This document shows, piece after piece, positions 1-58,905 of a stretch of DNA of 58,905 bases. The DNA lies in the NCBI GenBank assembly GCA_002869015.1, contig PKTT01000021.1, positions 31,702-90,606 of the forward strand, given 5' to 3'. The notes beneath the pieces are model-generated. The model was not told the DNA's origin. It saw nothing but the letters and a program-made list of their open reading frames with translations, and did no database searches. Each line of letters opens with the position of its first letter. The first letter of the stretch is position 1. The DNA is from Deltaproteobacteria bacterium. GTDB taxonomy: Bacteria > Desulfobacterota > Deferrisomatia > Deferrisomatales > BM512. The position numbers and the translations under genes are program-made.

Positions 1-2
1 AG

Positions 3-1940
3 GCATCGGAGGTCATTAGAGGCAAGTACCATGAGGATGGTTACTTCCTGGCCCGGGTCACCCCCGAGGAGACCCCCGTAGACGACGGCAAGAACCGCGT
101 CGATGTAACCTTCAAGGTAACCCGCGGCGAAAAGGTCCGCATCCACAAAATCAACATCCCCGGCGTGGATGACCCCGCAGAGCGTGAGGACCTCCTTGGT
201 GGCTTCAACTCTTCCGAGAAGGGCTTTTGGTCATGGCTCACCGACTCCGGCGCTTATAATCCCGATGAGATTCAGCGGGACGCCGAGTTTATCAACTACT
301 ACTATCTTGAACATGGCCACGCGCTTGTAGCCGTTGAAAAGCCCCTGGTCAATCTTACCCCCGATATGTCCAAGGTCCGCGTTGATATACCGGTTGAGCC
401 CGGCCCTGTCTTCACCTTCGGCCCCGTTCGCTTTTCAGGCGACAGCGACTATACGGTCGAAGAGATGGCTGAAGCGGTTAAGATTGAGGAGGGTGACACC
501 TTCTCCACCTCGGCCTTGCGAGAGGGTGTCAGGAAGCTAAAGGAACTCCTCGGCGACAGAGGCTATGCCTTTGCGGAGGTTCGCCCCCTCACCAACGTGA
601 ACCGTGATGCCAGGGTCATAGACCTCGACTTCCTTGTGGAGAAGGGCGACCCTGCGACAATCGGGCGCGTTGAGATTGTGGGCAACACCACCACCCGCGA
701 CAGGGTGGTCAGGCGCGATATCTACCTCGTTGAGGGCGATCTTTACAACGGCACCAATATGACCCGCTCCAAACGCAAGATAAATAAGACCGGCCTCTTC
801 GAAAAGGCGGACTTCGACCTGCGCCGACGTCCGGGCACCTCTATAGTAGACCTGGATGTAAAGGTGACGGAGACTACAAACGGCTCCTTTAGCGTTGGCG
901 GCGGCTACTCCTCGCTGGATGGGCTCATAGGCATGGTGAGCCTAAGTCACCGCAACGTATTCGGCTATGGATATCAGCTCTCCTTGGACGGCTCCTTCGG
1001 TACCTCCCAGGAGACCTACTCACTCAACTTCAACAACCCGCGCCTCTTTGACTCGGACGTATATTTCGGCATTTCGCTATATAAATCCTTTACCGAGTAC
1101 AGCGAGTATTCCCGCTCCTCGCAAGGCTTTTCAGTGAAGACCGGCCTTGCCCTGAATGACGACTGGTCAACCAGGCTCACCTACGCCTTCGATGATTCCA
1201 ATGTATACGATGTGTGTACGGATGAAGACGTAGCCAACGGCTCCTGCTTCGACGCGGCGTCGATAACCGTGCAGGAGCAGGAGGGGCAGATAGTCACTGC
1301 ATCGCTCACGCCGATGATAACCTACGACACGAGAAACAATCAGTGGGACGCATCGGAGGGCGCGAGGGTCATCGCGTCCATGACTCTGGCCGGCGGGCCG
1401 CTGGGGCAGGATGCCCAGTACATGCAGTACAAGATCAAAGGCAAAAAGTACATATCACTGCCCTGGGAGACAATCTTCACCGCATCAGCTGATTTCTCCT
1501 TTATCGAGGGGATAAATGGCGAGCCTGTTCCCATCTATGAGCTTTACGCCCTTGGCGGCATCTATACGATGCGCGGCTTCGGGTGGCGGGACATCGGCCC
1601 AAAGGATGAGGGCGAGGTGGACCCGGTAACGGGGGATGTTATAAGGGAGCCCTCTGGCGAGGTGGTTGGCGGTGACAAATACGCGCTCTTTAACTTCGAG
1701 TACCTTGTCCCGATCATCAAAGAGGCGAAGCTGAAGGCGGTCTTCTTTCTGGACGCCGGCAATGTATGGGATGTTGGGGAGGACCTCTTTTCGTCGGAGC
1801 TTAGGTACAGCGTAGGCACCGGCATCCGCTGGTTCTCGCCCCTTGGCCCGCTTCGCTTAGAGTATGGTTACATTCTGGATCCGAAGGAGGGTGAGGATAC
1901 GGACGGAAGGTGGGAATTCAGTATTGGCGGGTTCTTTTAA
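3..1940 (+). CDS. bamA: Outer membrane protein assembly factor BamA (5' truncated by window edge)
   Basis: BamA is the Omp85 core of the BAM complex and inserts beta-barrel proteins into the outer membrane. The reading frame is open from base 3, so the gene starts before the window. At least three POTRA repeats are visible (around VRIHKINIPGV, FGPVRFSGD and GRVEIVGNTTTRDRV), followed by a C-terminal 16-strand-type barrel. The barrel contains MRGFGWRD, which matches the conserved V/I-R-G-F motif of loop 6, and the protein ends in Phe, as expected for a BAM-recognised barrel. It heads a cluster with ompH and the lipid A genes, the usual proteobacterial context. An internal ATG at 165 is only a Met codon inside POTRA sequence, not the start. 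Confidence 0.95.
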   Translation, partial: ASEVIRGKYHEDGYFLARVTPEETPVDDGKNRVDVTFKVTRGEKVRIHKINIPGVDDPAEREDLLGGFNSSEKGFWSWLTDSGAYNPDEIQRDAEFINYYYLEHGHALVAVEKPLVNLTPDMSKVRVDIPVEPGPVFTFGPVRFSGDSDYTVEEMAEAVKIEEGDTFSTSALREGVRKLKELLGDRGYAFAEVRPLTNVNRDARVIDLDFLVEKGDPATIGRVEIVGNTTTRDRVVRRDIYLVEGDLYNGTNMTRSKRKINKTGLFEKADFDLRRRPGTSIVDLDVKVTETTNGSFSVGGGYSSLDGLIGMVSLSHRNVFGYGYQLSLDGSFGTSQETYSLNFNNPRLFDSDVYFGISLYKSFTEYSEYSRSSQGFSVKTGLALNDDWSTRLTYAFDDSNVYDVCTDEDVANGSCFDAASITVQEQEGQIVTASLTPMITYDTRNNQWDASEGARVIASMTLAGGPLGQDAQYMQYKIKGKKYISLPWETIFTASADFSFIEGINGEPVPIYELYALGGIYTMRGFGWRDIGPKDEGEVDPVTGDVIREPSGEVVGGDKYALFNFEYLVPIIKEAKLKAVFFLDAGNVWDVGEDLFSSELRYSVGTGIRWFSPLGPLRLEYGYILDPKEGEDTDGRWEFSIGGFF

Positions 1941-2001
1941 TAACATTACAAAACAAATACTTATATCTAATTGTTAAAGTAACGCATTAATGGAGTTTGA
2001 G

Positions 2002-2535
2002 ATGAAGAACAATATCCTTAAAGCAGTAATCATATTGACCACCCTCTTTGCTTTTGTGGCAACGGCCAGCGCCGCGCCCACTGGCAAGACCGCTGTCGTA
2101 GACCTACAAAAGTGCATCTCCAAGTCAAAGAAGGGGGAGCGCCTTGGCAGCAAATTCAGAGCTGAGCGCGACGGGCTCAAGGACTTCCTGAAAGAGCGTG
2201 AAGAAGAACTCAAAAAGATGATGGAAGACTTTGAAAAGCAGGCCCCGGTTCTAAATGAAGAGGCCCGCCAGGCCAAGCGTCGTGAGTTCGAGGAGAAGAA
2301 GGCGGCTTTCCAAAAGGAGATCGAGGCGGAGGAGCAAAAGATACGCGCCAAGGGCGATGAGCTGACCTCCATAGTGTTAAAAGACCTCGAAATCATTGTC
2401 AGGGAGGTTGCCGAGAAGAACGGCTACGATATGATCCTCAACAAGGCCGGCGTCTGGCTACTATACGCTGATGACTCAATGGATATTACCGACGAAGTAA
2501 TCAGAATCTACGATGAAAGGTCGGCGAAGGAGTAA
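2002..2535 (+). CDS. skp: OmpH/Skp family periplasmic chaperone
   Basis: Skp/OmpH holds unfolded outer membrane proteins in the periplasm before delivery to BamA. I chose ATG 2002 because it gives a clean signal peptide ([24 protein letters not shown]) and has GGAG six bases upstream; an ATG at 1990 would add four residues and has no ribosome binding site. After the signal peptide the protein is a long charged coiled coil (about residues 40-125, rich in Glu/Lys/Arg), then the family-typical tail with [11 protein letters not shown] and [12 protein letters not shown]. Length near 177 residues is normal. It sits 61 bases after bamA and just before lpxD, the standard order. Confidence 0.92.
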
Positions 2536-2539
2536 TATA

Positions 2540-3601
2540 GTGGCTTCCTATACCCTCGGCGAGCTTGCGGAGCGCTATAACGCGACTGTTAAGGGCGACC
2601 CCACCGTGGTGCTGACGGGAGTTACGACCCTTGAGGCCGGGGGCGCGGGAAAAATCGCCTTCCTCTCAAATGTTAAATACCGCCCGCTGCTCAAAACCAC
2701 CACCGCCGAAGCGGTGATCGTCGGTTCTGAAGACCTTGCGGATGGCCTTAACCTGCTCGTCGCAAAGGACCCTTACCGGACCTTCGCCCTGATATCGCAG
2801 CTCTTTAACCCCACAAGCCACCCCCGCGAAGGGATCGACCCTCGCGCCTATCTAGGCGAGGAGGTCGTCCTTGGCGAAGGGGTGACTATCATGGCCGGTG
2901 CCTATGTGGAGGATGGAGCTGATATCGGCGCGCGCGCGGTCATCTATCCCGGCGTGTACCTGGGTAGGGACGTGAGCGTTGGCGAAGATACGGTGATTTA
3001 CCCCAACGTTACCGTCAGGGAAGGGTGCAAAATAGGCGCGAGGGTTATCCTTCAGGCCAACTGCGTAATTGGCTCCGATGGCTTCGGCTTCGCGCCCGGC
3101 GCCGACGGGCATGTAAAGATACCCCAGGTTGGAATAGTCCGCATAGAGGACGACGTCGAGATAGGCGCGCTTACCTCGATAGACCGGGCCGCAATGGGCG
3201 AAACGGTGGTCGGCGAGGGAACAAAAATAGACAATTTGGTGCAATTGGCACACAATGTTAAAGTTGGCAGGCATTGCTTTTTAGTCTCCCAGGCAGGGGT
3301 TGCGGGCTCAACCGAGATAGGCGACTTCGTCATAATTGCAGCGCAGGGAGGAGTCGGCGGACACCTCAAGGTGGGCGACGGCGCGCGAATCGCCGCCAGA
3401 GCCGGGGTTGCGCAGTCGCTTGAGGCGGGCCGCCAGGTTGCTGGTTTTCCCGCAATCGAGCACCGGGAGTGGCTAAAGTCCGTGATGGCTTTTTCGAGGA
3501 CACCTGAACTTAGGAGGAGCGTCAAGGCGATGGAGCGGCGCATAAAAGAGCTTGAGGCCGCGCTTTTGACGGCAGAGAAAAGGGGAGCTGGGAATGATTG
3601 A
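2540..3601 (+). CDS. lpxD: UDP-3-O-(3-hydroxymyristoyl)glucosamine N-acyltransferase LpxD
   Basis: LpxD adds the second hydroxyacyl chain in lipid A synthesis, in the cytoplasm. The N-terminal uridine-binding domain (about residues 1-100) is followed by a left-handed beta helix of hexapeptide repeats (about 100-310) and a C-terminal helix. The catalytic His lies in QLAHNVKVG. Start chosen as GTG 2540 because AAGGAG lies seven bases upstream; a longer form from 2513 would overlap ompH and add an arginine-rich stretch not seen in the family. The stop overlaps the fabZ start by eight bases, which suggests translational coupling. Confidence 0.93.
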
Positions 3602-4031
3602 CATTAAACAGATAATGGAGCTGATACCGCACAGGTACCCGCTTTTACTGGTTGACCGTGTCCTAGAAATAGACCCGGGTAAATCCATCCGCGCGATAAA
3701 GTGCGTGACGATAAATGAGTCCTTTTTCAATGGGCACTTCCCGGGTGAGCCGATAATGCCCGGCGTCCTGATAATAGAGGCGTTGGCGCAGGCAGGCGGC
3801 ATCCTCGCCCTCTACTCTGAGGAGAAGGCGCCCTCCAAGAACCGACTCTTGCTCTTTAGAGGGATTGAGAAGGCCAAGTTCAGGCGCACGGTAGTTCCCG
3901 GCGACCGCCTTGAGCTACACGCAACTATGCTGAAAAAGAAGCGTAACTTCGTCACCCTTGCAACAAAGGCGATTGTGGATGGCGAGATTGCTACCGAGGC
4001 GGAAGTGTCGGCCTTTGTATCGGAAGAGTAG
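3594..4031 (+). CDS. fabZ: 3-hydroxyacyl-[acyl-carrier-protein] dehydratase FabZ
   Basis: FabZ dehydrates beta-hydroxyacyl-ACP in fatty acid elongation and competes with LpxA/LpxD for the same hydroxyacyl-ACP pool. The hot-dog fold has the catalytic His48 in [12 protein letters not shown] and Glu62 in IEALAQAGG. At 145 residues it is full length. The start overlaps the end of lpxD by eight bases, and lpxA follows 14 bases later; lpxD-fabZ-lpxA is a conserved trio. Confidence 0.96.
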
Positions 4032-4045
4032 AGGGGCATCAACGA

Positions 4046-4822
4046 ATGATTGACTCAAGGGCGGTTGTCGATGAGAAGGCGCAGATACACCCCTCGGTGA
4101 AGATTGCGCCCTACGCTGTTATCGGCCCCGACGTAGAGCTTAAAGCAGGTGTGACGGTAGGCGCCCATGCTGTTATAGACGGGCACACCACCATCGGTGA
4201 GGATGCGCGCATCTTCCCCCATGCGGCGGTGGGCTTTCAGCCGCAGGACCTGAAATACAAAGGCGAGCCCACGACCCTGGAGGTCGGGGCGAGGACGATG
4301 GTGCGTGAATTCGCCACCCTGCACATCGGCACAGAGGGCGGCGGCGGCGCGACCAAGGTCGGCAGTGATTGCCTCATAATGGCTTACGCCCACGTTGCAC
4401 ACGACTGCATCGTAGGAAATGGCGTCATCCTTGCTAACTCTGCGACCCTCGCGGGCCACGTCACCCTGGAAGATCATGTCATCGTCGGAGGGCTGACCGG
4501 CATCCATCAGTTTGTAAGGGTAGGGGAGCATGCGATTGTCGGCGGCGGCGCGGTGGTCCTTATGGATATCCCGCCCTTCGTCACCGCGGGACGAAATCCC
4601 GCCCGCCTTGCGGGGCTGAACCTCGTTGGCCTTAAGCGGCGTGGCTTTGACCGCCCAAAGATTAAGGCAATACGCTCAGCGTACCGTGCCCTCTTCCAGT
4701 CCAAGGACAACCTCTCCACGGCGGTGAAGAACCTAATGGAGATGGAAGAGTACCAGATAGATGAGGTCAAGAAGATGGTCTCCTTCATAGAGGCCAGCGA
4801 AAGGGGCGTGACACGCACATGA
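4046..4822 (+). CDS. lpxA: UDP-N-acetylglucosamine acyltransferase LpxA
   Basis: LpxA carries out the first step of lipid A synthesis, O-acylation of UDP-GlcNAc by 3-hydroxyacyl-ACP. The left-handed beta helix of hexapeptide repeats occupies roughly residues 1-190, with the catalytic His at about residue 119 in AYAHVAHDC. The C-terminal helical domain includes PARLAGLNLVGLKRRGF, typical for LpxA. Length of 258 residues matches the family. The stop overlaps lpxI through ATGA. Confidence 0.95.
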   Translation: MIDSRAVVDEKAQIHPSVKIAPYAVIGPDVELKAGVTVGAHAVIDGHTTIGEDARIFPHAAVGFQPQDLKYKGEPTTLEVGARTMVREFATLHIGTEGGGGATKVGSDCLIMAYAHVAHDCIVGNGVILANSATLAGHVTLEDHVIVGGLTGIHQFVRVGEHAIVGGGAVVLMDIPPFVTAGRNPARLAGLNLVGLKRRGFDRPKIKAIRSAYRALFQSKDNLSTAVKNLMEMEEYQIDEVKKMVSFIEASERGVTRT

Positions 4823-5619
4823 GCAAAGTCGGCATCATCGCCGGAGCAGGCGAATTCCCGATAATCCTCGTAAGAAAGTGTCTCCAAAAGGGCCTCGACC
4901 CCGTGGTTGTGGCGATTTCGGAGGAGGCGAGTCCGGTCCTGGATGAGATCGTTGATGGCGTCTTTTGGCAATCGGTGGGCAAGGTCGGCAAGATATTCAA
5001 GCACCTCAGAAAAGAGGGTGTAAATGAAGCTATCGTCGCGGGCAAAGTTCACAAGATGCGCATATTCCGCGATTTTCAGCCCGATTTGACCGCCATGCGT
5101 CTTCTCTGGTCGCTTAGGAACAGGAAGGACGACACGATCATGAACAAGGTCGCTGACGCCCTCGCCGAGGAGGGCATCACCCTCATCCCGCAGACGACCT
5201 TCATGGAGGACTACATACCGAAGGCCAAGGTCTTCACCAAGCGCAAACCCTCAGATGATGAGCGGGTCGATATAGATTTCGGCGCCAGCGTGGCAACCGA
5301 GATGGGCCGCCTGGATATAGGTCAGACGGTCGTTGTAAAGCGGGGCGCGGTGATGGCTATTGAGGCTATCGAGGGGACCGACCAGGCTATTTTACGCGGC
5401 GGAAGCCTGGGTAATCGCGACGTTGTGGTGGTGAAGGTCGCAAAGCCAGAGCAGGATCAGCGCTTTGATATCCCCGCGATAGGGCTCGGCACCGTTAAGG
5501 CATGCCTCGACGGCGGCGCGCGCGTATTAGCCTTTGAGGCGGGCAAGACCTTCTTCTTCCAGCAGGAGGAGGCTGTGGAGATGGCCGATAGAAACGACAT
5601 GAGCATTGTCGCTTTCTAG
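4819..5619 (+). CDS. lpxI: UDP-2,3-diacylglucosamine pyrophosphatase LpxI
   Basis: LpxI (formerly DUF1009) hydrolyses UDP-2,3-diacylglucosamine to lipid X; it replaces the unrelated LpxH in many non-enteric bacteria. The N-terminal domain starts with a Rossmann-like GIIAGAGEFPIIL, and the C-terminal domain contains QRFDIPAIGLGT, where family members carry the catalytic Asp. GKVHKMRIFRDF is a further conserved block. The start overlaps the lpxA stop by four bases and lpxB follows after 20 bases, so position fits the pathway order. No lpxH candidate is in the window. Confidence 0.93.
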   Translation: MSKVGIIAGAGEFPIILVRKCLQKGLDPVVVAISEEASPVLDEIVDGVFWQSVGKVGKIFKHLRKEGVNEAIVAGKVHKMRIFRDFQPDLTAMRLLWSLRNRKDDTIMNKVADALAEEGITLIPQTTFMEDYIPKAKVFTKRKPSDDERVDIDFGASVATEMGRLDIGQTVVVKRGAVMAIEAIEGTDQAILRGGSLGNRDVVVVKVAKPEQDQRFDIPAIGLGTVKACLDGGARVLAFEAGKTFFFQQEEAVEMADRNDMSIVAF

Positions 5620-5639
5620 GGGAGATTAAAAAGAGCTTT

Positions 5640-6743
5640 ATGGCCCAGATAGCCGTAGTGGCCGGTGAAACATCCGGCGATATACACGCGGGAAACCTTG
5701 TGTCGGCGATACTGAGCAGAGCGCCGGGCACCTCCATCTGGGGTATCGGCGGTGAGCGGATTGCCGCCGCCGGAGGGAGGCTGCTCCTCGACTACTCCTC
5801 CATCTCCGCGATGGGCTTCGTGGAGGCGCTTTCAAATATCTCCGCGCTAAAGAGCGCCCGCCGAATGATGGTGGAGGAGTTCAAAGCAAACCCGCCCGAC
5901 CTATTCATACCAGTCGATTTTGGAGGTTTCAACCTGCCCCTCGCCGAGATCGCGGCGAAGATGGGTATACCCGTAATCTACTTCATCCCTCCCAAGGCCT
6001 GGGCCTGGCGGAGGTCAAGGGTGAAGAGGGTGCGCAGGACCGCTGAGCGCTTGATGACTATACTTCCCTTCGAGGAGAGCTTCTGGCGGGAAAACGGAGT
6101 GCCCTGCGATTATGTGGGTTCCCCCATCCTGGACCACCTTGACCCCGTAACACACGCCGAGGAGCCAGACCTGGTTGGCCTCCTTCCCGGCAGCCGCCGC
6201 TCAGAGGTCACGCGCCTTTGGCCCCTTATGGTCGAGGCGGCGCGGATAATGTCAAAAACGAAAAAGCTGCGTTTTGTTGCACCAAGAGCGGAGGGGCTTG
6301 ACCCCGAGCTTCTATCTGCGCCACCCGACATCGATATCGAGATACTCCCGGGAAGCTCGCAGGAGGTGATGGAGCGCGCCAGGGTATTGATTATTGCCTC
6401 CGGCACCGCCACCCTTGAGTGCTCCCTCATCGGTAAGCCTATGGTGGTCGTATACCGCTTCAGCCCCCTAAGCCTTTTCCTGGTAAAAAGGCTGGTTAAG
6501 ATTGACTACATGGCCCTGCCGAATCTTATCGCCGGCGAGAAGATAGTCCCTGAGCTTTTGCAGGCAAAACCTGAAGAGGCTGCGTCCCTGGCCCTTAAGC
6601 TGCTCGAAGATGGCCCAACCAGAAGCACCATGGTGAAGGACCTCCAAGCGGTCAGGGAGAGCATGGGTGAGCGGGGCGCTTCGGCTAGAGCGGCCTCAAT
6701 AGTCTGCGGCTTTCTGGAGGAGAGGGGGCTTTTGGATGCTTAA
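5640..6743 (+). CDS. lpxB: Lipid-A-disaccharide synthase LpxB
   Basis: LpxB (GT19) condenses lipid X with UDP-2,3-diacylglucosamine to form the lipid A disaccharide at the inner face of the cytoplasmic membrane. The N-terminus carries AGETSGDIHAG, the family signature; PVIYFIPPKAWAWR, LLPGSRRSEV and the donor-site IIASGTATLECSLIGKPM follow in the expected order. The 367 residues are slightly short but complete. ATG 5640 follows a purine-rich leader. The 3' end overlaps msbA by eight bases. Confidence 0.95.
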   Translation: MAQIAVVAGETSGDIHAGNLVSAILSRAPGTSIWGIGGERIAAAGGRLLLDYSSISAMGFVEALSNISALKSARRMMVEEFKANPPDLFIPVDFGGFNLPLAEIAAKMGIPVIYFIPPKAWAWRRSRVKRVRRTAERLMTILPFEESFWRENGVPCDYVGSPILDHLDPVTHAEEPDLVGLLPGSRRSEVTRLWPLMVEAARIMSKTKKLRFVAPRAEGLDPELLSAPPDIDIEILPGSSQEVMERARVLIIASGTATLECSLIGKPMVVVYRFSPLSLFLVKRLVKIDYMALPNLIAGEKIVPELLQAKPEEAASLALKLLEDGPTRSTMVKDLQAVRESMGERGASARAASIVCGFLEERGLLDA

Positions 6744-8451
6744 GCGCATAAGCAGCTACTTCAAGCCCTACGTCTCATCATTGGTCAGCGCTTTGATATG
6801 CAGCCTGCTTGTGGGTGGCGTCACCGCCGCTACCGCAAAGCTTGTAGAGCCGATCCTAGACGATGTCTTCATAAAGCACGACGAGATGATGCTTAAGGTG
6901 ATCCCGATAGTCGTCGTGCTCCTCTTTCTGATAAAAGGTGTTGCCCGCTACGCCCAGCAAGTGATTCTGGTGCGCGTCGGGGAGACGGTGGTCATCAAGA
7001 TAAGAAACGACCTCATGAGCGCCATCCAATACAGGGAGATGCGCTTTTTTGAGGAGAACGCCACCGGCGCACTCCTGGCGAGGATGCTCACAGACGTCGC
7101 CGCGATGCAGGGCGCGATACCCTCCGTAGTCGATTTTATCAGGCACGTATTCGCGGCGATTGGCCTTGTAACGGTCCTCTTTATGCAGGATTGGAAGCTG
7201 GCGATTATCGCACTCTTCGTCATGCCGCTGGCGATATACCCCGTCAAGCGGGTGAGCCACCTCATAAAGAACTACACAAAGAGGGTGCAGACGCGGCTGG
7301 GCCTTCTCTCCAAGATACTAGTGGAGGCGTTTTCAGGCATTGAGGTCGTAAAGTCCTTCGGCACCGAGGAGCGGGAGATCGGCCGCTTCCTCGACGAGTC
7401 GGACAATGTCCTGCGGCAGATTTTAAAGCGTGCCCGCGTTAACGCCGCGACCTCCCCCTTTTTGGAGCTTCTGGGGGCCGTTGGCGCCGCGCTTATCATT
7501 GGCTACGGCGGCCATCAGGTGCTGAAGGGCACGATGACGCCCGGCAACTTCTTTAGCTTCCTTACCGCGCTCCTCCTCCTCTCAGAGCCGGTAAAGAAGC
7601 TCGGCTCCGTAAATAACCGCATCCAGCAGGCGATAGGCGCAGCTGAGCGTGTCTTCGGCATCATGGATGAGGAGCGTGCCCCCATGGAGACGGTGGGTAA
7701 AATACCTCTTGAGGGAGACGTAACCGAGGTTTCCTTTGAGGACGTTCATTTCTCCTACGCCAAGGGCGAGGAGGTCCTTAAGGGTATCTCCTTCACGGCG
7801 AAGAAGGGTGAGATGGTCGCCTTCGTAGGTGACTCCGGCGCAGGTAAATCTACCATATTGCGGCTGCTCCCGCGTTTTTACATGCCGCAGGCGGGTTTTA
7901 TCAGGATAAACGGTCGGGATATAAAAGAGTACGAGGTCGCCTCGCTCCGGCGCTCGATAGCGATGGTAAACCAGAACACCTTCCTCTTCGACGACACCAT
8001 ATACAACAACATCCTCCTGGGAAGACCCGGCGCCACAGCAGCGGAGGTCAGGGCCGCCGCCGAGGCCGCAAACGCCATCTGCTTCATCGAGGAGGCCGAT
8101 GAGGGGATGGATACGTTTGTCGGTGAGCGCGGCGACATGCTCTCGGGTGGGCAGAAGCAGCGTATATCAATTGCCCGCGCAATATTGCGCGATGCGCCCA
8201 TCCTCATCCTCGACGAGGCGACAAGCGCCCTCGATTCAGAGTCGGAGCAGGCTATACAAAATGCCCTCGCGGGGCTCATGGAGGGGCGGACAACCTTCGT
8301 TATAGCCCACCGCCTCTCGACTGTGCGGCATGCCGACAAGATCATCTTCCTTAAGGATGGGGTGGTGATTGAAGAGGGCCGCCATGAGGAGCTTATAGCT
8401 AAAAATGGCGAATACGCCCGCGTTTGCTCGATTCAGTTCGGGGAGGGGTGA
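6736..8451 (+). CDS. msbA: Lipid A export ABC transporter MsbA (ATP-binding/permease)
   Basis: Half-transporter of the type I ABC exporter family. Residues about 1-310 are the six-helix transmembrane domain; about 335-571 form the ATPase with Walker A GDSGAGKST, signature LSGGQKQR, Walker B ILILDEATSALDS and the switch His in IAHRLST. Its position between lpxB and the acyltransferase/waaA/lpxK genes makes flipping of core-lipid A the likely role rather than drug export. Overlaps lpxB by eight bases. Confidence 0.92.
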   Translation: MLKRISSYFKPYVSSLVSALICSLLVGGVTAATAKLVEPILDDVFIKHDEMMLKVIPIVVVLLFLIKGVARYAQQVILVRVGETVVIKIRNDLMSAIQYREMRFFEENATGALLARMLTDVAAMQGAIPSVVDFIRHVFAAIGLVTVLFMQDWKLAIIALFVMPLAIYPVKRVSHLIKNYTKRVQTRLGLLSKILVEAFSGIEVVKSFGTEEREIGRFLDESDNVLRQILKRARVNAATSPFLELLGAVGAALIIGYGGHQVLKGTMTPGNFFSFLTALLLLSEPVKKLGSVNNRIQQAIGAAERVFGIMDEERAPMETVGKIPLEGDVTEVSFEDVHFSYAKGEEVLKGISFTAKKGEMVAFVGDSGAGKSTILRLLPRFYMPQAGFIRINGRDIKEYEVASLRRSIAMVNQNTFLFDDTIYNNILLGRPGATAAEVRAAAEAANAICFIEEADEGMDTFVGERGDMLSGGQKQRISIARAILRDAPILILDEATSALDSESEQAIQNALAGLMEGRTTFVIAHRLSTVRHADKIIFLKDGVVIEEGRHEELIAKNGEYARVCSIQFGEG

Positions 8452-8453
8452 GC

Positions 8454-9089
8454 ATGTCGAAACTCCTCGTCTCATTGGTTCCCCCCATCACAACCCTCTA
8501 CCTGCGAGTTTTAAGGGCAACCCTCTCAATAAGTGAGGAGGGGCGTGAAAATATTGATGCGGAGGGCTCAAAGCTCCTCGCCGTGTGGCACAACCGGCTG
8601 TTCGCCCCGATAATGCAATTGGGAGACCTTGGTATCGGCGTTGTTGTCAGCCAATCCGAAGATGGGGAGATGATAACGAGGGTAATCGAAAAGCTGGGCT
8701 TTATCGGGATTCGCGGCTCATCATCAAGGGGCGGCTCAAACGCTCTAAGGGGAATTCTCCGCCATGCTAAAAGCGGCAACAATATAGCCTTTACCCCCGA
8801 CGGTCCAAGGGGGCCGCGCTACAAAGTTAAGCCCGGGATAGCCTTCGCGGCGCAGCGGACGGGGCTGCCCTTCATACCCATCGGCGTCTCGGCATCCCGA
8901 AAGAAGGTCTTCGCCTCCTGGGATCGCTTCCAGCTACCCCACCCCTTTTCCAATGTGCAGTTCATCTACGGCGAACCGCTTATCTTTGACAAAAATGATG
9001 ATATTGATGATGTTATTGGGCGGATAGAGGCTGCGCTCGTCGAGGTCAATGAGCGCGCTGACGCCATGCTGGGTGTCACCTCGCCATGA
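8454..9089 (+). CDS. Lysophospholipid acyltransferase family protein (DUF374)
   Basis: Small LPLAT-superfamily acyltransferase of the DUF374 group. An AVWHNRLF block corresponds to the acyltransferase His motif, and FTPDGPRGPRY followed by KPGIAFAAQRTGLPFIPI is the family signature. Members often lie between msbA and waaA and are assumed to acylate a lipid A or phospholipid intermediate; the exact substrate is unknown. ATG 8454 was chosen over an in-frame ATG at 8424 because GGGGAGGGG lies just upstream and the longer form would run back into msbA. The stop overlaps waaA through ATGA. Confidence 0.85.
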   Translation: MSKLLVSLVPPITTLYLRVLRATLSISEEGRENIDAEGSKLLAVWHNRLFAPIMQLGDLGIGVVVSQSEDGEMITRVIEKLGFIGIRGSSSRGGSNALRGILRHAKSGNNIAFTPDGPRGPRYKVKPGIAFAAQRTGLPFIPIGVSASRKKVFASWDRFQLPHPFSNVQFIYGEPLIFDKNDDIDDVIGRIEAALVEVNERADAMLGVTSP

Positions 9090-10396
9090 AGTGGCTCATC
9101 TACATCATCTACCAACTTATCTTTAATGTGGTCTGCGTGCCGCTCCTCCTCCTCTGGCCTCTCTACTCACTCTTCAACCCCCGCGCGAGGGTGCGCTGGA
9201 GTGAACGCTTTGGCCTTTGGGGAGAGGTTCCAAGCGGGGCGATCCTACTCCACGGCGCTTCGCTGGGGGAGGTGCGCGCCATAAAGCCGCTGGCAGAGAG
9301 TATAGGGAAGAGCGGCAACTCTATTATCGTTACCTCTACCTCCGATACAGGAATTAAAGAGGCGCAGATATTGTCAGGAGCCTTTGGAGAAAGGGGCTCC
9401 GCGAGGCTGCTGCCCCTGGATTTTTTCTGGAGCGTAGGAAGCGCCCTTACCTCGGCCAGGCCAAAGGCAATAGTTATAGGTGAGACGGAGCTCTGGCCCG
9501 GCCTTTTCTTTGAGGCGGCCCGGAGAAAAATCCCAACCTACATAGTGAGCGGGCGGGTGTCTGATTTATCCTATCCCGGTTACCGCAGATTGGCGCCACT
9601 TTTCAGAGCGTTTCTACCCCTTGTGGAGCGTATACAGTGCCAGAGCCTCCGAGATATGGATCGCTTCGTAGAGCTTGGGGCAGCGCCATCAAAGACATCC
9701 GTTACCGGCAATCTTAAATTCGATGTAGCCCCACCAGGCTACGAGACCCCGGGAGGTTCGCTCCTAAAGCGCCTTGGCGAGGATGGATTCAAGGTTATTG
9801 TCGCCGGCTCCACAAGACCGACGGAGGAGCGGATAGTAACCTCAGCCTTTAACTTGACCTCGAAAGAGGTAGAGAAGGCGGCCCTGATAATCGTCCCCAG
9901 GCACCTCGACCGGCTGGATGAAGCGGTAAAGGAGGTTGAGAGCGGCGGTAGAGAGGTTAAGCTCTGGAGTGAGATCGAGGGGAACTATGGAGTTCTGAAA
10001 GCTGCGGTAGAGAGCGGGCAGGTTGTAATCGTTGATGAGATGTTCATCCTTAGCGGCCTCTACTCCGGCGCGGATTTGGCTTTTGTCGGAGGGTCGTTGC
10101 CTCCATTAGGCGGGCACTCATTGCTGGAGCCCTTGCTGGTTGGAGTCCCCGTGCTCTTCGGGCCCCACATGGAGAGCCAGAGGTTTATGCGCGATGAGGC
10201 GATCGCAAGGGGGCTCGGCTGGGAGGTCTCCGATGCCAACGGATTGGCGAAGTTAGCCATAGGCATCTTGACGGATGAAGCCCTCAGGGAGGGGGTGAAA
10301 AGGTCCGCCCGAAAGCTTTTTGATGAAAACTCAGGGGCTTTGGAGTGCGCCCTTAACCTCCTCAGGGAGGAAGGGCACCTGGAGGGCGAGAGATGA
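9086..10396 (+). CDS. waaA: 3-deoxy-D-manno-octulosonic acid transferase WaaA (KdtA)
   Basis: WaaA (GT30) transfers Kdo from CMP-Kdo to the lipid A precursor at the inner membrane. The N-terminal hydrophobic anchor (about residues 1-27) is followed by LHGASLGEVRA, where the catalytic Glu of the family sits, VIGETELWPGLF in the middle, and the donor-side block FVGGSLPPLGGHSLLEPL. Length of 436 residues is normal. It overlaps its neighbours on both sides by four bases, so it is co-translated with the acyltransferase gene and lpxK. Confidence 0.94.
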   Translation: MKWLIYIIYQLIFNVVCVPLLLLWPLYSLFNPRARVRWSERFGLWGEVPSGAILLHGASLGEVRAIKPLAESIGKSGNSIIVTSTSDTGIKEAQILSGAFGERGSARLLPLDFFWSVGSALTSARPKAIVIGETELWPGLFFEAARRKIPTYIVSGRVSDLSYPGYRRLAPLFRAFLPLVERIQCQSLRDMDRFVELGAAPSKTSVTGNLKFDVAPPGYETPGGSLLKRLGEDGFKVIVAGSTRPTEERIVTSAFNLTSKEVEKAALIIVPRHLDRLDEAVKEVESGGREVKLWSEIEGNYGVLKAAVESGQVVIVDEMFILSGLYSGADLAFVGGSLPPLGGHSLLEPLLVGVPVLFGPHMESQRFMRDEAIARGLGWEVSDANGLAKLAIGILTDEALREGVKRSARKLFDENSGALECALNLLREEGHLEGER

Positions 10397-10983
10397 TAAA
10401 CCTCCACTTCAGGGTAAAAGAGCTCCTCGGCAGGAGGGCAAAGGGTAAATTCGGCGCACTCCTCCTCGCCCCGGTGACGCTCCTTTCCGGGATATATGCG
10501 CTCATACAGTATGTTCGCAGGAACCTCTACCGGAGGGGGTTTTTGAAGAGCAGCCATGCAGGTGTGCCGACGGTATGTGTAGGTAACATTACCCTTGGAG
10601 GAACAGGTAAGACCCCCTGCGTAGAGACCATTTGCCGTCTATTTATCAGGATGGGCAAAAAGCCGGTGATAATTGCGCGTGGCTACGGCGGTTCGCTTGA
10701 GGGGGATGTGGTGGTCGTCTCCGACGGAAAGGAGATTATGTGCTCCGCCGCAGAGGTGGGCGATGAGCCGCTGCTCCTCTCAGAGCGGCTCCTTGAGATT
10801 GGCGTGCCGGTGGTAATCGGAGCGAAGCGCATTGATGCTGCGAGGCTCGCCGTTGGGAAGCTTGGCGCGGAAGCGATAGTGATGGATGACGGCTTCCAGC
10901 ACCTCGCGATAAAGCGCGACCTGAACATCGTGGTTATAGATGCCTCCCGCCCCTTTGGAAATTATCTTTGTCTGCCTAGGTGA
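10393..10983 (+). CDS. lpxK: Tetraacyldisaccharide 4'-kinase LpxK, N-terminal part (ends at an in-frame TGA)
   Basis: LpxK phosphorylates the 4' position of the tetraacyldisaccharide to give lipid IVA. This part has the Walker A-like GNITLGGTGKTP near residue 60, ARGYGG, and VMDDGFQH, all typical. It stops after FGNYLCLPR at a TGA (10981-10983). The family usually reads FGNG-LLPAGPLREP here, and the frame continues after the stop with VLREPLSAL, so the TGA falls on the conserved Gly with no gap. The two parts together give about 372 codons, the usual LpxK size. The essential role of lpxK in a full lipid A cluster favours a single-base error or very recent mutation over an old pseudogene. Confidence 0.85.
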   Translation: MINLHFRVKELLGRRAKGKFGALLLAPVTLLSGIYALIQYVRRNLYRRGFLKSSHAGVPTVCVGNITLGGTGKTPCVETICRLFIRMGKKPVIIARGYGGSLEGDVVVVSDGKEIMCSAAEVGDEPLLLSERLLEIGVPVVIGAKRIDAARLAVGKLGAEAIVMDDGFQHLAIKRDLNIVVIDASRPFGNYLCLPR

Positions 10984-11511
10984 GTGCTGCGAGAGCCCCT
11001 CTCCGCGCTTCGGGATGCGAACCTCTTTCTTTTGACCCGCGCAGAGGGTGTGGGGGATATATCGATGAACGCCCTCAAGGAGCGCCTCTGCGCTATCAAC
11101 CCAAAAGCTCCTGTAATTACGGCATCGCACACACCTGATTGCTTCAGGGAGTCGCATCAAAATGAGCGCTACCCACTCTCGTGGGTGGATAGCCGCAAGG
11201 TGCTTGCCTTTGCCGGTATCGGCAACCCCGGAGCCTTCTTCCTGAACCTTGAGGAGCTTGGCGCGCAGCTCCTGGACTCCACCCCCTTTCCCGACCACCA
11301 TGCCTATACTTCGGCGGAGCTTGGGCAGCTGGATAAGTGGGCGCGCCTCTCCTCTGCCTCGGCGCTGGTAACCACCGAGAAGGACCTTGTAAGGATTGAG
11401 GGGCTTATAAAGCCGGAGATTCCAATAATGGCCCTGCTAATCAAGATGAGCTTCGTTGAGGATGGTGAAAGGGTTTTGGAGGAGCAGCTTAAGGGTATTA
11501 TTCAGCCCTGA
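10984..11511 (+). CDS. lpxK: LpxK, C-terminal part (continues in the same frame after the TGA)
   Basis: Starts directly after the internal stop with GTG and the family block LREPLSAL. It carries the rest of the kinase: ANLFLLTRAEG, KVLAFAGIGNPGAFF, FPDHHAYT and ALVTTEKDLVRI, all standard LpxK C-terminal motifs in order. There is no ribosome binding site in front of GTG 10984, so it is not a separate gene in origin. The end overlaps the convergent trmH-like gene by ten bases. Confidence 0.8.
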   Translation: MLREPLSALRDANLFLLTRAEGVGDISMNALKERLCAINPKAPVITASHTPDCFRESHQNERYPLSWVDSRKVLAFAGIGNPGAFFLNLEELGAQLLDSTPFPDHHAYTSAELGQLDKWARLSSASALVTTEKDLVRIEGLIKPEIPIMALLIKMSFVEDGERVLEEQLKGIIQP

Positions 11512-12164
11512 TTCTGGCCCCGTGAAAGAATCTCGGCTATCTTTTTGGCGTGGGTAGAGGCTTTAGGTATCCATCTCTCAAGCAGGGAGGAGCGTTCATA
11601 GGGAGAAAGTAGAGCTCTTTCTCCAAGCTCCCTCCTCATCCTCGTGCTTAGGGAGTAGAGGCTTATCGCAGCGGCGACGGAGATGTTGAAGGATTGGACG
11701 AAGCCATGCATGGGGATAGTATATGCTCCATCGCAAAGCCTCTGGGCCTCTTCGCTGACCCCTGCATGTTCATTGCCCAGCACGAGGGCTATAGGGCGCA
11801 TGGCGGGGACCTCATCTAGGGCGACCGCGTCATCGACCAAGAGGGCGGCGTAAAGGTCGAACCCGGCCTCCTTCAGCTCCTTTGCGCAGGGGGTGAAGGA
11901 GTCATAGTAATGGATATCGAGCCACTTGTGGCTCCCCTTGGTTATGCCGCGGCTCAACTTGAACTCGCCCTTTGAGTCGACGACGTGGAGGTGCTGGACG
12001 CCAAAAGCCTCGCAGGAGCGCACCACCGCAGACATATTGTGCGGATCATGGAGGTTCTCCACCACTAGGCGGAGCGAGCCCAAGCGCCCCTCAAGGACTG
12101 AAATAAGGCGCTCCATGCGCCTCGGCGTCATAATGCCGGTTAGGATATCCCTCAACGTTTCCAT
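11502..12164 (-). CDS. trmH: TrmH-type tRNA/rRNA 2'-O-methyltransferase (SPOUT)
   Basis: SpoU/TrmH-class methyltransferase, probably the tRNA Gm18 enzyme. SPOUT motifs appear in order: NLHDPHNMSAVVRSCEAFGV (motif 1 with the catalytic Arg), LVLGNEHAGVSEEA (motif 2) and IPMHGFVQSFNISVAAAI (motif 3). The C-terminal tail with ERSSLLERWIPKAS fits TrmH. I chose ATG 12164 (METLRDILTG) because the 31 residues upstream are basic and low in similarity to the family and cross into the queH leader. No strong ribosome binding site is visible. It is convergent with lpxK and divergent from queH. Substrate specificity is inferred from the family. Confidence 0.85.
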   Translation of the reverse strand: METLRDILTGIMTPRRMERLISVLEGRLGSLRLVVENLHDPHNMSAVVRSCEAFGVQHLHVVDSKGEFKLSRGITKGSHKWLDIHYYDSFTPCAKELKEAGFDLYAALLVDDAVALDEVPAMRPIALVLGNEHAGVSEEAQRLCDGAYTIPMHGFVQSFNISVAAAISLYSLSTRMRRELGERALLSPYERSSLLERWIPKASTHAKKIAEILSRGQNQG

Positions 12165-12217
12165 CGGTGGAAGATAGCAGAAAATATCTTTGAAACGAAA
12201 CTTTGGAGAAAAATAAA

Positions 12218-12766
12218 GTGAAGCTCCTGTTGCACGCCTGCTGCGGCCCCTGTTCAATAGCCCCCTTGCGGTTACTCGGCGAGGAGGGTATAGAAGCGTT
12301 CACATTTTATTTTAACCCCAATATCCACCCCTACCGCGAATGGGCCAAAAGGCGGGAGGCGCTGACGGAGCACGTAAGCCGCGTCGGCGTGAGGGAGCTG
12401 CCCGCCCCTGAGTATGAGGTTCGCGGATGGTTTAGAGAGGTCGTCTACCGCGAGGAGCGCCGCTGCCGCCTCTGTTACAGGATGCGCCTCTTCGAGACCG
12501 CGCGGCGGGCAAAGAAGGGCCGCTTTGACGGCTTTACCACTACACTCCTCTACTCTCGCTACCAGAACCATGAAGCGGTGATAGAGGCTGGTGAGAGCGT
12601 AGCCGAGGAGCTTGATATACCCTTTATCTATCGCGATTGGCGCGAAAATTGGGAGGAGGGGGTTGAGAGGTCGCGGGAGCTTGGGATCTACCGGCAGGAA
12701 TATTGCGGTTGCCTCTACAGCGAGGTTGAACGCTTCCGCCCAAGGGCGGTGAAGGGAAGCGGATAA
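12218..12766 (+). CDS. queH: Epoxyqueuosine reductase QueH
   Basis: QueH (DUF208) carries out the last step of queuosine tRNA modification and is the non-cobalamin alternative to QueG. Visible family cysteines are HACCGPCS at the N-terminus, CRLCYRMRL near residue 80 and YCGCLYS near the C-terminus, which bind an Fe-S cluster and metals in characterised QueH. GTG 12218 has GGAG nine bases upstream and puts the HACCGPCS motif at residue 6, as in relatives; TTG 12203 is an alternative. Overlaps the next gene by one base (TAATG). Confidence 0.9.
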   Translation: MKLLLHACCGPCSIAPLRLLGEEGIEAFTFYFNPNIHPYREWAKRREALTEHVSRVGVRELPAPEYEVRGWFREVVYREERRCRLCYRMRLFETARRAKKGRFDGFTTTLLYSRYQNHEAVIEAGESVAEELDIPFIYRDWRENWEEGVERSRELGIYRQEYCGCLYSEVERFRPRAVKGSG

Positions 12767-13563
12767 TGACGGAAGCGCCGCTCGCGCCCTCAAATGCGCG
12801 GGTAAAATATTTAAAGAGGTTACTTTCCGACCCCAAAGTGCGTCGAAGCGAGGGGGTATGGATAGCGGAGGGTGTCCGCCTCGTCGAGGAGGTCATCTCA
12901 AGCGGGGTGAATATCCGCACGGCGTTCTTTGCGGAGGACTTCACCGGGGAGCGCCATGAGGCACTTAGGAGCAATATCAGGGAGCGCGCCGCCGAGACGT
13001 GGATCCTCTCCAAGGGGGCGATGCGGCAGGTGTCGGATACGCAATCACCGCAGGGCGTGGGCGTCGTAATCGACCCTCCGCCCTTTGAGGAGAAGGGGCT
13101 TTTAGCGACCCCGAAGCCGATTGTGATTCTGGACAGGCTCCGTGACCCCGGAAACCTCGGGACGATAGCCCGCTCGGCGCTCGCTGCGGGCGCCGGCGCG
13201 ATAATCCTGACGGCGGACTCGGTGGATGCGGGCAATCCAAAGGCGCTTCGCGCATCGGCGGGGGCGCTCTTGCGGCTCCCTGTAATGCGCGCAAGCTCTA
13301 AGGAGTGGCTACGGCGAGAGCTTCAAAGGCCTATCTACGCCACGACGGGGGAGGGCGGCACGCTGCCGGAGGAGCGCGATTTGGCGGCGCCCTTCGCCCT
13401 GGTCATGGGGCAGGAGGCGTCTGGGCTTGACCCAGCGTGGGAGGCGCTCGTTGACGGCTTCATAACAATCCCGATGGAGGGTGAGGTGGAGTCTCTCAAT
13501 GTAGCCACGGCCACCGGGGTGATCCTCTTTGAGGCTGCAAGGCAACGTCGAAGCAGAGGGTGA
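12766..13563 (+). CDS. TrmH-family RNA 2'-O-methyltransferase (RlmB/TsnR-like)
   Basis: The N-terminal RNA substrate-binding domain (about residues 1-90, with NARVKYLKRLLSD and WIAEGVRLVEE) precedes a SPOUT domain with ILDRLRDPGNLGTIARSA, LVMGQEASGLDP and IPMEGEVESLNVATATGVIL. This architecture is typical of rRNA ribose methyltransferases. The target nucleotide cannot be told from sequence. It is translationally coupled to queH, so the pair looks like a small RNA-modification operon. Confidence 0.87.
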   Translation: MTEAPLAPSNARVKYLKRLLSDPKVRRSEGVWIAEGVRLVEEVISSGVNIRTAFFAEDFTGERHEALRSNIRERAAETWILSKGAMRQVSDTQSPQGVGVVIDPPPFEEKGLLATPKPIVILDRLRDPGNLGTIARSALAAGAGAIILTADSVDAGNPKALRASAGALLRLPVMRASSKEWLRRELQRPIYATTGEGGTLPEERDLAAPFALVMGQEASGLDPAWEALVDGFITIPMEGEVESLNVATATGVILFEAARQRRSRG

Positions 13564-13652
13564 AATATGTACCCCTCCAACCCTCGCCGTGTTAAAATTT
13601 AAGTTTACTGTAAGCTAGGCATCTTTATCACATTCAGGGAAAGGATCGAGCC

Positions 13653-14195
13653 ATGGAACTTTATCAGGCTATAAAAGAGCGCCGCTCCGTAAGGCGCTAC
13701 AAAGAGACCCCCGTTCCCTCAGAGGTCCTCGACCGAATCATCGAAGCGGCTCAGTGGGCTCCAAGCTGGGCTCATTCGCAGTGTGTTGAGGTCGTTATCG
13801 TGGATGACCCTGCGAAAAAGAGCGCGCTCCAAGCGACCCTGCCAGAGACCAACCCCGCCTACAAGGCGATGGTCAACGCCCCCTTGGCGGTGGCGTTTTG
13901 CGCTAAATTAAAACGCGCCGGTTTTAAAAAGGGTGAGCCCGCGACCCCACGTGGAAATGGCTGGGCGCTCTTTGATACGGCGCTTTGTATGCAAAACTTT
14001 ATGCTTGCCGCTCACGCCGAGGGGCTTGCCACGGTATGCGTTGGACTTTTTGACAGCGAAAAGGCGGGCGCAGCCCTTAACGTACCGGAGGGTAAAGAGG
14101 TTGTAGCCCTTACTCCGCTCGGTTACCCCGACCAGGAGCCGAACCTTCCGCCGCGTAAAGATAAATATGAATTCGTTAAGAAAAACGGATATTAA
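13653..14195 (+). CDS. Nitroreductase family FMN oxidoreductase
   Basis: Nitroreductase-fold flavoprotein of about 180 residues. KERRSVRRYKETPVP at the N-terminus forms the FMN phosphate-binding region, AAQWAPSWAHSQ follows, and the C-terminal part has GLATVCVGLFDSEKA and ALTPLGYPDQEP. The dimeric FMN fold is expected; the substrate is unknown. ATG 13653 is the first methionine before the conserved motif. The 89 bases upstream are AT-rich and could hold the promoter of this gene and the following PHP and propeller genes. Confidence 0.88.
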   Translation: MELYQAIKERRSVRRYKETPVPSEVLDRIIEAAQWAPSWAHSQCVEVVIVDDPAKKSALQATLPETNPAYKAMVNAPLAVAFCAKLKRAGFKKGEPATPRGNGWALFDTALCMQNFMLAAHAEGLATVCVGLFDSEKAGAALNVPEGKEVVALTPLGYPDQEPNLPPRKDKYEFVKKNGY

Positions 14196-14213
14196 GGACT
14201 GAAAGTTAAAGTA

Positions 14214-14864
14214 ATGTACGACTTACACACGCACACAATATTCTCCGATGGAGTGCTCGTGCCCTCGGAGCTCATAAGGCGCGCCCAGATGAAGGGCCTC
14301 GCAGGGATCGCGCTAACCGACCACGCCGACGCCTCTAACCTCGATTACATAGTCCCGAGGATTGTGGAGGTATGCCGTGAGAACAACCGGGAGCGCTCCA
14401 TCAGGGCGATCCCCGGCGTCGAGATAACGCATGCGCCGCCGGCCCAGATTCCAGCCTTAATTGAAAAGGCGAGGGACCTCGGCGCCCGCATTGTCGTCGT
14501 GCATGGCGAGTCTCCGGTCGAGCCGGTTGAAGAGGGGACCAACAAGGCTGCAATCGAGGGTCGCTGCGATATCCTTGCGCACCCCGGCCTTATTCCCCTT
14601 GAGCTAGCCCAGCTGGCCTCAGTGAATGGAGTTACCCTTGAGATCACCGCAAGGAGGGGCCACTCCCTCACCAACGGTCATGTCGTTCAAGTAGCGGCAA
14701 AGAGCGGCGCGCTCCTCGCGCTGAATACCGACGCGCATACACCTGGCGACCTGATTACCTCCGAATTCGCCAAGGTTGTAGCGCGCGGCGCGGGGCTCTC
14801 CGAGGACAGCTATCAGGCGCTTAAATCAAATATGGCGCGCCTCGCCGCCCTGGGGGTTGATTGA
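14214..14864 (+). CDS. PHP-domain phosphoesterase (histidinol-phosphatase type)
   Basis: The PHP fold is shown by YDLHTHTIFSDG at the N-terminus and ALTDHADASN about 25 residues later, metal-binding motifs, plus IPGVEITHA, VVHGES, DILAHPG and NTDAHTPGD for further metal ligands. About 216 residues matches stand-alone PHP phosphatases that act on histidinol phosphate or similar monophosphates; no histidine biosynthesis genes are nearby, so the substrate is open. It lies 18 bases after the nitroreductase gene and just before the lipoprotein gene. Confidence 0.85.
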   Translation: MYDLHTHTIFSDGVLVPSELIRRAQMKGLAGIALTDHADASNLDYIVPRIVEVCRENNRERSIRAIPGVEITHAPPAQIPALIEKARDLGARIVVVHGESPVEPVEEGTNKAAIEGRCDILAHPGLIPLELAQLASVNGVTLEITARRGHSLTNGHVVQVAAKSGALLALNTDAHTPGDLITSEFAKVVARGAGLSEDSYQALKSNMARLAALGVD

Positions 14865-14866
14865 GA

Positions 14867-17633
<2,767 letters not shown>

Positions 17634-17642
17634 GAGAGGTAA

Positions 17643-19199
17643 ATGTACGACATCCATGACGAGAAGGTCCTGATCCTCGACTTCGGGTCCCAGTACACAC
17701 AACTTATCGCGCGCCGTATCCGCGAAAGCCGCGTTTACTGTGAGATTCATCCTTGCACCGTCGATATGGAGTTCATAAGGGATTTCGGCGCCAGGGGTAT
17801 AATTCTCTCCGGCAGCCCCTTCTCGGTCCATGACGAGGGCGCGCCCTCTATTCCCCTTGAGATATTCGAGCTTGGGCTCCCCGTGCTTGGGATCTGCTAT
17901 GGAATGCAGCTGATGTGCCACCTCCTCGGCGGCAGCGTCGAGCATGGCGACGAGCGTGAATATGGCCTCTCACACATTGACGTAACCGACTCAGCGGCGA
18001 TCCTCGCCGGCTTCGGCCCCGAGGACCACTCTCCGGTCTGGATGAGCCACGGGGACCGCCTTGAGAAGCTCCCCTCGGGCTTTTCAGTGATGGCGACCTC
18101 AGAGAACTCGCCCTTCGCGGCGATGCGCCATGAGGATAAGCCCTTCTACGGCGTGCAGTTCCACCCGGAGGTCGTACACACGCCACGGGGGCGGGAGATA
18201 CTGGATAATTTCCTCTTCGACGTCTGCGGTCTTGAGCCCAAATGGACGATGGGATCCTTTATCGCTTCAACGATAGAGGATGTAAAAAAACAGGTCGGCG
18301 ACGGCAAAGTCATCTGCGGGCTCTCAGGCGGTGTCGACTCCTCGGTGGTTGCGCTGCTCTTGCATAAAGCCCTCGGCGACAAGCTCACCTGCATCTTCGT
18401 CGACAACGGAGTCCTCAGAAAGGGCGAGGCGCAGTCTGTAGTCCGCACCTTTCGCGACCATTACCACATGAATCTGGTTCACGTGGATGCCTCCGAGCTT
18501 TTTTTGGAGAAGCTCGCCGGGGTGACCGACCCTGAGACAAAGCGCAAGATAATAGGCAACGAGTTCATCTACCTCTTTGAGCGTGAAGCGGAGAAGCTTG
18601 GCGGCGACGTTGACTTTCTGGCGCAGGGGACCCTCTACCCCGATGTTATAGAGTCAGTCTCCTTCAAGGGGCCCTCTGCGACTATAAAGAGCCACCATAA
18701 CGTCGGCGGCCTCCCCGATAAGATGAACCTGAAGCTGGTCGAGCCTCTGCGTGAGCTCTTCAAAGATGAGGTGCGCGAGGTTGGCCGGGAACTGGGCCTT
18801 GTCGAAGAGATACTTGAGCGCCACCCCTTTCCGGGGCCGGGGCTTGCAATACGCATCATCGGAGAGGTAACAAAGGAGCGCCTTGACATCCTACGCGAGG
18901 CGGACGCCATTGTTCGTGAGGAGATCGCCGCTGGTGGCCTACAGAACGTGGTATGGCAGGTGCTCTGTGTGCTGCTCCCCGTAAAGAGCGTCGGCGTCAT
19001 GGGCGATGAGCGCACCTACGAGAACGTTGCGGCGGTACGCTCGGTAAACTCTCTTGATGGCATGACCGCCGACTGGTCCAAGATTCCATATGAGATACTT
19101 GGGCGTATCTCCAACCGCATAATAAACGAGGTGAGGGGAATCAACCGGGTAGTCTACGATATCTCCTCCAAACCCCCCGCCACAATTGAGTGGGAGTGA
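17643..19199 (+). CDS. guaA: GMP synthase (glutamine-hydrolysing) GuaA
   Basis: GuaA aminates XMP to GMP using glutamine and ATP. The N-terminal class I glutamine amidotransferase has the nucleophile in GICYGMQL (about residue 84) and the His-Glu pair in FHPEVVHT. The ATP-pyrophosphatase domain has the PP-loop [10 protein letters not shown] near residue 227, and the C-terminal dimerisation domain ends in the usual [10 protein letters not shown]. Preceded by AGGAGAGG. It overlaps the gmk start by one base. Confidence 0.97.
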
Positions 19200-19795
19200 T
19201 GTCAAAGGGGCTGCTCTTTATAATTTCGGCGCCCTCCGGCGCGGGCAAGTCCACCCTCATCGAGCGGGTCAGGGAGAAAATAGGAGGCCTTGGCTTTTCC
19301 GTCTCCCATACTACCCGTGCTCCGCGGGTGGGTGAGGTGGATGGTGTACACTACCACTTCGTAGGCGTGGATGAATTTAAGGGGATGGCTGACCGGGGAG
19401 AGTTCGCCGAGTGGGCGATGGTGCACTCAAACCTATATGGTACATCTCATGCGGCGCTCGATGCTGTGAGGAGCGAGGGCAAGGATGTCATCCTAGATAT
19501 AGATGTGGTCGGCGCCATTAATTTAAAGGAGCAGCGTATACCCGGCTCGGTCTTTATCTTTATCGAGCCGCCCTCACTTGATGAACTTGAAAAGAGGCTC
19601 AAGGCGAGGAATAAAGATGACGATGAGATAATTCGCCGAAGGCTCAAAAATGCAAGGCAGGAGTTGGAAAAAGCTCCTCTTTATGATTATATAGTTATTA
19701 ACGACGACCTCGAAGAGGCGTCGGCAAAGCTCACTTCGATTATCGAGAATGAACGCCTCAGGGCCAACGAGCCGGAGGCAATGGAAAGCGAGTAA
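19199..19795 (+). CDS. gmk: Guanylate kinase
   Basis: Gmk phosphorylates GMP to GDP. The P-loop is [12 protein letters not shown] near residue 12; [20 protein letters not shown] is the GMP-binding region and [13 protein letters not shown] is the Walker B region. ATG 19199 overlaps the guaA stop (TGATG) and has GGGAG just upstream; GTG 19190 would add three residues. The guaB-guaA-gmk order puts three consecutive steps from IMP to GDP in one unit. rpoZ follows after two bases. Confidence 0.95.
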
Positions 19796-19797
19796 AG

Positions 19798-20004
19798 ATG
19801 GCACGAGTAACGGTTGAAGACTGCCTGGAACTTATTCCAAATCGCTTCGCGCTGGCTATGGTCGCCGCGCAGCGCGCAAAGCAGCTCCTCAAAGGGGCTC
19901 CCGCAATGGTCCAGACGAAAAACAAGTTTGTGGTAACCGCGCTTCGTGAAGTCGCGGAGGGTAAAATTACCGTCAAAGAGCGTAAATCCATCCCCAGCCT
20001 CTAG
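19798..20004 (+). CDS. rpoZ: DNA-directed RNA polymerase omega subunit
   Basis: The 68-residue omega subunit supports RNA polymerase assembly and in proteobacteria helps form the ppGpp site. Signature: [28 protein letters not shown], then [16 protein letters not shown]. It lies between gmk and the relA/spoT homologue, a widely conserved order (gmk-rpoZ-spoT). ATG 19798 starts two bases after the gmk stop. Confidence 0.95.
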
Positions 20005-20040
20005 TCCGAAGACAATCCGGCGTACCCCGAGGAGCCCAAA

Positions 20041-22164
20041 ATGAGCGCCCTGGACCCGATTGTCGAAAAAGTTCTTTCGCGCGACCCCAAAGCGCGCGTT
20101 GACCTGATAAGGCGTGCGTACGACTTCGCCGTTGAGATACACGGCGAGGATACACGCCTTTCAGGCCGCCCCCTCACGGTACACCTCTGTGAAGTCTCCG
20201 AAATCCTGGCCGACATGAACATGGATGAGGAGACAATCGCCGCAGGGCTCCTCCACGAAGCTATGGAGAAGGTAGGAACCCAGGTGGTGAAGGAAAAGTT
20301 CGGAGAGGAGATTGCGACCCTCGCCGATTCCTTCCATAGGGTAGTGTCGATTCGCTACTCCTCCTCAACCGCCGACCATGCCGAGAAGTTCAGGCGGCTG
20401 CTCCTCTCTATGGCGCGTGACGTGCGCGTCGTGATAATCAAGCTGGCCGACCAACTCCACAATATGCGCACCCTGGAGTTCATCCGCCCCGAGAAGCGGG
20501 AGGGTTATGCGTGCGAAACCCTCGACATCTACGCACCCCTTGCCAATCGCCTCGGTATATACCGCGTAAAGAGCGAGCTTGAGGACCTGGGCTTTAAGTA
20601 CACTGAGCCGGAGGTCTGGGATGAGCTAGTCTCAAAGCAGGAGGAGGGGAAGCGCGAGATGCAGGGCTATATCGAGGAGGTGAAGGGCATCCTCTCCGGC
20701 ATAGTAGATGAGAATAGGGTGGACGGTAAGGTATATGGCAGAGTCAAGCACCTATATTCCATATACCTTAAAATGATAGACCAGGGGATCCCCTTCGAGA
20801 AGGTCTATGACCGAGTCGCCTTCAGAATTATATGCGGCGAGCTCTCCGAGTGCTATGCACTCCTGGGTGCTGTCCACGCCAGGTGGAAGCCAGTACCGGG
20901 CCGCTTCAAGGATTACGTCGCCCTCCCTAAAAAGAACCTCTATCAGTCACTCCATACGACTGTTATAGGGCCACGCGGTATCCCGATGGAGGTGCAGATA
21001 AGGACACGTGAGATGCACGCCGTTGCGGAGGAGGGCATCGCGGCGCATTGGCGGTATAAGGAGCGCGGCTCCTCAAGCGGGAAGGCTGAATCCGTCTTCA
21101 GCTGGCTCAGACAGGTTGTGGAGGCCAATCAGGAGGTTGCCGACGCAAGCGAGTTTGTGGACCACGTCAAAGGAGACCTCTTCCCCGATGTTGTCTACGT
21201 ATTTACCCCAACAGGGCAAGTTATGGAGCTGCCGCGCGGCGCAACGCCAATAGATTTTGCCTACGCCATACACAGCCAGGTAGGCAACCGCTGCGTCGGC
21301 GCGAAGGTCAACGACAGGATGGTGACCCTCGGCACCGAGCTTAAAAATGGCGACCGGGTTGAGATTGTCACCTCCAAGAACCAGACCCCCAGCTCGGACT
21401 GGCTAGAGTTTGCAAAGTCATCCCGCGCCAAGAACCGCATCCGCCAATGGATACGAAACGAGCAGCGTGAGCGTTCGATAGCTTTGGGCCGTGACATCCT
21501 GGACCGGGAGTTTCGCAAGGTCTCCAAATCCCTCTCAAAGGCGCTCAAGGAGGGAATGATAGAGGAGGTGGCGGACCGCTTTGGCGTCAATAAAGGTGAA
21601 GAGGTCCTTGAGGCGGTAGGCTATGGGAAGGTTCAGGCGAGGCAGGTCTTAGAGAAGGTCTACCCTGAGTTTGAGCGCGTTCAGGAGGAGGCTCCCAAGC
21701 GAAAGGGCCCTCAGAAGAAGACCAAGCAGGGGATTGTCATTAAGGGGGTAGGGGATGTAATGGTGCGCTACGCTAAGTGCTGTAGCCCGCTCCCCGGAGA
21801 GCCCGTGGTGGGCTTCATAACCCGAGGCCACGGAATGACTGTGCATGCAGCCAACTGCCCCAACCTAAAACGCTCAGACGAGAGCCGCAGGATAGATGTA
21901 GAGTGGGGTCTTGAGGACTCAGGGGCGCATCCCGTGCGATTGAGGGTTCAGGGCATTGACAAGGCAACGATGCTTCCAAACATAACCACCGCCCTTGCGG
22001 GGTTCGGGGTGCAGGTTGTCTCGGCGCAGGTGAAACCACTTATGCCTGGCAAATCGGAGTACCAGTTCGCCCTCCTCGTCCCGGATCTCGACAAGTTGCA
22101 GAAGATAATCAAGTCTGTCCGCGATCTCAAAGCGGTTGAGAGCGTCATAAGAGTGAGAAGTTAG
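20041..22164 (+). CDS. RelA/SpoT-family (p)ppGpp synthetase with degraded hydrolase site
   Basis: Long RSH protein of 707 residues with the standard order: HD hydrolase domain (about 20-180), synthetase (about 230-345), TGS (about 383-445, VYVFTPTGQVMELPRGATPIDFAYAIHS), zinc-finger/conserved-cysteine region (KCCSPLPGEPVVG, HAANCPN) and ACT (about 635-705). In the HD domain the usual HDVVED reads HEAMEK (residues 72-77), so the HD Asp is Glu and the second acidic residue of ED is Lys; ppGpp hydrolysis is probably lost or weak. The synthetase loop is RFKD (288-291), the RXKD type of bifunctional Rel/SpoT enzymes, not the EXDD of RelA. A separate hydrolase elsewhere in the genome is expected. 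Context gmk-rpoZ supports the family call. Confidence 0.92.
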   Translation: MSALDPIVEKVLSRDPKARVDLIRRAYDFAVEIHGEDTRLSGRPLTVHLCEVSEILADMNMDEETIAAGLLHEAMEKVGTQVVKEKFGEEIATLADSFHRVVSIRYSSSTADHAEKFRRLLLSMARDVRVVIIKLADQLHNMRTLEFIRPEKREGYACETLDIYAPLANRLGIYRVKSELEDLGFKYTEPEVWDELVSKQEEGKREMQGYIEEVKGILSGIVDENRVDGKVYGRVKHLYSIYLKMIDQGIPFEKVYDRVAFRIICGELSECYALLGAVHARWKPVPGRFKDYVALPKKNLYQSLHTTVIGPRGIPMEVQIRTREMHAVAEEGIAAHWRYKERGSSSGKAESVFSWLRQVVEANQEVADASEFVDHVKGDLFPDVVYVFTPTGQVMELPRGATPIDFAYAIHSQVGNRCVGAKVNDRMVTLGTELKNGDRVEIVTSKNQTPSSDWLEFAKSSRAKNRIRQWIRNEQRERSIALGRDILDREFRKVSKSLSKALKEGMIEEVADRFGVNKGEEVLEAVGYGKVQARQVLEKVYPEFERVQEEAPKRKGPQKKTKQGIVIKGVGDVMVRYAKCCSPLPGEPVVGFITRGHGMTVHAANCPNLKRSDESRRIDVEWGLEDSGAHPVRLRVQGIDKATMLPNITTALAGFGVQVVSAQVKPLMPGKSEYQFALLVPDLDKLQKIIKSVRDLKAVESVIRVRS

Positions 22165-22172
22165 GAGATATT

Positions 22173-22553
22173 TTGAGCGAGATAATTTCAACAAAGAGCG
22201 CTCCCGCTGCGGTTGGACCCTACAGTCAGGGCGTTGTCTCGGGAGGGCTCATCTGGGTGTCGATGCAGCTCCCCATCTTTCCAGCCACCGGTGACCTTGT
22301 CGAGGGCGACGCAGCGGAGCTTGCCCGGCGGATAATACGTAACGGCGTAGCCATAATCGAGGCCGGGGGAGGCTTTATCGGGGATGTGGTGAAGGTTACC
22401 ATTTACTTCACCGACCTTGGGGATTTCGCGGCGGTCAACGAGGTCTTCGCTGAATTCTTCGGAGAGAACCCGCCGTCGCGCGCAGCCCTTGAGGTTTCTG
22501 CGCTTCCCAAAGGGGCGTCACTTGCGATGGACTTCGTCGCATCCGTTAATTAA
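22173..22553 (+). CDS. ridA: RidA family reactive intermediate/imine deaminase
   Basis: RidA hydrolyses reactive enamine/imine intermediates released by PLP enzymes. AAVGPYSQGVVSGGLIWVS at the N-terminus and PPSRAALEVSALPKGASL at the C-terminus are the YjgF/RidA signatures; the Arg of PSRAALEV is the substrate carboxylate-binding residue. A TTG start at 22173 is preferred because AGGAGAT lies just upstream. It is the last gene of the gua-gmk-rel unit and converges with sfsA three bases away. Confidence 0.92.
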   Translation: MSEIISTKSAPAAVGPYSQGVVSGGLIWVSMQLPIFPATGDLVEGDAAELARRIIRNGVAIIEAGGGFIGDVVKVTIYFTDLGDFAAVNEVFAEFFGENPPSRAALEVSALPKGASLAMDFVASVN

Positions 22554-22556
22554 CTA

Positions 22557-23294
22557 CTAGAGCTTTATCGGTAAAAGCCCTGTAGCCTCAACACCTTTTT
22601 CGCTAACCTCCGTAGAGAGCGCGTATACCTCTACGCCTGCGCTATGCGCCTCCCGCAGCTTTTTCCCGTAAAGGGGGTCGATGTCGTCGGCTGGTTTAAA
22701 TGAATATCCATCGCCGCGCTGGATTACGTAAACCATCGCCGCGCGTTCCCCCTCGCCGACCTTCTTCATAAGTTCCCCAAGATGTTTGAGCCCACTCGTA
22801 GTCACAGCGTCGGGGAAGCGCGCAACGCCATCCTCCACAAGGGTGACGTTCTTGACCTCCACATAGCAGTCCTTTGCCTCTCCATCCGTCAGGTAGATAT
22901 CTATTCTGCTCTCATCGGATATTTTGCGCTCCCGCTGGATGGTAGCGTAGCCTGCGAGGGGGCCGATGAAGCCCATGGAGATTGCCTCGGCTACTAGTGC
23001 GTTAGGCAGCGAGGTGTCTATCCCAATCCATGTATTGTCCAATTGAATGGCTTTCCAGCTGAGTGTATATTTGCGCTTGGGGTTTTTGCTATCCCACATA
23101 AGCGTTGGCGCTCCCTCCCTGAGTGAGCCCCGCATGGAGCCTGTGTTGGCGCAGTGCGCGATGACGCGCGCTCCGCTCTCCATCTCCATGTGCGCGAGAA
23201 AGCGCTTCTCTCTTTTTATGAATCTTCCCCTTAAGATGGGCGTCGGGAAGGGAATGAATGGGCAGAGGGTAGCTGTATCGATCATTTCTTTCAC
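22557..23294 (-). CDS. sfsA: SfsA family DNA/RNA nuclease-like protein
   Basis: SfsA (sugar fermentation stimulation protein). The N-terminal OB-like part has RGRFIKREKRFLAHME and HCANTGSMRGSL, the latter a family hallmark. The C-terminal PD-(D/E)XK-type part has DCYVEVKNVTLVEDGVARFPDAVTTSGLKHL, in which E-V-K gives the nuclease-like metal site. 245 residues is normal. Biochemical role is poorly known; DNA binding was reported in E. coli. It is transcribed opposite to ridA. Confidence 0.92.
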   Translation of the reverse strand: MKEMIDTATLCPFIPFPTPILRGRFIKREKRFLAHMEMESGARVIAHCANTGSMRGSLREGAPTLMWDSKNPKRKYTLSWKAIQLDNTWIGIDTSLPNALVAEAISMGFIGPLAGYATIQRERKISDESRIDIYLTDGEAKDCYVEVKNVTLVEDGVARFPDAVTTSGLKHLGELMKKVGEGERAAMVYVIQRGDGYSFKPADDIDPLYGKKLREAHSAGVEVYALSTEVSEKGVEATGLLPIKL

Positions 23295-23315
23295 TTTTAT
23301 AGCGAGGATTAAAAA

Positions 23316-23510
23316 ATGCGTCTTGTTGGTCTTTTACTAGTGTTGGGCGTAATCTTCTACTTCATCTATGCGGTTGGCGGTGATGTCTTCAGCGCAAAAA
23401 CCGGAGAGGGCGAAGTCAAGGGAGACGTCATGCACCGCTCGATGGAGGCAACTGAGGGTATGGTGGACAAGATGGAGCAGATGAAGGAGCAGATAGATAA
23501 CATGAAGTAA
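23316..23510 (+). CDS. Small membrane-anchored protein, unknown function
   Basis: 64 residues. An N-terminal hydrophobic helix (about 1-20, MRLVGLLLVLGVIFYFIYAVGG) is followed by a charged, heptad-like helix rich in Met, Glu and Lys (VDKMEQMKEQIDNMK) that could form a coiled coil. GAGG lies upstream of the ATG. It sits between sfsA (divergent) and a convergent secreted protein, with only four bases to the latter. I recognise no family. The anchor-plus-coiled-coil form and the ribosome binding site favour a real gene. Confidence 0.6.
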   Translation: MRLVGLLLVLGVIFYFIYAVGGDVFSAKTGEGEVKGDVMHRSMEATEGMVDKMEQMKEQIDNMK

Positions 23511-23514
23511 TTTT

Positions 23515-23841
23515 TCATTTGCCATCAATGAGGTTGATGATAACCCTGTCAATCCGTTTTACGCCCTCATCAACCTCAAGTGCCAAATGGCCCGTGAGCC
23601 GAATCCCGGGTAGCTCGCCCACTGCCGTAAGGTTGTATTCGCCCGGCGGCAGCTCCATGCGGAAGGTGCCGTGATAGGTGCTTTTGAACTCCTCCTTGAA
23701 GCCATCTCCACCTGCCAGGATGCGCACCTCCTCCACGCCCATCCCCTTGTAGGCGGTCTTGCCTGTAACCAGCACCATTTCGCCCGCCGCTGAAAAGCCG
23801 AAAAAGAGAAGCAGCGCGGCGAGCGCTGTCAAAATCTTCAT
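23515..23841 (-). CDS. Small secreted protein with carboxypeptidase-regulatory-like beta sandwich
   Basis: About 108 residues. ATG 23841 is chosen because GGAGGCGAAG lies directly upstream and gives a clear signal peptide (MKILTALAALLLFFGFSAAG); an upstream in-frame ATG at 23895 would bury it. The mature part has FRMELPPGEYNLTAVGELPG, the type of Pro-Gly-x-Tyr turn found in carboxypeptidase-regulatory-like or CNA-B-like beta sandwiches. Function unknown. It is divergent from the nitronate monooxygenase gene, and the gap between them carries a perfect inverted repeat. Confidence 0.6.
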   Translation of the reverse strand: MKILTALAALLLFFGFSAAGEMVLVTGKTAYKGMGVEEVRILAGGDGFKEEFKSTYHGTFRMELPPGEYNLTAVGELPGIRLTGHLALEVDEGVKRIDRVIINLIDGK

Positions 23842-23908
23842 CTTCGCCTCCACCTTAAAGATACATGAAGCTACCATCGTTTTGCTGAATTTCATCTAGA
23901 TGTATTGT

Positions 23909-23930
23909 GTACCCCCATTTATCGGGGTAC
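23909..23930. promoter_or_regulatory. Inverted repeat between divergent genes, possible operator
   Basis: GTACCCC (23909-23915) and GGGGTAC (23924-23930) are perfect 7-base arms around an 8-base spacer. The centre-to-centre distance of 15 bases is larger than one helical turn. No T-run follows, so a terminator is unlikely; an operator for one or both divergent genes is possible. Confidence 0.4.
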
Positions 23931-23961
23931 CTTAGGTGGGAACGCTTAATGGGAGAGTGCT

Positions 23962-24951
23962 ATGTGGAATACCCGTATAACTGAGCTTTTCGGGGTAAAA
24001 TACCCAATAATCTCCGGTGGCATGATGTGGCTCTCCCTAAGCGGGATTGCCGCCGCCGTCGCAGAGGCGGGCGGAATAGCTTTTATGACTGCGCTGAGCC
24101 ACCCGACCGCCGAAGCTTTTCGCGCCGAGATTAAAAAGTGCCGCGAGCTTACCGATAAACCCTTCGGGGTTAATCTCACCTTTCTTCCCTCGCTTAGACC
24201 GATTGACTACCCCGCCTATTTAAAGGTTTGCGCCGAGGAGGGGGTGAGGTTTATCGAAACCGCAGGGCGCAGCCCCGAGCCATATATGGAGCACCTGAAG
24301 GGCGCCGGGATGAAGGTGATACACAAATGCACTTCGATACGCCATGCCCTAAAAGCCCAGGAGATAGGCTGCGACGCAATCTCCATAGATGGTTTTGAGT
24401 GCGCGGGGCATCCCGGCGAGGATGACGTCACCTCGCTGATTCTGATTCCACGCGCCGCTGAAGAGCTTGAAATACCGGTGGTCGCCTCCGGTGGTTTTGG
24501 CGACGGGCGGGGCGTAGCCGCCGCGCTGGCCCTCGGCGCAGAGGGCGTGAATATGGGGACCCGCTTCTTCGTGACAAAGGAGACCCTCGTCAATGAGCGG
24601 GTAAAGGAGTTTGTTGTCAACTCAAAGGAGGTTGATACACGCCTTATCATGCGTACGCTTGGCAACTCGGAGCGCGTACTCTCATCGCCGACCGTTGAAA
24701 AGATTCTTGAGATTGAGGGGCGTGGAGACGCGACCATTGAGGACCTTATCCCCTTCGTCTCAGGCAAGGATATAAAGCGTGAGGTGCTTGAGGGCGGAAA
24801 CCTTGAGCGGGCAGTGGTCGCAGCGGGACAGGTCGCCGGGCTCATCAATGATATCCCATCGGTTTCCGAGCTGATGGCACGCATCGTGCGAGAAGCCGAG
24901 GAGATAATAACCAAAAAGCTGCCGAAGGCAATCGGCGTTCAGGAGGGCTAA
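23962..24951 (+). CDS. Nitronate monooxygenase / 2-nitropropane dioxygenase-like FMN enzyme
   Basis: TIM-barrel FMN protein of the NMO/FabK superfamily. Signatures: TELFGVKYPIISGGM at the N-terminus, KPFGVNLTFLP, DGFECAGHPGEDDV (the NMO-type G-x-E-x-x-G-H-x-G region) and VVASGGFGDGRGVAAALALGAEGVNMGTRF for phosphate binding of FMN. 329 residues is typical. It abuts an acyl-CoA dehydrogenase gene with no gap, so it may act as a partner reductase or oxidase in acyl metabolism, but that is inference. FabK (enoyl-ACP reductase) is the main alternative. Confidence 0.85.
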   Translation: MWNTRITELFGVKYPIISGGMMWLSLSGIAAAVAEAGGIAFMTALSHPTAEAFRAEIKKCRELTDKPFGVNLTFLPSLRPIDYPAYLKVCAEEGVRFIETAGRSPEPYMEHLKGAGMKVIHKCTSIRHALKAQEIGCDAISIDGFECAGHPGEDDVTSLILIPRAAEELEIPVVASGGFGDGRGVAAALALGAEGVNMGTRFFVTKETLVNERVKEFVVNSKEVDTRLIMRTLGNSERVLSSPTVEKILEIEGRGDATIEDLIPFVSGKDIKREVLEGGNLERAVVAAGQVAGLINDIPSVSELMARIVREAEEIITKKLPKAIGVQEG

Positions 24952-26559
24952 ATGGAATCCACATCCTTTCTCTATAAGCTGCGTGTCGAGGGAGTCCTCG
25001 ACGAAGAGTTGATCTCACCCCTTGAGCCGGTACCGGTTGACGATGACACAAAAGCGCTCATTGAAGCCTTTGGCGAGGTGACGAAGAAGTATCCGCCGAA
25101 GGAGCTCGACAAGCTTGGCGCGGTGCCTGAAGAGGGGCTTGAGATGATGCGCAAGGCGGGCTTTTTCGGGATGACGATTCCCAAGGAGTATGGCGGCGCA
25201 GGGCTCACTTTCAGAAGCTACCTTGCGCTGGTCGAGCAGGTGGCCGCCAAGGATATTGCCCTTGCCCTTGTCTCACTGGCGCATCTCTCCATCGGCCTTG
25301 AGGGGATAATTCTCTTCGGCACCAAGGAGCAGAAGGAGCGCTATCTCAGGCCCGCCGCATCTGGTGAGATGATCTTCGCCTATGCCCTCACCGAGCCGGA
25401 TACCGGCTCCGACGCCCAGCATATAAACACCAGCGTCACCCTCTCCGAGGACGGCGGACACTACATCCTTAATGGCAGAAAGACCTACATAACCAACGGC
25501 AACTACGCCGGAGGGTACACCGTCTTCGCCAAAGTTGAGGGCGGCAAAGAGGGCGAGATGGTCGCCCTCATCGTTGAGCGTGGCTGGGAGGGGGTGGAGG
25601 TCGGCGCCGACCTAGACAAGATGGGCATAAAGGCCTCTTCGACGACGCCCATCAAGTTCGATAACGTTAAGGTTCCAGTTGAGAACCTCCTGGGTAAAGA
25701 GGGGGAGGGCTTCAAAATTGCGATGACAATCCTAAACTATGGGCGGCTCGCGGTGGCCTCTGCGGGGGTGGGGCTTATGAAGCGCTCAATAGAGGATATG
25801 CGCGCCCGCGCTTCGAAGCGTATTCAGTTTGGGGTGCCGATAATCGACTTTGAGCTCATCAAAGAAAAGATTGCAAAGGCCCGTGTGCATTCATTTGCAG
25901 CAGAATCCATGGTGTGGGCAACCGCCGGGCAGCTCGACCGAGACCCTACCGCCAACGCCGCGATGGAGACGAGCCACTGTAAGCTCTACTCCACGACGAA
26001 GACATGGGAGACCCTCTACGACGCACAGCAGGTTGCAGGGGGCTCGGGCTATCTGGCTACCGCGCCCTATGAGCGGCGGCTCAGGGATTGGCGCGTCGCG
26101 ACTATCTTTGAGGGCACGACGGAGATACACTCAATTTACCCTGCGCTCTTCGCCGCGCGCGCTGTCTCGCGGGAGCTTCCGAAGGGCAAGTGGGAGGCGC
26201 TAAAATATCTACTCCTCCACGCATTCAGATACCCGAAGGAGGGCAGCTGGCCCAGCCACCCGGCCCTTAAAAGGACTTTATTGACTGCAAAAACGCTTGG
26301 GCGGCGCTTTCGCTTCGGCTTTTACTATGCCCTGATGCGCCACGGTAAAAAGCTCCCGATGAAGGAGATATATCTTAGAAAGCTCGCCTGGCTCTCCCTC
26401 GGTGAATTCGCCATTCGCACAGCGCTCATTCGCGCCGGTAAAAATCCTACCCGCGAGGAGATAGATTTAATCACATATCTCAGAGAAGACGCGGTGGCCG
26501 AGACGAGCTGCCTCGCCGCTGATAAGCGCGAAAAGCTATTGCATCGCCTAGGTAAATAA
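24952..26559 (+). CDS. Acyl-CoA dehydrogenase family protein with C-terminal extension
   Basis: Oxidises acyl-CoA to enoyl-CoA with FAD. The N-terminal helical domain includes GFFGMTIPKEYGGAGL; the beta domain has ALTEPDTGSDAQHINTS; the C-terminal helical domain has QQVAGGSGYLATAPYERRLRD and IFEGTTEIHS, in which the Glu near residue 387 is the likely catalytic base. At 535 residues it is about 150 longer than a standard ACAD; the extra C-terminal helical part (from about residue 405) recalls VLCAD/ACAD9-like enzymes. It starts immediately after the upstream stop codon, so the two genes are surely cotranscribed. Confidence 0.9.
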   Translation: MESTSFLYKLRVEGVLDEELISPLEPVPVDDDTKALIEAFGEVTKKYPPKELDKLGAVPEEGLEMMRKAGFFGMTIPKEYGGAGLTFRSYLALVEQVAAKDIALALVSLAHLSIGLEGIILFGTKEQKERYLRPAASGEMIFAYALTEPDTGSDAQHINTSVTLSEDGGHYILNGRKTYITNGNYAGGYTVFAKVEGGKEGEMVALIVERGWEGVEVGADLDKMGIKASSTTPIKFDNVKVPVENLLGKEGEGFKIAMTILNYGRLAVASAGVGLMKRSIEDMRARASKRIQFGVPIIDFELIKEKIAKARVHSFAAESMVWATAGQLDRDPTANAAMETSHCKLYSTTKTWETLYDAQQVAGGSGYLATAPYERRLRDWRVATIFEGTTEIHSIYPALFAARAVSRELPKGKWEALKYLLLHAFRYPKEGSWPSHPALKRTLLTAKTLGRRFRFGFYYALMRHGKKLPMKEIYLRKLAWLSLGEFAIRTALIRAGKNPTREEIDLITYLREDAVAETSCLAADKREKLLHRLGK

Positions 26560-26586
26560 TCCTAGAGGTCACGGCTCTCTTCTAGC

Positions 26587-26595
26587 TGGTATATT
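26587..26595 (+). promoter_or_regulatory. Extended -10 promoter candidate
   Basis: TGG followed by TATATT, an extended -10 (TGNTATANT), 20-30 bases after the acyl-CoA dehydrogenase stop. If used, the YyaL-type gene would have a leader of about 220 bases. No good -35 is visible. Confidence 0.35.
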
Positions 26596-26823
26596 CGTTA
26601 GGCGCTCTTCGTGGTATGAGGCTCTTTAGCATGGCGGAATATTTTACCTTCAAATATGCGGCGCTATGACCTGAAATGCGGGGCACCTATGTGGCCCACA
26701 ATGAGTTCATTCCGGCGGCAAGCCTCCAGCGCTTTAGGTCGTAAAGTTTGACCCTATCCCAGAGGGCTGCGGAAGATTCGGTGAAGCATTCTGTAATGTT
26801 TGCAAACCTGAAAAGGTGAAGAG

Positions 26824-28866
26824 TTGAGCGAAAAGCTAAACAGGCTGGCGGCGGAGAAAAGCCCATATCTTAAGTCACACGCGACCAACCCCGTTGATTG
26901 GTACCCCTGGTGCGAGGATGCCTTTGCCCGCGCGCGCGAGCTTGTGAGGCCGATCTTTCTTTCAATAGGCTATTCGACCTGCCACTGGTGTCACGTGATG
27001 GAGCGCGAGTCCTTTGAAGATGAGACCATCGCTGAAATCCTCAATAAAAACTATGTCGCTATAAAGGTAGACCGCGAAGAGCGCCCGGATATCGACCGGG
27101 TCTACATGCGCGTCTGCCAGTCGCTGACGGGCAGGGGCGGCTGGCCCCTGACTATCCTCATGACCCCGGAGGGGAACCCCTTCTTCGCCGCTACCTACCT
27201 GCCAAAGGAGAACCGTGGTCAGGCTACCGGCCTCATCGGCCTCTTGGTCAGCGCAGCGGACCTCTGGCGACAGGAACCTGAACGGGTTGTTGAATCGGCG
27301 CAAAAGCTAATCGATGGGCTACAGAGCGCCATTGAGGGGCAGTACGGAGGGGAGTCGCCGGAGATAAATCCGCACCTCTTCGAGGTTGCGTGCCGACACG
27401 CCGAGACAACCTTCGATGCAAAATATGGGGGCTTCGGCGATGCGCCAAAATTCCCCGCGACCCACCAGCTTTCATATTTGCTCTCTCGTTACAGGCGCAC
27501 TTTAAAGCCGCACCTGCTCAATATGGTAACCACCACCCTTGAGGGTATGAGGGCAGGCGGCATCTGGGACCACGTGGGCGGAGGCTTTCACCGTTACTCA
27601 ACAGACAGGAAGTGGCTCACCCCGCACTTTGAGAAGATGCTCTACGATCAGGCGGGGCTTGCCTCAATATATTTAGATGCATACCTAGCCACCGGGCGCG
27701 AGGAGTATGCCCTTACCTTCAGCCAGATATTTGAATATGTAGAGCGTGACCTTGGCTCGACCGAGGGTGGCTTTTGCTGCGGGGAGGATGCTGACTCGGA
27801 GGGTGAGGAGGGGCTCTTCTATACATGGACGGCTGGGGAAATTGAAACAATCCTCGGCGCTGAGGCTGAGGGCTTTATGGAGAGCTTTGGCGTACTGCCG
27901 GAGGGCAACTTCTTTGAAGAGGGCACTGGAACCCGCAGCGGCAGAAATATCCTCCATGTTCCGCTGCCTGATCAGTTCGGCTTGCAAAGCGGTGTTGAGA
28001 AACCCACCGAACGCGAGGCGTGGCACAAAACCTCCCTTGAAAAGCTCTTTGAAGCCAGGGGGAAACGGGTGCGCCCGCTGCTCGACGACAAAGTGCTGAC
28101 AGGTTGGTCAGCCTTTGCGGCAGGGGTGTTCATACGCGCCGGGGCCGCCCTTGGTGAAGAGCGCTATCTGAAGCGCGGCAAAAGGTGCGTCGACTTCCTC
28201 CTCTCGACGATGGGTGAGGGCGGAACCCTCTACAGACGCCATAAGGAGGGGGAGTCATCAATTGAGGGCTTTTCAGAGGACTACGCCTTCCTGGGGTGCG
28301 CTGCCCTTGAGCTTTATAGCGCGACCTTTGAGGGGCATTACCTTGAGCGTGCGGCGGCGCTGGCGACCACCCTCGCAGAGCGCTTCATGGTTGAGGGCGG
28401 AGCGCTCTCCGATACCGGCGAAGATGGCGAAGCGCTTGTCCTTGAGTTCTCCGACGCAACGGATACGGCTATGCCCTCGGCGACCTCCGTTGCCTTTGAG
28501 CTCTTCATGGGGCTATGGCTCATCACCGGAGACCAGAGCTGGGAGGAGCGTGGGAGGAGGCTTCTTGAGGCCAACGCCGCGCTGCTCACCAGGTATCCCG
28601 AGGCATTCACCCACCTTTTGACATCTCTATCGATTGAACTTGAGAGCGCCAGGCGCATAGAGATGGTGGGGCAGCTCGATGCCGAGGAGCTTGCGCGGGG
28701 CCGCGCCATGTTGGCAGGGCGTTACATGCCGGAGAGTTATATCGCCTTCACGGAGTCTGCGCAAAGCGAGCTAGCTGTGCGTATATGCTCAAAAACTGCC
28801 TGTCACACCGAGCTTAAAGGTTTGGACGAGCTTGAGGCGTGGCTGAAACGAGAAAGAAGTGAATAG
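26824..28866 (+). CDS. Thioredoxin-domain protein, YyaL/DUF255 (SSP411) family
   Basis: Large protein of the YyaL/spermatogenesis-associated protein 20 family. The N-terminal thioredoxin-like domain has [18 protein letters not shown] and the CHWCHVME motif (Cys53, Cys56), followed by [13 protein letters not shown] and [16 protein letters not shown]. The rest is an alpha/alpha toroid like that of glycosidases ([41 protein letters not shown]). 680 residues is full length. Biochemical role is not established. TTG 26824 is the likely start; AAAAGGTGAAG precedes it and the family motif begins soon after. Confidence 0.9.
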
Positions 28867-28875
28867 GAGGCAAAA

Positions 28876-29604
28876 ATGAGAATATTAGCTTTTGTAACGG
28901 CGCTCTTTATAGCGCTTTCAGGGCAGTCAGGCTTTTCTTCCGAGAGAGGAGAGGTCGATTTCGGGGATTTCACCCTCTCGCCCCTTACCCATGCCTCCTT
29001 CGTTCTCTATGCTGCCGGTAAAACCATCTACGTAGACCCGGTGGGTGAGGCCGCGCTTTATTCCAAATACCCGGAGCCCGACCTCATCCTCATCACGCAC
29101 ATCCACGGTGACCACCTTGCCCCAGAGCTTGTCGCCGCCATCAAGAGCGATGAGACGAGAATTATCGGCGCGCCTACGGTGGTTGAGAAGCTGGGCTATG
29201 GCGAAGCAGTATCAAATGGCGAGTCAAAGGAGTTCAGCAATATTTCCATTGAGGCTATCCCCGCCTATAACACGACCCCTGAGCGGGAAAATTTCCATCC
29301 CAAGGGGCGGGACAATGGCTACCTCCTCTCCTACGGTAAAACCCGCTTCTACATATCGGGGGATACAGAGGGAACTCCTGAGATGCTTGCGCTCAAGGAT
29401 ATAGATTATGCTCTGCTCTGCATGAATCTTCCCTACACGATGGATGTCGAGGCTGCCGCCAAGGCTGTGCTCACCTTCAAGCCAAAGGTAGTCATGCCCT
29501 ATCACTATCGCGGCAAGGGTGGAATGAGCGATATATCAAAGTTCAAGGAGCTGGTGGAGAAGGGTGAGGGTATAGAGGCGCGCCTTTACGACTGGTACAA
29601 GTAG
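28876..29604 (+). CDS. Secreted UlaG-like metallo-beta-lactamase-fold hydrolase
   Basis: Metal-dependent hydrolase of the MBL fold (UlaG/UPF0173-like). A signal peptide (about residues 1-21) suggests export. Metal motif HIHGDH at residues 75-80 and further ligands in YISGDTEGTPEM and VVMPYHYRGKGG. The substrate is unknown. It begins nine bases after the YyaL-type gene with AGGAGG upstream, so the two are probably cotranscribed, and converges with trmJ. Confidence 0.85.
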   Translation: MRILAFVTALFIALSGQSGFSSERGEVDFGDFTLSPLTHASFVLYAAGKTIYVDPVGEAALYSKYPEPDLILITHIHGDHLAPELVAAIKSDETRIIGAPTVVEKLGYGEAVSNGESKEFSNISIEAIPAYNTTPERENFHPKGRDNGYLLSYGKTRFYISGDTEGTPEMLALKDIDYALLCMNLPYTMDVEAAAKAVLTFKPKVVMPYHYRGKGGMSDISKFKELVEKGEGIEARLYDWYK

Positions 29605-29616
29605 TCAGGCGCGGGC

Positions 29617-30357
29617 TCATTGCTTTGAGAGCTTGGCCGTGCGCTCCACCTTTGAGAGAAATCCCCTAAGGATTCTGACATCACGCTCGTCGGGGAGCCT
29701 GCGGGAGAAGATGCGGCGCATGGCGTTCATCATCCTCGCCGGGTTCTCCTCCTGTATGAAACCTATGAGGTCCAGTACCTCCTCAAGGTGTGTGTAAAAG
29801 CCCTCAAGCTGGGCGACGGGGGCCACCTTCCTCGTCTCCTCATAGTCGAGGGGTTCCTCGCTGCTTGCTTTGAAGAGCTCCCAGGCGAAGAGGCAGACCG
29901 CCTGTGAAAGGTTGAGGCTTGAGAGGGCGGGGGCGGTCGGTATCCTCACAAGCCAGTGGCACTTCTCCAGGTCTTCATTTGACAGCCCTTTGTCCTCACT
30001 GCCGAAGACCCCCGCCACCGAAGCCCTAGGCACTTCATCAAGCAGCGACTCCATGGCAGGGCCGAGGTCTATTCCGTCGCACCGCTTTTTCCCCAGGCGG
30101 GTGGTGAAGCCCATCGCCAGCTCCACCTCTGCCAAAGCCTCAGAGAGGTCATCCACCACCACGATCCCATCTATTATATGGCTTGCCTGACCCCTTGCCA
30201 TGGGGGCGAGCATCTTGTCCTCCAGGAGCCCCTCGGCGGGCCTCACCAGCATCAGCTTCTCAAGGCCGAAGTTCGCCATCGCGCGGGCCACGGAACCTAC
30301 ATTGCCCCCATATAAAGGGTCGACCAGAACTATCGTAACTTCGCCTTTGAATGCCAT
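29617..30357 (-). CDS. trmJ: tRNA (cytidine/uridine-2'-O-)-methyltransferase TrmJ-like
   Basis: SPOUT enzyme of the TrmJ group, which methylates position 32 of tRNAs. Motifs: VLVDPLYGGNVGSVARAMANFGL (motif 1), GVFGSEDKGLSNEDL (motif 2) and IPTAPALSSLNLSQAVCLFAWEL (motif 3). The C-terminal helical extension (about residues 165-246, with LEGFYTHLEEVLDLIGF and RRIFSRRLPDERDV) is the TrmJ-type tail. 246 residues is typical. Confidence 0.9.
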   Translation of the reverse strand: MAFKGEVTIVLVDPLYGGNVGSVARAMANFGLEKLMLVRPAEGLLEDKMLAPMARGQASHIIDGIVVVDDLSEALAEVELAMGFTTRLGKKRCDGIDLGPAMESLLDEVPRASVAGVFGSEDKGLSNEDLEKCHWLVRIPTAPALSSLNLSQAVCLFAWELFKASSEEPLDYEETRKVAPVAQLEGFYTHLEEVLDLIGFIQEENPARMMNAMRRIFSRRLPDERDVRILRGFLSKVERTAKLSKQ

Positions 30358-30421
30358 TAAATAAACCTCAGGGTAGCCATTAAGGTCAACGGGAAGAAGT
30401 TTAACTTGAGGAGGCGCCGTG

Positions 30422-30511
30422 ATGCAAATACCGGATATCCCAAGGGAAGCAAAGTATGGAAAAATTATTGCGGCGCACTCATTCCAACACTCAGGTACCC
30501 TTGAAAGGTGA
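30422..30511 (+). CDS. Candidate small ORF (29 codons) upstream of the DUF4382 lipoprotein gene
   Basis: A perfect GAGGAGG (30408-30414) lies seven bases before ATG 30422 (GTG 30419 also in frame). The predicted peptide, beginning MQIPDIPREAKYGKIIAAHS, is 29 residues, has no hydrophobic segment and ends 73 bases before the lipoprotein start. It could be a leader peptide, a small protein, or the surviving 5' end of a lost gene. No family is recognised. Confidence 0.35.
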   Translation: MQIPDIPREAKYGKIIAAHSFQHSGTLER

Positions 30512-30584
30512 GAAATTCGAGCTAAAATTTAATGAATATGGCTATTGGTATTTAACTTAAACGAAGGATATAAGGAGTATCTCT

Positions 30585-31580
30585 ATGAAGCTTAAAAGAG
30601 CTAAATATCTCATATATGCTGTTGCCGCATTTATGATGACCATGCCCCTGGCCGGGTGCGGTTCCTCTTCATCCTCTTCGACTGGCACTATCTCCCTCTC
30701 CATCACCGATGCCCCGGTTGACGATGCGATGGAGGTTTACCTTACCTTTACCTCCTTTACCCTCCTTGGCGTTGAAGGCACTGCGGATGCGGGGCCCTAT
30801 GAGATACCGCTTCAATACCAGGGCGTAAACCTGATGGATTATCAGGGTAACGACCACGCGGCGCTAGTCACAGGCCTTGAGGTTCCCGTCGGCAATTATA
30901 AAGTGAGGCTCGATGCGGACCTGACCTTTACCCCCGATAGCCAGATGTCGTGGATATCCTTCGATGCAGCATCCCAGCGCTGCACCGAGGCTCCCGTTGG
31001 TGAAGTAGTCTTCGATGAGGCGAGCGGAACCTGCCGCTTTCCCCTCGTAATCCCCAGCGAAGAAGAGTCGTGGTTCAAACCCAAGGGCGACGTAACCATA
31101 ACCGCAGGTGGGTCGAGCGCCTTTACCATCGAGTTTGACCTCAGGAAAAATGTCGTCGACCCGAGCAATGAGGATGTCGCCTTCAAGCTGAAACCCACCG
31201 GGCTCAGGCTTGTAAATGATACGGTAGTCGGTTCGATTGAAGGCGCTGTAGATACAGCGCTTCTAGAGACAGAGTGCGCGGAGGCAACACCGGTCGTATA
31301 TCTCTATGGTAGGGCTGGAGCCGTCGACGAGTTTATCCCCGACGACATTCACCCGGACAACCTCTCTTACATAACAAGCGTCCCCGTCCTTATGGACTCA
31401 CCAACCACCTATGGATACAAGGTCGGCTTTGTCCTCCCAGGCGAATATGGAGTTGCGCTCCTTTGCGCCGAAGACGACCCCGAGACGGATGAGGATTTGA
31501 CCTTCCTTGCCGCCGTTGACGGAGTCACAGTTATCGCCAATAAGGTTACTTATCAGGATTTGCCGCCGGCAAGTAATTAG
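30585..31580 (+). CDS. DUF4382-containing lipoprotein
   Basis: Lipoprotein signal with lipobox LAGC (Cys about residue 25) followed by a Ser-rich linker. The N-terminal part of the mature protein (about residues 34-200) matches the DUF4382 pattern: ISLSITDAPVDDAMEVYLTFTSFTLL and, later, FDLRKNVVDP. The remainder is beta-rich with an unknown role, and acidic residues are frequent. AGGAG lies upstream of ATG 30585. It ends at a strong bidirectional terminator. Function of DUF4382 is not known; cell-envelope surface display is inferred from the signal. Confidence 0.8.
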   Translation: MKLKRAKYLIYAVAAFMMTMPLAGCGSSSSSSTGTISLSITDAPVDDAMEVYLTFTSFTLLGVEGTADAGPYEIPLQYQGVNLMDYQGNDHAALVTGLEVPVGNYKVRLDADLTFTPDSQMSWISFDAASQRCTEAPVGEVVFDEASGTCRFPLVIPSEEESWFKPKGDVTITAGGSSAFTIEFDLRKNVVDPSNEDVAFKLKPTGLRLVNDTVVGSIEGAVDTALLETECAEATPVVYLYGRAGAVDEFIPDDIHPDNLSYITSVPVLMDSPTTYGYKVGFVLPGEYGVALLCAEDDPETDEDLTFLAAVDGVTVIANKVTYQDLPPASN

Positions 31581-31624
31581 GAGGTCAACTCCAGTAAAGC
31601 GCTACATTTAGCTCCAGCCAGAAA

Positions 31625-31656
31625 TAAAAAAGGGAGGCCATCAGGCCTCCCTTTTT
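31625..31656. terminator. Bidirectional Rho-independent terminator
   Basis: GGGAGGCC (31632-31639) pairs with GGCCTCCC (31644-31651) around the loop ATCA; A-run before and T-run after make it work on both strands, between the convergent DUF4382 and metF genes. Confidence 0.9.
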
Positions 31657-31677
31657 ATATCTCTTTAACGCTTGCTA

Positions 31678-33237
31678 TTAATCTTTCTTCTCAGGGGGCA
31701 TGATGCCGAGCCGCTTCGCGGAGTGGTCGCGTCCCATGAAGAAGTTGAGCCATGAGGCTGTCCACCTGAGGTCGAAGTCGATCGGGGGTACCTGGTAGTC
31801 CCCAAGTACGTCCTCGGCGCCATGGCTCTTGAGGCGGTCGTAGGCGCGCACATAGATGCACTTCTTCTTGTTCTCGTAGACTTCGCACCAGCCGTTGTAG
31901 GAGCCGCCGCAGGGGCCGTTACGCTGGTTCTTAACGCACTGGCTCATGGGGCAGAGGTAGGCGAGATCGAAGAGGGCGCAGTCGCCGCAGTGCATGCACT
32001 CGTTGGTCATGACCTTCATGAAGTGCTCGACGCGGGTGAAGAAGTGCTCCATGCCGGAGCCGTCTATGGCGCGGGAGATTGCGCGCATGGGGCCGAAGAG
32101 GAAGCCCTTTTTCTCAAACATCGAATGGTGGAGCACCTTAAATGTCTTGTAGCCGAGGCCCGCTGAGGGCTTGTCGGAGCGGTCGGTGGGGGTTGTGGTG
32201 TTGAGGCCGGTAGCCTCATCCTTCTCAAAGTAGTACCAGCCGTTTGGCTGCGAGAAGTCGAACTCTTTTACGAACTCGTCAACCTTGGGCAGTAGCTCCT
32301 CGCCCATCTGGATGATAACTTCGACATCGTCATACTTCATGCCGTGGCCGCCGATGTGAACGCCAGCGAAGCCCTGTGTCTTCATGAAGGCGTACATCTT
32401 TGCGGCGCGCTCAAGGCGTTTGCCCTTACCCTTATCCTCTGCCTCCGCTTCCTTAGCGATGACATCGACAAGCTCGTTGGTGACGACGCAGCCGGGCAGC
32501 CCGTTTCTGTTCATCAGCCTCGCGGCGCCAAGGGGGAGGAGGTAGATGTTGCCGACGATCGGCACGTTGCCGTAGCCGAGGGTCTCCATCATCATCTTCG
32601 CTTCCTGAATCTTGCGGAAGTCGTAGCCGAGCTGGGTGACGATGAACTGCGCGCCGGCGTCGAGCTTCTTCTTGAGCTTGTAGTACTGGCCCATCTGCTC
32701 CGATTCGACAGCCTTGAAGGGGCTGACCGCAGCGCCGGCGAAGAAGTGAGTGGGCTTCAATGTGGCGGTGCCCTTGAAGGTCGGCACCACGAGCCCCTGG
32801 TTCATCTCGGTGATGAGCGAGAGCAGCTGCGCGGGGTCAAGGTCAAAGACGGGCTTGGAGCGGCCGCGAAAGCCCGAGTAGGTGTAGTCGCCGGTCATTA
32901 CGAGCAGATTGCGAACGTTCTCGCGCTCCATGCCGTAGAGGAGGCTCTCAAGCTGGTTGCGGTTCTTGTCCTTACAGGTGAAGTGGACAAGGGGCTCGAT
33001 CCCCATCTTGATAATCTCCGCGCCGAGCATCTCGGAGGAGATAGCGGGGTTGCCGCCGGGGTTGTCGGTGATGGTGAGGGCATGCACCTTGCCGCCCTTC
33101 ACCGCCTCCTCGGCTGATGAGAAGACTACCTCCTGCGCGACCTCGAATGAGCCGCGGCCCGGGACCAACTCCCAGGTGATGCTGAAGGTGTCTTTGTCGA
33201 GAAGCGATTCCTGGAATTTGCTGTAAAATTCAGTCAC
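31678..33237 (-). CDS. metF: Methylenetetrahydrofolate reductase fused to MetV-like cysteine-rich C-terminal domain
   Basis: Residues about 15-330 form the MTHFR TIM barrel (ITDNPGGNPAISSEML, VHFTCKDKNRNQLES, LLVMTGDY, FIVTQLGYDF, VGNIYLLP). Residues about 400-470 carry the MTHFR_C/MetV-type zinc domain with many Cys: ECMHCGDC, CPMSQCVKNQRNGPCGG and WCEVYENKKKC. In acetogens these two parts are separate MetF and MetV proteins of an NADH- or ferredoxin-linked reductase; here they are one chain of 519 residues. Start is GTG 33237 with GGAGG upstream. A strong promoter lies 55-85 bases upstream. The NAD(P)H, ferredoxin or other donor cannot be read from the sequence. Confidence 0.9.
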   Translation of the reverse strand: MTEFYSKFQESLLDKDTFSITWELVPGRGSFEVAQEVVFSSAEEAVKGGKVHALTITDNPGGNPAISSEMLGAEIIKMGIEPLVHFTCKDKNRNQLESLLYGMERENVRNLLVMTGDYTYSGFRGRSKPVFDLDPAQLLSLITEMNQGLVVPTFKGTATLKPTHFFAGAAVSPFKAVESEQMGQYYKLKKKLDAGAQFIVTQLGYDFRKIQEAKMMMETLGYGNVPIVGNIYLLPLGAARLMNRNGLPGCVVTNELVDVIAKEAEAEDKGKGKRLERAAKMYAFMKTQGFAGVHIGGHGMKYDDVEVIIQMGEELLPKVDEFVKEFDFSQPNGWYYFEKDEATGLNTTTPTDRSDKPSAGLGYKTFKVLHHSMFEKKGFLFGPMRAISRAIDGSGMEHFFTRVEHFMKVMTNECMHCGDCALFDLAYLCPMSQCVKNQRNGPCGGSYNGWCEVYENKKKCIYVRAYDRLKSHGAEDVLGDYQVPPIDFDLRWTASWLNFFMGRDHSAKRLGIMPPEKKD

Positions 33238-33291
33238 TTTAAACCTCCACCCAATTCATACGTGGAATATAGGGAAACGGAAACAAGGCGG

Positions 33292-33321
33292 ATTATAGGG
33301 GGCGGCGGAGCGTCAAGTCAA
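33292..33321 (-). promoter_or_regulatory. Sigma-70-type promoter of the metF fusion gene
   Basis: On the minus strand, TTGACT (33321-33316) and a perfect TATAAT (33297-33292) are 18 bases apart. The start of transcription would be near 33285, giving a leader of about 48 bases. No SAM riboswitch-like fold was seen in that leader. Confidence 0.75.
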
Positions 33322-33350
33322 TCCTTCATGTGGGTTTTCATCCTTGATTT

Positions 33351-33359
33351 TGCTACTAT
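33351..33359 (+). promoter_or_regulatory. Extended -10 promoter candidate for the hydrolase gene
   Basis: TGC followed by TACTAT forms a TGNTANNAT extended -10 about 65 bases before ATG 33424; no clear -35. It is divergent to the metF promoter. Confidence 0.35.
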
Positions 33360-33423
33360 TTCCCGCGATGGGCAGCATCGCTGGGCCGACGCGCCCCAAT
33401 AGCCGATAAAAAAGGGTTTAAAA

Positions 33424-34062
33424 ATGAAAAAGTTAGATTGGGTTAGTTCAGATTTTCACACCGGAGAGCTCCTAATAGAGGGAGAAATAGCCCTCCCTGA
33501 GGGAGCGCCCAAAGGGCCGCCAATACTCCTCTTGCATCCTCACCCGCAGCGCGGCGGCGATATGCACAACCCGCTACTTATGGTGGTTGCGGGCGCGCTC
33601 TTGGAGCTGGGCCGTCCGATGATGCGCTTTAATTTCCGAGGCACTGGGAGAAGCGCGGGGGTTTATGACGGTGAGAACGAGTTTGAGGAGGTAAAGAGCG
33701 CCATCGACCATTTGATGGAGCGTTACCCCGACCTTGGTGGGGTGACCATAGTGGGCTACAGCTTCGGCGGCTGGATGGGGCTAAAGGCTTCCGTTGGCGA
33801 GGAGCGGGTCAGCTCCTTTGTCTATATCGCACCGCCCTTCGCGATTTTTGAGCCGGTTGTGGGAGTGGGAGAGATTCCGCTGCTAATCGTGCACGGCGAG
33901 AGTGATGATTTCGCTTCCCCGGAGGGGCTTGAGAGGTGGAGAAACGCTCTCCCTAAAAGCGCCGAATGGAGAGGTATTCCCAACTGCGACCACTTCTTTG
34001 CGGGCCATGCTAGAGAGACCGCAGGCATCGTGCTAGAATATTTATCAAAACATGGCTCCTAA
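33424..34062 (+). CDS. Alpha/beta hydrolase (COG2945-type dienelactone hydrolase-like)
   Basis: Cytoplasmic alpha/beta hydrolase of about 212 residues. HPHPQRGGDMHNPL near residue 38 and MRFNFRGTGRSAG are the hallmarks of the COG2945 group; the catalytic Ser is in GYSFGG (near residue 118), the Asp in HGESDDFASP and the His in CDHFFAGH. The substrate is unknown. Located 187 bases from the divergent metF gene. Confidence 0.88.
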   Translation: MKKLDWVSSDFHTGELLIEGEIALPEGAPKGPPILLLHPHPQRGGDMHNPLLMVVAGALLELGRPMMRFNFRGTGRSAGVYDGENEFEEVKSAIDHLMERYPDLGGVTIVGYSFGGWMGLKASVGEERVSSFVYIAPPFAIFEPVVGVGEIPLLIVHGESDDFASPEGLERWRNALPKSAEWRGIPNCDHFFAGHARETAGIVLEYLSKHGS

Positions 34063-34106
34063 TCACAGCAGATATGTCTCAATACCTATTCAAAACCGTT
34101 ATGGTT

Positions 34107-34115
34107 TGGTATAGT
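34107..34115 (+). promoter_or_regulatory. Extended -10 promoter with overlapping inverted repeat
   Basis: TGG followed by TATAGT is an extended -10, 25 bases before the start of the MshEN protein. The small inverted repeat AAACC (34093-34097) / GGTTT (34103-34107) overlaps its upstream edge. Confidence 0.45.
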
Positions 34116-34139
34116 TATTGATGATATTGGAGAGTCGTT

Positions 34140-34835
34140 ATGGCGTATGTGGAGAAAAGTATGGCGACCAAGAAAAAACTTGGCGAGGTGTTGGTAGAAG
34201 CTGGAATTATCAACGATATGCAGCTTTCCGTCGCGCTTCAGAGTCAGAAGACGTGGGGGGGCAAGCTCGCCTCCACCCTTGTCAGGATGGGCTTTGCCAG
34301 AGAGGATGAGCTTCTCTCTATACTCTCCAAGCAGATGGGCTTTCCGGCTGTTGATTTTTCAACGGTTAAAATCTCTCCCAAGACTGTGCGGGCCCTGCCG
34401 GTAAGGCTTGCAGAAAAATACAACGTCTTTCCCGTCGCCATCCGTGAAGCACATGGTAAGAAGCAGCTGGTCCTGGTGATGAGCGACCCCACCAATATTG
34501 AGGTTATTGGAGAGATAGAATTCCAGACGGGCTACTCCGTATATCCCGCCGTTTCAACCGAGTCGGCGATAGTCCACGCCATCGAATTCTACTACCACGG
34601 CAACAAGCAGAGCCCCGGCACCGCGCGCCCAACCTCGGTGAAATTATCGGAGGTCACCAAAGAGGATGAGATGGTGATCATCGAGCGCGAGGATGCCGCC
34701 TACGACATATCCTCGCCCCTCGATAGCCTCAAGGCTGAGGAGGTCCTCAGGATTATGGTGAAGATTCTGATGAAGAAGGGCTTCATTACCAAGACCGATA
34801 TAACAGCAGAGCTTAGAAAAAAGAAGCGCAGCTAA
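34140..34835 (+). CDS. Stand-alone MshEN (GspE/PilB N-terminal) domain protein
   Basis: 231 residues, no ATPase domain. The N-terminal part has two tandem 24-residue MshEN motifs (about 13-36, KLGEVLVEAGIINDMQLSVA, and 42-65, KLASTLVRMGFAREDELLSI), the pattern that binds c-di-GMP in MshE/PilB-type ATPases. A GspE-II-like alpha/beta part follows (about 75-155, LPVRLAEKYNVFPVAI, VLVMSDPTN, GYSVYPAVSTES). The C-terminus has a helical stretch with EVLRIMVKILMKKGFI. c-di-GMP binding is inference from the motif. GGAG precedes ATG 34140. No type II secretion or type IV pilus genes are adjacent. Confidence 0.8.
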   Translation: MAYVEKSMATKKKLGEVLVEAGIINDMQLSVALQSQKTWGGKLASTLVRMGFAREDELLSILSKQMGFPAVDFSTVKISPKTVRALPVRLAEKYNVFPVAIREAHGKKQLVLVMSDPTNIEVIGEIEFQTGYSVYPAVSTESAIVHAIEFYYHGNKQSPGTARPTSVKLSEVTKEDEMVIIEREDAAYDISSPLDSLKAEEVLRIMVKILMKKGFITKTDITAELRKKKRS

Positions 34836-34888
34836 GGCCGCGATAACCCTATCTGCGCTACATCCAACCCCTCCCATTCGGAGGCCAA

Positions 34889-35851
34889 GTGTCGGAAAAT
34901 CTCCTTGAAATTAGAGACCTCTCCATAGCTTTTCCCGCAGCGGATGGCGAAGCGCTGGGGGTCCGCGCCCTTTCCCTTGAGGTGCGTGAAGGGGAGGCGC
35001 TTGCGGTGGTTGGTGAGTCAGGGTGCGGCAAAACCCTGACCGCCCTGGCGCCGCTCGCGCTTGTTCCGAAACCGGGGCGCTTAGCGGGCGGTGAGGTTCT
35101 CTATGGGGGCCGCCGGGTGTCGGAGCTTGAGGGGGCGGAGCTCAGGCGCTTTCGCGGGCGCGAGGTGGCTATGGTCTTTCAGGAGCCGATGACCAGCCTT
35201 AACCCTACATTCTCGGTCGGCTACCAATTGGGCGAGGCGGTGGACCCTGAGGGCAAATTGCCAAAAAGGGTGAGAGCTGAACGCTCCGTAGCTCTCCTCA
35301 GGGAGGTCGGGGTGCCGGAGCCGGAGAAGAGGTTGGGGGTATATCCACACCAACTCTCGGGGGGGCTTAGGCAGCGGGTGATGATCGCCGCCGCCCTGGC
35401 TGGAGAGCCTCGCCTCTTAATCGCCGACGAGCCGACCACCGCCCTCGATGTAACCGTCGAAGCGCAGATAATGGACCTCCTTGAAAAGCTTCGCCGTGAG
35501 CGAGGCATGGCGCTGATGCTTATTACTCACGACCTTGGTGTGGTTGCCCAATACGCCGAAAGAGTCGTTGTCATGTATGGCGGAATGGTCGTTGAGGAGG
35601 CTTCGGTAAAGGAGATATTCAATGCGCCGCTGCATCCCTATACGGAGGGGCTCCTCGGCTCTTTGCCGAAGCGGGGGAGGGCGCTAAGGCCCATCCCCGG
35701 CAACGTCCCCTCGCTCGGTAACTTTCCCTCCGGCTGCCCCTTTCGGGGCCGCTGCTCCCGTGAGGTGGAGCGCTGCGCTCAGGGGTTGCCGGAGCTTGCC
35801 GCCGCCAAGAACCGTAAAGTGCGCTGCATAAGGGTTGGCGAAGATGGTTGA
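34889..35851 (+). CDS. dppD: Oligopeptide/dipeptide ABC transporter ATP-binding protein, DppD/OppD type
   Basis: ATPase of a peptide/nickel ABC importer. Walker A GESGCGKT near residue 42, Q-loop VFQEPMTSLNPTF, signature LSGGLRQRV, Walker B LLIADEPTTALDVTVEAQI, and the C-terminal peptide-transporter extension with PLHPYTEGLLGSLPK and GCPFRGRCSRE carrying its Cys cluster. GTG 34889 has GGAGG five bases upstream. The matching permease genes are not here but at 52786-54548; no substrate-binding protein is in the window. Confidence 0.9.
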   Translation: MSENLLEIRDLSIAFPAADGEALGVRALSLEVREGEALAVVGESGCGKTLTALAPLALVPKPGRLAGGEVLYGGRRVSELEGAELRRFRGREVAMVFQEPMTSLNPTFSVGYQLGEAVDPEGKLPKRVRAERSVALLREVGVPEPEKRLGVYPHQLSGGLRQRVMIAAALAGEPRLLIADEPTTALDVTVEAQIMDLLEKLRRERGMALMLITHDLGVVAQYAERVVVMYGGMVVEEASVKEIFNAPLHPYTEGLLGSLPKRGRALRPIPGNVPSLGNFPSGCPFRGRCSREVERCAQGLPELAAAKNRKVRCIRVGEDG

Positions 35852-36785
35852 AGCTCTCTCGGTCGAGAAACGCTACAGGGTAGGCAAGGGTGAGTTGTGG
35901 GCGCTGGACTCTGTCGACCTCTCCTTAGAGCGGGGTAAAACGCTCGCGCTGGTAGGAGAGTCCGGGTGCGGCAAATCCACCCTTGCGCGACTATTCTCCC
36001 TCCTTGAAGAGCCGACCGGAGGAAAAATTCTCTTTGAAGGGCGTGAACTGAACAAATTATCTCGCCCAGAGCTGGCGCGCTTCCGGCGCTCGGTGCAGAT
36101 GATCTTTCAGGACCCCTACTCCTCTCTCAACCCTAGAATGAGGGTAGGGGAGATTATCGGGGAGCCCCTAGACATACATAAGCTTGCGGCGGGCAATAAG
36201 CGCGGCGAGAGGATAGCAGAGCTTCTGGACCTTGTCGGGCTGCCAAAAGAAGCGGCGATGCGCTACCCACGAGAGTTCTCCGGTGGACAGCGCCAGAGAA
36301 TATCCATCGCCCGCGCCCTTGCAGTAGAGCCGGAGGTGATCATTGCAGACGAGCCACTCTCCGCCCTCGACGTATCGGTGCAGGCGCAGATAATAACCCT
36401 CCTCAAAAAATTGCAGGAGGAGAGGGGGCTTACATACCTCTTCATTAGTCACGACCTCAGGGTCGTGGAGTACCTGGCCGATGAGGTGGCGGTTATGTAC
36501 CTGGGCGAGCTAGTCGAGAGAGCGGGTGGCGAGGATCTTTTTAGTGCCCCCCTCCACCCGTACACCAGCGCGCTGATTGCCTCATCGGCAAAGCCTGACC
36601 CCGGTGAGCCCCGCGGTGATGGGGGCGTGCGGGGCGAAGCGCCAAGTCCCCTTGAGCGCCCGGAGGGCTGCTTTTTTCATCCCAGATGTCCAAAAGCGTT
36701 CGATACGTGTTACCATGTAAGACCTGAGCCGTTGACACTCGCTGGGGGCCGAATGGTCCGCTGCCATCTTTACTCGCAGGGTTGA
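35844..36785 (+). CDS. dppF: Oligopeptide/dipeptide ABC transporter ATP-binding protein, DppF/OppF type
   Basis: Partner ATPase of the upstream gene. Walker A GESGCGKST, Q-loop IFQDPYSSLNPRM, signature FSGGQRQRI, Walker B VIIADEPLSALDVSVQAQI, and the C-terminal part with PLHPYTSALIAS and CFFHPRCPKAFDTCY. ATG 35844 overlaps the dppD stop by eight bases; a TTG at 35835 is less likely. Together the two genes form the heterodimeric ATPase of a DppBCDF-type importer. Confidence 0.9.
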   Translation: MVEALSVEKRYRVGKGELWALDSVDLSLERGKTLALVGESGCGKSTLARLFSLLEEPTGGKILFEGRELNKLSRPELARFRRSVQMIFQDPYSSLNPRMRVGEIIGEPLDIHKLAAGNKRGERIAELLDLVGLPKEAAMRYPREFSGGQRQRISIARALAVEPEVIIADEPLSALDVSVQAQIITLLKKLQEERGLTYLFISHDLRVVEYLADEVAVMYLGELVERAGGEDLFSAPLHPYTSALIASSAKPDPGEPRGDGGVRGEAPSPLERPEGCFFHPRCPKAFDTCYHVRPEPLTLAGGRMVRCHLYSQG

Positions 36786-36788
36786 ATC

Positions 36789-37409
36789 GTGGAAGTTGTT
36801 AGAACAGGCCTTAGCCGCTCGGAGTGGATGAAATTTTTTTTCGCCGTCATGGTGAGCCTGGCTGTGCACCTAGTCCTCATAATGGCGGTGATGCCCTCCT
36901 CAGCGCTTAAAGAGATGGAGTCCGGGCGTACTGGGGAGAGCGATATCGCCAAACGCTACGCCGACGGCATAAACCGCGCGCTTCCCCTAGATGCCCAAGC
37001 CCTGGCCTCCCTGGAGGGCGTAGTAGCCCGTATAAGCGGAGAGGATTGGTCCAGGCAAAGCTTCCCGGGTACATTCCTTGCGGCGGCTAAAGAGGCGGGG
37101 CTGCCGGCTAAAGAGGTGGAGCTGGTCCCGGCCCTCGACTCAGACCGCTCCAAGCAGGGCCGCCTTGATATAATCGTAAAGACTAAGTGGCCTGAGGAGA
37201 GGGGCATCTCCGACCTGCTAATCTACGGCTTCCTCGCCGGTGAGGGCACACTCAAATCAAACTTCTCTTCACACCGCCTGTGGGTTTATCTAGACGCCGA
37301 GGATGAGGGCAGCGGCCGCGCGGCCTTCGAGACCATGGACTGCCGCTACTTCAGAAACGGCAAGACCTCCCCCTCGGGCTTCCTTTACAATTCGACCTGG
37401 AGCGAGTAG
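36789..37409 (+). CDS. Membrane-anchored hypothetical protein
   Basis: 206 residues from GTG 36789, which lies three bases after the dppF stop. One N-terminal transmembrane helix (about residues 15-38, KFFFAVMVSLAVHLVLIMAV) and a mixed alpha/beta periplasmic or extracytoplasmic part with WVYLDAEDEGSGRAAFETMDCRYF. No family is recognised. The tight link to dppDF suggests cotranscription, and a role in envelope or peptide handling is only a guess. Confidence 0.55.
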   Translation: MEVVRTGLSRSEWMKFFFAVMVSLAVHLVLIMAVMPSSALKEMESGRTGESDIAKRYADGINRALPLDAQALASLEGVVARISGEDWSRQSFPGTFLAAAKEAGLPAKEVELVPALDSDRSKQGRLDIIVKTKWPEERGISDLLIYGFLAGEGTLKSNFSSHRLWVYLDAEDEGSGRAAFETMDCRYFRNGKTSPSGFLYNSTWSE

Positions 37410-37458
37410 TAACCCCGCTCTCCTTGCGCTGCGTCTCACCAGTGGTTAGCTTCTAAAA

Positions 37459-37478
37459 AAGGCGCAAGGGTGCGCCTT
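37459..37478 (-). terminator. Hairpin with T-run in the minus-strand direction
   Basis: AAGGCGCA (37459-37466) and TGCGCCTT (37471-37478) pair around AGGG. On the minus strand the stem is followed by six T; on the plus strand no T-run follows. All neighbouring genes are on the plus strand, so the sense of this terminator is odd. Confidence 0.4.
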
Positions 37479-37504
37479 GAAAACAACCATAAACGGAGAA
37501 CAAC

Positions 37505-38206
37505 TTGTATCCGATATTCGACCCGCTATATATGCTCTTCTGGCTCCCTGGCCTCTTGCTGGCCCTTGGTGCGCAGTTCATGGTGAAAACCGCCTTCGCC
37601 CGATACGCCAAGGTGCCAAACAGGCGCAACATGACCGGCGCGGAAGCGGCCCGCCGTATACTGGATGCAAATGGCCTTCAAAGCGTTAGCATTGAGGGCG
37701 CGCGCGGCACTCTGGGAGACCACTACGACCCAAGAAGCAAGGTTTTGAGGCTCTCCGATGAGGTCTACCGGGGACGCTCACTGGCCTCCGTCGGCGTCGC
37801 AGCCCATGAAGCGGGCCACGCCCTCCAGGATCAGGTTGGCTACGCACCGATGCGTTGGCGCGCCGGGCTTGTGCCGATAGTCAATATCGGCTCGCAGCTA
37901 GCCTTTCCCCTCCTTTTATTCGGGATGATAATCAAAGCTGCAGGGCTGATGAAGCTGGGTGTGCTTCTCTTCGGCGGGGTCGTCTTATTTCAGCTGGTTA
38001 CGCTGCCGGTTGAATTCAACGCCTCAAGCCGCGCCATGGCGCTTCTTGGCAACACCGGCATCCTCTCAAGGGACGAAATGGGTGGAGTAAAGAGCGTCCT
38101 TACCGCCGCCGCGCTCACCTATGTAGCGGCTGCGATCTCATCAATTCTACAGCTGCTTTACTTCATGCTACGCTCGGGTATGCTTGGCGTCAGCTCCGAC
38201 GACTAG
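37505..38206 (+). CDS. Membrane zinc metallopeptidase (YugP / Zn_peptidase_2 family)
   Basis: Predicted integral membrane peptidase of 233 residues. The zinc site is HEAGH at residues 101-105, followed by ALQDQVGYAPMRWR, the family pattern. Hydrophobic segments at about residues 8-28, 118-165 and 200-222 are transmembrane helices. MTGAEAARRILDANGL is the conserved N-terminal helix. TTG 37505 has GGAG seven bases upstream. Function in the family is not established; protein quality control is the usual guess. It ends at a bidirectional terminator against nuoN. Confidence 0.85.
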   Translation: MYPIFDPLYMLFWLPGLLLALGAQFMVKTAFARYAKVPNRRNMTGAEAARRILDANGLQSVSIEGARGTLGDHYDPRSKVLRLSDEVYRGRSLASVGVAAHEAGHALQDQVGYAPMRWRAGLVPIVNIGSQLAFPLLLFGMIIKAAGLMKLGVLLFGGVVLFQLVTLPVEFNASSRAMALLGNTGILSRDEMGGVKSVLTAAALTYVAAAISSILQLLYFMLRSGMLGVSSDD

Positions 38207-38263
38207 CGTGAAAATGAGGCCATCCTTAGGGTGCTGATGGAAGTAGCGCTACGGCTAAAAATA

Positions 38264-38296
38264 AAAAAAGCCCTGTCTAGATGACAGGGCTTTTTT
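38264..38296. terminator. Bidirectional terminator between the zinc peptidase and nuoN
   Basis: GCCCTGTC (38270-38277) pairs with GACAGGGC (38283-38290) around TAGAT; A-run and T-run flank the stem, so it ends both the peptidase transcript and the complex I operon. Confidence 0.9.
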
Positions 38297-38315
38297 GATC
38301 TTAAAAACTCTCAGG

Positions 38316-39713
38316 CTAGAGGGCGTGCTTGAAGAGGTCCATGAAGTAGCCGGGCAGGGAGCCGACCAGCAGTATCGCAAGGATGAAGGCTACGCCGAGC
38401 GCTTTGCCCAGCATGGATAAGTCCACCTTTGGGGCTGATTCCGCTGCATCGTCGGGTGCGTAAGCCGCGCGTACCATCTTCAGGTAGTAGTAGATGGATA
38501 TCGCGGTGTTCGCAGCGCCGATTATGACGAGCCACATGTGTTGCGATTTAAAGGCGCTGGTAAGCACGAAGAGCTTTCCGGCGAATCCTGCGGTAGGCGG
38601 AATGCCAGCTAGTCCGAAGGCGCCAACCGCCAGGGTGAAGGCGAGGAGCGGCGAGCGGGAGTGGAGCCCTTTAAGGTCATCGACGGTTACGTTCTCGCTA
38701 TCGGTGGAGATGTTATAGATTACGAAGAAGATGGCGAGATTCATAAGCAGGTAGCCGCCTACGTAATATATGGCGGAGGCGCTACCGGTGATGGTGTTGG
38801 TGAGTATCCCCGTCATCATGTAGCCGGCGTGGGAGATTGATGAGAAGGCGAGCAGCCTCTTTACGTCTGTCTGCACAAGCGCGGCAAAGTTACCGAAGGT
38901 CATGGATAGCGCCGCCAGCACAACCAGCAGGGTAGTGAAGTCAGAGCCCATGCCGGCCATCCCCGTGAGGCGAATCAGTACGGCAACCGCGCCGATTTTT
39001 GGCAGCGTCGCGATGATTGCGCTCGTCTCGTTTGCCGCGCCCTCGTATACGTCCGGGGTCCAGACGTGGAAGGGGAAGATGGCGAGCTTGAAGAAGAAGG
39101 AGGCGAACATCATCGAGAGGGCAACGAGCCCCATCGGCTCTGCCATTATCGCCGGGTAGGTCTTCACCAGCGTAGCTATATCGGTGGTGTGGGCGAGGCC
39201 GAATACGTAGGAGATGCCAAAGAGGCTTACGCCGGAGGCGGCCGCGCCGAAGAGGATGTACTTTATCGCAGCTTCTACTTGCGGCGAGCCGTCCCCGCGC
39301 CTAAGCGGCACAAGGATGTAGAGGGCGTAGGAGGCTACCTCAAGGGCTATGTATAGGGTAAGGAGGTTCATCGCGCTGGTGAGCAGGGTTAGCCCGAGCA
39401 CCGAGATGGAGAGGAAGAGGTAGTATTCAGCCTCATGCTCCGTCTCGTAGCTCTTAAGCCCGTCGCCCAGGGCTACGACTATGAAGAACCCCAGCGAGAT
39501 GAGCACTTTGAAGGTCTGTGAGAAGGCATCGACCCTGTAGGTGGCGCCAAAGAGGTCGCCATGCGCGCCGAAGGCCCAGAGGGCCGAAAGCACTGCGCCT
39601 GCCGAGAGGAGCAGCGCGAAGCGGCGCGGCGTACCCCGTCCCGTCTCCGCAAGGGTCAGGATGAAGAAGACTACCGCCGCCAGCGCGACGTATATTTCGT
39701 GTGCGAACGCCAT
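38316..39713 (-). CDS. nuoN: NADH-quinone oxidoreductase subunit N (NuoN)
   Basis: Antiporter-like membrane subunit of complex I, 465 residues with about 14 helices. TM5-type Glu in LYIALEVASYALY, TM7-type Lys in FFKLAIFPFHVWTPDVYEG, and LAFSSISHAGYMMTG, all typical for NuoN. It is the last gene of the operon, 28 bases after nuoM. Confidence 0.93.
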   Translation of the reverse strand: MAFAHEIYVALAAVVFFILTLAETGRGTPRRFALLLSAGAVLSALWAFGAHGDLFGATYRVDAFSQTFKVLISLGFFIVVALGDGLKSYETEHEAEYYLFLSISVLGLTLLTSAMNLLTLYIALEVASYALYILVPLRRGDGSPQVEAAIKYILFGAAASGVSLFGISYVFGLAHTTDIATLVKTYPAIMAEPMGLVALSMMFASFFFKLAIFPFHVWTPDVYEGAANETSAIIATLPKIGAVAVLIRLTGMAGMGSDFTTLLVVLAALSMTFGNFAALVQTDVKRLLAFSSISHAGYMMTGILTNTITGSASAIYYVGGYLLMNLAIFFVIYNISTDSENVTVDDLKGLHSRSPLLAFTLAVGAFGLAGIPPTAGFAGKLFVLTSAFKSQHMWLVIIGAANTAISIYYYLKMVRAAYAPDDAAESAPKVDLSMLGKALGVAFILAILLVGSLPGYFMDLFKHAL

Positions 39714-39741
39714 TTATTAGGACTCCCGATAAGTTTTTTCT

Positions 39742-41448
39742 CTAATGTCCCGAGCTTTCGCCGTGGCTGCTTTCGCCGCCGTGCGTAGAGGGCGCTTCAT
39801 GCCCCCCGGCTTCGCCCCCAGCCTCCATGCCATGACCACTCTCACCATGCCCTGACTCCTCGCCGTGGTGACCGTCGCCGGCGCCCATCGCCTTCATGAA
39901 GCCACTCCAGCCGGGTTCGGGCAAGAGCGCCGAGGCTTCGGTTGCCGTTGTCTGCGAGATAACCTTGGAAATAGAGGTGGTCATCTTCTCTATGAAGGGC
40001 TTTGGCGCTAGGCCAATCCAAACTACGAAGACGGCAAGGAAGGTTAGCGTACCGAACTCCCTTAGATTTAGATCGAAGAAATGATGCTCGTGTCCGCCGT
40101 CGCCGTGGTGGCCGTGTCCGTCGTCCTTGTCCCAGATGATCTTCTGGAGGAGCCTGAGCATATATGTGGCGGCGAGAAGCGCGCCGGGTATTGCGAAGGC
40201 CCCAATCAGCTTATTCTTCTCAAAGGCCCCGATGAGCACCAGCAGCTCCCCTACAAAGGAGTTGGTGCCGGGGAAGCCAAGGGATGAGAGCGAAAATAAT
40301 CCCAGGAAGGCTACGTAAACCGGCATAAAGGCGCCAATAGCCGAGTTGTCCGCGATGAGGCGCGAGTGGCTTCGCTCGTAAATTATCCCGATACAGATAA
40401 AGAGCGCGCCGGTTGTTATGCCGTGGTTTACCATCTGTAGAATCGCGCCCTCGACCCCCTGCATATTTATCAGAAAAATGCCGAGGGTGACGAACCCCAT
40501 GTGTCCAACGGAGGAGTAGGCGACGAGCTTTTTGATGTCCTTTTGCCCAAGGGCGACGAAGCCACCGTAGAGGATTGAGATTATCGAAATCCAAAGGAGA
40601 ATCGGCGCCAGGTAGAGGGTCGCCGTCGGGGTTATCGGCAGGCAGAACCTGAGGAAGCCGTAGGTGCCCATCTTTAGGAGCACGGAGGCGAGGATTACTG
40701 AGCCTGGGGTCGGTGCTTCGACGTGCGCCGCCGGGAGCCATGTGTGGAAGGGGAACATCGGCACCTTGATCGCGAAGGCCAGCGCGAAGGCCAGGAAGAC
40801 CCAGAACTGGAAGGCGAAGGTATAGCCGTGCTCCATCAGCGTCGGTACGAAGAAGGTCCCGGTGGAGAAGTAGAGGGCGATAATTGCGACCAGCAGCATC
40901 ACCGAACCCGCCAGGGTATAGAGGAAGAACTTTAGCGATGCGTAAGCCTTGTTGTCGCCGCCCCAAACTGCTATCAGCAGGTACATCGGGATGAGCATCG
41001 CCTCCCAGAAGACATAGAAGAGGATGAGGTCAAGGGAGAGGAAGACCCCGATCATCGCCGTCTCCATGACGAGGAGCGCGAAGACGAACTCGTTGATGCG
41101 CTTGTCGATGTACTTCCATGAGCAGAGCACGCAAAGCGGCATGACGAAGGTTGTGAGCATAACCAGAAGGAGGCTTATCCCGTCTACGCCCAGGGTGTAG
41201 TTGATATCGAAGGCGTTTACCCAGGGGATGAACTCCGCGAACTGGAACTTCGCCGTAGCCCCGTCGAAGTTTGTGTAGATTGGGATAGAGAGGAGCGCCT
41301 CGGCCACCATCACAAGGAAAGCGAAACCCTTGAGCACCTTGTCGCCGCGTAAAAAGAGCGACACGACCGCCCCGGCGAGGGGGAGGAAGACAAGGTAGCT
41401 CAGTATCGGATAGCTGAAGCTGTCATTTAAGGCAAAGAACTCGCTCAT
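39742..41448 (-). CDS. nuoM: NADH-quinone oxidoreductase subunit M (NuoM) with histidine-rich loop and tail
   Basis: Proton-pumping antiporter-like subunit, 568 residues (longer than the usual 500-510). Key ionisable residues are in YVFWEAMLIPMYL (Glu) and AIKVPMFPFHTWLPAAHVEAP (Lys); VAYSSVGHMGFVTLG and GFPGTNSFVGELLVL are further NuoM motifs. Two His-rich segments are unusual: DDGHGHHGDGGHEHHFF in a loop near residue 440 and a C-terminal tail of about 48 residues with eight His among Gly, Ser and Glu. They could bind metal. The tail is unlike the rest of the protein and is probably on the cytoplasmic side, but that is not tested. Confidence 0.92.
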   Translation of the reverse strand: MSEFFALNDSFSYPILSYLVFLPLAGAVVSLFLRGDKVLKGFAFLVMVAEALLSIPIYTNFDGATAKFQFAEFIPWVNAFDINYTLGVDGISLLLVMLTTFVMPLCVLCSWKYIDKRINEFVFALLVMETAMIGVFLSLDLILFYVFWEAMLIPMYLLIAVWGGDNKAYASLKFFLYTLAGSVMLLVAIIALYFSTGTFFVPTLMEHGYTFAFQFWVFLAFALAFAIKVPMFPFHTWLPAAHVEAPTPGSVILASVLLKMGTYGFLRFCLPITPTATLYLAPILLWISIISILYGGFVALGQKDIKKLVAYSSVGHMGFVTLGIFLINMQGVEGAILQMVNHGITTGALFICIGIIYERSHSRLIADNSAIGAFMPVYVAFLGLFSLSSLGFPGTNSFVGELLVLIGAFEKNKLIGAFAIPGALLAATYMLRLLQKIIWDKDDGHGHHGDGGHEHHFFDLNLREFGTLTFLAVFVVWIGLAPKPFIEKMTTSISKVISQTTATEASALLPEPGWSGFMKAMGAGDGHHGEESGHGESGHGMEAGGEAGGHEAPSTHGGESSHGESSGH

Positions 41449-41463
41449 ATCGATACCGGTCCT

Positions 41464-43230
41464 TTATATATTCGCCACGAGGAGCACTAGGAGGAAGAAG
41501 GCGCTTATCGCTATAGCGATGTACTGTTGCAGCTTGCCCGTCTGGGCATGGCGCACATAATCGCCGGTTTCGCGCACCTTATGCGCGACGCCGTCCACAA
41601 CTCCGTCGATGATTGAAACGTCAAAGCGCGATGCTATCGCCGCAGCGCCAAGGGCGATGCGGTAGCCGACCACGCGGTAAAGTTCGCTCACCCACTCGTT
41701 GACGGGGGAGATCGGGTTTCTCGCGAAGGCCATGAAGCCGTCAAGGGCTCGCCTGTAGAAGATGTCGAGGTCGAGGTTGAGCTTCTCCTTGGGGACCATC
41801 TTCTTTCTTAGCACGTAAAAGCCTAGCGCGGTAAAGCCGAGCAGCTGGAAGGTCTCGGAGAGATGGTACGCGCTGTAGGGTTGGTAATCGACGGCGAAGG
41901 GGAGCATCTTGTAGAGCCACCCCGGCACGACGCCGATGAAGATGCAGAAAAAGCCCGCAATTCCCATCGCTACGACCATGTTCCAGGGAAGCTTTTTCTT
42001 GGGCTCTACCCCGGAATCCTTCCCGAACCAGATGAAGTAGGGGAGCTTTATGCCGACGGAGAGGAAGGTTCCGACGGCGGCGAGGGTCAGCATAAGCATA
42101 AGGCCGATCTCGTGGGCGTTGCCGGCTCCCGCTATCACCATCGACTTTGAGACAAAACCAGAGGTCAGAGGGAAGCCGGAGATTGCTATGCCGCCGATGA
42201 TGGTGAAGACCATCGCCACCGGCATCCGCTTGTAGAGCCCGCCCAGCTTGGAGAGGTCTGCGGTGCCAGCCATCTCCAGAACCGCGCCTACGCCCATGAA
42301 GAGGAGCGCCTTGTAGAGGATGTGCGCGTAGGCGTGGGCTACCGCGCCGTTTACAGCCATCTCCGTACCTATGCCGATGCCGCAGACCATGTACCCAACC
42401 TGGCTAATAATGTGGTAGGCGAGGATGCGGCGGGCGTTATTTTCAATGACGGCGTAGCCGACCCCGTAGAGGGTCATCACCGCGCCCATTATGGCGAGGA
42501 GCTCAAAGCCCGCGAAGCCGCGCGCGAGGACGTAGACGGCGGTCTTGGTGGTAAACGCGCACATGAAGACCGCGCCGGTTACTGTGGCCTCCGGGTAGGC
42601 GTCTGGCAGCCAGGCGTGGAGCGGGACCATCGCAGCGTTAAGCGCGAAACCGAGGAGGATGAGGTATTCGGCTACCCCGGCGTGTTCGGGGAGCATCGCG
42701 GTGAACTCCATCGACCCCACCTCGTGGTAGCGGAGGAAGATGCCTGCGAGGAGCACGAGGCCGCCGAAGGTGTGCATCAGGAGGTAGCGGTACCCAGCCG
42801 CTATGGACCGCTTCTCCCGGCGCGCCCATACGAGGAAGGTCGAGGCGACCGCCATCAGCTCCCAGAAGACGAAGAGGGTGAGGTAATCGCCTGCGAGGGT
42901 CGTGCCAAGTGACCCCGCTACGTAGAGGAACCCTGCCGTGTGCTGGGAGGAGTCCTCGACGTGCAGCGCGTAGACCGCGCCGATTATAGCCATCAGGGTG
43001 AAGACGTGGAGGAAGACCAGCGCCAGCTTGTCGATGCGCGAGGTGATGAGCTCAAAACCAAGGTAGTTCATCACGCCGTAGTCGCCGGGGGTCATGGAGT
43101 ACATCGTGGTAACGATGTAAAAGGCTATGACCGGAGTGGCGACCATCACGCACTTTCTCACGACCCCCTTTGTCAGGGGGGCGAGGAGGGCGCCGATAAT
43201 CATAATAAGAGCGGGGTGGACGTACATCAT
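41464..43230 (-). CDS. nuoL: NuoL-like subunit with MrpD-type antiporter core
   Basis: 588 residues. The antiporter core resembles MrpD-type proteins: FVFWELMAVASTF (TM5 Glu), LGFALNAAMVPLHAWLPDAYPEATV (TM7) and LAYHIISQVGYMVCG. In TM7 the residue equivalent to the Lys of NuoM/N is Asn. The C-terminal part (about 470-588, LDIFYRRALDG, RFDVSIIDGVVDGVAHKV and HAQTGKLQQYIAIAISAFF) corresponds to the lateral amphipathic helix and final membrane helix of NuoL, so it most likely takes the NuoL position at the distal end of the complex. It lies three bases after the 90-residue gene. Confidence 0.85.
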   Translation of the reverse strand: MMYVHPALIMIIGALLAPLTKGVVRKCVMVATPVIAFYIVTTMYSMTPGDYGVMNYLGFELITSRIDKLALVFLHVFTLMAIIGAVYALHVEDSSQHTAGFLYVAGSLGTTLAGDYLTLFVFWELMAVASTFLVWARREKRSIAAGYRYLLMHTFGGLVLLAGIFLRYHEVGSMEFTAMLPEHAGVAEYLILLGFALNAAMVPLHAWLPDAYPEATVTGAVFMCAFTTKTAVYVLARGFAGFELLAIMGAVMTLYGVGYAVIENNARRILAYHIISQVGYMVCGIGIGTEMAVNGAVAHAYAHILYKALLFMGVGAVLEMAGTADLSKLGGLYKRMPVAMVFTIIGGIAISGFPLTSGFVSKSMVIAGAGNAHEIGLMLMLTLAAVGTFLSVGIKLPYFIWFGKDSGVEPKKKLPWNMVVAMGIAGFFCIFIGVVPGWLYKMLPFAVDYQPYSAYHLSETFQLLGFTALGFYVLRKKMVPKEKLNLDLDIFYRRALDGFMAFARNPISPVNEWVSELYRVVGYRIALGAAAIASRFDVSIIDGVVDGVAHKVRETGDYVRHAQTGKLQQYIAIAISAFFLLVLLVANI

Positions 43231-43233
43231 CGG

Positions 43234-43506
43234 TTATTCCTCCCCCTCTTTTTTATCGTCATAGAAGTCAAGGGGCCTTATCAGCACCTCATGGGCGAAC
43301 CACTTCATGAATTTGGTCATGATTATCGTTCCGCCAAAGCCGAAGATAGCCCAGAAGCCGACCACCCTGTCTCCCGCGAAGTGCGCGCCGTGGCGTGTCG
43401 CGAAGGCGTCGAAGAGGACAAAAACGCCGAGCATGAGGGTGAAGAGCCCCATCAGGAGGTTCGGTTTTGACCTCAGGTATGAGATGAGGTTTACGAGCGC
43501 GCTCAT
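43234..43506 (-). CDS. Small two-helix membrane protein in the complex I operon, unknown function
   Basis: 90 residues with two hydrophobic helices (about 15-34, LLMGLFTLMLGVFVLFDAF, and 47-66, VVGFWAIFGFGGTIIMTKF) and a charged C-terminus (DFYDDKKEGEE). It is coupled to the upstream antiporter gene by a four-base overlap and is three bases from the NuoL-like gene. The size and place suggest an accessory subunit that joins the extra antiporter subunit. It does not match NuoK, MrpC/F/G or another complex I part that I can recognise. Confidence 0.75.
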   Translation of the reverse strand: MSALVNLISYLRSKPNLLMGLFTLMLGVFVLFDAFATRHGAHFAGDRVVGFWAIFGFGGTIIMTKFMKWFAHEVLIRPLDFYDDKKEGEE

Positions 43507-44975
43507 TTGACCACCTCAATCAGCTTGAGCCAGATATCGGGGTAAAAGCCGAAGACGACCGACATTACTGCGGTTAGAAAGAGTGGCACCACCATGAAGG
43601 GGGAGGCCTCCGCCATCTTGACCCTCTTCGCCACGCCGCCTTTGGGGAAGAAGGCGCGGATGAAGATTGGCACGAAATAACCTGCATTTAGAAGCGAACT
43701 GGCAAGGAGAACCACTAAAAGCCCGATCGAGCTCATCTCCATCGAGCCAAGGGCGAGATACCACTTTGATACGAACCCCGCCACCGGCGGCACGCCTATC
43801 ATCGAGAGGGAGGCGAGGCCAAAGGCCGCCATCGTGAAGGGCATCTTGTAGCCGATGCCGTCCAGGTCGGGGATCTCCTTTTTGTTGTGGGCGACGAAGA
43901 TTGCGCCCGCCGCGAAAAAGAGGGTGATCTTTGAAAAGGCGTGGTTCGGTATGTGTATAAGCCCGCCGGTCACTGCGCTTGGCGTCAACATCGCCACGCC
44001 GAGGATTATGTAGGAGAGCTGGGAGATCGTCGAGTAGGCGAGCCTGGCTTTCAGGTTGGTCTTAGTAAGCGCGATGATCGAGCCCATCAAGATGGTGAAG
44101 GAGGCTATGTAGGCGCTTGTTATGCCCAGCCCGGTTCGGCCCAGGAGGTCGATGCCGAATACGAAGAGCATCACCCGGCAGACCGAGAAGACGCCGACCT
44201 TGACGACTGCGACAGCGTGCAGCAGTGCGGAGACCGGCGTCGGTGCGACCATCGCTGAGGGGAGCCAGTTGTGCAGCGGCATGATGCCCGCCTTGGCGTA
44301 CCCGAAGAAGCTCAGGAAGTAGACTACTGCTATTATCGTCTGGTTGACGTCGGGTGAGAAGATGCCCGTGGTCATGTTGCCCGCAAAGTCCAGCGTCCCG
44401 GTAAGGACGTAGATTATCGCCAGCGCGGGGAGCAGCATCACCTTTGAGGTGAGCATAAGGTAACTGATGTATTTACGGCTGCCGTCGTAAGCCTCCGCGT
44501 CCTGATGGTGCATGACGAGGGGGTAGGTGAAGATTGAGACCAACTCATAAAAGAGGTAGAGCGAGATAAGTGAGCCTGAGAAGGCTACGCCCATCGCGCC
44601 GAAAATCGTTGCCGAGTAGCAGACGTAAAAGCGTGTCTGCGCATGCTCGTTTAGCCCCCTCATGTAACCGACGCAGTAAAAAGAGGCGAGAATCCAGAGG
44701 AAGGAGGAGACGAGCGCGAAGATCATGCTCATCCCGTCAACCCTCAGTATTACGTTGATCCCCTCATATATGTTGAAGAGGTTGAGGGAGTAGGTCCCCC
44801 CTGAGAGTATGTGGGGGAGCATCTTCGCCACCGCGAGGAAGGTAGCGACGGACCCTATAACGGAGAAGGAGTCCCGCACATTCTCGGACTTGCCCGTGAC
44901 AAGGTTCATTATTGCCGTCAGGAGGGGCAGGAGGAGCGGCAGGAGGATATAGGAGGTCTGGATATCGTTCATCAT
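43503..44975 (-). CDS. Extra antiporter-like complex I subunit (MrpD/NuoN-like)
   Basis: 490 residues, about 14 helices. TM5 Glu in YLFYELVSIFTYPLV, TM7 Lys in GYAKAGIMPLHNWLPSAMVAPTPVSALLH, and LAYSTISQLSYIILG. NHAFSKITLFFAAG is typical of MrpD/HycC-like subunits. It comes after nuoK and before the NuoL-like gene, so the operon holds a fourth antiporter-like subunit beside NuoL-, M- and N-like proteins. Start at ATG 44975 with GGGGG upstream, seven bases after the nuoK stop. Confidence 0.85.
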   Translation of the reverse strand: MMNDIQTSYILLPLLLPLLTAIMNLVTGKSENVRDSFSVIGSVATFLAVAKMLPHILSGGTYSLNLFNIYEGINVILRVDGMSMIFALVSSFLWILASFYCVGYMRGLNEHAQTRFYVCYSATIFGAMGVAFSGSLISLYLFYELVSIFTYPLVMHHQDAEAYDGSRKYISYLMLTSKVMLLPALAIIYVLTGTLDFAGNMTTGIFSPDVNQTIIAVVYFLSFFGYAKAGIMPLHNWLPSAMVAPTPVSALLHAVAVVKVGVFSVCRVMLFVFGIDLLGRTGLGITSAYIASFTILMGSIIALTKTNLKARLAYSTISQLSYIILGVAMLTPSAVTGGLIHIPNHAFSKITLFFAAGAIFVAHNKKEIPDLDGIGYKMPFTMAAFGLASLSMIGVPPVAGFVSKWYLALGSMEMSSIGLLVVLLASSLLNAGYFVPIFIRAFFPKGGVAKRVKMAEASPFMVVPLFLTAVMSVVFGFYPDIWLKLIEVVK

Positions 44976-44981
44976 AGCCCC

Positions 44982-45308
44982 CTAATCTTTCATGCCGGAG
45001 AGGTTGTCGGCGGTGATGAGCCTGAACCTCCGGTATATCGCCACGGCGATGGAGAGGGTGATGGCGGCCTCAGCTGCGGCGAGGCCCATAACGAAGAGGG
45101 TAAAGGTCGCTCCCTCTGTCTTGTCAGGCGCGATAAAGGTATTAAACGCCATAAAGTTCAGCCCCGCGCCGTTCAATATCAGCTCGACCGAGATGAGCAT
45201 CGAGATTAGCCCCGGTCGGCTTATGAGGCCGTAGAGCCCGAAGCTGAGGAGGATTAGGGCAACCAGGAGGTAGACCTCAAGGTTGCCGAAGAAGGTAGGA
45301 TGAATCAT
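44982..45308 (-). CDS. nuoK: NADH-quinone oxidoreductase subunit K (NuoK)
   Basis: Membrane subunit of 108 residues, three helices. The proton-path Glu residues are in ISVELILNGAGLNF and GLAAAEAAITLSI, as in E. coli NuoK. The start overlaps the nuoJ stop by four bases. Confidence 0.95.
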   Translation of the reverse strand: MIHPTFFGNLEVYLLVALILLSFGLYGLISRPGLISMLISVELILNGAGLNFMAFNTFIAPDKTEGATFTLFVMGLAAAEAAITLSIAVAIYRRFRLITADNLSGMKD

Positions 45309-45874
45309 ATCTCTTCTCCTCCAACACTCGTGCCGGTGCCGCGCCCGCGCTTGGCGATGACGACGGAGCCTATTATCGCTATGAGCAGCACGAGGGAGAT
45401 TAACTCAAAAGCCAGGACGTTATGGGTGAGGAGGCCGACGCCGATCTCAACCGGGGTATCGCCCTTTGTCACCTTTGCCGCCTCGCTCCAGTGCTGTGCG
45501 AATACAGCCGAGCCCACAGTCGCCGCCGTGAAGAGGCCGACTATGACGCCAAGGGCTATCTTAGTCGCGAGCCGCATCGACTTTTGCTTCACCTCCGCCG
45601 GCGGTCTGGCGAGCATGACCGCGAAGACCATGGAGATGGAGACCGCGCCGACGTAGATGAGTATCTGCATCGAGGCGATGAAGTAGTTGCCTAGGAAGGC
45701 ATAGAGCCCGGCGACGCCGATCAGGCAGAGGATGAGGCCCAGGACGGCGTGTATGAGCTGCTTTGCCAATATTGCGACTAGGCCGCCCGCCAAGGTCATC
45801 GCGATGAAGGCGATGAAGGTGACGTCGGCAATCGCTACATAGGCCGAGAAATCGGAGCTGAAGGTTATATCCAT
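45305..45874 (-). CDS. nuoJ: NADH-quinone oxidoreductase subunit J (NuoJ)
   Basis: Membrane subunit of 189 residues. ASMQILIYVGAVSISMVFAVML carries the conserved TM3 region with Tyr and Gly-Ala; LVAILAKQLIHAVLGLIL is TM2. It lies between nuoI and nuoK in standard order. Confidence 0.94.
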   Translation of the reverse strand: MDITFSSDFSAYVAIADVTFIAFIAMTLAGGLVAILAKQLIHAVLGLILCLIGVAGLYAFLGNYFIASMQILIYVGAVSISMVFAVMLARPPAEVKQKSMRLATKIALGVIVGLFTAATVGSAVFAQHWSEAAKVTKGDTPVEIGVGLLTHNVLAFELISLVLLIAIIGSVVIAKRGRGTGTSVGGEEI

Positions 45875-45889
45875 AGTCGATTACCCGTC

Positions 45890-46426
45890 TCAGGCGCCGG
45901 CGGGGGAGGGTGACTCACCGCCCTCGGCCTGGGGTTCCTTGGGTTCCTTCGGTTTCTCCACCGGCTCCGTCCACTCTATACCCATCTCTTCCGCCGCCTT
46001 CATGGCGCGGTCGAGTAGGTCGAAGTGGAAATCGTGCCGGGAAGTACCGACGAGATAGTAGTCGTTTGAGTATTTTATTGCGTTGGTGGGGCAGGTCTCC
46101 ACGCAGTTGCCGCAGAGCGAGCATTTGGTGAAGTCTAGGGTGTAGCCCGTGAGCTTTTTCTTCTTGGCACCCTCAGGCTTCACCGAATCAAGGGTAATGC
46201 AGCCGGAGGGGCATGCGCGCTCGCACATCCCGCAGGTGATGCACTTGTGGTAACCCTTCTTCGTCACGACGAGGTCGATGTGGCCCCGGAAGTTGAGGGT
46301 TACGGGAATTTTCTCAAAGGGATAGTGGGCGGTTATCGTCCTCTTGGTGCCGTAAAAGGCGGTCACCTTCATCCCGATGAGGAGGCTCTTTATGCCGACG
46401 AAGATCTCTTTAAAGTAATTTAGCAT
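45890..46426 (-). CDS. nuoI: NADH-quinone oxidoreductase subunit I (NuoI)
   Basis: Holds two [4Fe-4S] clusters (N6a, N6b) that pass electrons to NuoB. The two ferredoxin motifs are CITCGMCERACP near residue 62 and CSLCGNCVETCP near residue 101. The C-terminus has a low-complexity Pro/Glu-rich tail (VEKPKEPKEPQAEGGESPSP). GGGAGG precedes ATG 46426. Confidence 0.96.
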   Translation of the reverse strand: MLNYFKEIFVGIKSLLIGMKVTAFYGTKRTITAHYPFEKIPVTLNFRGHIDLVVTKKGYHKCITCGMCERACPSGCITLDSVKPEGAKKKKLTGYTLDFTKCSLCGNCVETCPTNAIKYSNDYYLVGTSRHDFHFDLLDRAMKAAEEMGIEWTEPVEKPKEPKEPQAEGGESPSPAGA

Positions 46427-46430
46427 TCTC

Positions 46431-47438
46431 TCAGCCTCCCACCGCTTTTATCCAGATCGCCGCAGCGGCGAGGTTTACGAGGGAGAAGGGGATAAGCACC
46501 TTCCAGCAGAGGTTGAGGAGCTGGTCGAAGCGCACGCGGGGGAATGTCCACCGCATCCAGATCATCACGAATATGAGAAAGTATGCTTTGGCAAGGAAGA
46601 TGAGCACTCTTATCAGCTCCCAGAGCACGCCCTCGCCGTTCAGGGTGACGAAGGGCAGGTTGTAGCCGCCGAGAAAGAGGCTCGTCGCAATAGCCGAGAC
46701 GAGGATCATGTTGGTGTATTCGCCGAGGAAGAAGAGGCCGAAGCCCATCCCCGAATACTCGGTGTGAAAGCCTGCGGTCAGTTCAGATTCAGCTTCGGGC
46801 AGGTCGAAGGGGGCGCGGTTGGTCTCAGCCATGCCGGTGACAAAGTAGATGAGGAAGGCGACAAAGCCGAAAGGTGTGAAGACAAACCAGAAGCCGCCCT
46901 GCGCATCGACTAGCTCACCGAGGTTGAGGGTCCCCATCCAGAGCACCGCCGTGAGGAGGCTGAGGAGCAGGGGGATCTCATAGGCGATGTTTTGCGCAAC
47001 CGAGCGCACCGCGCCAAAGAGCGAGTATTTGTTGGCGCTAGCCCACCCCGCGATGAGGATTGCTAGGACGTTAAGCGCCGCAAGGGAGAGTATGAAGAGT
47101 ATCCCGATATCCAGATTCTGGACCTGCACGACCTTGCCGAAGGGCACGGTGAGGAGCGCCGCGATAGGCGGCACGAAGGAGAGGACCGGCGCCAGCATAA
47201 AGAGGCGCTTGTCCGCCTTGCCCGGAATAATAAGCTGCTTCGCCATCAGCTTAAGGCCGTCGATGGCGGTCTGAAGTAGGCCGAAGGGGCCGACCTCGAA
47301 GGGGCCTGGCCTACGCTGGATGTGGGCGGAGACCTTTCGCTCCACCCAGACGAGGACCGCCGAATTGGTGAAGACGTAAAGCACCATCACTACCGCCGCC
47401 ACCACGATCAGGAGAATGTTAGGGCTTTCAATCTGCAT
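46431..47438 (-). CDS. nuoH: NADH-quinone oxidoreductase subunit H (NuoH)
   Basis: Membrane subunit that forms the quinone chamber with NuoB and NuoD. VERKVSAHIQRRPGPFEVGPFGLLQ and ETNRAPFDLPEAESELTAGFHTEYSG are the conserved signatures. I favour ATG 47438 because AGGTGAGCG lies upstream; GTG 47447, right after the nuoD stop, is the alternative. About 335 residues is normal. Confidence 0.94.
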   Translation of the reverse strand: MQIESPNILLIVVAAVVMVLYVFTNSAVLVWVERKVSAHIQRRPGPFEVGPFGLLQTAIDGLKLMAKQLIIPGKADKRLFMLAPVLSFVPPIAALLTVPFGKVVQVQNLDIGILFILSLAALNVLAILIAGWASANKYSLFGAVRSVAQNIAYEIPLLLSLLTAVLWMGTLNLGELVDAQGGFWFVFTPFGFVAFLIYFVTGMAETNRAPFDLPEAESELTAGFHTEYSGMGFGLFFLGEYTNMILVSAIATSLFLGGYNLPFVTLNGEGVLWELIRVLIFLAKAYFLIFVMIWMRWTFPRVRFDQLLNLCWKVLIPFSLVNLAAAAIWIKAVGG

Positions 47439-47447
47439 GTCGCTCAC

Positions 47448-48563
47448 CTAGCGGTCTATTTCCGGGATGACCAGGTCGAAAGACCCCATTACGGCCACCA
47501 GATCGGAGAGTAGGATTCCGCGCGTCAGTTCTTTCAGAATCGACAGGTTGGAGTAGGAGGGCACCCTTATCTTCATACGGTAGGGGCTTGTCGAGCCGTC
47601 GCAGGCGATATAGTAGCCGAGGGAGCCGCGCGCGGCCTCCACGGCCTGGTAGACCTCGCCCTTCGCCTTAATCACCTTCGGCACCTTCTCAGCCATTACC
47701 GGCCCCTCGGGGAGCTTGGCGATCGCCTGCTCGATGATTCTTAGAGATTGCTCTATCTCCGCCCACCTTACGTCGTAGCGGCCCATGCAGTCGCAGCGCT
47801 CGGAGGTCGGGATATCGAAATCCAGCTCGGGGTATATTGAGTAGGGCTCCGAGCGGCGCACATCGTAGGGGATGCCGCTGCCGCGTATAACCGGGCCAGT
47901 GCAGCCGTATTTTAGCGCCATGTCGCGGGTTATGAGGCCTACGTCCTCGACGCGCTTTCTGAAGATGATGTTGCCGGAGACGAGCTTGTGGTACATGGGG
48001 ATGCGGTCTCTCATCCTCTTTACGAAGGCGAGTACACCGTCGCACCAATCCTTGTCTACGTCAGCACAGACGCCGCCGACGCGCATATAGCTGAAGGTCA
48101 GCCGAGCGCCGGTTACGTGCTCAAGCAGATCCAGAATCGCCTCTCTGTCATCGAAGGAGTAGAGGATGGGGGTGAATGCGCCGAGGTCGAGAAGAAATGC
48201 GCCGAACCATAAAAGGTGGCTCGCCACCCGGTTTAGCTCGGTGGTTATGACGCGAAGGTATTCGGCGCGCTCAGGCACCTCAAGGTCGGGGAGCATCCGC
48301 TCCACCGCGAGGATATGGCCGTGACCGAAGGAGAGCGCCCCGCCGTAGTCCATCCTGCCGACGTTGGCGTAAAAGCCGCGGTGGTCGCGCACCTCGCCGA
48401 TGAGCTCATGCATCCGGTGCCCGTAGCCAATGACCGGCTCCGCGTCCAGCACGTACTCGCCGTCGCAATGTAGCACTACCCTCAAAACGCCGTGCGTTGA
48501 GGGGTGCTGCGGTCCCATGTTGAGGACAAGGGTCTCCTGGGTCGGATCGGGCTTTTGAATCAT
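47448..48563 (-). CDS. nuoD: NADH-quinone oxidoreductase subunit D (NuoD)
   Basis: 49-kDa-type subunit lining the quinone site. MGPQHPSTHGVLRV at the N-terminus carries the quinone-binding His, and GPVIRGSGIPYDVRRSEPY and GSFDLVIPEIDR are the other family blocks. 371 residues, not fused to NuoC. Overlaps nuoC by four bases. Confidence 0.95.
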   Translation of the reverse strand: MIQKPDPTQETLVLNMGPQHPSTHGVLRVVLHCDGEYVLDAEPVIGYGHRMHELIGEVRDHRGFYANVGRMDYGGALSFGHGHILAVERMLPDLEVPERAEYLRVITTELNRVASHLLWFGAFLLDLGAFTPILYSFDDREAILDLLEHVTGARLTFSYMRVGGVCADVDKDWCDGVLAFVKRMRDRIPMYHKLVSGNIIFRKRVEDVGLITRDMALKYGCTGPVIRGSGIPYDVRRSEPYSIYPELDFDIPTSERCDCMGRYDVRWAEIEQSLRIIEQAIAKLPEGPVMAEKVPKVIKAKGEVYQAVEAARGSLGYYIACDGSTSPYRMKIRVPSYSNLSILKELTRGILLSDLVAVMGSFDLVIPEIDR

Positions 48564-49072
48564 TCCGACACCTCACCTTCATTGGCAGACGCTTCCTCCG
48601 CCTTCTCCTCGACGAAGCGGTCAAAGACCTCGGAGAGAATTTTGATTTTATTCTCCTTTTTCAGGAGCGGATGAAAATCGACCTGATCTTCTGGGAGAAT
48701 CAGCGGGGTCATGTCGGGGTGGTCCTCAAAGACTATGCCGAAGAAGTCCCTTACCTCGCGCTCGTGCCAATTTGCGCCGGGGTAGATATCAGAGATGGTG
48801 GGGCAGCGCTTTACCGAGCGCTCCACAAGAACGCGGGCGGCTACTCGGCATAATTCGTCCGGGTGGGTGAAGTGGTAGAGGACCATCATGTTTGGCTCTG
48901 CGTCCACCGCGGTAACCGACTCGATGAGGAAATCCTCCTCCCTGATGAGGGAGGCGAAGGTGCGCACCCAGGTAAGCCCCATGAGAACGTCAACATGGAC
49001 GCCTGTTGAGGGGTAATCGGAGGCGATAGCCTCTACGCCCTCTAGCTCTTTTAGCCTGTCGAGAATCTTCAT
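48560..49072 (-). CDS. nuoC: NADH-quinone oxidoreductase subunit C (NuoC)
   Basis: 30-kDa-type subunit of the hydrophilic arm, 170 residues. WHEREVRDFFGIVFEDHPDMTPLILPEDQ is the family signature. A short acidic tail follows. Its ATG shares one base with the nuoB stop. Confidence 0.94.
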   Translation of the reverse strand: MKILDRLKELEGVEAIASDYPSTGVHVDVLMGLTWVRTFASLIREEDFLIESVTAVDAEPNMMVLYHFTHPDELCRVAARVLVERSVKRCPTISDIYPGANWHEREVRDFFGIVFEDHPDMTPLILPEDQVDFHPLLKKENKIKILSEVFDRFVEEKAEEASANEGEVSE

Positions 49073-49701
49073 TATGATATCCCCGTGGGCTTCTCGCGTT
49101 TAGGGGCTAGCGCGCCGCCAAGCTGCGGGAGGGGGTTTCGCTTGCCGGTGATCAGCTCCTGGAGCTTCAATACACCCTCTATGACCGCTTCGGGGCGGGG
49201 AGGGCAGCCGGGGATGTATATGTCGACGGGGACGAGCCTGTCGACGCCCTCAATGACGTTGTAGTTTTCCTCGATGCAGAAGGGGCCGCCGGAGATGGCG
49301 CAGTTGCCCATCGCAATGACCCACTTGGGGGAGGGCATCTGCTCGTAGAGGCGCATGACGACCGGCGCCATCTTCTTGTTGACGGTGCCCGCGAAGATCA
49401 TGAGGTCACACTGCCTGGGCGAGGGCCTGAATACTTCGGAGCCGAAGCGGGATATATCTACTCGTGCCATACCCGCCGCCATCATTTCGAGGGCGCAGCA
49501 TGCGAGGCCGAAGGTCATGGGCCAGATGGAGTTGGCGCGGCAGAAATCGACGAGCATCTGCACCGCGCCGAGCATCGGCGGAACCTCGGCGGTTGTCTGG
49601 TAGCCTGGGCCGGGCTCGATGGAGGGGCAGGAGTCGCACCCGTCCATCAGGATCGGCTTCGCTATTTTCTTCGTGTCCAAGTGAAGACTCCCTTGCGCCA
49701 T
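49072..49701 (-). CDS. nuoB: NADH-quinone oxidoreductase subunit B (NuoB)
   Basis: Carries the terminal [4Fe-4S] cluster N2. Cluster ligands are in [15 protein letters not shown] (the tandem Cys), GNCAISGG and [18 protein letters not shown] 49701 overlaps nuoA by 40 bases without a ribosome binding site; TTG 49680 has GGGAG seven bases upstream and is a good alternative start. The protein has an extra Pro-rich tail after the core. Confidence 0.94.
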
Positions 49702-50042
49702 GCGTAAGCTATGGCGAGCGCCAGTATGGCGATGAAAAGAACGACCTCGACCGCTACGCCTATTCCCGGCACCTGACGGTACGCGAGGGAGGCGGGGAAG
49801 AGGTAGAGCACGTCCACGTCAAAGGCGAGGAACATGAGGGCATACAAGTAATATAGAACGCCGTAACGAATCCAAGCCGGTCCGATTGGGTCCATGCCGC
49901 ATTCGTATGTCTCTAAAGTCTTTTCATGAAATGTCTTGGGAGCCAGGAGGGCGACGATACCGAAGGGGAGCATTGCAGCGAGTGTTCCTACCACAATGAA
50001 GATGACTACATAGGCGTGGTCTATCAGCCAGGTCTCTGTCAT
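49662..50042 (-). CDS. nuoA: NADH-quinone oxidoreductase subunit A (NuoA)
   Basis: Membrane subunit of 126 residues with three helices. [37 protein letters not shown] includes the conserved ECG-DP and the FDVD region. First gene of the complex I operon; AAGGGG precedes the ATG. Confidence 0.95.
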
Positions 50043-50374
50043 GGTGATGCCCCTTTTGAAATGTTGGTATCAGGTACTCAACGCGTCGGAAGATACGGCA
50101 TAGGCCCGCTTTATGTCAACCGCTTCGCTATCACGGTTTGCCCGTGAGCGCACTTTGAGGCTTAAATGGGTGCGCTTGTGTAGAATGTGACAAGGATCAA
50201 AAGAGGTAAGATAAAACAATGTTTTATTAAAATATGGTCCGCCAGGAGTGGGATTGCGCGGTTCTTATGCGGGAATTATCCGCGACTGAAAACTTCGTTT
50301 GATGTGGAGAAAAAAATTGTTATCTTTTAGTGAAATTTAAAAAATTTTATCGGGGGGGCATTAATCGACCGGGC
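50043..50374. other. 332-base gene-free region upstream of the complex I operon
   Basis: Holds the presumed nuo promoter (see the promoter entry), an AT-rich block near 50300-50345, and the inverted repeat ATAAAAC-AAT-GTTTTAT (50211-50227), which could be an operator. A weak GCGG-GAATTAT-CCGC repeat lies near 50260. I see no convincing gene here; a 22-codon ORF on the plus strand has no ribosome binding site. Confidence 0.6.
50090..50119 (-). promoter_or_regulatory. Candidate sigma-70 promoter of the nuo operon
   Basis: Minus strand: TTGACA (50119-50114), 18-base spacer, TATCTT (50095-50090, four of six matches). The start would be near 50083, giving a leader of about 40 bases before nuoA. 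Confidence 0.5.
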
Positions 50375-51355
50375 TTATATCGCGAGGGCCTTAAGTGATT
50401 CATCGCCGGTGTCGAGGGCGCCCGCGCAAGAGGAGCCGCTGCCCGCTGTGCAGCCAAAGCAATGCTCCCCGGTGGAGATCTTGCGCCCCTCGATTTTCTT
50501 CCAATCTACTTCACTTATATGTTTTGGAGCGTCCCCAGAGGTCGGAATCGAGAGAGCATGGTTGAAGTCGCAATCACGCAGCGCTCCGTCCCAATTTATA
50601 CATATCTGATGGCGGCACATGAGCGCGTCGATGTTACGGGGGTTGAATGAATCCACCAAAAGTTTTTTGTAGCTGGCAGCCTCCCCGGTGCTCTCCAGCT
50701 CTTCCATGAAGCGCCCGATGGGCATGTTGGTAATAGTGAGGAGCGAGGTGAAGGTGATGCCGAAACGCTCAAAGAGCTCACTTTTATAGGCCTCTTCCAG
50801 AGCTGACTGTGAGGGCGGGAGGAAGGGCCCCCCGGGGTTATAGACCAGATTTAGAGGCAGCCTTTCGCCATAGCCGCTATCATTCAATGATTGAAGGGCA
50901 GAGATTGAGGCATCGTAAGCGCCCTCTCCACGCTGCGCGGTTATATTCGCCTCTAGGTAGCAGGGCAGGGAGGCGACCAGATTTACATCGTTTTCGCTAT
51001 AGAACTTTATCAGGTGGATGTAGTCAGGGCTGGTCAAAATTGTCAGGTTGGTTCTCACCTGTACGCGGTGGCCCAGGGATTTTAAAGCGGTGATTAGCTC
51101 CATCAGGCGTGGGTGCAGCTCAGGCGCGCCGCCGGTGATGTCAAAAAGGAGGCCTTTTCGCTTTGAAGCAAGGGAGATGACACCATCGACTACCTCATCA
51201 GCCATTATCTCTTCGCGGCCCGGGCCCGCCTCCAGGTGGCAGTGGCGGCAACTCATGTTGCACTTAAGGCCAAGGTTAAGCTGAACTGTGGTTATCTCTC
51301 CGGCGTGGAGAGGGCCCCCCGTGGATGCCTTTACTGCATGGTCAAAAGAGTTCAT
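50375..51355 (-). CDS. Radical SAM protein, ArsS-like (DUF3641)
   Basis: 326 residues. Radical SAM motif CNMSCRHC (Cys32, 36, 39) near the N-terminus, DITGGAPELHP as the SAM-binding GGxP-like region, and a C-terminal Cys-rich domain (MCRHQICINWDG, DCDFNHAL, HCFGCTAGSGSSCAGAL) typical of ArsS-family proteins linked to arsenosugar synthesis. No arsM or arsenic resistance genes are near, so the natural substrate is uncertain. It is divergent from the UMF1 transporter. Confidence 0.82.
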   Translation of the reverse strand: MNSFDHAVKASTGGPLHAGEITTVQLNLGLKCNMSCRHCHLEAGPGREEIMADEVVDGVISLASKRKGLLFDITGGAPELHPRLMELITALKSLGHRVQVRTNLTILTSPDYIHLIKFYSENDVNLVASLPCYLEANITAQRGEGAYDASISALQSLNDSGYGERLPLNLVYNPGGPFLPPSQSALEEAYKSELFERFGITFTSLLTITNMPIGRFMEELESTGEAASYKKLLVDSFNPRNIDALMCRHQICINWDGALRDCDFNHALSIPTSGDAPKHISEVDWKKIEGRKISTGEHCFGCTAGSGSSCAGALDTGDESLKALAI

Positions 51356-51506
51356 TTAGCTGGTTTATCCGATATTCGTGATAGGTCATAAAATATGTAA
51401 GGGTTGATTTTGCAATGTTAAAGATAAATCTTCAATGCTTATTGTACCTGATTCCTTGCGGCGACATGCGGGCGCTGATAAATTCATCTTTCCCCGAGGA
51501 GGATTG

Positions 51507-52778
51507 ATGAGCGTCAAAATAACGCGCCAACAGTGGGCATGGGCATTTTACGATTGGGCTAATTCCGCATTTGCCACAACGGTGATGGCGGGCTTTTTCC
51601 CTGTCTTCTTTAAGGAGTATTGGTCCGCCTCGGCCGATGTTACCCTTTCGACCCTCCGCCTCGGCGCGACAAACTCCATAGCCTCGTTAATCATGGCTGT
51701 AATGGCCCCCATATTGGGTGCGATAGCGGATAGGGGAGGGGCGCGAAAACTCTATCTCATTTTCTTCGCAATGGCAGCGATAATCGCGACTACCGCCTTA
51801 CCCTTCGTTGAGCGACAGGAGTGGTTTTTAGCGGCGCTGCTTTACGGGGTCGGGATCCTCGGCTTCATGGGCGGAAACCTTTTTTATGACTCTCTTATCA
51901 TCGGCGTTGCGCCAAAAAGCCGCTTTGACTGTATTTCCGCCCTCGGCTTCTCGCTGGGATATCTGGGAGGTGGAGCGCTCTTTGCTCTCAACGTGGTGAT
52001 GGTGTTAAAGCCGGCGCTCTTCGGTTTAGCGGATGCGGCAGCGGCGGTTAAGGCATCAATTCTATCGGTCGCCATTTGGTGGGCGCTCTTTACTCTCCCC
52101 CTTCTGCTTTGGGTGAAGGAGCCCCCCTCCTTCGGGGTAGCTAGGGGGCACAGCATAAGGCGCGGCTTCTCGGACCTTAAGGAGTCCTTCACCCACATAA
52201 GGCAGCTAAGGCACATCTTTACTTTTCTCATCGCCTACTTTCTATACATAGATGGCGTGCACACCATAATTCGGATGGCGGTGGACTACGGTATGAGCCT
52301 AGGCTTTGAATCCTCCTCACTAATGACCGCCCTCCTCGTGACACAGTTTGTCGGTTTCCCCGCAACCCTCCTCTTCGGAAAGCTCGCCGGGCGCATTGGG
52401 GTCAAGCGCGGCCTATACCTTGGCATAGCTGTTTACTGCGTCGTCGTCATCTGGGGCTACCTGATGGATTCGGTGGCAGAGTTTTACGCCATCGCTATTC
52501 TTGTAGGGCTGGCGCAGGGCGGGGTGCAGGCGCTCTCGCGATCCTTCTTCGCGGCGCTCATACCGGAAGGGCACTCGGCGCAGTTCTTCGGCTTTTACAA
52601 CATGCTCGGCAAGTTCGCCACTGTGCTTGGGCCGGTGCTGATGGGCGCAGTGGCCTATCTTAGCGGGAGTCCACGCGCCTCCATACTTTCGGTGCTGATC
52701 CTCATTATCGGAGGAGGCTGCCTCCTGGCCCGCGTGAAGCGCCCGCCCGTTGATGGCAACGTGGCGGCGGGGGTATGA
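51507..52778 (+). CDS. MFS transporter, UMF1 (Atg22-like) family
   Basis: Twelve-helix transporter of about 423 residues. WAWAFYDWANSAFATTVMAGFFP is the UMF1 hallmark near the N-terminus; GAIADRGGARKLYL is an MFS loop motif. ATG 51507 has GAGGAGG just upstream, whereas an ATG at 51435 would add 24 unlikely residues. The substrate is unknown. It ends just before dppB. Confidence 0.88.
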   Translation: MSVKITRQQWAWAFYDWANSAFATTVMAGFFPVFFKEYWSASADVTLSTLRLGATNSIASLIMAVMAPILGAIADRGGARKLYLIFFAMAAIIATTALPFVERQEWFLAALLYGVGILGFMGGNLFYDSLIIGVAPKSRFDCISALGFSLGYLGGGALFALNVVMVLKPALFGLADAAAAVKASILSVAIWWALFTLPLLLWVKEPPSFGVARGHSIRRGFSDLKESFTHIRQLRHIFTFLIAYFLYIDGVHTIIRMAVDYGMSLGFESSSLMTALLVTQFVGFPATLLFGKLAGRIGVKRGLYLGIAVYCVVVIWGYLMDSVAEFYAIAILVGLAQGGVQALSRSFFAALIPEGHSAQFFGFYNMLGKFATVLGPVLMGAVAYLSGSPRASILSVLILIIGGGCLLARVKRPPVDGNVAAGV

Positions 52779-52785
52779 TTCAGAG

Positions 52786-53199
52786 ATGTTAAAGCGCCGG
52801 CTTCTGACCCTCATACCTACCCTTTTCGGGGTTGTTACTCTCGTCTTCGCCTTCATCCACCTCGTCCCCGGCGACCCTGTGGATGTAATGCTGGGGGAGA
52901 CGGCGCGGGCTGCGGACAAAGCTGCTTTAAGGGCTCAGCTTGGCCTTGACGAGCCGCTAATTACACAGTTCGCAAACTACCTTTCCGGGATACTACAGGG
53001 TGACCTCGGCTCCTCCTTCGCTTATCACAAGCCGGTTGCAGAGGTTGTCTTCTCCCGGCTCCCGGCGACCCTTGAGCTTGCTGCGTGGTCGCTGGCGGCG
53101 GCGCTCCTTATCGCCCTACCCCTAGGAGTGCTGGCGGCGGTGAGAAGGGGCAAGCGCGCCGACCGGGTAACCCTCCTCGCGAGCCTTATCGGGGTTTAG
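52786..53199 (+). CDS. dppB: Peptide ABC permease DppB, N-terminal part (ends at an in-frame TAG)
   Basis: Inner membrane permease of the DppBCDF type. The first helix (LLTLIPTLFGVVTLVFAFIHLVPGDPV) and PATLELAAWSLAAALLIALPLGVLAA are typical. It stops at TAG (53197-53199) after SLIGV; relatives read SLLGLSMPNFW here, and the next codons after the stop are MPNFWLGP, so the TAG falls on the conserved Ser with no gap. Start ATG 52786 rather than 52750, because homologues begin with the Lys-Arg-Leu-Leu segment. Confidence 0.82.
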   Translation: MLKRRLLTLIPTLFGVVTLVFAFIHLVPGDPVDVMLGETARAADKAALRAQLGLDEPLITQFANYLSGILQGDLGSSFAYHKPVAEVVFSRLPATLELAAWSLAAALLIALPLGVLAAVRRGKRADRVTLLASLIGV

Positions 53200-53700
53200 A
53201 TGCCAAACTTCTGGCTGGGCCCGCTACTAGTCATACTCTTCTCCGTAAAGCTTGGGTGGCTGCCGGTCTCCGGCAGGAGCGGGTTTGCCTCGGTGATACT
53301 CCCCGCGATAACTCTGGGCACTGCGCTCGCTGCCATTCTCTCACGCATGGTCCGCTCCTCACTCGTCGATGTTCTAGATATGGAGTATCTACAGGCGGCG
53401 CGGGCGAGGGGGGTAAGCGAGGCGAAGGTCATTTGGGTGCACGCACTCAGGAACGCCGCCTTGCCGGTTATAACGGTTTTGGGCTTGCAGCTGGGGGCGC
53501 TCCTCTCAGGCGCTGTCATAACGGAGGCGGTCTTCGCGTGGCCCGGCATAGGGACGCTGCTCCTTCAGGCGATTCAGGGGCGGGACTACCCGGTGGTGCA
53601 GGGGTGCGTCCTGGTGATAAGCGCGGGGTATGTCTTCGCCAACCTTCTCGCCGATCTGGCACACCGCTGGGCCGATCCGCGGCTGAGGGGGGGGCGATGA
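53200..53700 (+). CDS. dppB: DppB, C-terminal part (same frame after the TAG)
   Basis: Carries the rest of the permease: PNFWLGPLLVILFSVKLGWLPVSG, the cytoplasmic coupling loop YLQAARARGVSEAKVIWVHALRNAALPVI, and EAVFAWPGIGTLLLQAIQGRDYPVVQG, all standard for DppB. ATG 53200 has no ribosome binding site. Together the parts make about 304 codons, the usual length. The stop overlaps dppC by four bases. Confidence 0.82.
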   Translation: MPNFWLGPLLVILFSVKLGWLPVSGRSGFASVILPAITLGTALAAILSRMVRSSLVDVLDMEYLQAARARGVSEAKVIWVHALRNAALPVITVLGLQLGALLSGAVITEAVFAWPGIGTLLLQAIQGRDYPVVQGCVLVISAGYVFANLLADLAHRWADPRLRGGR

Positions 53701-54548
53701 AAATCAGCGCCCGCGGGGTTCCATTCTTTGGAGAATCGCTCTTCGTGACACTCTCCGCAGCGATACTCATAATCCTCTTTGCAGGGGCGCTCTTCGCGCC
53801 GCTTTTAGCGCCTGCCGGGCCGGAGGTGCTGGACCTTACCGGCGGCCTTGAGCCCCCCTCTATCTCGCACCCCTTAGGTCAGGACAAGCTTGGACGTGAC
53901 GTTCTCTCGGGGATCCTCTACGGGGGGAGGGTGAGCCTGATGGTGGGGGTCGTGGTGGTGGGAATATCCCTCGTAATCGGGAGCGCGGTGGGGTTTATCT
54001 CGGGGTATATAGGCGGCTGGGTGGATGAGCTATTCATGCGGGTGGTTGATATTTTGCTGGCCTTCCCAGGCATACTCCTCGCAATAGCCCTAGCCGGGGT
54101 GCTCGGCCCGAGCCTGGGCAACGTTATCTTCGCCCTCTCCATACTTGGATGGGTTGGGTTTGCAAGGCTGACGCGCGGCGAGGTGATGGCGCTTAAGGAG
54201 CGTGAGTTCGTCAAGGCGGCCATTGTAGTCGGCGCGGGGCCTCTGCGCATCGCCCTAAAGCATATCCTGCCGAACCTCATAGGCCCACTCGGCGTACAGG
54301 CGACCTTCTCGGTAGCCGCTACGATACTCGCCGAATCCAGCCTCTCCTTCCTCGGCCTCGGCCCGCAGGAGGTGCCGACCTGGGGAGCAATCCTGAGTCA
54401 AGGGGTGGATTACCTCCTCTTCGCCCCCCATCTGGCGTTCTTCCCCGGCCTTGCGATAATGCTTACGGTGCTCGGCATAAACGTATTGGGAGATGAGCTA
54501 AGGCTGCGCTTCGACCCGCTCGGCAGAAGAGGGGAGGGTGGGCGTTGA
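53697..54548 (+). CDS. dppC: Peptide ABC permease DppC
   Basis: Second permease subunit, about 283 residues. HPLGQDKLGRDVLSGILYGGRVSLMVG is the conserved N-terminal part; EFVKAAIVVGAGPLRIALKHILPN is the coupling loop; SSLSFLGLGPQEVPTWGAIL follows. ATG 53697 overlaps the dppB stop (ATGA). A much longer frame upstream is out of register with real permease sequence. With dppDF at 34889-36785 this completes B, C, D and F, split by 16 kb. Confidence 0.92.
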   Translation: MKISARGVPFFGESLFVTLSAAILIILFAGALFAPLLAPAGPEVLDLTGGLEPPSISHPLGQDKLGRDVLSGILYGGRVSLMVGVVVVGISLVIGSAVGFISGYIGGWVDELFMRVVDILLAFPGILLAIALAGVLGPSLGNVIFALSILGWVGFARLTRGEVMALKEREFVKAAIVVGAGPLRIALKHILPNLIGPLGVQATFSVAATILAESSLSFLGLGPQEVPTWGAILSQGVDYLLFAPHLAFFPGLAIMLTVLGINVLGDELRLRFDPLGRRGEGGR

Positions 54549-55066
54549 TCCTCCCCTGGGCCAGGCAGGTACCCTCGGAACACTTCGAGGAGCGGTGTGG
54601 CGAGGAGGTTGAGTGCGTAGTGATACACCACATCTCGCTGCCGCCAGGTGAGTTTGGCACCGGCTGCGTGGCGGCGCTCTTCACCGGGACTCTCGACACG
54701 ACTGCCCATAAGTTTTTAGTGGAGCTTGAAGGGCTTCGAGTATCGGCGCATTTTCTGATAGAGAGGGATGGGGTAGTCACCCAATTCGTCGATACGGCAA
54801 AGGCGGCGTGGCATGCGGGGGAGTCCAGTTGGCGTGGGCGGCGAGGGGTCAACCTCTTCTCAATCGGCATCGAACTTGAGGGCGACGAGGTCTCCCCATA
54901 CACCGAGGAGCAGTACCGGGCGCTAAGGCTCCTCTTAAATGACCTCGAACTTGCCCACCCAAAGCTCAAGGGCGACTACCTCACAGGGCATGATGAGATT
55001 GCGCCGGGGAGGAAGCGCGACCCCGGCCCGCTCTTTGAGTGGGGGCGTTTTCGTAACTTCTCCTAA
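54545..55066 (+). CDS. ampD: N-acetylmuramoyl-L-alanine amidase AmpD
   Basis: Zinc amidase of the amidase_2 family that cleaves 1,6-anhydro-muropeptides in cell wall recycling. Zinc site: VVIHHISLPPGEFG (His28/29), LTGHDEIAPGRKRDPGP with the second His and the Asp. No signal peptide, so it is cytoplasmic, as AmpD. A TTG start at 54545 overlaps the dppC stop; GGAGGG lies upstream. Coupling to dppBC suggests import of muropeptides or wall-derived peptides together with their hydrolysis. Confidence 0.88.
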   Translation: MILPWARQVPSEHFEERCGEEVECVVIHHISLPPGEFGTGCVAALFTGTLDTTAHKFLVELEGLRVSAHFLIERDGVVTQFVDTAKAAWHAGESSWRGRRGVNLFSIGIELEGDEVSPYTEEQYRALRLLLNDLELAHPKLKGDYLTGHDEIAPGRKRDPGPLFEWGRFRNFS

Positions 55067-55087
55067 GGAGCCTTTTATCCGTCGGAG

Positions 55088-55963
55088 CTATTTTGCTTTT
55101 GATGTAAGGGTGACGCCGGAGATGACGAAGGCTGCGCCCGCCAGCTTAGCGGCGGTCAAAGATTCCCCCAACATAAGCCATGAGGAGATAAAGGCGAAGA
55201 GGGGGATGAGGTATATGAATATTGATGCGCGGGCGGCGCCAAGAAGGGCAACCCCCTTGAAGAAGAGGAGGAATGCAACCCCCGACGCGCCGATGCCCAT
55301 ATAGACCACACCCAGCCAGGCATCCGTTGAGACGTCGAGGGAGGGGCCGAGGGTTCCCTCTAAGGCTGAGACTATCAGAAACATCGGCAGCGCGACGATG
55401 AACCCCGCCGTTGTGGCGGCGAGGGGGGATATGGTCTCCATCACCCGCTTCCCAAGGACTGCGTAGAGCGACCAGAGCACTACCGCGCCGATTAGGAGGA
55501 AGCCGCCATCGCCAAAATCCAGCGTCAGTATGCGCATCACATCGCCGTTGCTGAGAACGACCAACGCACCGAATGCGGCGAGGGCGAAACCGAGCCACCT
55601 GCGCCAGCTAAGCTTCTCGCCCAAGAGGAGCGCAGAGAGCAGGGCGGTGAGCGCAGGGTTGGAGGTTATTACGATGGACGCCGCGCCGGGCTCCGATAAT
55701 TTCAGCCCCGCGAAAAAGAGCCAGTGGTAGAGAAAAATCCCGATGAAGCCCAGAATGAAGAGGTTACGCCACTGCCGCCGCTCGCGGAGAATAGATAAGA
55801 GCTCCTTCGCCGCAAAGGGGCCAAGCGCCGCCACAGCGATGAGGTAGCGCCAGAAAGCCGCGGGGAGGGGGGCCATCTCGGCGAGGGTAGTCTTCGCCGC
55901 GACGAAGTTGCAGCCCCAGACGATGGACATAATGGTGAGAAATACGTAAGGATATCTGTTCAT
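55088..55963 (-). CDS. EamA/DMT-family exporter
   Basis: Ten-helix drug/metabolite transporter with two EamA repeats: IVWGCNFVAAKTTLAEMAPLPAAFWRYL in the first and WSLYAVLGKRVMETISPLAATTAGF in the second. ATG 55963 is the start; the TTG at 55969 is unlikely. About 291 residues. The substrate cannot be predicted. It is convergent with ampD. Confidence 0.88.
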   Translation of the reverse strand: MNRYPYVFLTIMSIVWGCNFVAAKTTLAEMAPLPAAFWRYLIAVAALGPFAAKELLSILRERRQWRNLFILGFIGIFLYHWLFFAGLKLSEPGAASIVITSNPALTALLSALLLGEKLSWRRWLGFALAAFGALVVLSNGDVMRILTLDFGDGGFLLIGAVVLWSLYAVLGKRVMETISPLAATTAGFIVALPMFLIVSALEGTLGPSLDVSTDAWLGVVYMGIGASGVAFLLFFKGVALLGAARASIFIYLIPLFAFISSWLMLGESLTAAKLAGAAFVISGVTLTSKAK

Positions 55964-56031
55964 AAACAACCACGGCTAAATAGGATAGGGGCACTCTAAA
56001 CCCATCCGCCCGCCGCGACAAGGAGAGAAAA

Positions 56032-56607
56032 ATGAGCGTTCCCACAAGAGCAGAGGCTTGGAGCCTCCTCACTGAACATATGAAAAATGAAAATCTCCTT
56101 CGACACTCCCTCGCCGTTGAGGGGGTCATGCGCTACATGGCGAGAAAAGCAGGTGAAGATGAGGAGCTTTGGGGTGTAGTCGGGCTTCTCCACGACATAG
56201 ATTATGAGAAATACCCCGAAGAGCACCTCTCCCACGCAGGCGAAATGCTCCGCGAGGCGGGGGTCGATGAAGTCGTCGTGCGGGCAGTCTTGAGCCACGG
56301 CTGGGGCATATGCTCTGAGGTCGAGCCGGAGACGAAGATGGAGAAAACCCTCTTCACCATAGATGAACTGACGGGCCTGGTTGCCGCAGCAGCGCTGGTG
56401 CGCCCGACAAAATCGGTCCTCGACATGGCGCCCAAATCGGTCAAAAAGAAATGGAAAGACAAAGCCTTCGCCGCAGGCGTCGACAGGAGCATAATCGACA
56501 AAGGCATCGAAATGCTTGGAGCCGAACGCGGCGAAATCATCGAAGACACAATAGAAGGAATGAAACTCGTAGCCGAAGAAATAGGCCTAAAAGGAACGGT
56601 TGATTAG
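56032..56607 (+). CDS. HD-domain hydrolase
   Basis: 191 residues. HD motif: LLRHSLAVEGVMRYMAR with the first His and GLLHDIDYEKYPEEH with the HD pair; further metal ligands in AVLSHGWG. Typical of small HD phosphohydrolases of nucleotides; the substrate is unknown. GGAG lies upstream of ATG 56032. A terminator-like hairpin lies downstream. It is divergent from the EamA gene. Confidence 0.85.
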   Translation: MSVPTRAEAWSLLTEHMKNENLLRHSLAVEGVMRYMARKAGEDEELWGVVGLLHDIDYEKYPEEHLSHAGEMLREAGVDEVVVRAVLSHGWGICSEVEPETKMEKTLFTIDELTGLVAAAALVRPTKSVLDMAPKSVKKKWKDKAFAAGVDRSIIDKGIEMLGAERGEIIEDTIEGMKLVAEEIGLKGTVD

Positions 56608-56692
56608 AGAGATTTACCCCTGTGATTCTTGCTGCCATCCGAAGGCCAGGTTTTCTGGTACTTTTTTGAAAAATTGCTAGCGAGGGGTTGAG

Positions 56693-56710
56693 GGGGCGCG
56701 AAGCCCCTTT
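56693..56710 (+). terminator. Candidate terminator after the HD-domain gene
   Basis: GGGGC (56693-56697) pairs with GCCCC (56703-56707) around GCGAA (a stable GNRA-like loop), then TTT. The T-run is short, so this is a moderate call. Confidence 0.45.
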
Positions 56711-56853
56711 AATATGGTTAATCGTTGGGAGATGCCTACCCTACAAAACTCATTTATAAGTAAAATTATCAGGGAGGCGCATATCGCTTCAACTTGCGGT
56801 AGTATTATTGACGATATGCACTCACCATCCAACGCCACCCCCGGAGGACAAAA

Positions 56854-57162
56854 ATGAAAGACCTTCATCCAGTTTTTACCAAATTCAAAGATGAGTACCC
56901 GGAGATTTATGAGAAGCACGCGGAGTTGGGCCGCGCTGTCCACGGTGAGGGTGGGCCTCTGGATGAGAAGAGCCGTTGGCTTATAAAGGTCGCAATATCA
57001 GCAGCCAGCGGCCACGAGAGGGCGCTCCAGACGCATATAGCCAAAGCCAGGGAGGCCGGCGTAAGCGATGGTGAGCTGGTCCATGCGCTGATGTTAATTA
57101 TCCCCAGCTTGGGTTTTCCGGCCTTTATGGAGGCTTACTCTATTTTCACAGGTATTAAGTAG
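56854..57162 (+). CDS. Carboxymuconolactone decarboxylase (CMD) family protein, no AhpD cysteines
   Basis: 102 residues, all-helical CMD fold: LIKVAISAASGHERALQTHIAKAREAGVSDGELVHALMLIIPSLGFP. Where peroxidase-type AhpD members have C-x-x-C, this protein has S-G-H-E, so it is not a disulfide peroxidase. GGAGG precedes the ATG. Function unknown; such proteins occur as stand-alone hexamers in many bacteria. Confidence 0.85.
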   Translation: MKDLHPVFTKFKDEYPEIYEKHAELGRAVHGEGGPLDEKSRWLIKVAISAASGHERALQTHIAKAREAGVSDGELVHALMLIIPSLGFPAFMEAYSIFTGIK

Positions 57163-57198
57163 CGATTACACCTGAGCACTACCCATAGTGATTTCTTC

Positions 57199-57207
57199 TG
57201 GTATAAT
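57199..57207 (+). promoter_or_regulatory. Extended -10 promoter of the LuxR-type regulator
   Basis: TGG followed by TATAAT is a perfect extended -10, 33 bases before ATG 57240. No -35 is needed for this class and none is clear. The start of transcription would be near 57214. Confidence 0.6.
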
Positions 57208-57239
57208 CGAGAAAACGATTTTACCGGAGGGGAACCAAG

Positions 57240-57926
57240 ATGTCGGGCATTGCTGATGGTATAGCGGAGAACCTTCGGGGTAAGCGTTTCATAGTTACCC
57301 CGTTACGCTTATATGGAGAGCTTTTAAAGGGCCACCTGGAGAGCATTCCTAATACCGAGTGTGTAGTTGTATCCTCTACGATTTCCGAGGAGAACATACG
57401 CGAACTCTCAATAGAGTGTGACTGTGTGGCGCTTTTGGACTGTTCCAGGACGGCGGTGTCGGAGGTCCCGGATACGGTCTCCAGGCAAGTCGAGAAGTTC
57501 GGCAGCGATTGCCGCTTGGTCGTGCTCGATGCGGAGCGTGGCAGGAATATTGAAAATGATGCTCTGGCGGCAGGGGCGCGAGGGGTTTTTTACGAGGCGG
57601 ATTCGCCGGATACTCTGCTAAAGGGAATTAAGGCGGTTATGGCTGGTGAGTTATGGTATCCGCGCCGTTTCCTCTCCGATCAGATTACCTCAAACAGAAA
57701 GCGCGCCAAGAGGTTTACCTCCTCTCCTCAATTGAAAAACCTGACGCAGCGGGAGCTTGATATTCTCACTGTTTTGGGGACGGGTATGCGTAATGAGGAG
57801 ATAGCGGATAAGCTTAACATCAGCGCCCATACGGTTAAGGCTCACCTTTACAACATCTATAGAAAAATTGGCGTAAATAGCCGATCACAGGCACTTCTTT
57901 GGGCATCGCGCAACTTCCCCCAGTAG
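57240..57926 (+). CDS. LuxR-family transcriptional regulator with pseudo-receiver (CsgD-like)
   Basis: 228 residues. Residues about 15-140 have the alpha/beta pattern of a receiver domain (RFIVTPLRLYGELL, CVALLDCSRTA, RLVVLDAERG, ALAAGARGVFYEAD). The phospho-site-like Asp is in LLDCS, but the usual acidic pair at the end of strand 1 is missing, so phosphorylation is doubtful, as in CsgD. The C-terminus has a GerE/LuxR helix-turn-helix (LTQRELDILTVLGTGMRNEE and ISAHTVKAHLYNIYRKIGV). It lies directly upstream of a secreted-protein gene whose promoter region has repeated motifs, so it may control it. Confidence 0.87.
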   Translation: MSGIADGIAENLRGKRFIVTPLRLYGELLKGHLESIPNTECVVVSSTISEENIRELSIECDCVALLDCSRTAVSEVPDTVSRQVEKFGSDCRLVVLDAERGRNIENDALAAGARGVFYEADSPDTLLKGIKAVMAGELWYPRRFLSDQITSNRKRAKRFTSSPQLKNLTQRELDILTVLGTGMRNEEIADKLNISAHTVKAHLYNIYRKIGVNSRSQALLWASRNFPQ

Positions 57927-57981
57927 TATAAACTTCTTAGTAAATCCACTACTATAATAGAAGAATAGTATATATATACTA
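57924..57981. repeat. Five TAGTA/TACTA motifs and a 14-base palindrome between luxR and the secreted protein gene
   Basis: TAGTA or its complement TACTA starts at 57924, 57938, 57950, 57966 and 57977. AGTATATATATACT (57967-57980) is a perfect palindrome. A TATAAT (57953-57958) lies inside the cluster and could be the -10 for the gene at 58102. Binding by the adjacent regulator is inference. Confidence 0.4.
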
Positions 57982-58021
57982 CTTAATGACCACCCCAAAA
58001 TAGGAAAAAAAATAACCTTTT

Positions 58022-58038
58022 GGCGCAATGCGCCTTTT
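58022..58038 (+). terminator. Hairpin with T-run, terminator or attenuator
   Basis: GGCGC (58022-58026) pairs with GCGCC (58030-58034) around AAT, followed by TTTT. It lies after luxR but also downstream of the presumed promoter of the next gene, so it could attenuate that transcript. The stem is short. Confidence 0.45.
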
Positions 58039-58101
58039 CTTGCTTCGGGAATACTTTAAACAAGTATCCGATTATTGAACAACCGAGCAAGGAGGGGAAC
58101 T

Positions 58102-58905
58102 ATGTTGTCGTCATGGACGGGCAAGAGCCTGAGGTGTCTTATTTTTTCCGTTACGGGATTGCTGGCTTTTACTCTGCTGGCCCCAAGCTCCGCATTCGCG
58201 GTTGATGATCCAAACCAGATTTCATTTACTCTTGAGGGTTGCCGCCTGGAGACTAAGGGGGCAAATTTCGATGAGTACACAGTTACCTGCGCCGACCCCG
58301 GCTATACGACGGGTAATCTGGGCAAGCTTTGGGCGGAGCTGGACCTCGTCCCGCACAGGGTTACCTTGGTCAATGGCGGCGGCGACCAGACCTACCGCTT
58401 CGTCGTCGGCGGCGATCAGGTAAGGACCGACGGGCAGCCCGCCATCGGTTGGGATTATATCTCCCCCCTGACCCTGAATACCTCACTTAGTGACGCCTCC
58501 TGTCAGGAGTTCCCCGATATGGGGCCACAGATAATCCATCAGCCCGACGGCTTCGGCGGCGCGGATTTTCTCATCTCAAGGACTGTTGATTTAACTCAGC
58601 TGGACAAAACCACCTGTGTTTATGACTACTATCAGAGGATTGCGGTTGGTGGAACGCTGTACAGCGGCTCCTCCCTCCAGTCAAACCTTTACAACCAGCT
58701 ATACAGCAGCGGCGGCATTGGTCTAAAGCGCATCCAGCTACAGCTCTCCGACCTCTACCAGCAGGTAGACAAGGATATGACCGCTACGCAGGACTCAAGC
58801 TTCGTTTGGAATATCACCAAAGGCGCCACACCTGTTTCGGTAGGTTTCGGCGACACCTGCGACCCGGCGAATCCGCTTGAGCTGCCCGTTGAGGTGACAA
58901 TCAAC
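58102..58905 (+). CDS. Secreted protein, N-terminal part (3' truncated by window edge)
   Basis: Open from ATG 58102 to the last base (268 codons). AGGAGGGG lies just upstream. A Sec signal peptide (hydrophobic core around LLAFTLLAPSSAFA, cleavage near residue 33) leads to a mature part rich in Gly, Asp, Thr and aromatic residues with scattered Cys (GCRLETKG, VTCADPG, SCQEFPD, TCVYDYY). No known family is recognised; a large surface or matrix protein with beta-sandwich repeats is one possibility. The preceding CsgD-like regulator makes an extracellular-matrix role worth testing. Confidence 0.7.
   Translation, partial: MLSSWTGKSLRCLIFSVTGLLAFTLLAPSSAFAVDDPNQISFTLEGCRLETKGANFDEYTVTCADPGYTTGNLGKLWAELDLVPHRVTLVNGGGDQTYRFVVGGDQVRTDGQPAIGWDYISPLTLNTSLSDASCQEFPDMGPQIIHQPDGFGGADFLISRTVDLTQLDKTTCVYDYYQRIAVGGTLYSGSSLQSNLYNQLYSSGGIGLKRIQLQLSDLYQQVDKDMTATQDSSFVWNITKGATPVSVGFGDTCDPANPLELPVEVTIN

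Follow-up and report, generated by a model that had tools for sequence, protein, structure and literature searches.

Green complex I is the form in which two MrpD-like subunits replace NuoL, as set out in the available passages of one source (PMC9040806), and it is described further in the accessible part of another (PMC7415380). In the group 3 Mrp of 'Ca. Nitrospira alkalitolerans', two antiporter genes follow mrpD, according to the available portion of its description (PMC7784846). Complex_I_3 of 'Ca. Manganitrophaceae' carries a 26-residue insertion in the lateral helix that is absent from rhizobial green complex I, and a similar insertion is given for 2M complex I, which has an additional NuoM (both in the available passages of PMC9040806). 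A small gene between two antiporter genes is not mentioned in the available portions of PMC9040806, PMC7784846, PMC5419562, PMC7415380, PMC5109826, or PMC12361115, and an earlier mention is possible.

The locus examined here holds such a gene. It lies within a window of 58,905 nucleotides (the whole stretch of DNA that was analysed; contig PKTT01000021.1 of a deltaproteobacterial assembly, GCA_002869015.1), the minus strand of which carries a complex I operon in the order nuoA-B-C-D-H-I-J-K-X-s-Y-M-N. X, s, and Y form a cassette in which X is MrpD-like (NF006236), s is the small gene, and Y is MrpA/NuoL-like with a lateral helix (NF009310). The first-pass annotation had placed s between an extra antiporter gene and a NuoL-like gene, and the profile matches agree: X (43503..44975, minus strand; 490 aa, without a lateral-helix extension) matches NF006236 with 726 bits and Y (41464..43230, minus strand; 588 aa) matches NF009310 with 751 bits, both over cut-off, the assignment of Y drawing also on an AlphaFold2 model and Foldseek.

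The operon of the window and the small gene within it

The cassette is preceded by nuoA (49662-50042), nuoB (49072-49701), nuoC (48560-49072), and nuoD (47448-48563), read as ORFs and named from sequence and order, and then by nuoH (46431..47447; NF004741, over cut-off), a nuoI-like gene (45890..46426; assigned by inspection from two 4Fe-4S motifs and its position), nuoJ (45305..45874; PF00499), and nuoK (44982..45308; PF00420), and it is followed by nuoM (39742..41448; 568 aa, TIGR01972, 595 bits) and nuoN (38316..39713; 465 aa, TIGR01770, 342 bits), all on the minus strand. With starts taken at the first ATG, the nuoA and nuoB frames share 40 nt (window positions 49662-49701), and nuoB may start further in. 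A separate nuoL was not found in this operon by ORFs or NCBIfam profiles, nor were nuoE, nuoF, or nuoG found there by ORFs. A second complex I in the same genome includes a canonical NuoL (TIGR01974, 761 bits with in-frame neighbours, contig C44). Its membrane arm (G000 contig C44:62-5152) comprises this NuoL and two more antiporter-like frames. Despite these two forms of complex I, the family profile finds one copy of s in the genome. Two forms of complex I in one organism likewise occur in some rhizobia.

Gene s (43234..43506, minus strand) opens with ATG and encodes a 90-aa, two-helix membrane protein, an assignment based on the ORF and its overlaps, family, position, AlphaFold2 model, and dN/dS; frame 1 of the plus strand over the same interval is interrupted by stops. 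The start codon of s and the stop codon of X overlap by 4 nt, and 3 nt separate the stop codon of s from the ATG of Y, so the tight fit to both neighbours claimed at first pass stands. By inspection, a Shine-Dalgarno-like GAGGTGG lies upstream of s, and the GGGGGAGG ahead of Y lies within the 3' end of s itself. A codon comparison of s with the copy from the same genus gave a dN of 0.010 and a dS of 0.364, with 18 of the 19 changes at third codon positions, from which it follows that s encodes a protein under selection. Hence s is a real gene, and its protein is under purifying selection, with a dN/dS of ~0.03 across the entire gene.

These data bear on two alternatives. It could be argued that s serves mainly translation, carrying the ribosome-binding site of Y and coupling Y to X while its protein is unimportant, since the Shine-Dalgarno sequence of Y falls within the last codons of s; this is very improbable because the low ratio extends over the whole gene and protein motifs are kept family-wide, both of which point to selection on the protein. 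Some relatives do have long spurious frames that overlap s, but practically no weight attaches to the idea that s is itself a chance or out-of-frame reading in a GC-rich operon, which is refuted by codon-level selection and by more than 100 relatives at the same place. An apparent fusion of s to X, in the form of ~580-aa open frames around s in several relatives, was rejected, as these frames are out-of-frame stretches over X. Translation places the start of the true s in those relatives at its own ATG.

The family to which the small protein belongs has no name; its members are ~64-103 aa long, are predicted to have two membrane helices, and carry an EDYYD motif at the C-terminus. Neither s nor 27 of its relatives matched Pfam or NCBIfam over cut-off, and s had no match in the PDB, whether searched as a single sequence or as a profile. 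Profiles of the small Nuo and Mrp subunits (NuoA and NuoK; MrpC, MrpE, MrpF, and MrpG) likewise gave nothing over cut-off for s and the 27 relatives, the closest score to a known subunit being that of MrpG in one relative (E=0.074). The initial impression that s fits no known complex I subunit thus agrees with the Pfam, NCBIfam, and PDB searches of s and its relatives. Weak matches to DUF2516 in Pfam (E=0.024, at half the cut-off) and to cytochrome c oxidase polypeptide 4 in the PDB (E=0.51), along with isolated weak NCBIfam matches, were taken as chance. The window protein scores 115.9 bits on the family profile, in whose alignment it is itself included, and as a single query it reaches relatives at 26% identity and lower. 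Weighted over 181 sequences, the most conserved positions are Y82 (97%), K68 (84%), G56 (83%), and F51 (82%), followed by D80 (76%) and F55 (73%); position 49 is P in 88% of sequences and V in the window protein. The latter has two predicted membrane helices and a C-terminal motif that reads LDFYDD, with Y82 present.

Distribution and genomic contexts of the cassette

A family profile built from 28 sequences, with at least 30 bits counted as a strong match, detected s in 111 of the 247 genomes from the phylum, at 126 places in all. At 123 of these 126 places s is flanked, on its own strand, by X upstream and by Y downstream; the exceptions are one genome whose contig ends before X (G004), one whose contig ends before Y could be found (G145), and the second s of G152, which has Y after it and no X directly before. 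Ten of all 136 s places scored below 30 bits and were left out of the counts; none adjoined X or Y. Viewed from Y, 125 of 128 genes in the 247 genomes have s in front, the other three being two at a contig start and one partial match below cut-off. Viewed from X, 10 of 134 NF006236 places in the phylum genomes lack an adjoining s. Eight of the ten are weaker paralogues (350-472 bits against a cut-off of 663), one is at a contig edge, and in the last (G200) 643 bases of contig remain past the NF006236 match, in which neither s nor Y was found. A scan for co-occurrence with the extra antiporter gene, as the first-pass annotation had proposed, therefore shows a gene that is not absent from related operons.

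The gap between s and Y is tight (median -1), whereas that between X and s is looser (median 41, up to 489). In addition, contig C13 of G152 (L105, 5492-9762) carries X-s-Y in tandem with a second s-Y unit without a second X. Both the tighter gap and this duplication suggest, from gene arrangement, that s goes with Y. L116 (G195 C77) and L093 (G252 C1) each hold a second, diverged copy of the cassette in which s matches weakly (34 and 31 bits).

Named genomes were scanned with an alignment of Y alone, and s had no part in choosing these loci. Among the best 80 of at least 585 Y matches, which are an uneven sample of bacteria, s is present at 77; at the three loci without it (L130, L152, and L174) the Y match starts 74, 47, and 115 bases from the contig start. 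Record titles among the matches listed include Desulfobacterota, Planctomycetota, Verrucomicrobia, Acidobacteria, Marinimicrobia, Rhizobium, Ensifer, Rhodobacterales, Nitrosomonadales, and a Natronospiraceae MAG. The closest record among the matches listed is the MAG 'Deltaproteobacteria bacterium BM525', at 98% over Y. Between X and Y, the annotations of Sinorhizobium meliloti pSymA, Rhizobium sp. Pop5, and Phyllobacterium list a 'hypothetical protein', which in each case is a member of the s family.

Genomic context was counted for 181 aligned s loci out of 184 examined. In 122 of the 181 loci nuoM is accompanied on the same strand by nuoK, nuoJ, nuoH, or nuoD; a further 12 have nuoM alone, and the remaining 47 are without nuoM. 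Among these 47, nuoK, nuoJ, or nuoH is still present in 8, and many of the remainder are mrp clusters. As examples, L117 has a NuoG-like gene followed by H-I-J-K-M-N-X-s-Y, and the mrp cluster of L113 consists of mrpE, F, G, two pieces of the MrpA C-terminal part, B, C, D, X, s, and Y. The cassette thus stands in for NuoL in nuo operons and is also found in mrp operons. In four of four haloarchaeal mrp loci examined, s is absent and X and Y overlap or abut, which indicates that the X-Y pair can work without s. Haloarchaeal X is longer (550 and 657 aa at L123 and L124) and contains a long hydrophilic internal loop, with no s at these loci. A fusion with s was considered for the longer X and rejected, as the extra length is the internal loop and no s is added.

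At first pass s was taken for a subunit of the respiratory complex on account of its tight placement. The nearly constant place between X and Y fits that reading, in which s would be a putative physical member of the complex, though s does not accompany the four haloarchaeal X-Y pairs and, since it is also found with the pair in mrp clusters, is not specific to complex I.

A putative place for s in the membrane arm

The AlphaFold2 model of s, built with 76 sequences (mean pLDDT 85.9, pTM 0.57), places helices at residues 3-13, 15-35, 44-47, 51-75, and 80-83; s is accordingly predicted to fold as a hairpin of two helices, with a short helix at the N-terminus and the conserved EDYYD tail at the other end. 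The hairpin is in keeping with the membrane protein, 90 residues in length, that had been read from the ORF at first pass. Judging from the basic residues near them, the two termini would both face the cytoplasm. Foldseek returned one meaningless match for this model, a two-helix hairpin being an uninformative query. The model of Y, built with 35 sequences (mean pLDDT 84.3, the tail low in confidence), has an antiporter core to residue 473, a 73-residue lateral helix (490-562), and a terminal TM helix (567-586); its top Foldseek matches include MrpA (7qru_A) and, among others, NuoL chains. NuoM and NuoN are not known to carry a lateral helix. Among the 91 nuo-type Y, 7 lack the DxDxxYR motif, and in 82 of the other 84 the tail after the motif measures 94-101 aa, in keeping with a lateral helix of ordinary length; the two outliers are a truncated frame and one with an insertion (L080). 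The tail of the window Y is without an insertion. Lateral-helix lengths of mrp-type Y were too unreliable for use. An insertion of 24-32 residues with a repeated FD..IDG-type motif was observed in the lateral helix of Y at L080, L099, and L201, and at L080 and L099 no second NuoM adjoins.

We consider it somewhat probable that s is a small accessory subunit of the X-s-Y cassette that is bound to Y and helps to fix the extra pump X. With the cassette replacing nuoL, the membrane arm would get four antiporter-like subunits (X, Y, M, and N) instead of three. Y would occupy the place of NuoL, and X would sit farther out, past the reach of the lateral helix of Y. That this helix is of ordinary length in an arm with four antiporter-like subunits suggests that it spans M and N and that X is outermost, an order of X and Y deduced from helix length; with X outermost, s would tie X to Y. 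In doing so, s would pack on Y, possibly on its last core helix (TM15), and help to hold or assemble X onto the arm, and by itself would do no pumping. The gene structure and conservation of s are established; its membership in the complex and its docking site are putative. Two observations run counter to this model: the three Y with a lateral-helix insertion are unexplained by an outermost X, and X-Y pairs occur without s in the four haloarchaeal mrp loci. A broader version, which is possible but doubtful, would make X-s-Y a portable cassette that adds a pump unit to complex I and to cation/H+ antiporters, with s as a dedicated connector that would let the added unit function and would dock on Y at its last core helix, immediately ahead of the lateral helix.

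Covariation offers a weak lead toward an s-Y contact. Direct coupling at 122 loci gave 15.0 strong couplings per 10,000 column pairs for s with Y, compared to 7.1 with X, 9.1 with M, and 6.4 with N, at an effective number of ~80-120 sequences. Every partner exceeds shuffled pairing because of shared ancestry. The stretch of Y densest in couplings, residues 453-482, covers TM15 (p of 0.08, 0.08, and 0.015 at three cut-offs, n=177); at n=122 no stretch of Y reaches significance (p 0.12-0.74 for the best one, with windows differing), and X and N too have stretches with p of ~0.03. Gappy C-terminal columns were left out of the final direct-coupling runs. Mutual information was set aside, being dominated by a single column (F43) that is a clade marker.

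The tight coupling of s to Y and the absence of s in haloarchaea are as compatible with a helper as with a subunit, and s may thus be an assembly factor that inserts Y or joins X to Y during biogenesis and is absent from the finished complex. We regard this as unlikely, since it is more usually a fixed subunit that shows near-perfect gene adjacency in several phyla together with conservation of a C-terminal motif. Genes of assembly factors are often located elsewhere. Still less likely is a role of s in ion translocation, in which its conserved charged or polar residues would supply the missing part of an ion path linking X with Y, or would determine which ion is used. Such a role could draw on the helix-end lysine K68, kept in 84% of sequences, on loop histidines such as H42, kept in ~60% (both weighted), and on the occurrence of the cassette in mrp cation/H+ antiporter clusters. 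However, the model puts K68 close to what would be the cytoplasmic end of TM2, where lysine is common, D33 (49%, weighted) and H42 (60%) are poorly kept, and haloarchaeal antiporters do without s.

Comparison with known systems

The number of pump units in complex I sets the ions moved per electron pair. The small gene provides a marker for the form with four pumps in several phyla of bacteria, nodule bacteria among them, and it raises the structural question of how an extra antiporter is attached. Small membrane subunits that adjoin the NuoL-type subunit are NdhP and NdhQ of cyanobacterial NDH-1 and MbhI of the archaeal membrane-bound hydrogenase. The PDB searches gave no sequence relation of s to these proteins, and the Foldseek query was uninformative.

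Haloarchaeal mnh clusters, which we take to be group 3 Mrp, have an X-Y-like pair after mrpD without s. Group 3 Mrp shares with the window antiporter genes like X and Y, which there follow mrpD, and has no redox genes. The Nitrospira 2M complex and Complex_I_3 have, like the window, more than three antiporter-like subunits; the window operon is not of the Nitrospira 2M type, as it has one NuoM and no lateral-helix insertion in Y.

The closest counterpart is the green complex I of S. meliloti pSymA, where an 84-aa 'hypothetical protein' (WQP09503.1) lies between the two MrpD-like genes. This protein is a member of the s family (73 bits on the 28-sequence profile) and has the same place between X and Y and the same 4-nt overlap with X; Y of the rhizobial plasmids is 49-54% identical to that of the window. 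The available passages on rhizobial green complex I (PMC9040806, PMC7415380) mention no small subunit. The pSymA operon is annotated as J-K-X-s-Y-(M)-N-A-C-D-E-F and includes nuoE and nuoF of the NADH module, whereas that of the window reads A-B-C-D-H-I-J-K-X-s-Y-M-N and is without nuoE, nuoF, and nuoG. The window thus differs from rhizobial green complex I in gene order and in having no NADH-input genes, and it shares the feature that two MrpD-like genes replace nuoL, the canonical NuoL being encoded on another contig only. The type of complex is already known, and in bacteria the small protein seems to be a nearly constant member of it that lacks a name.
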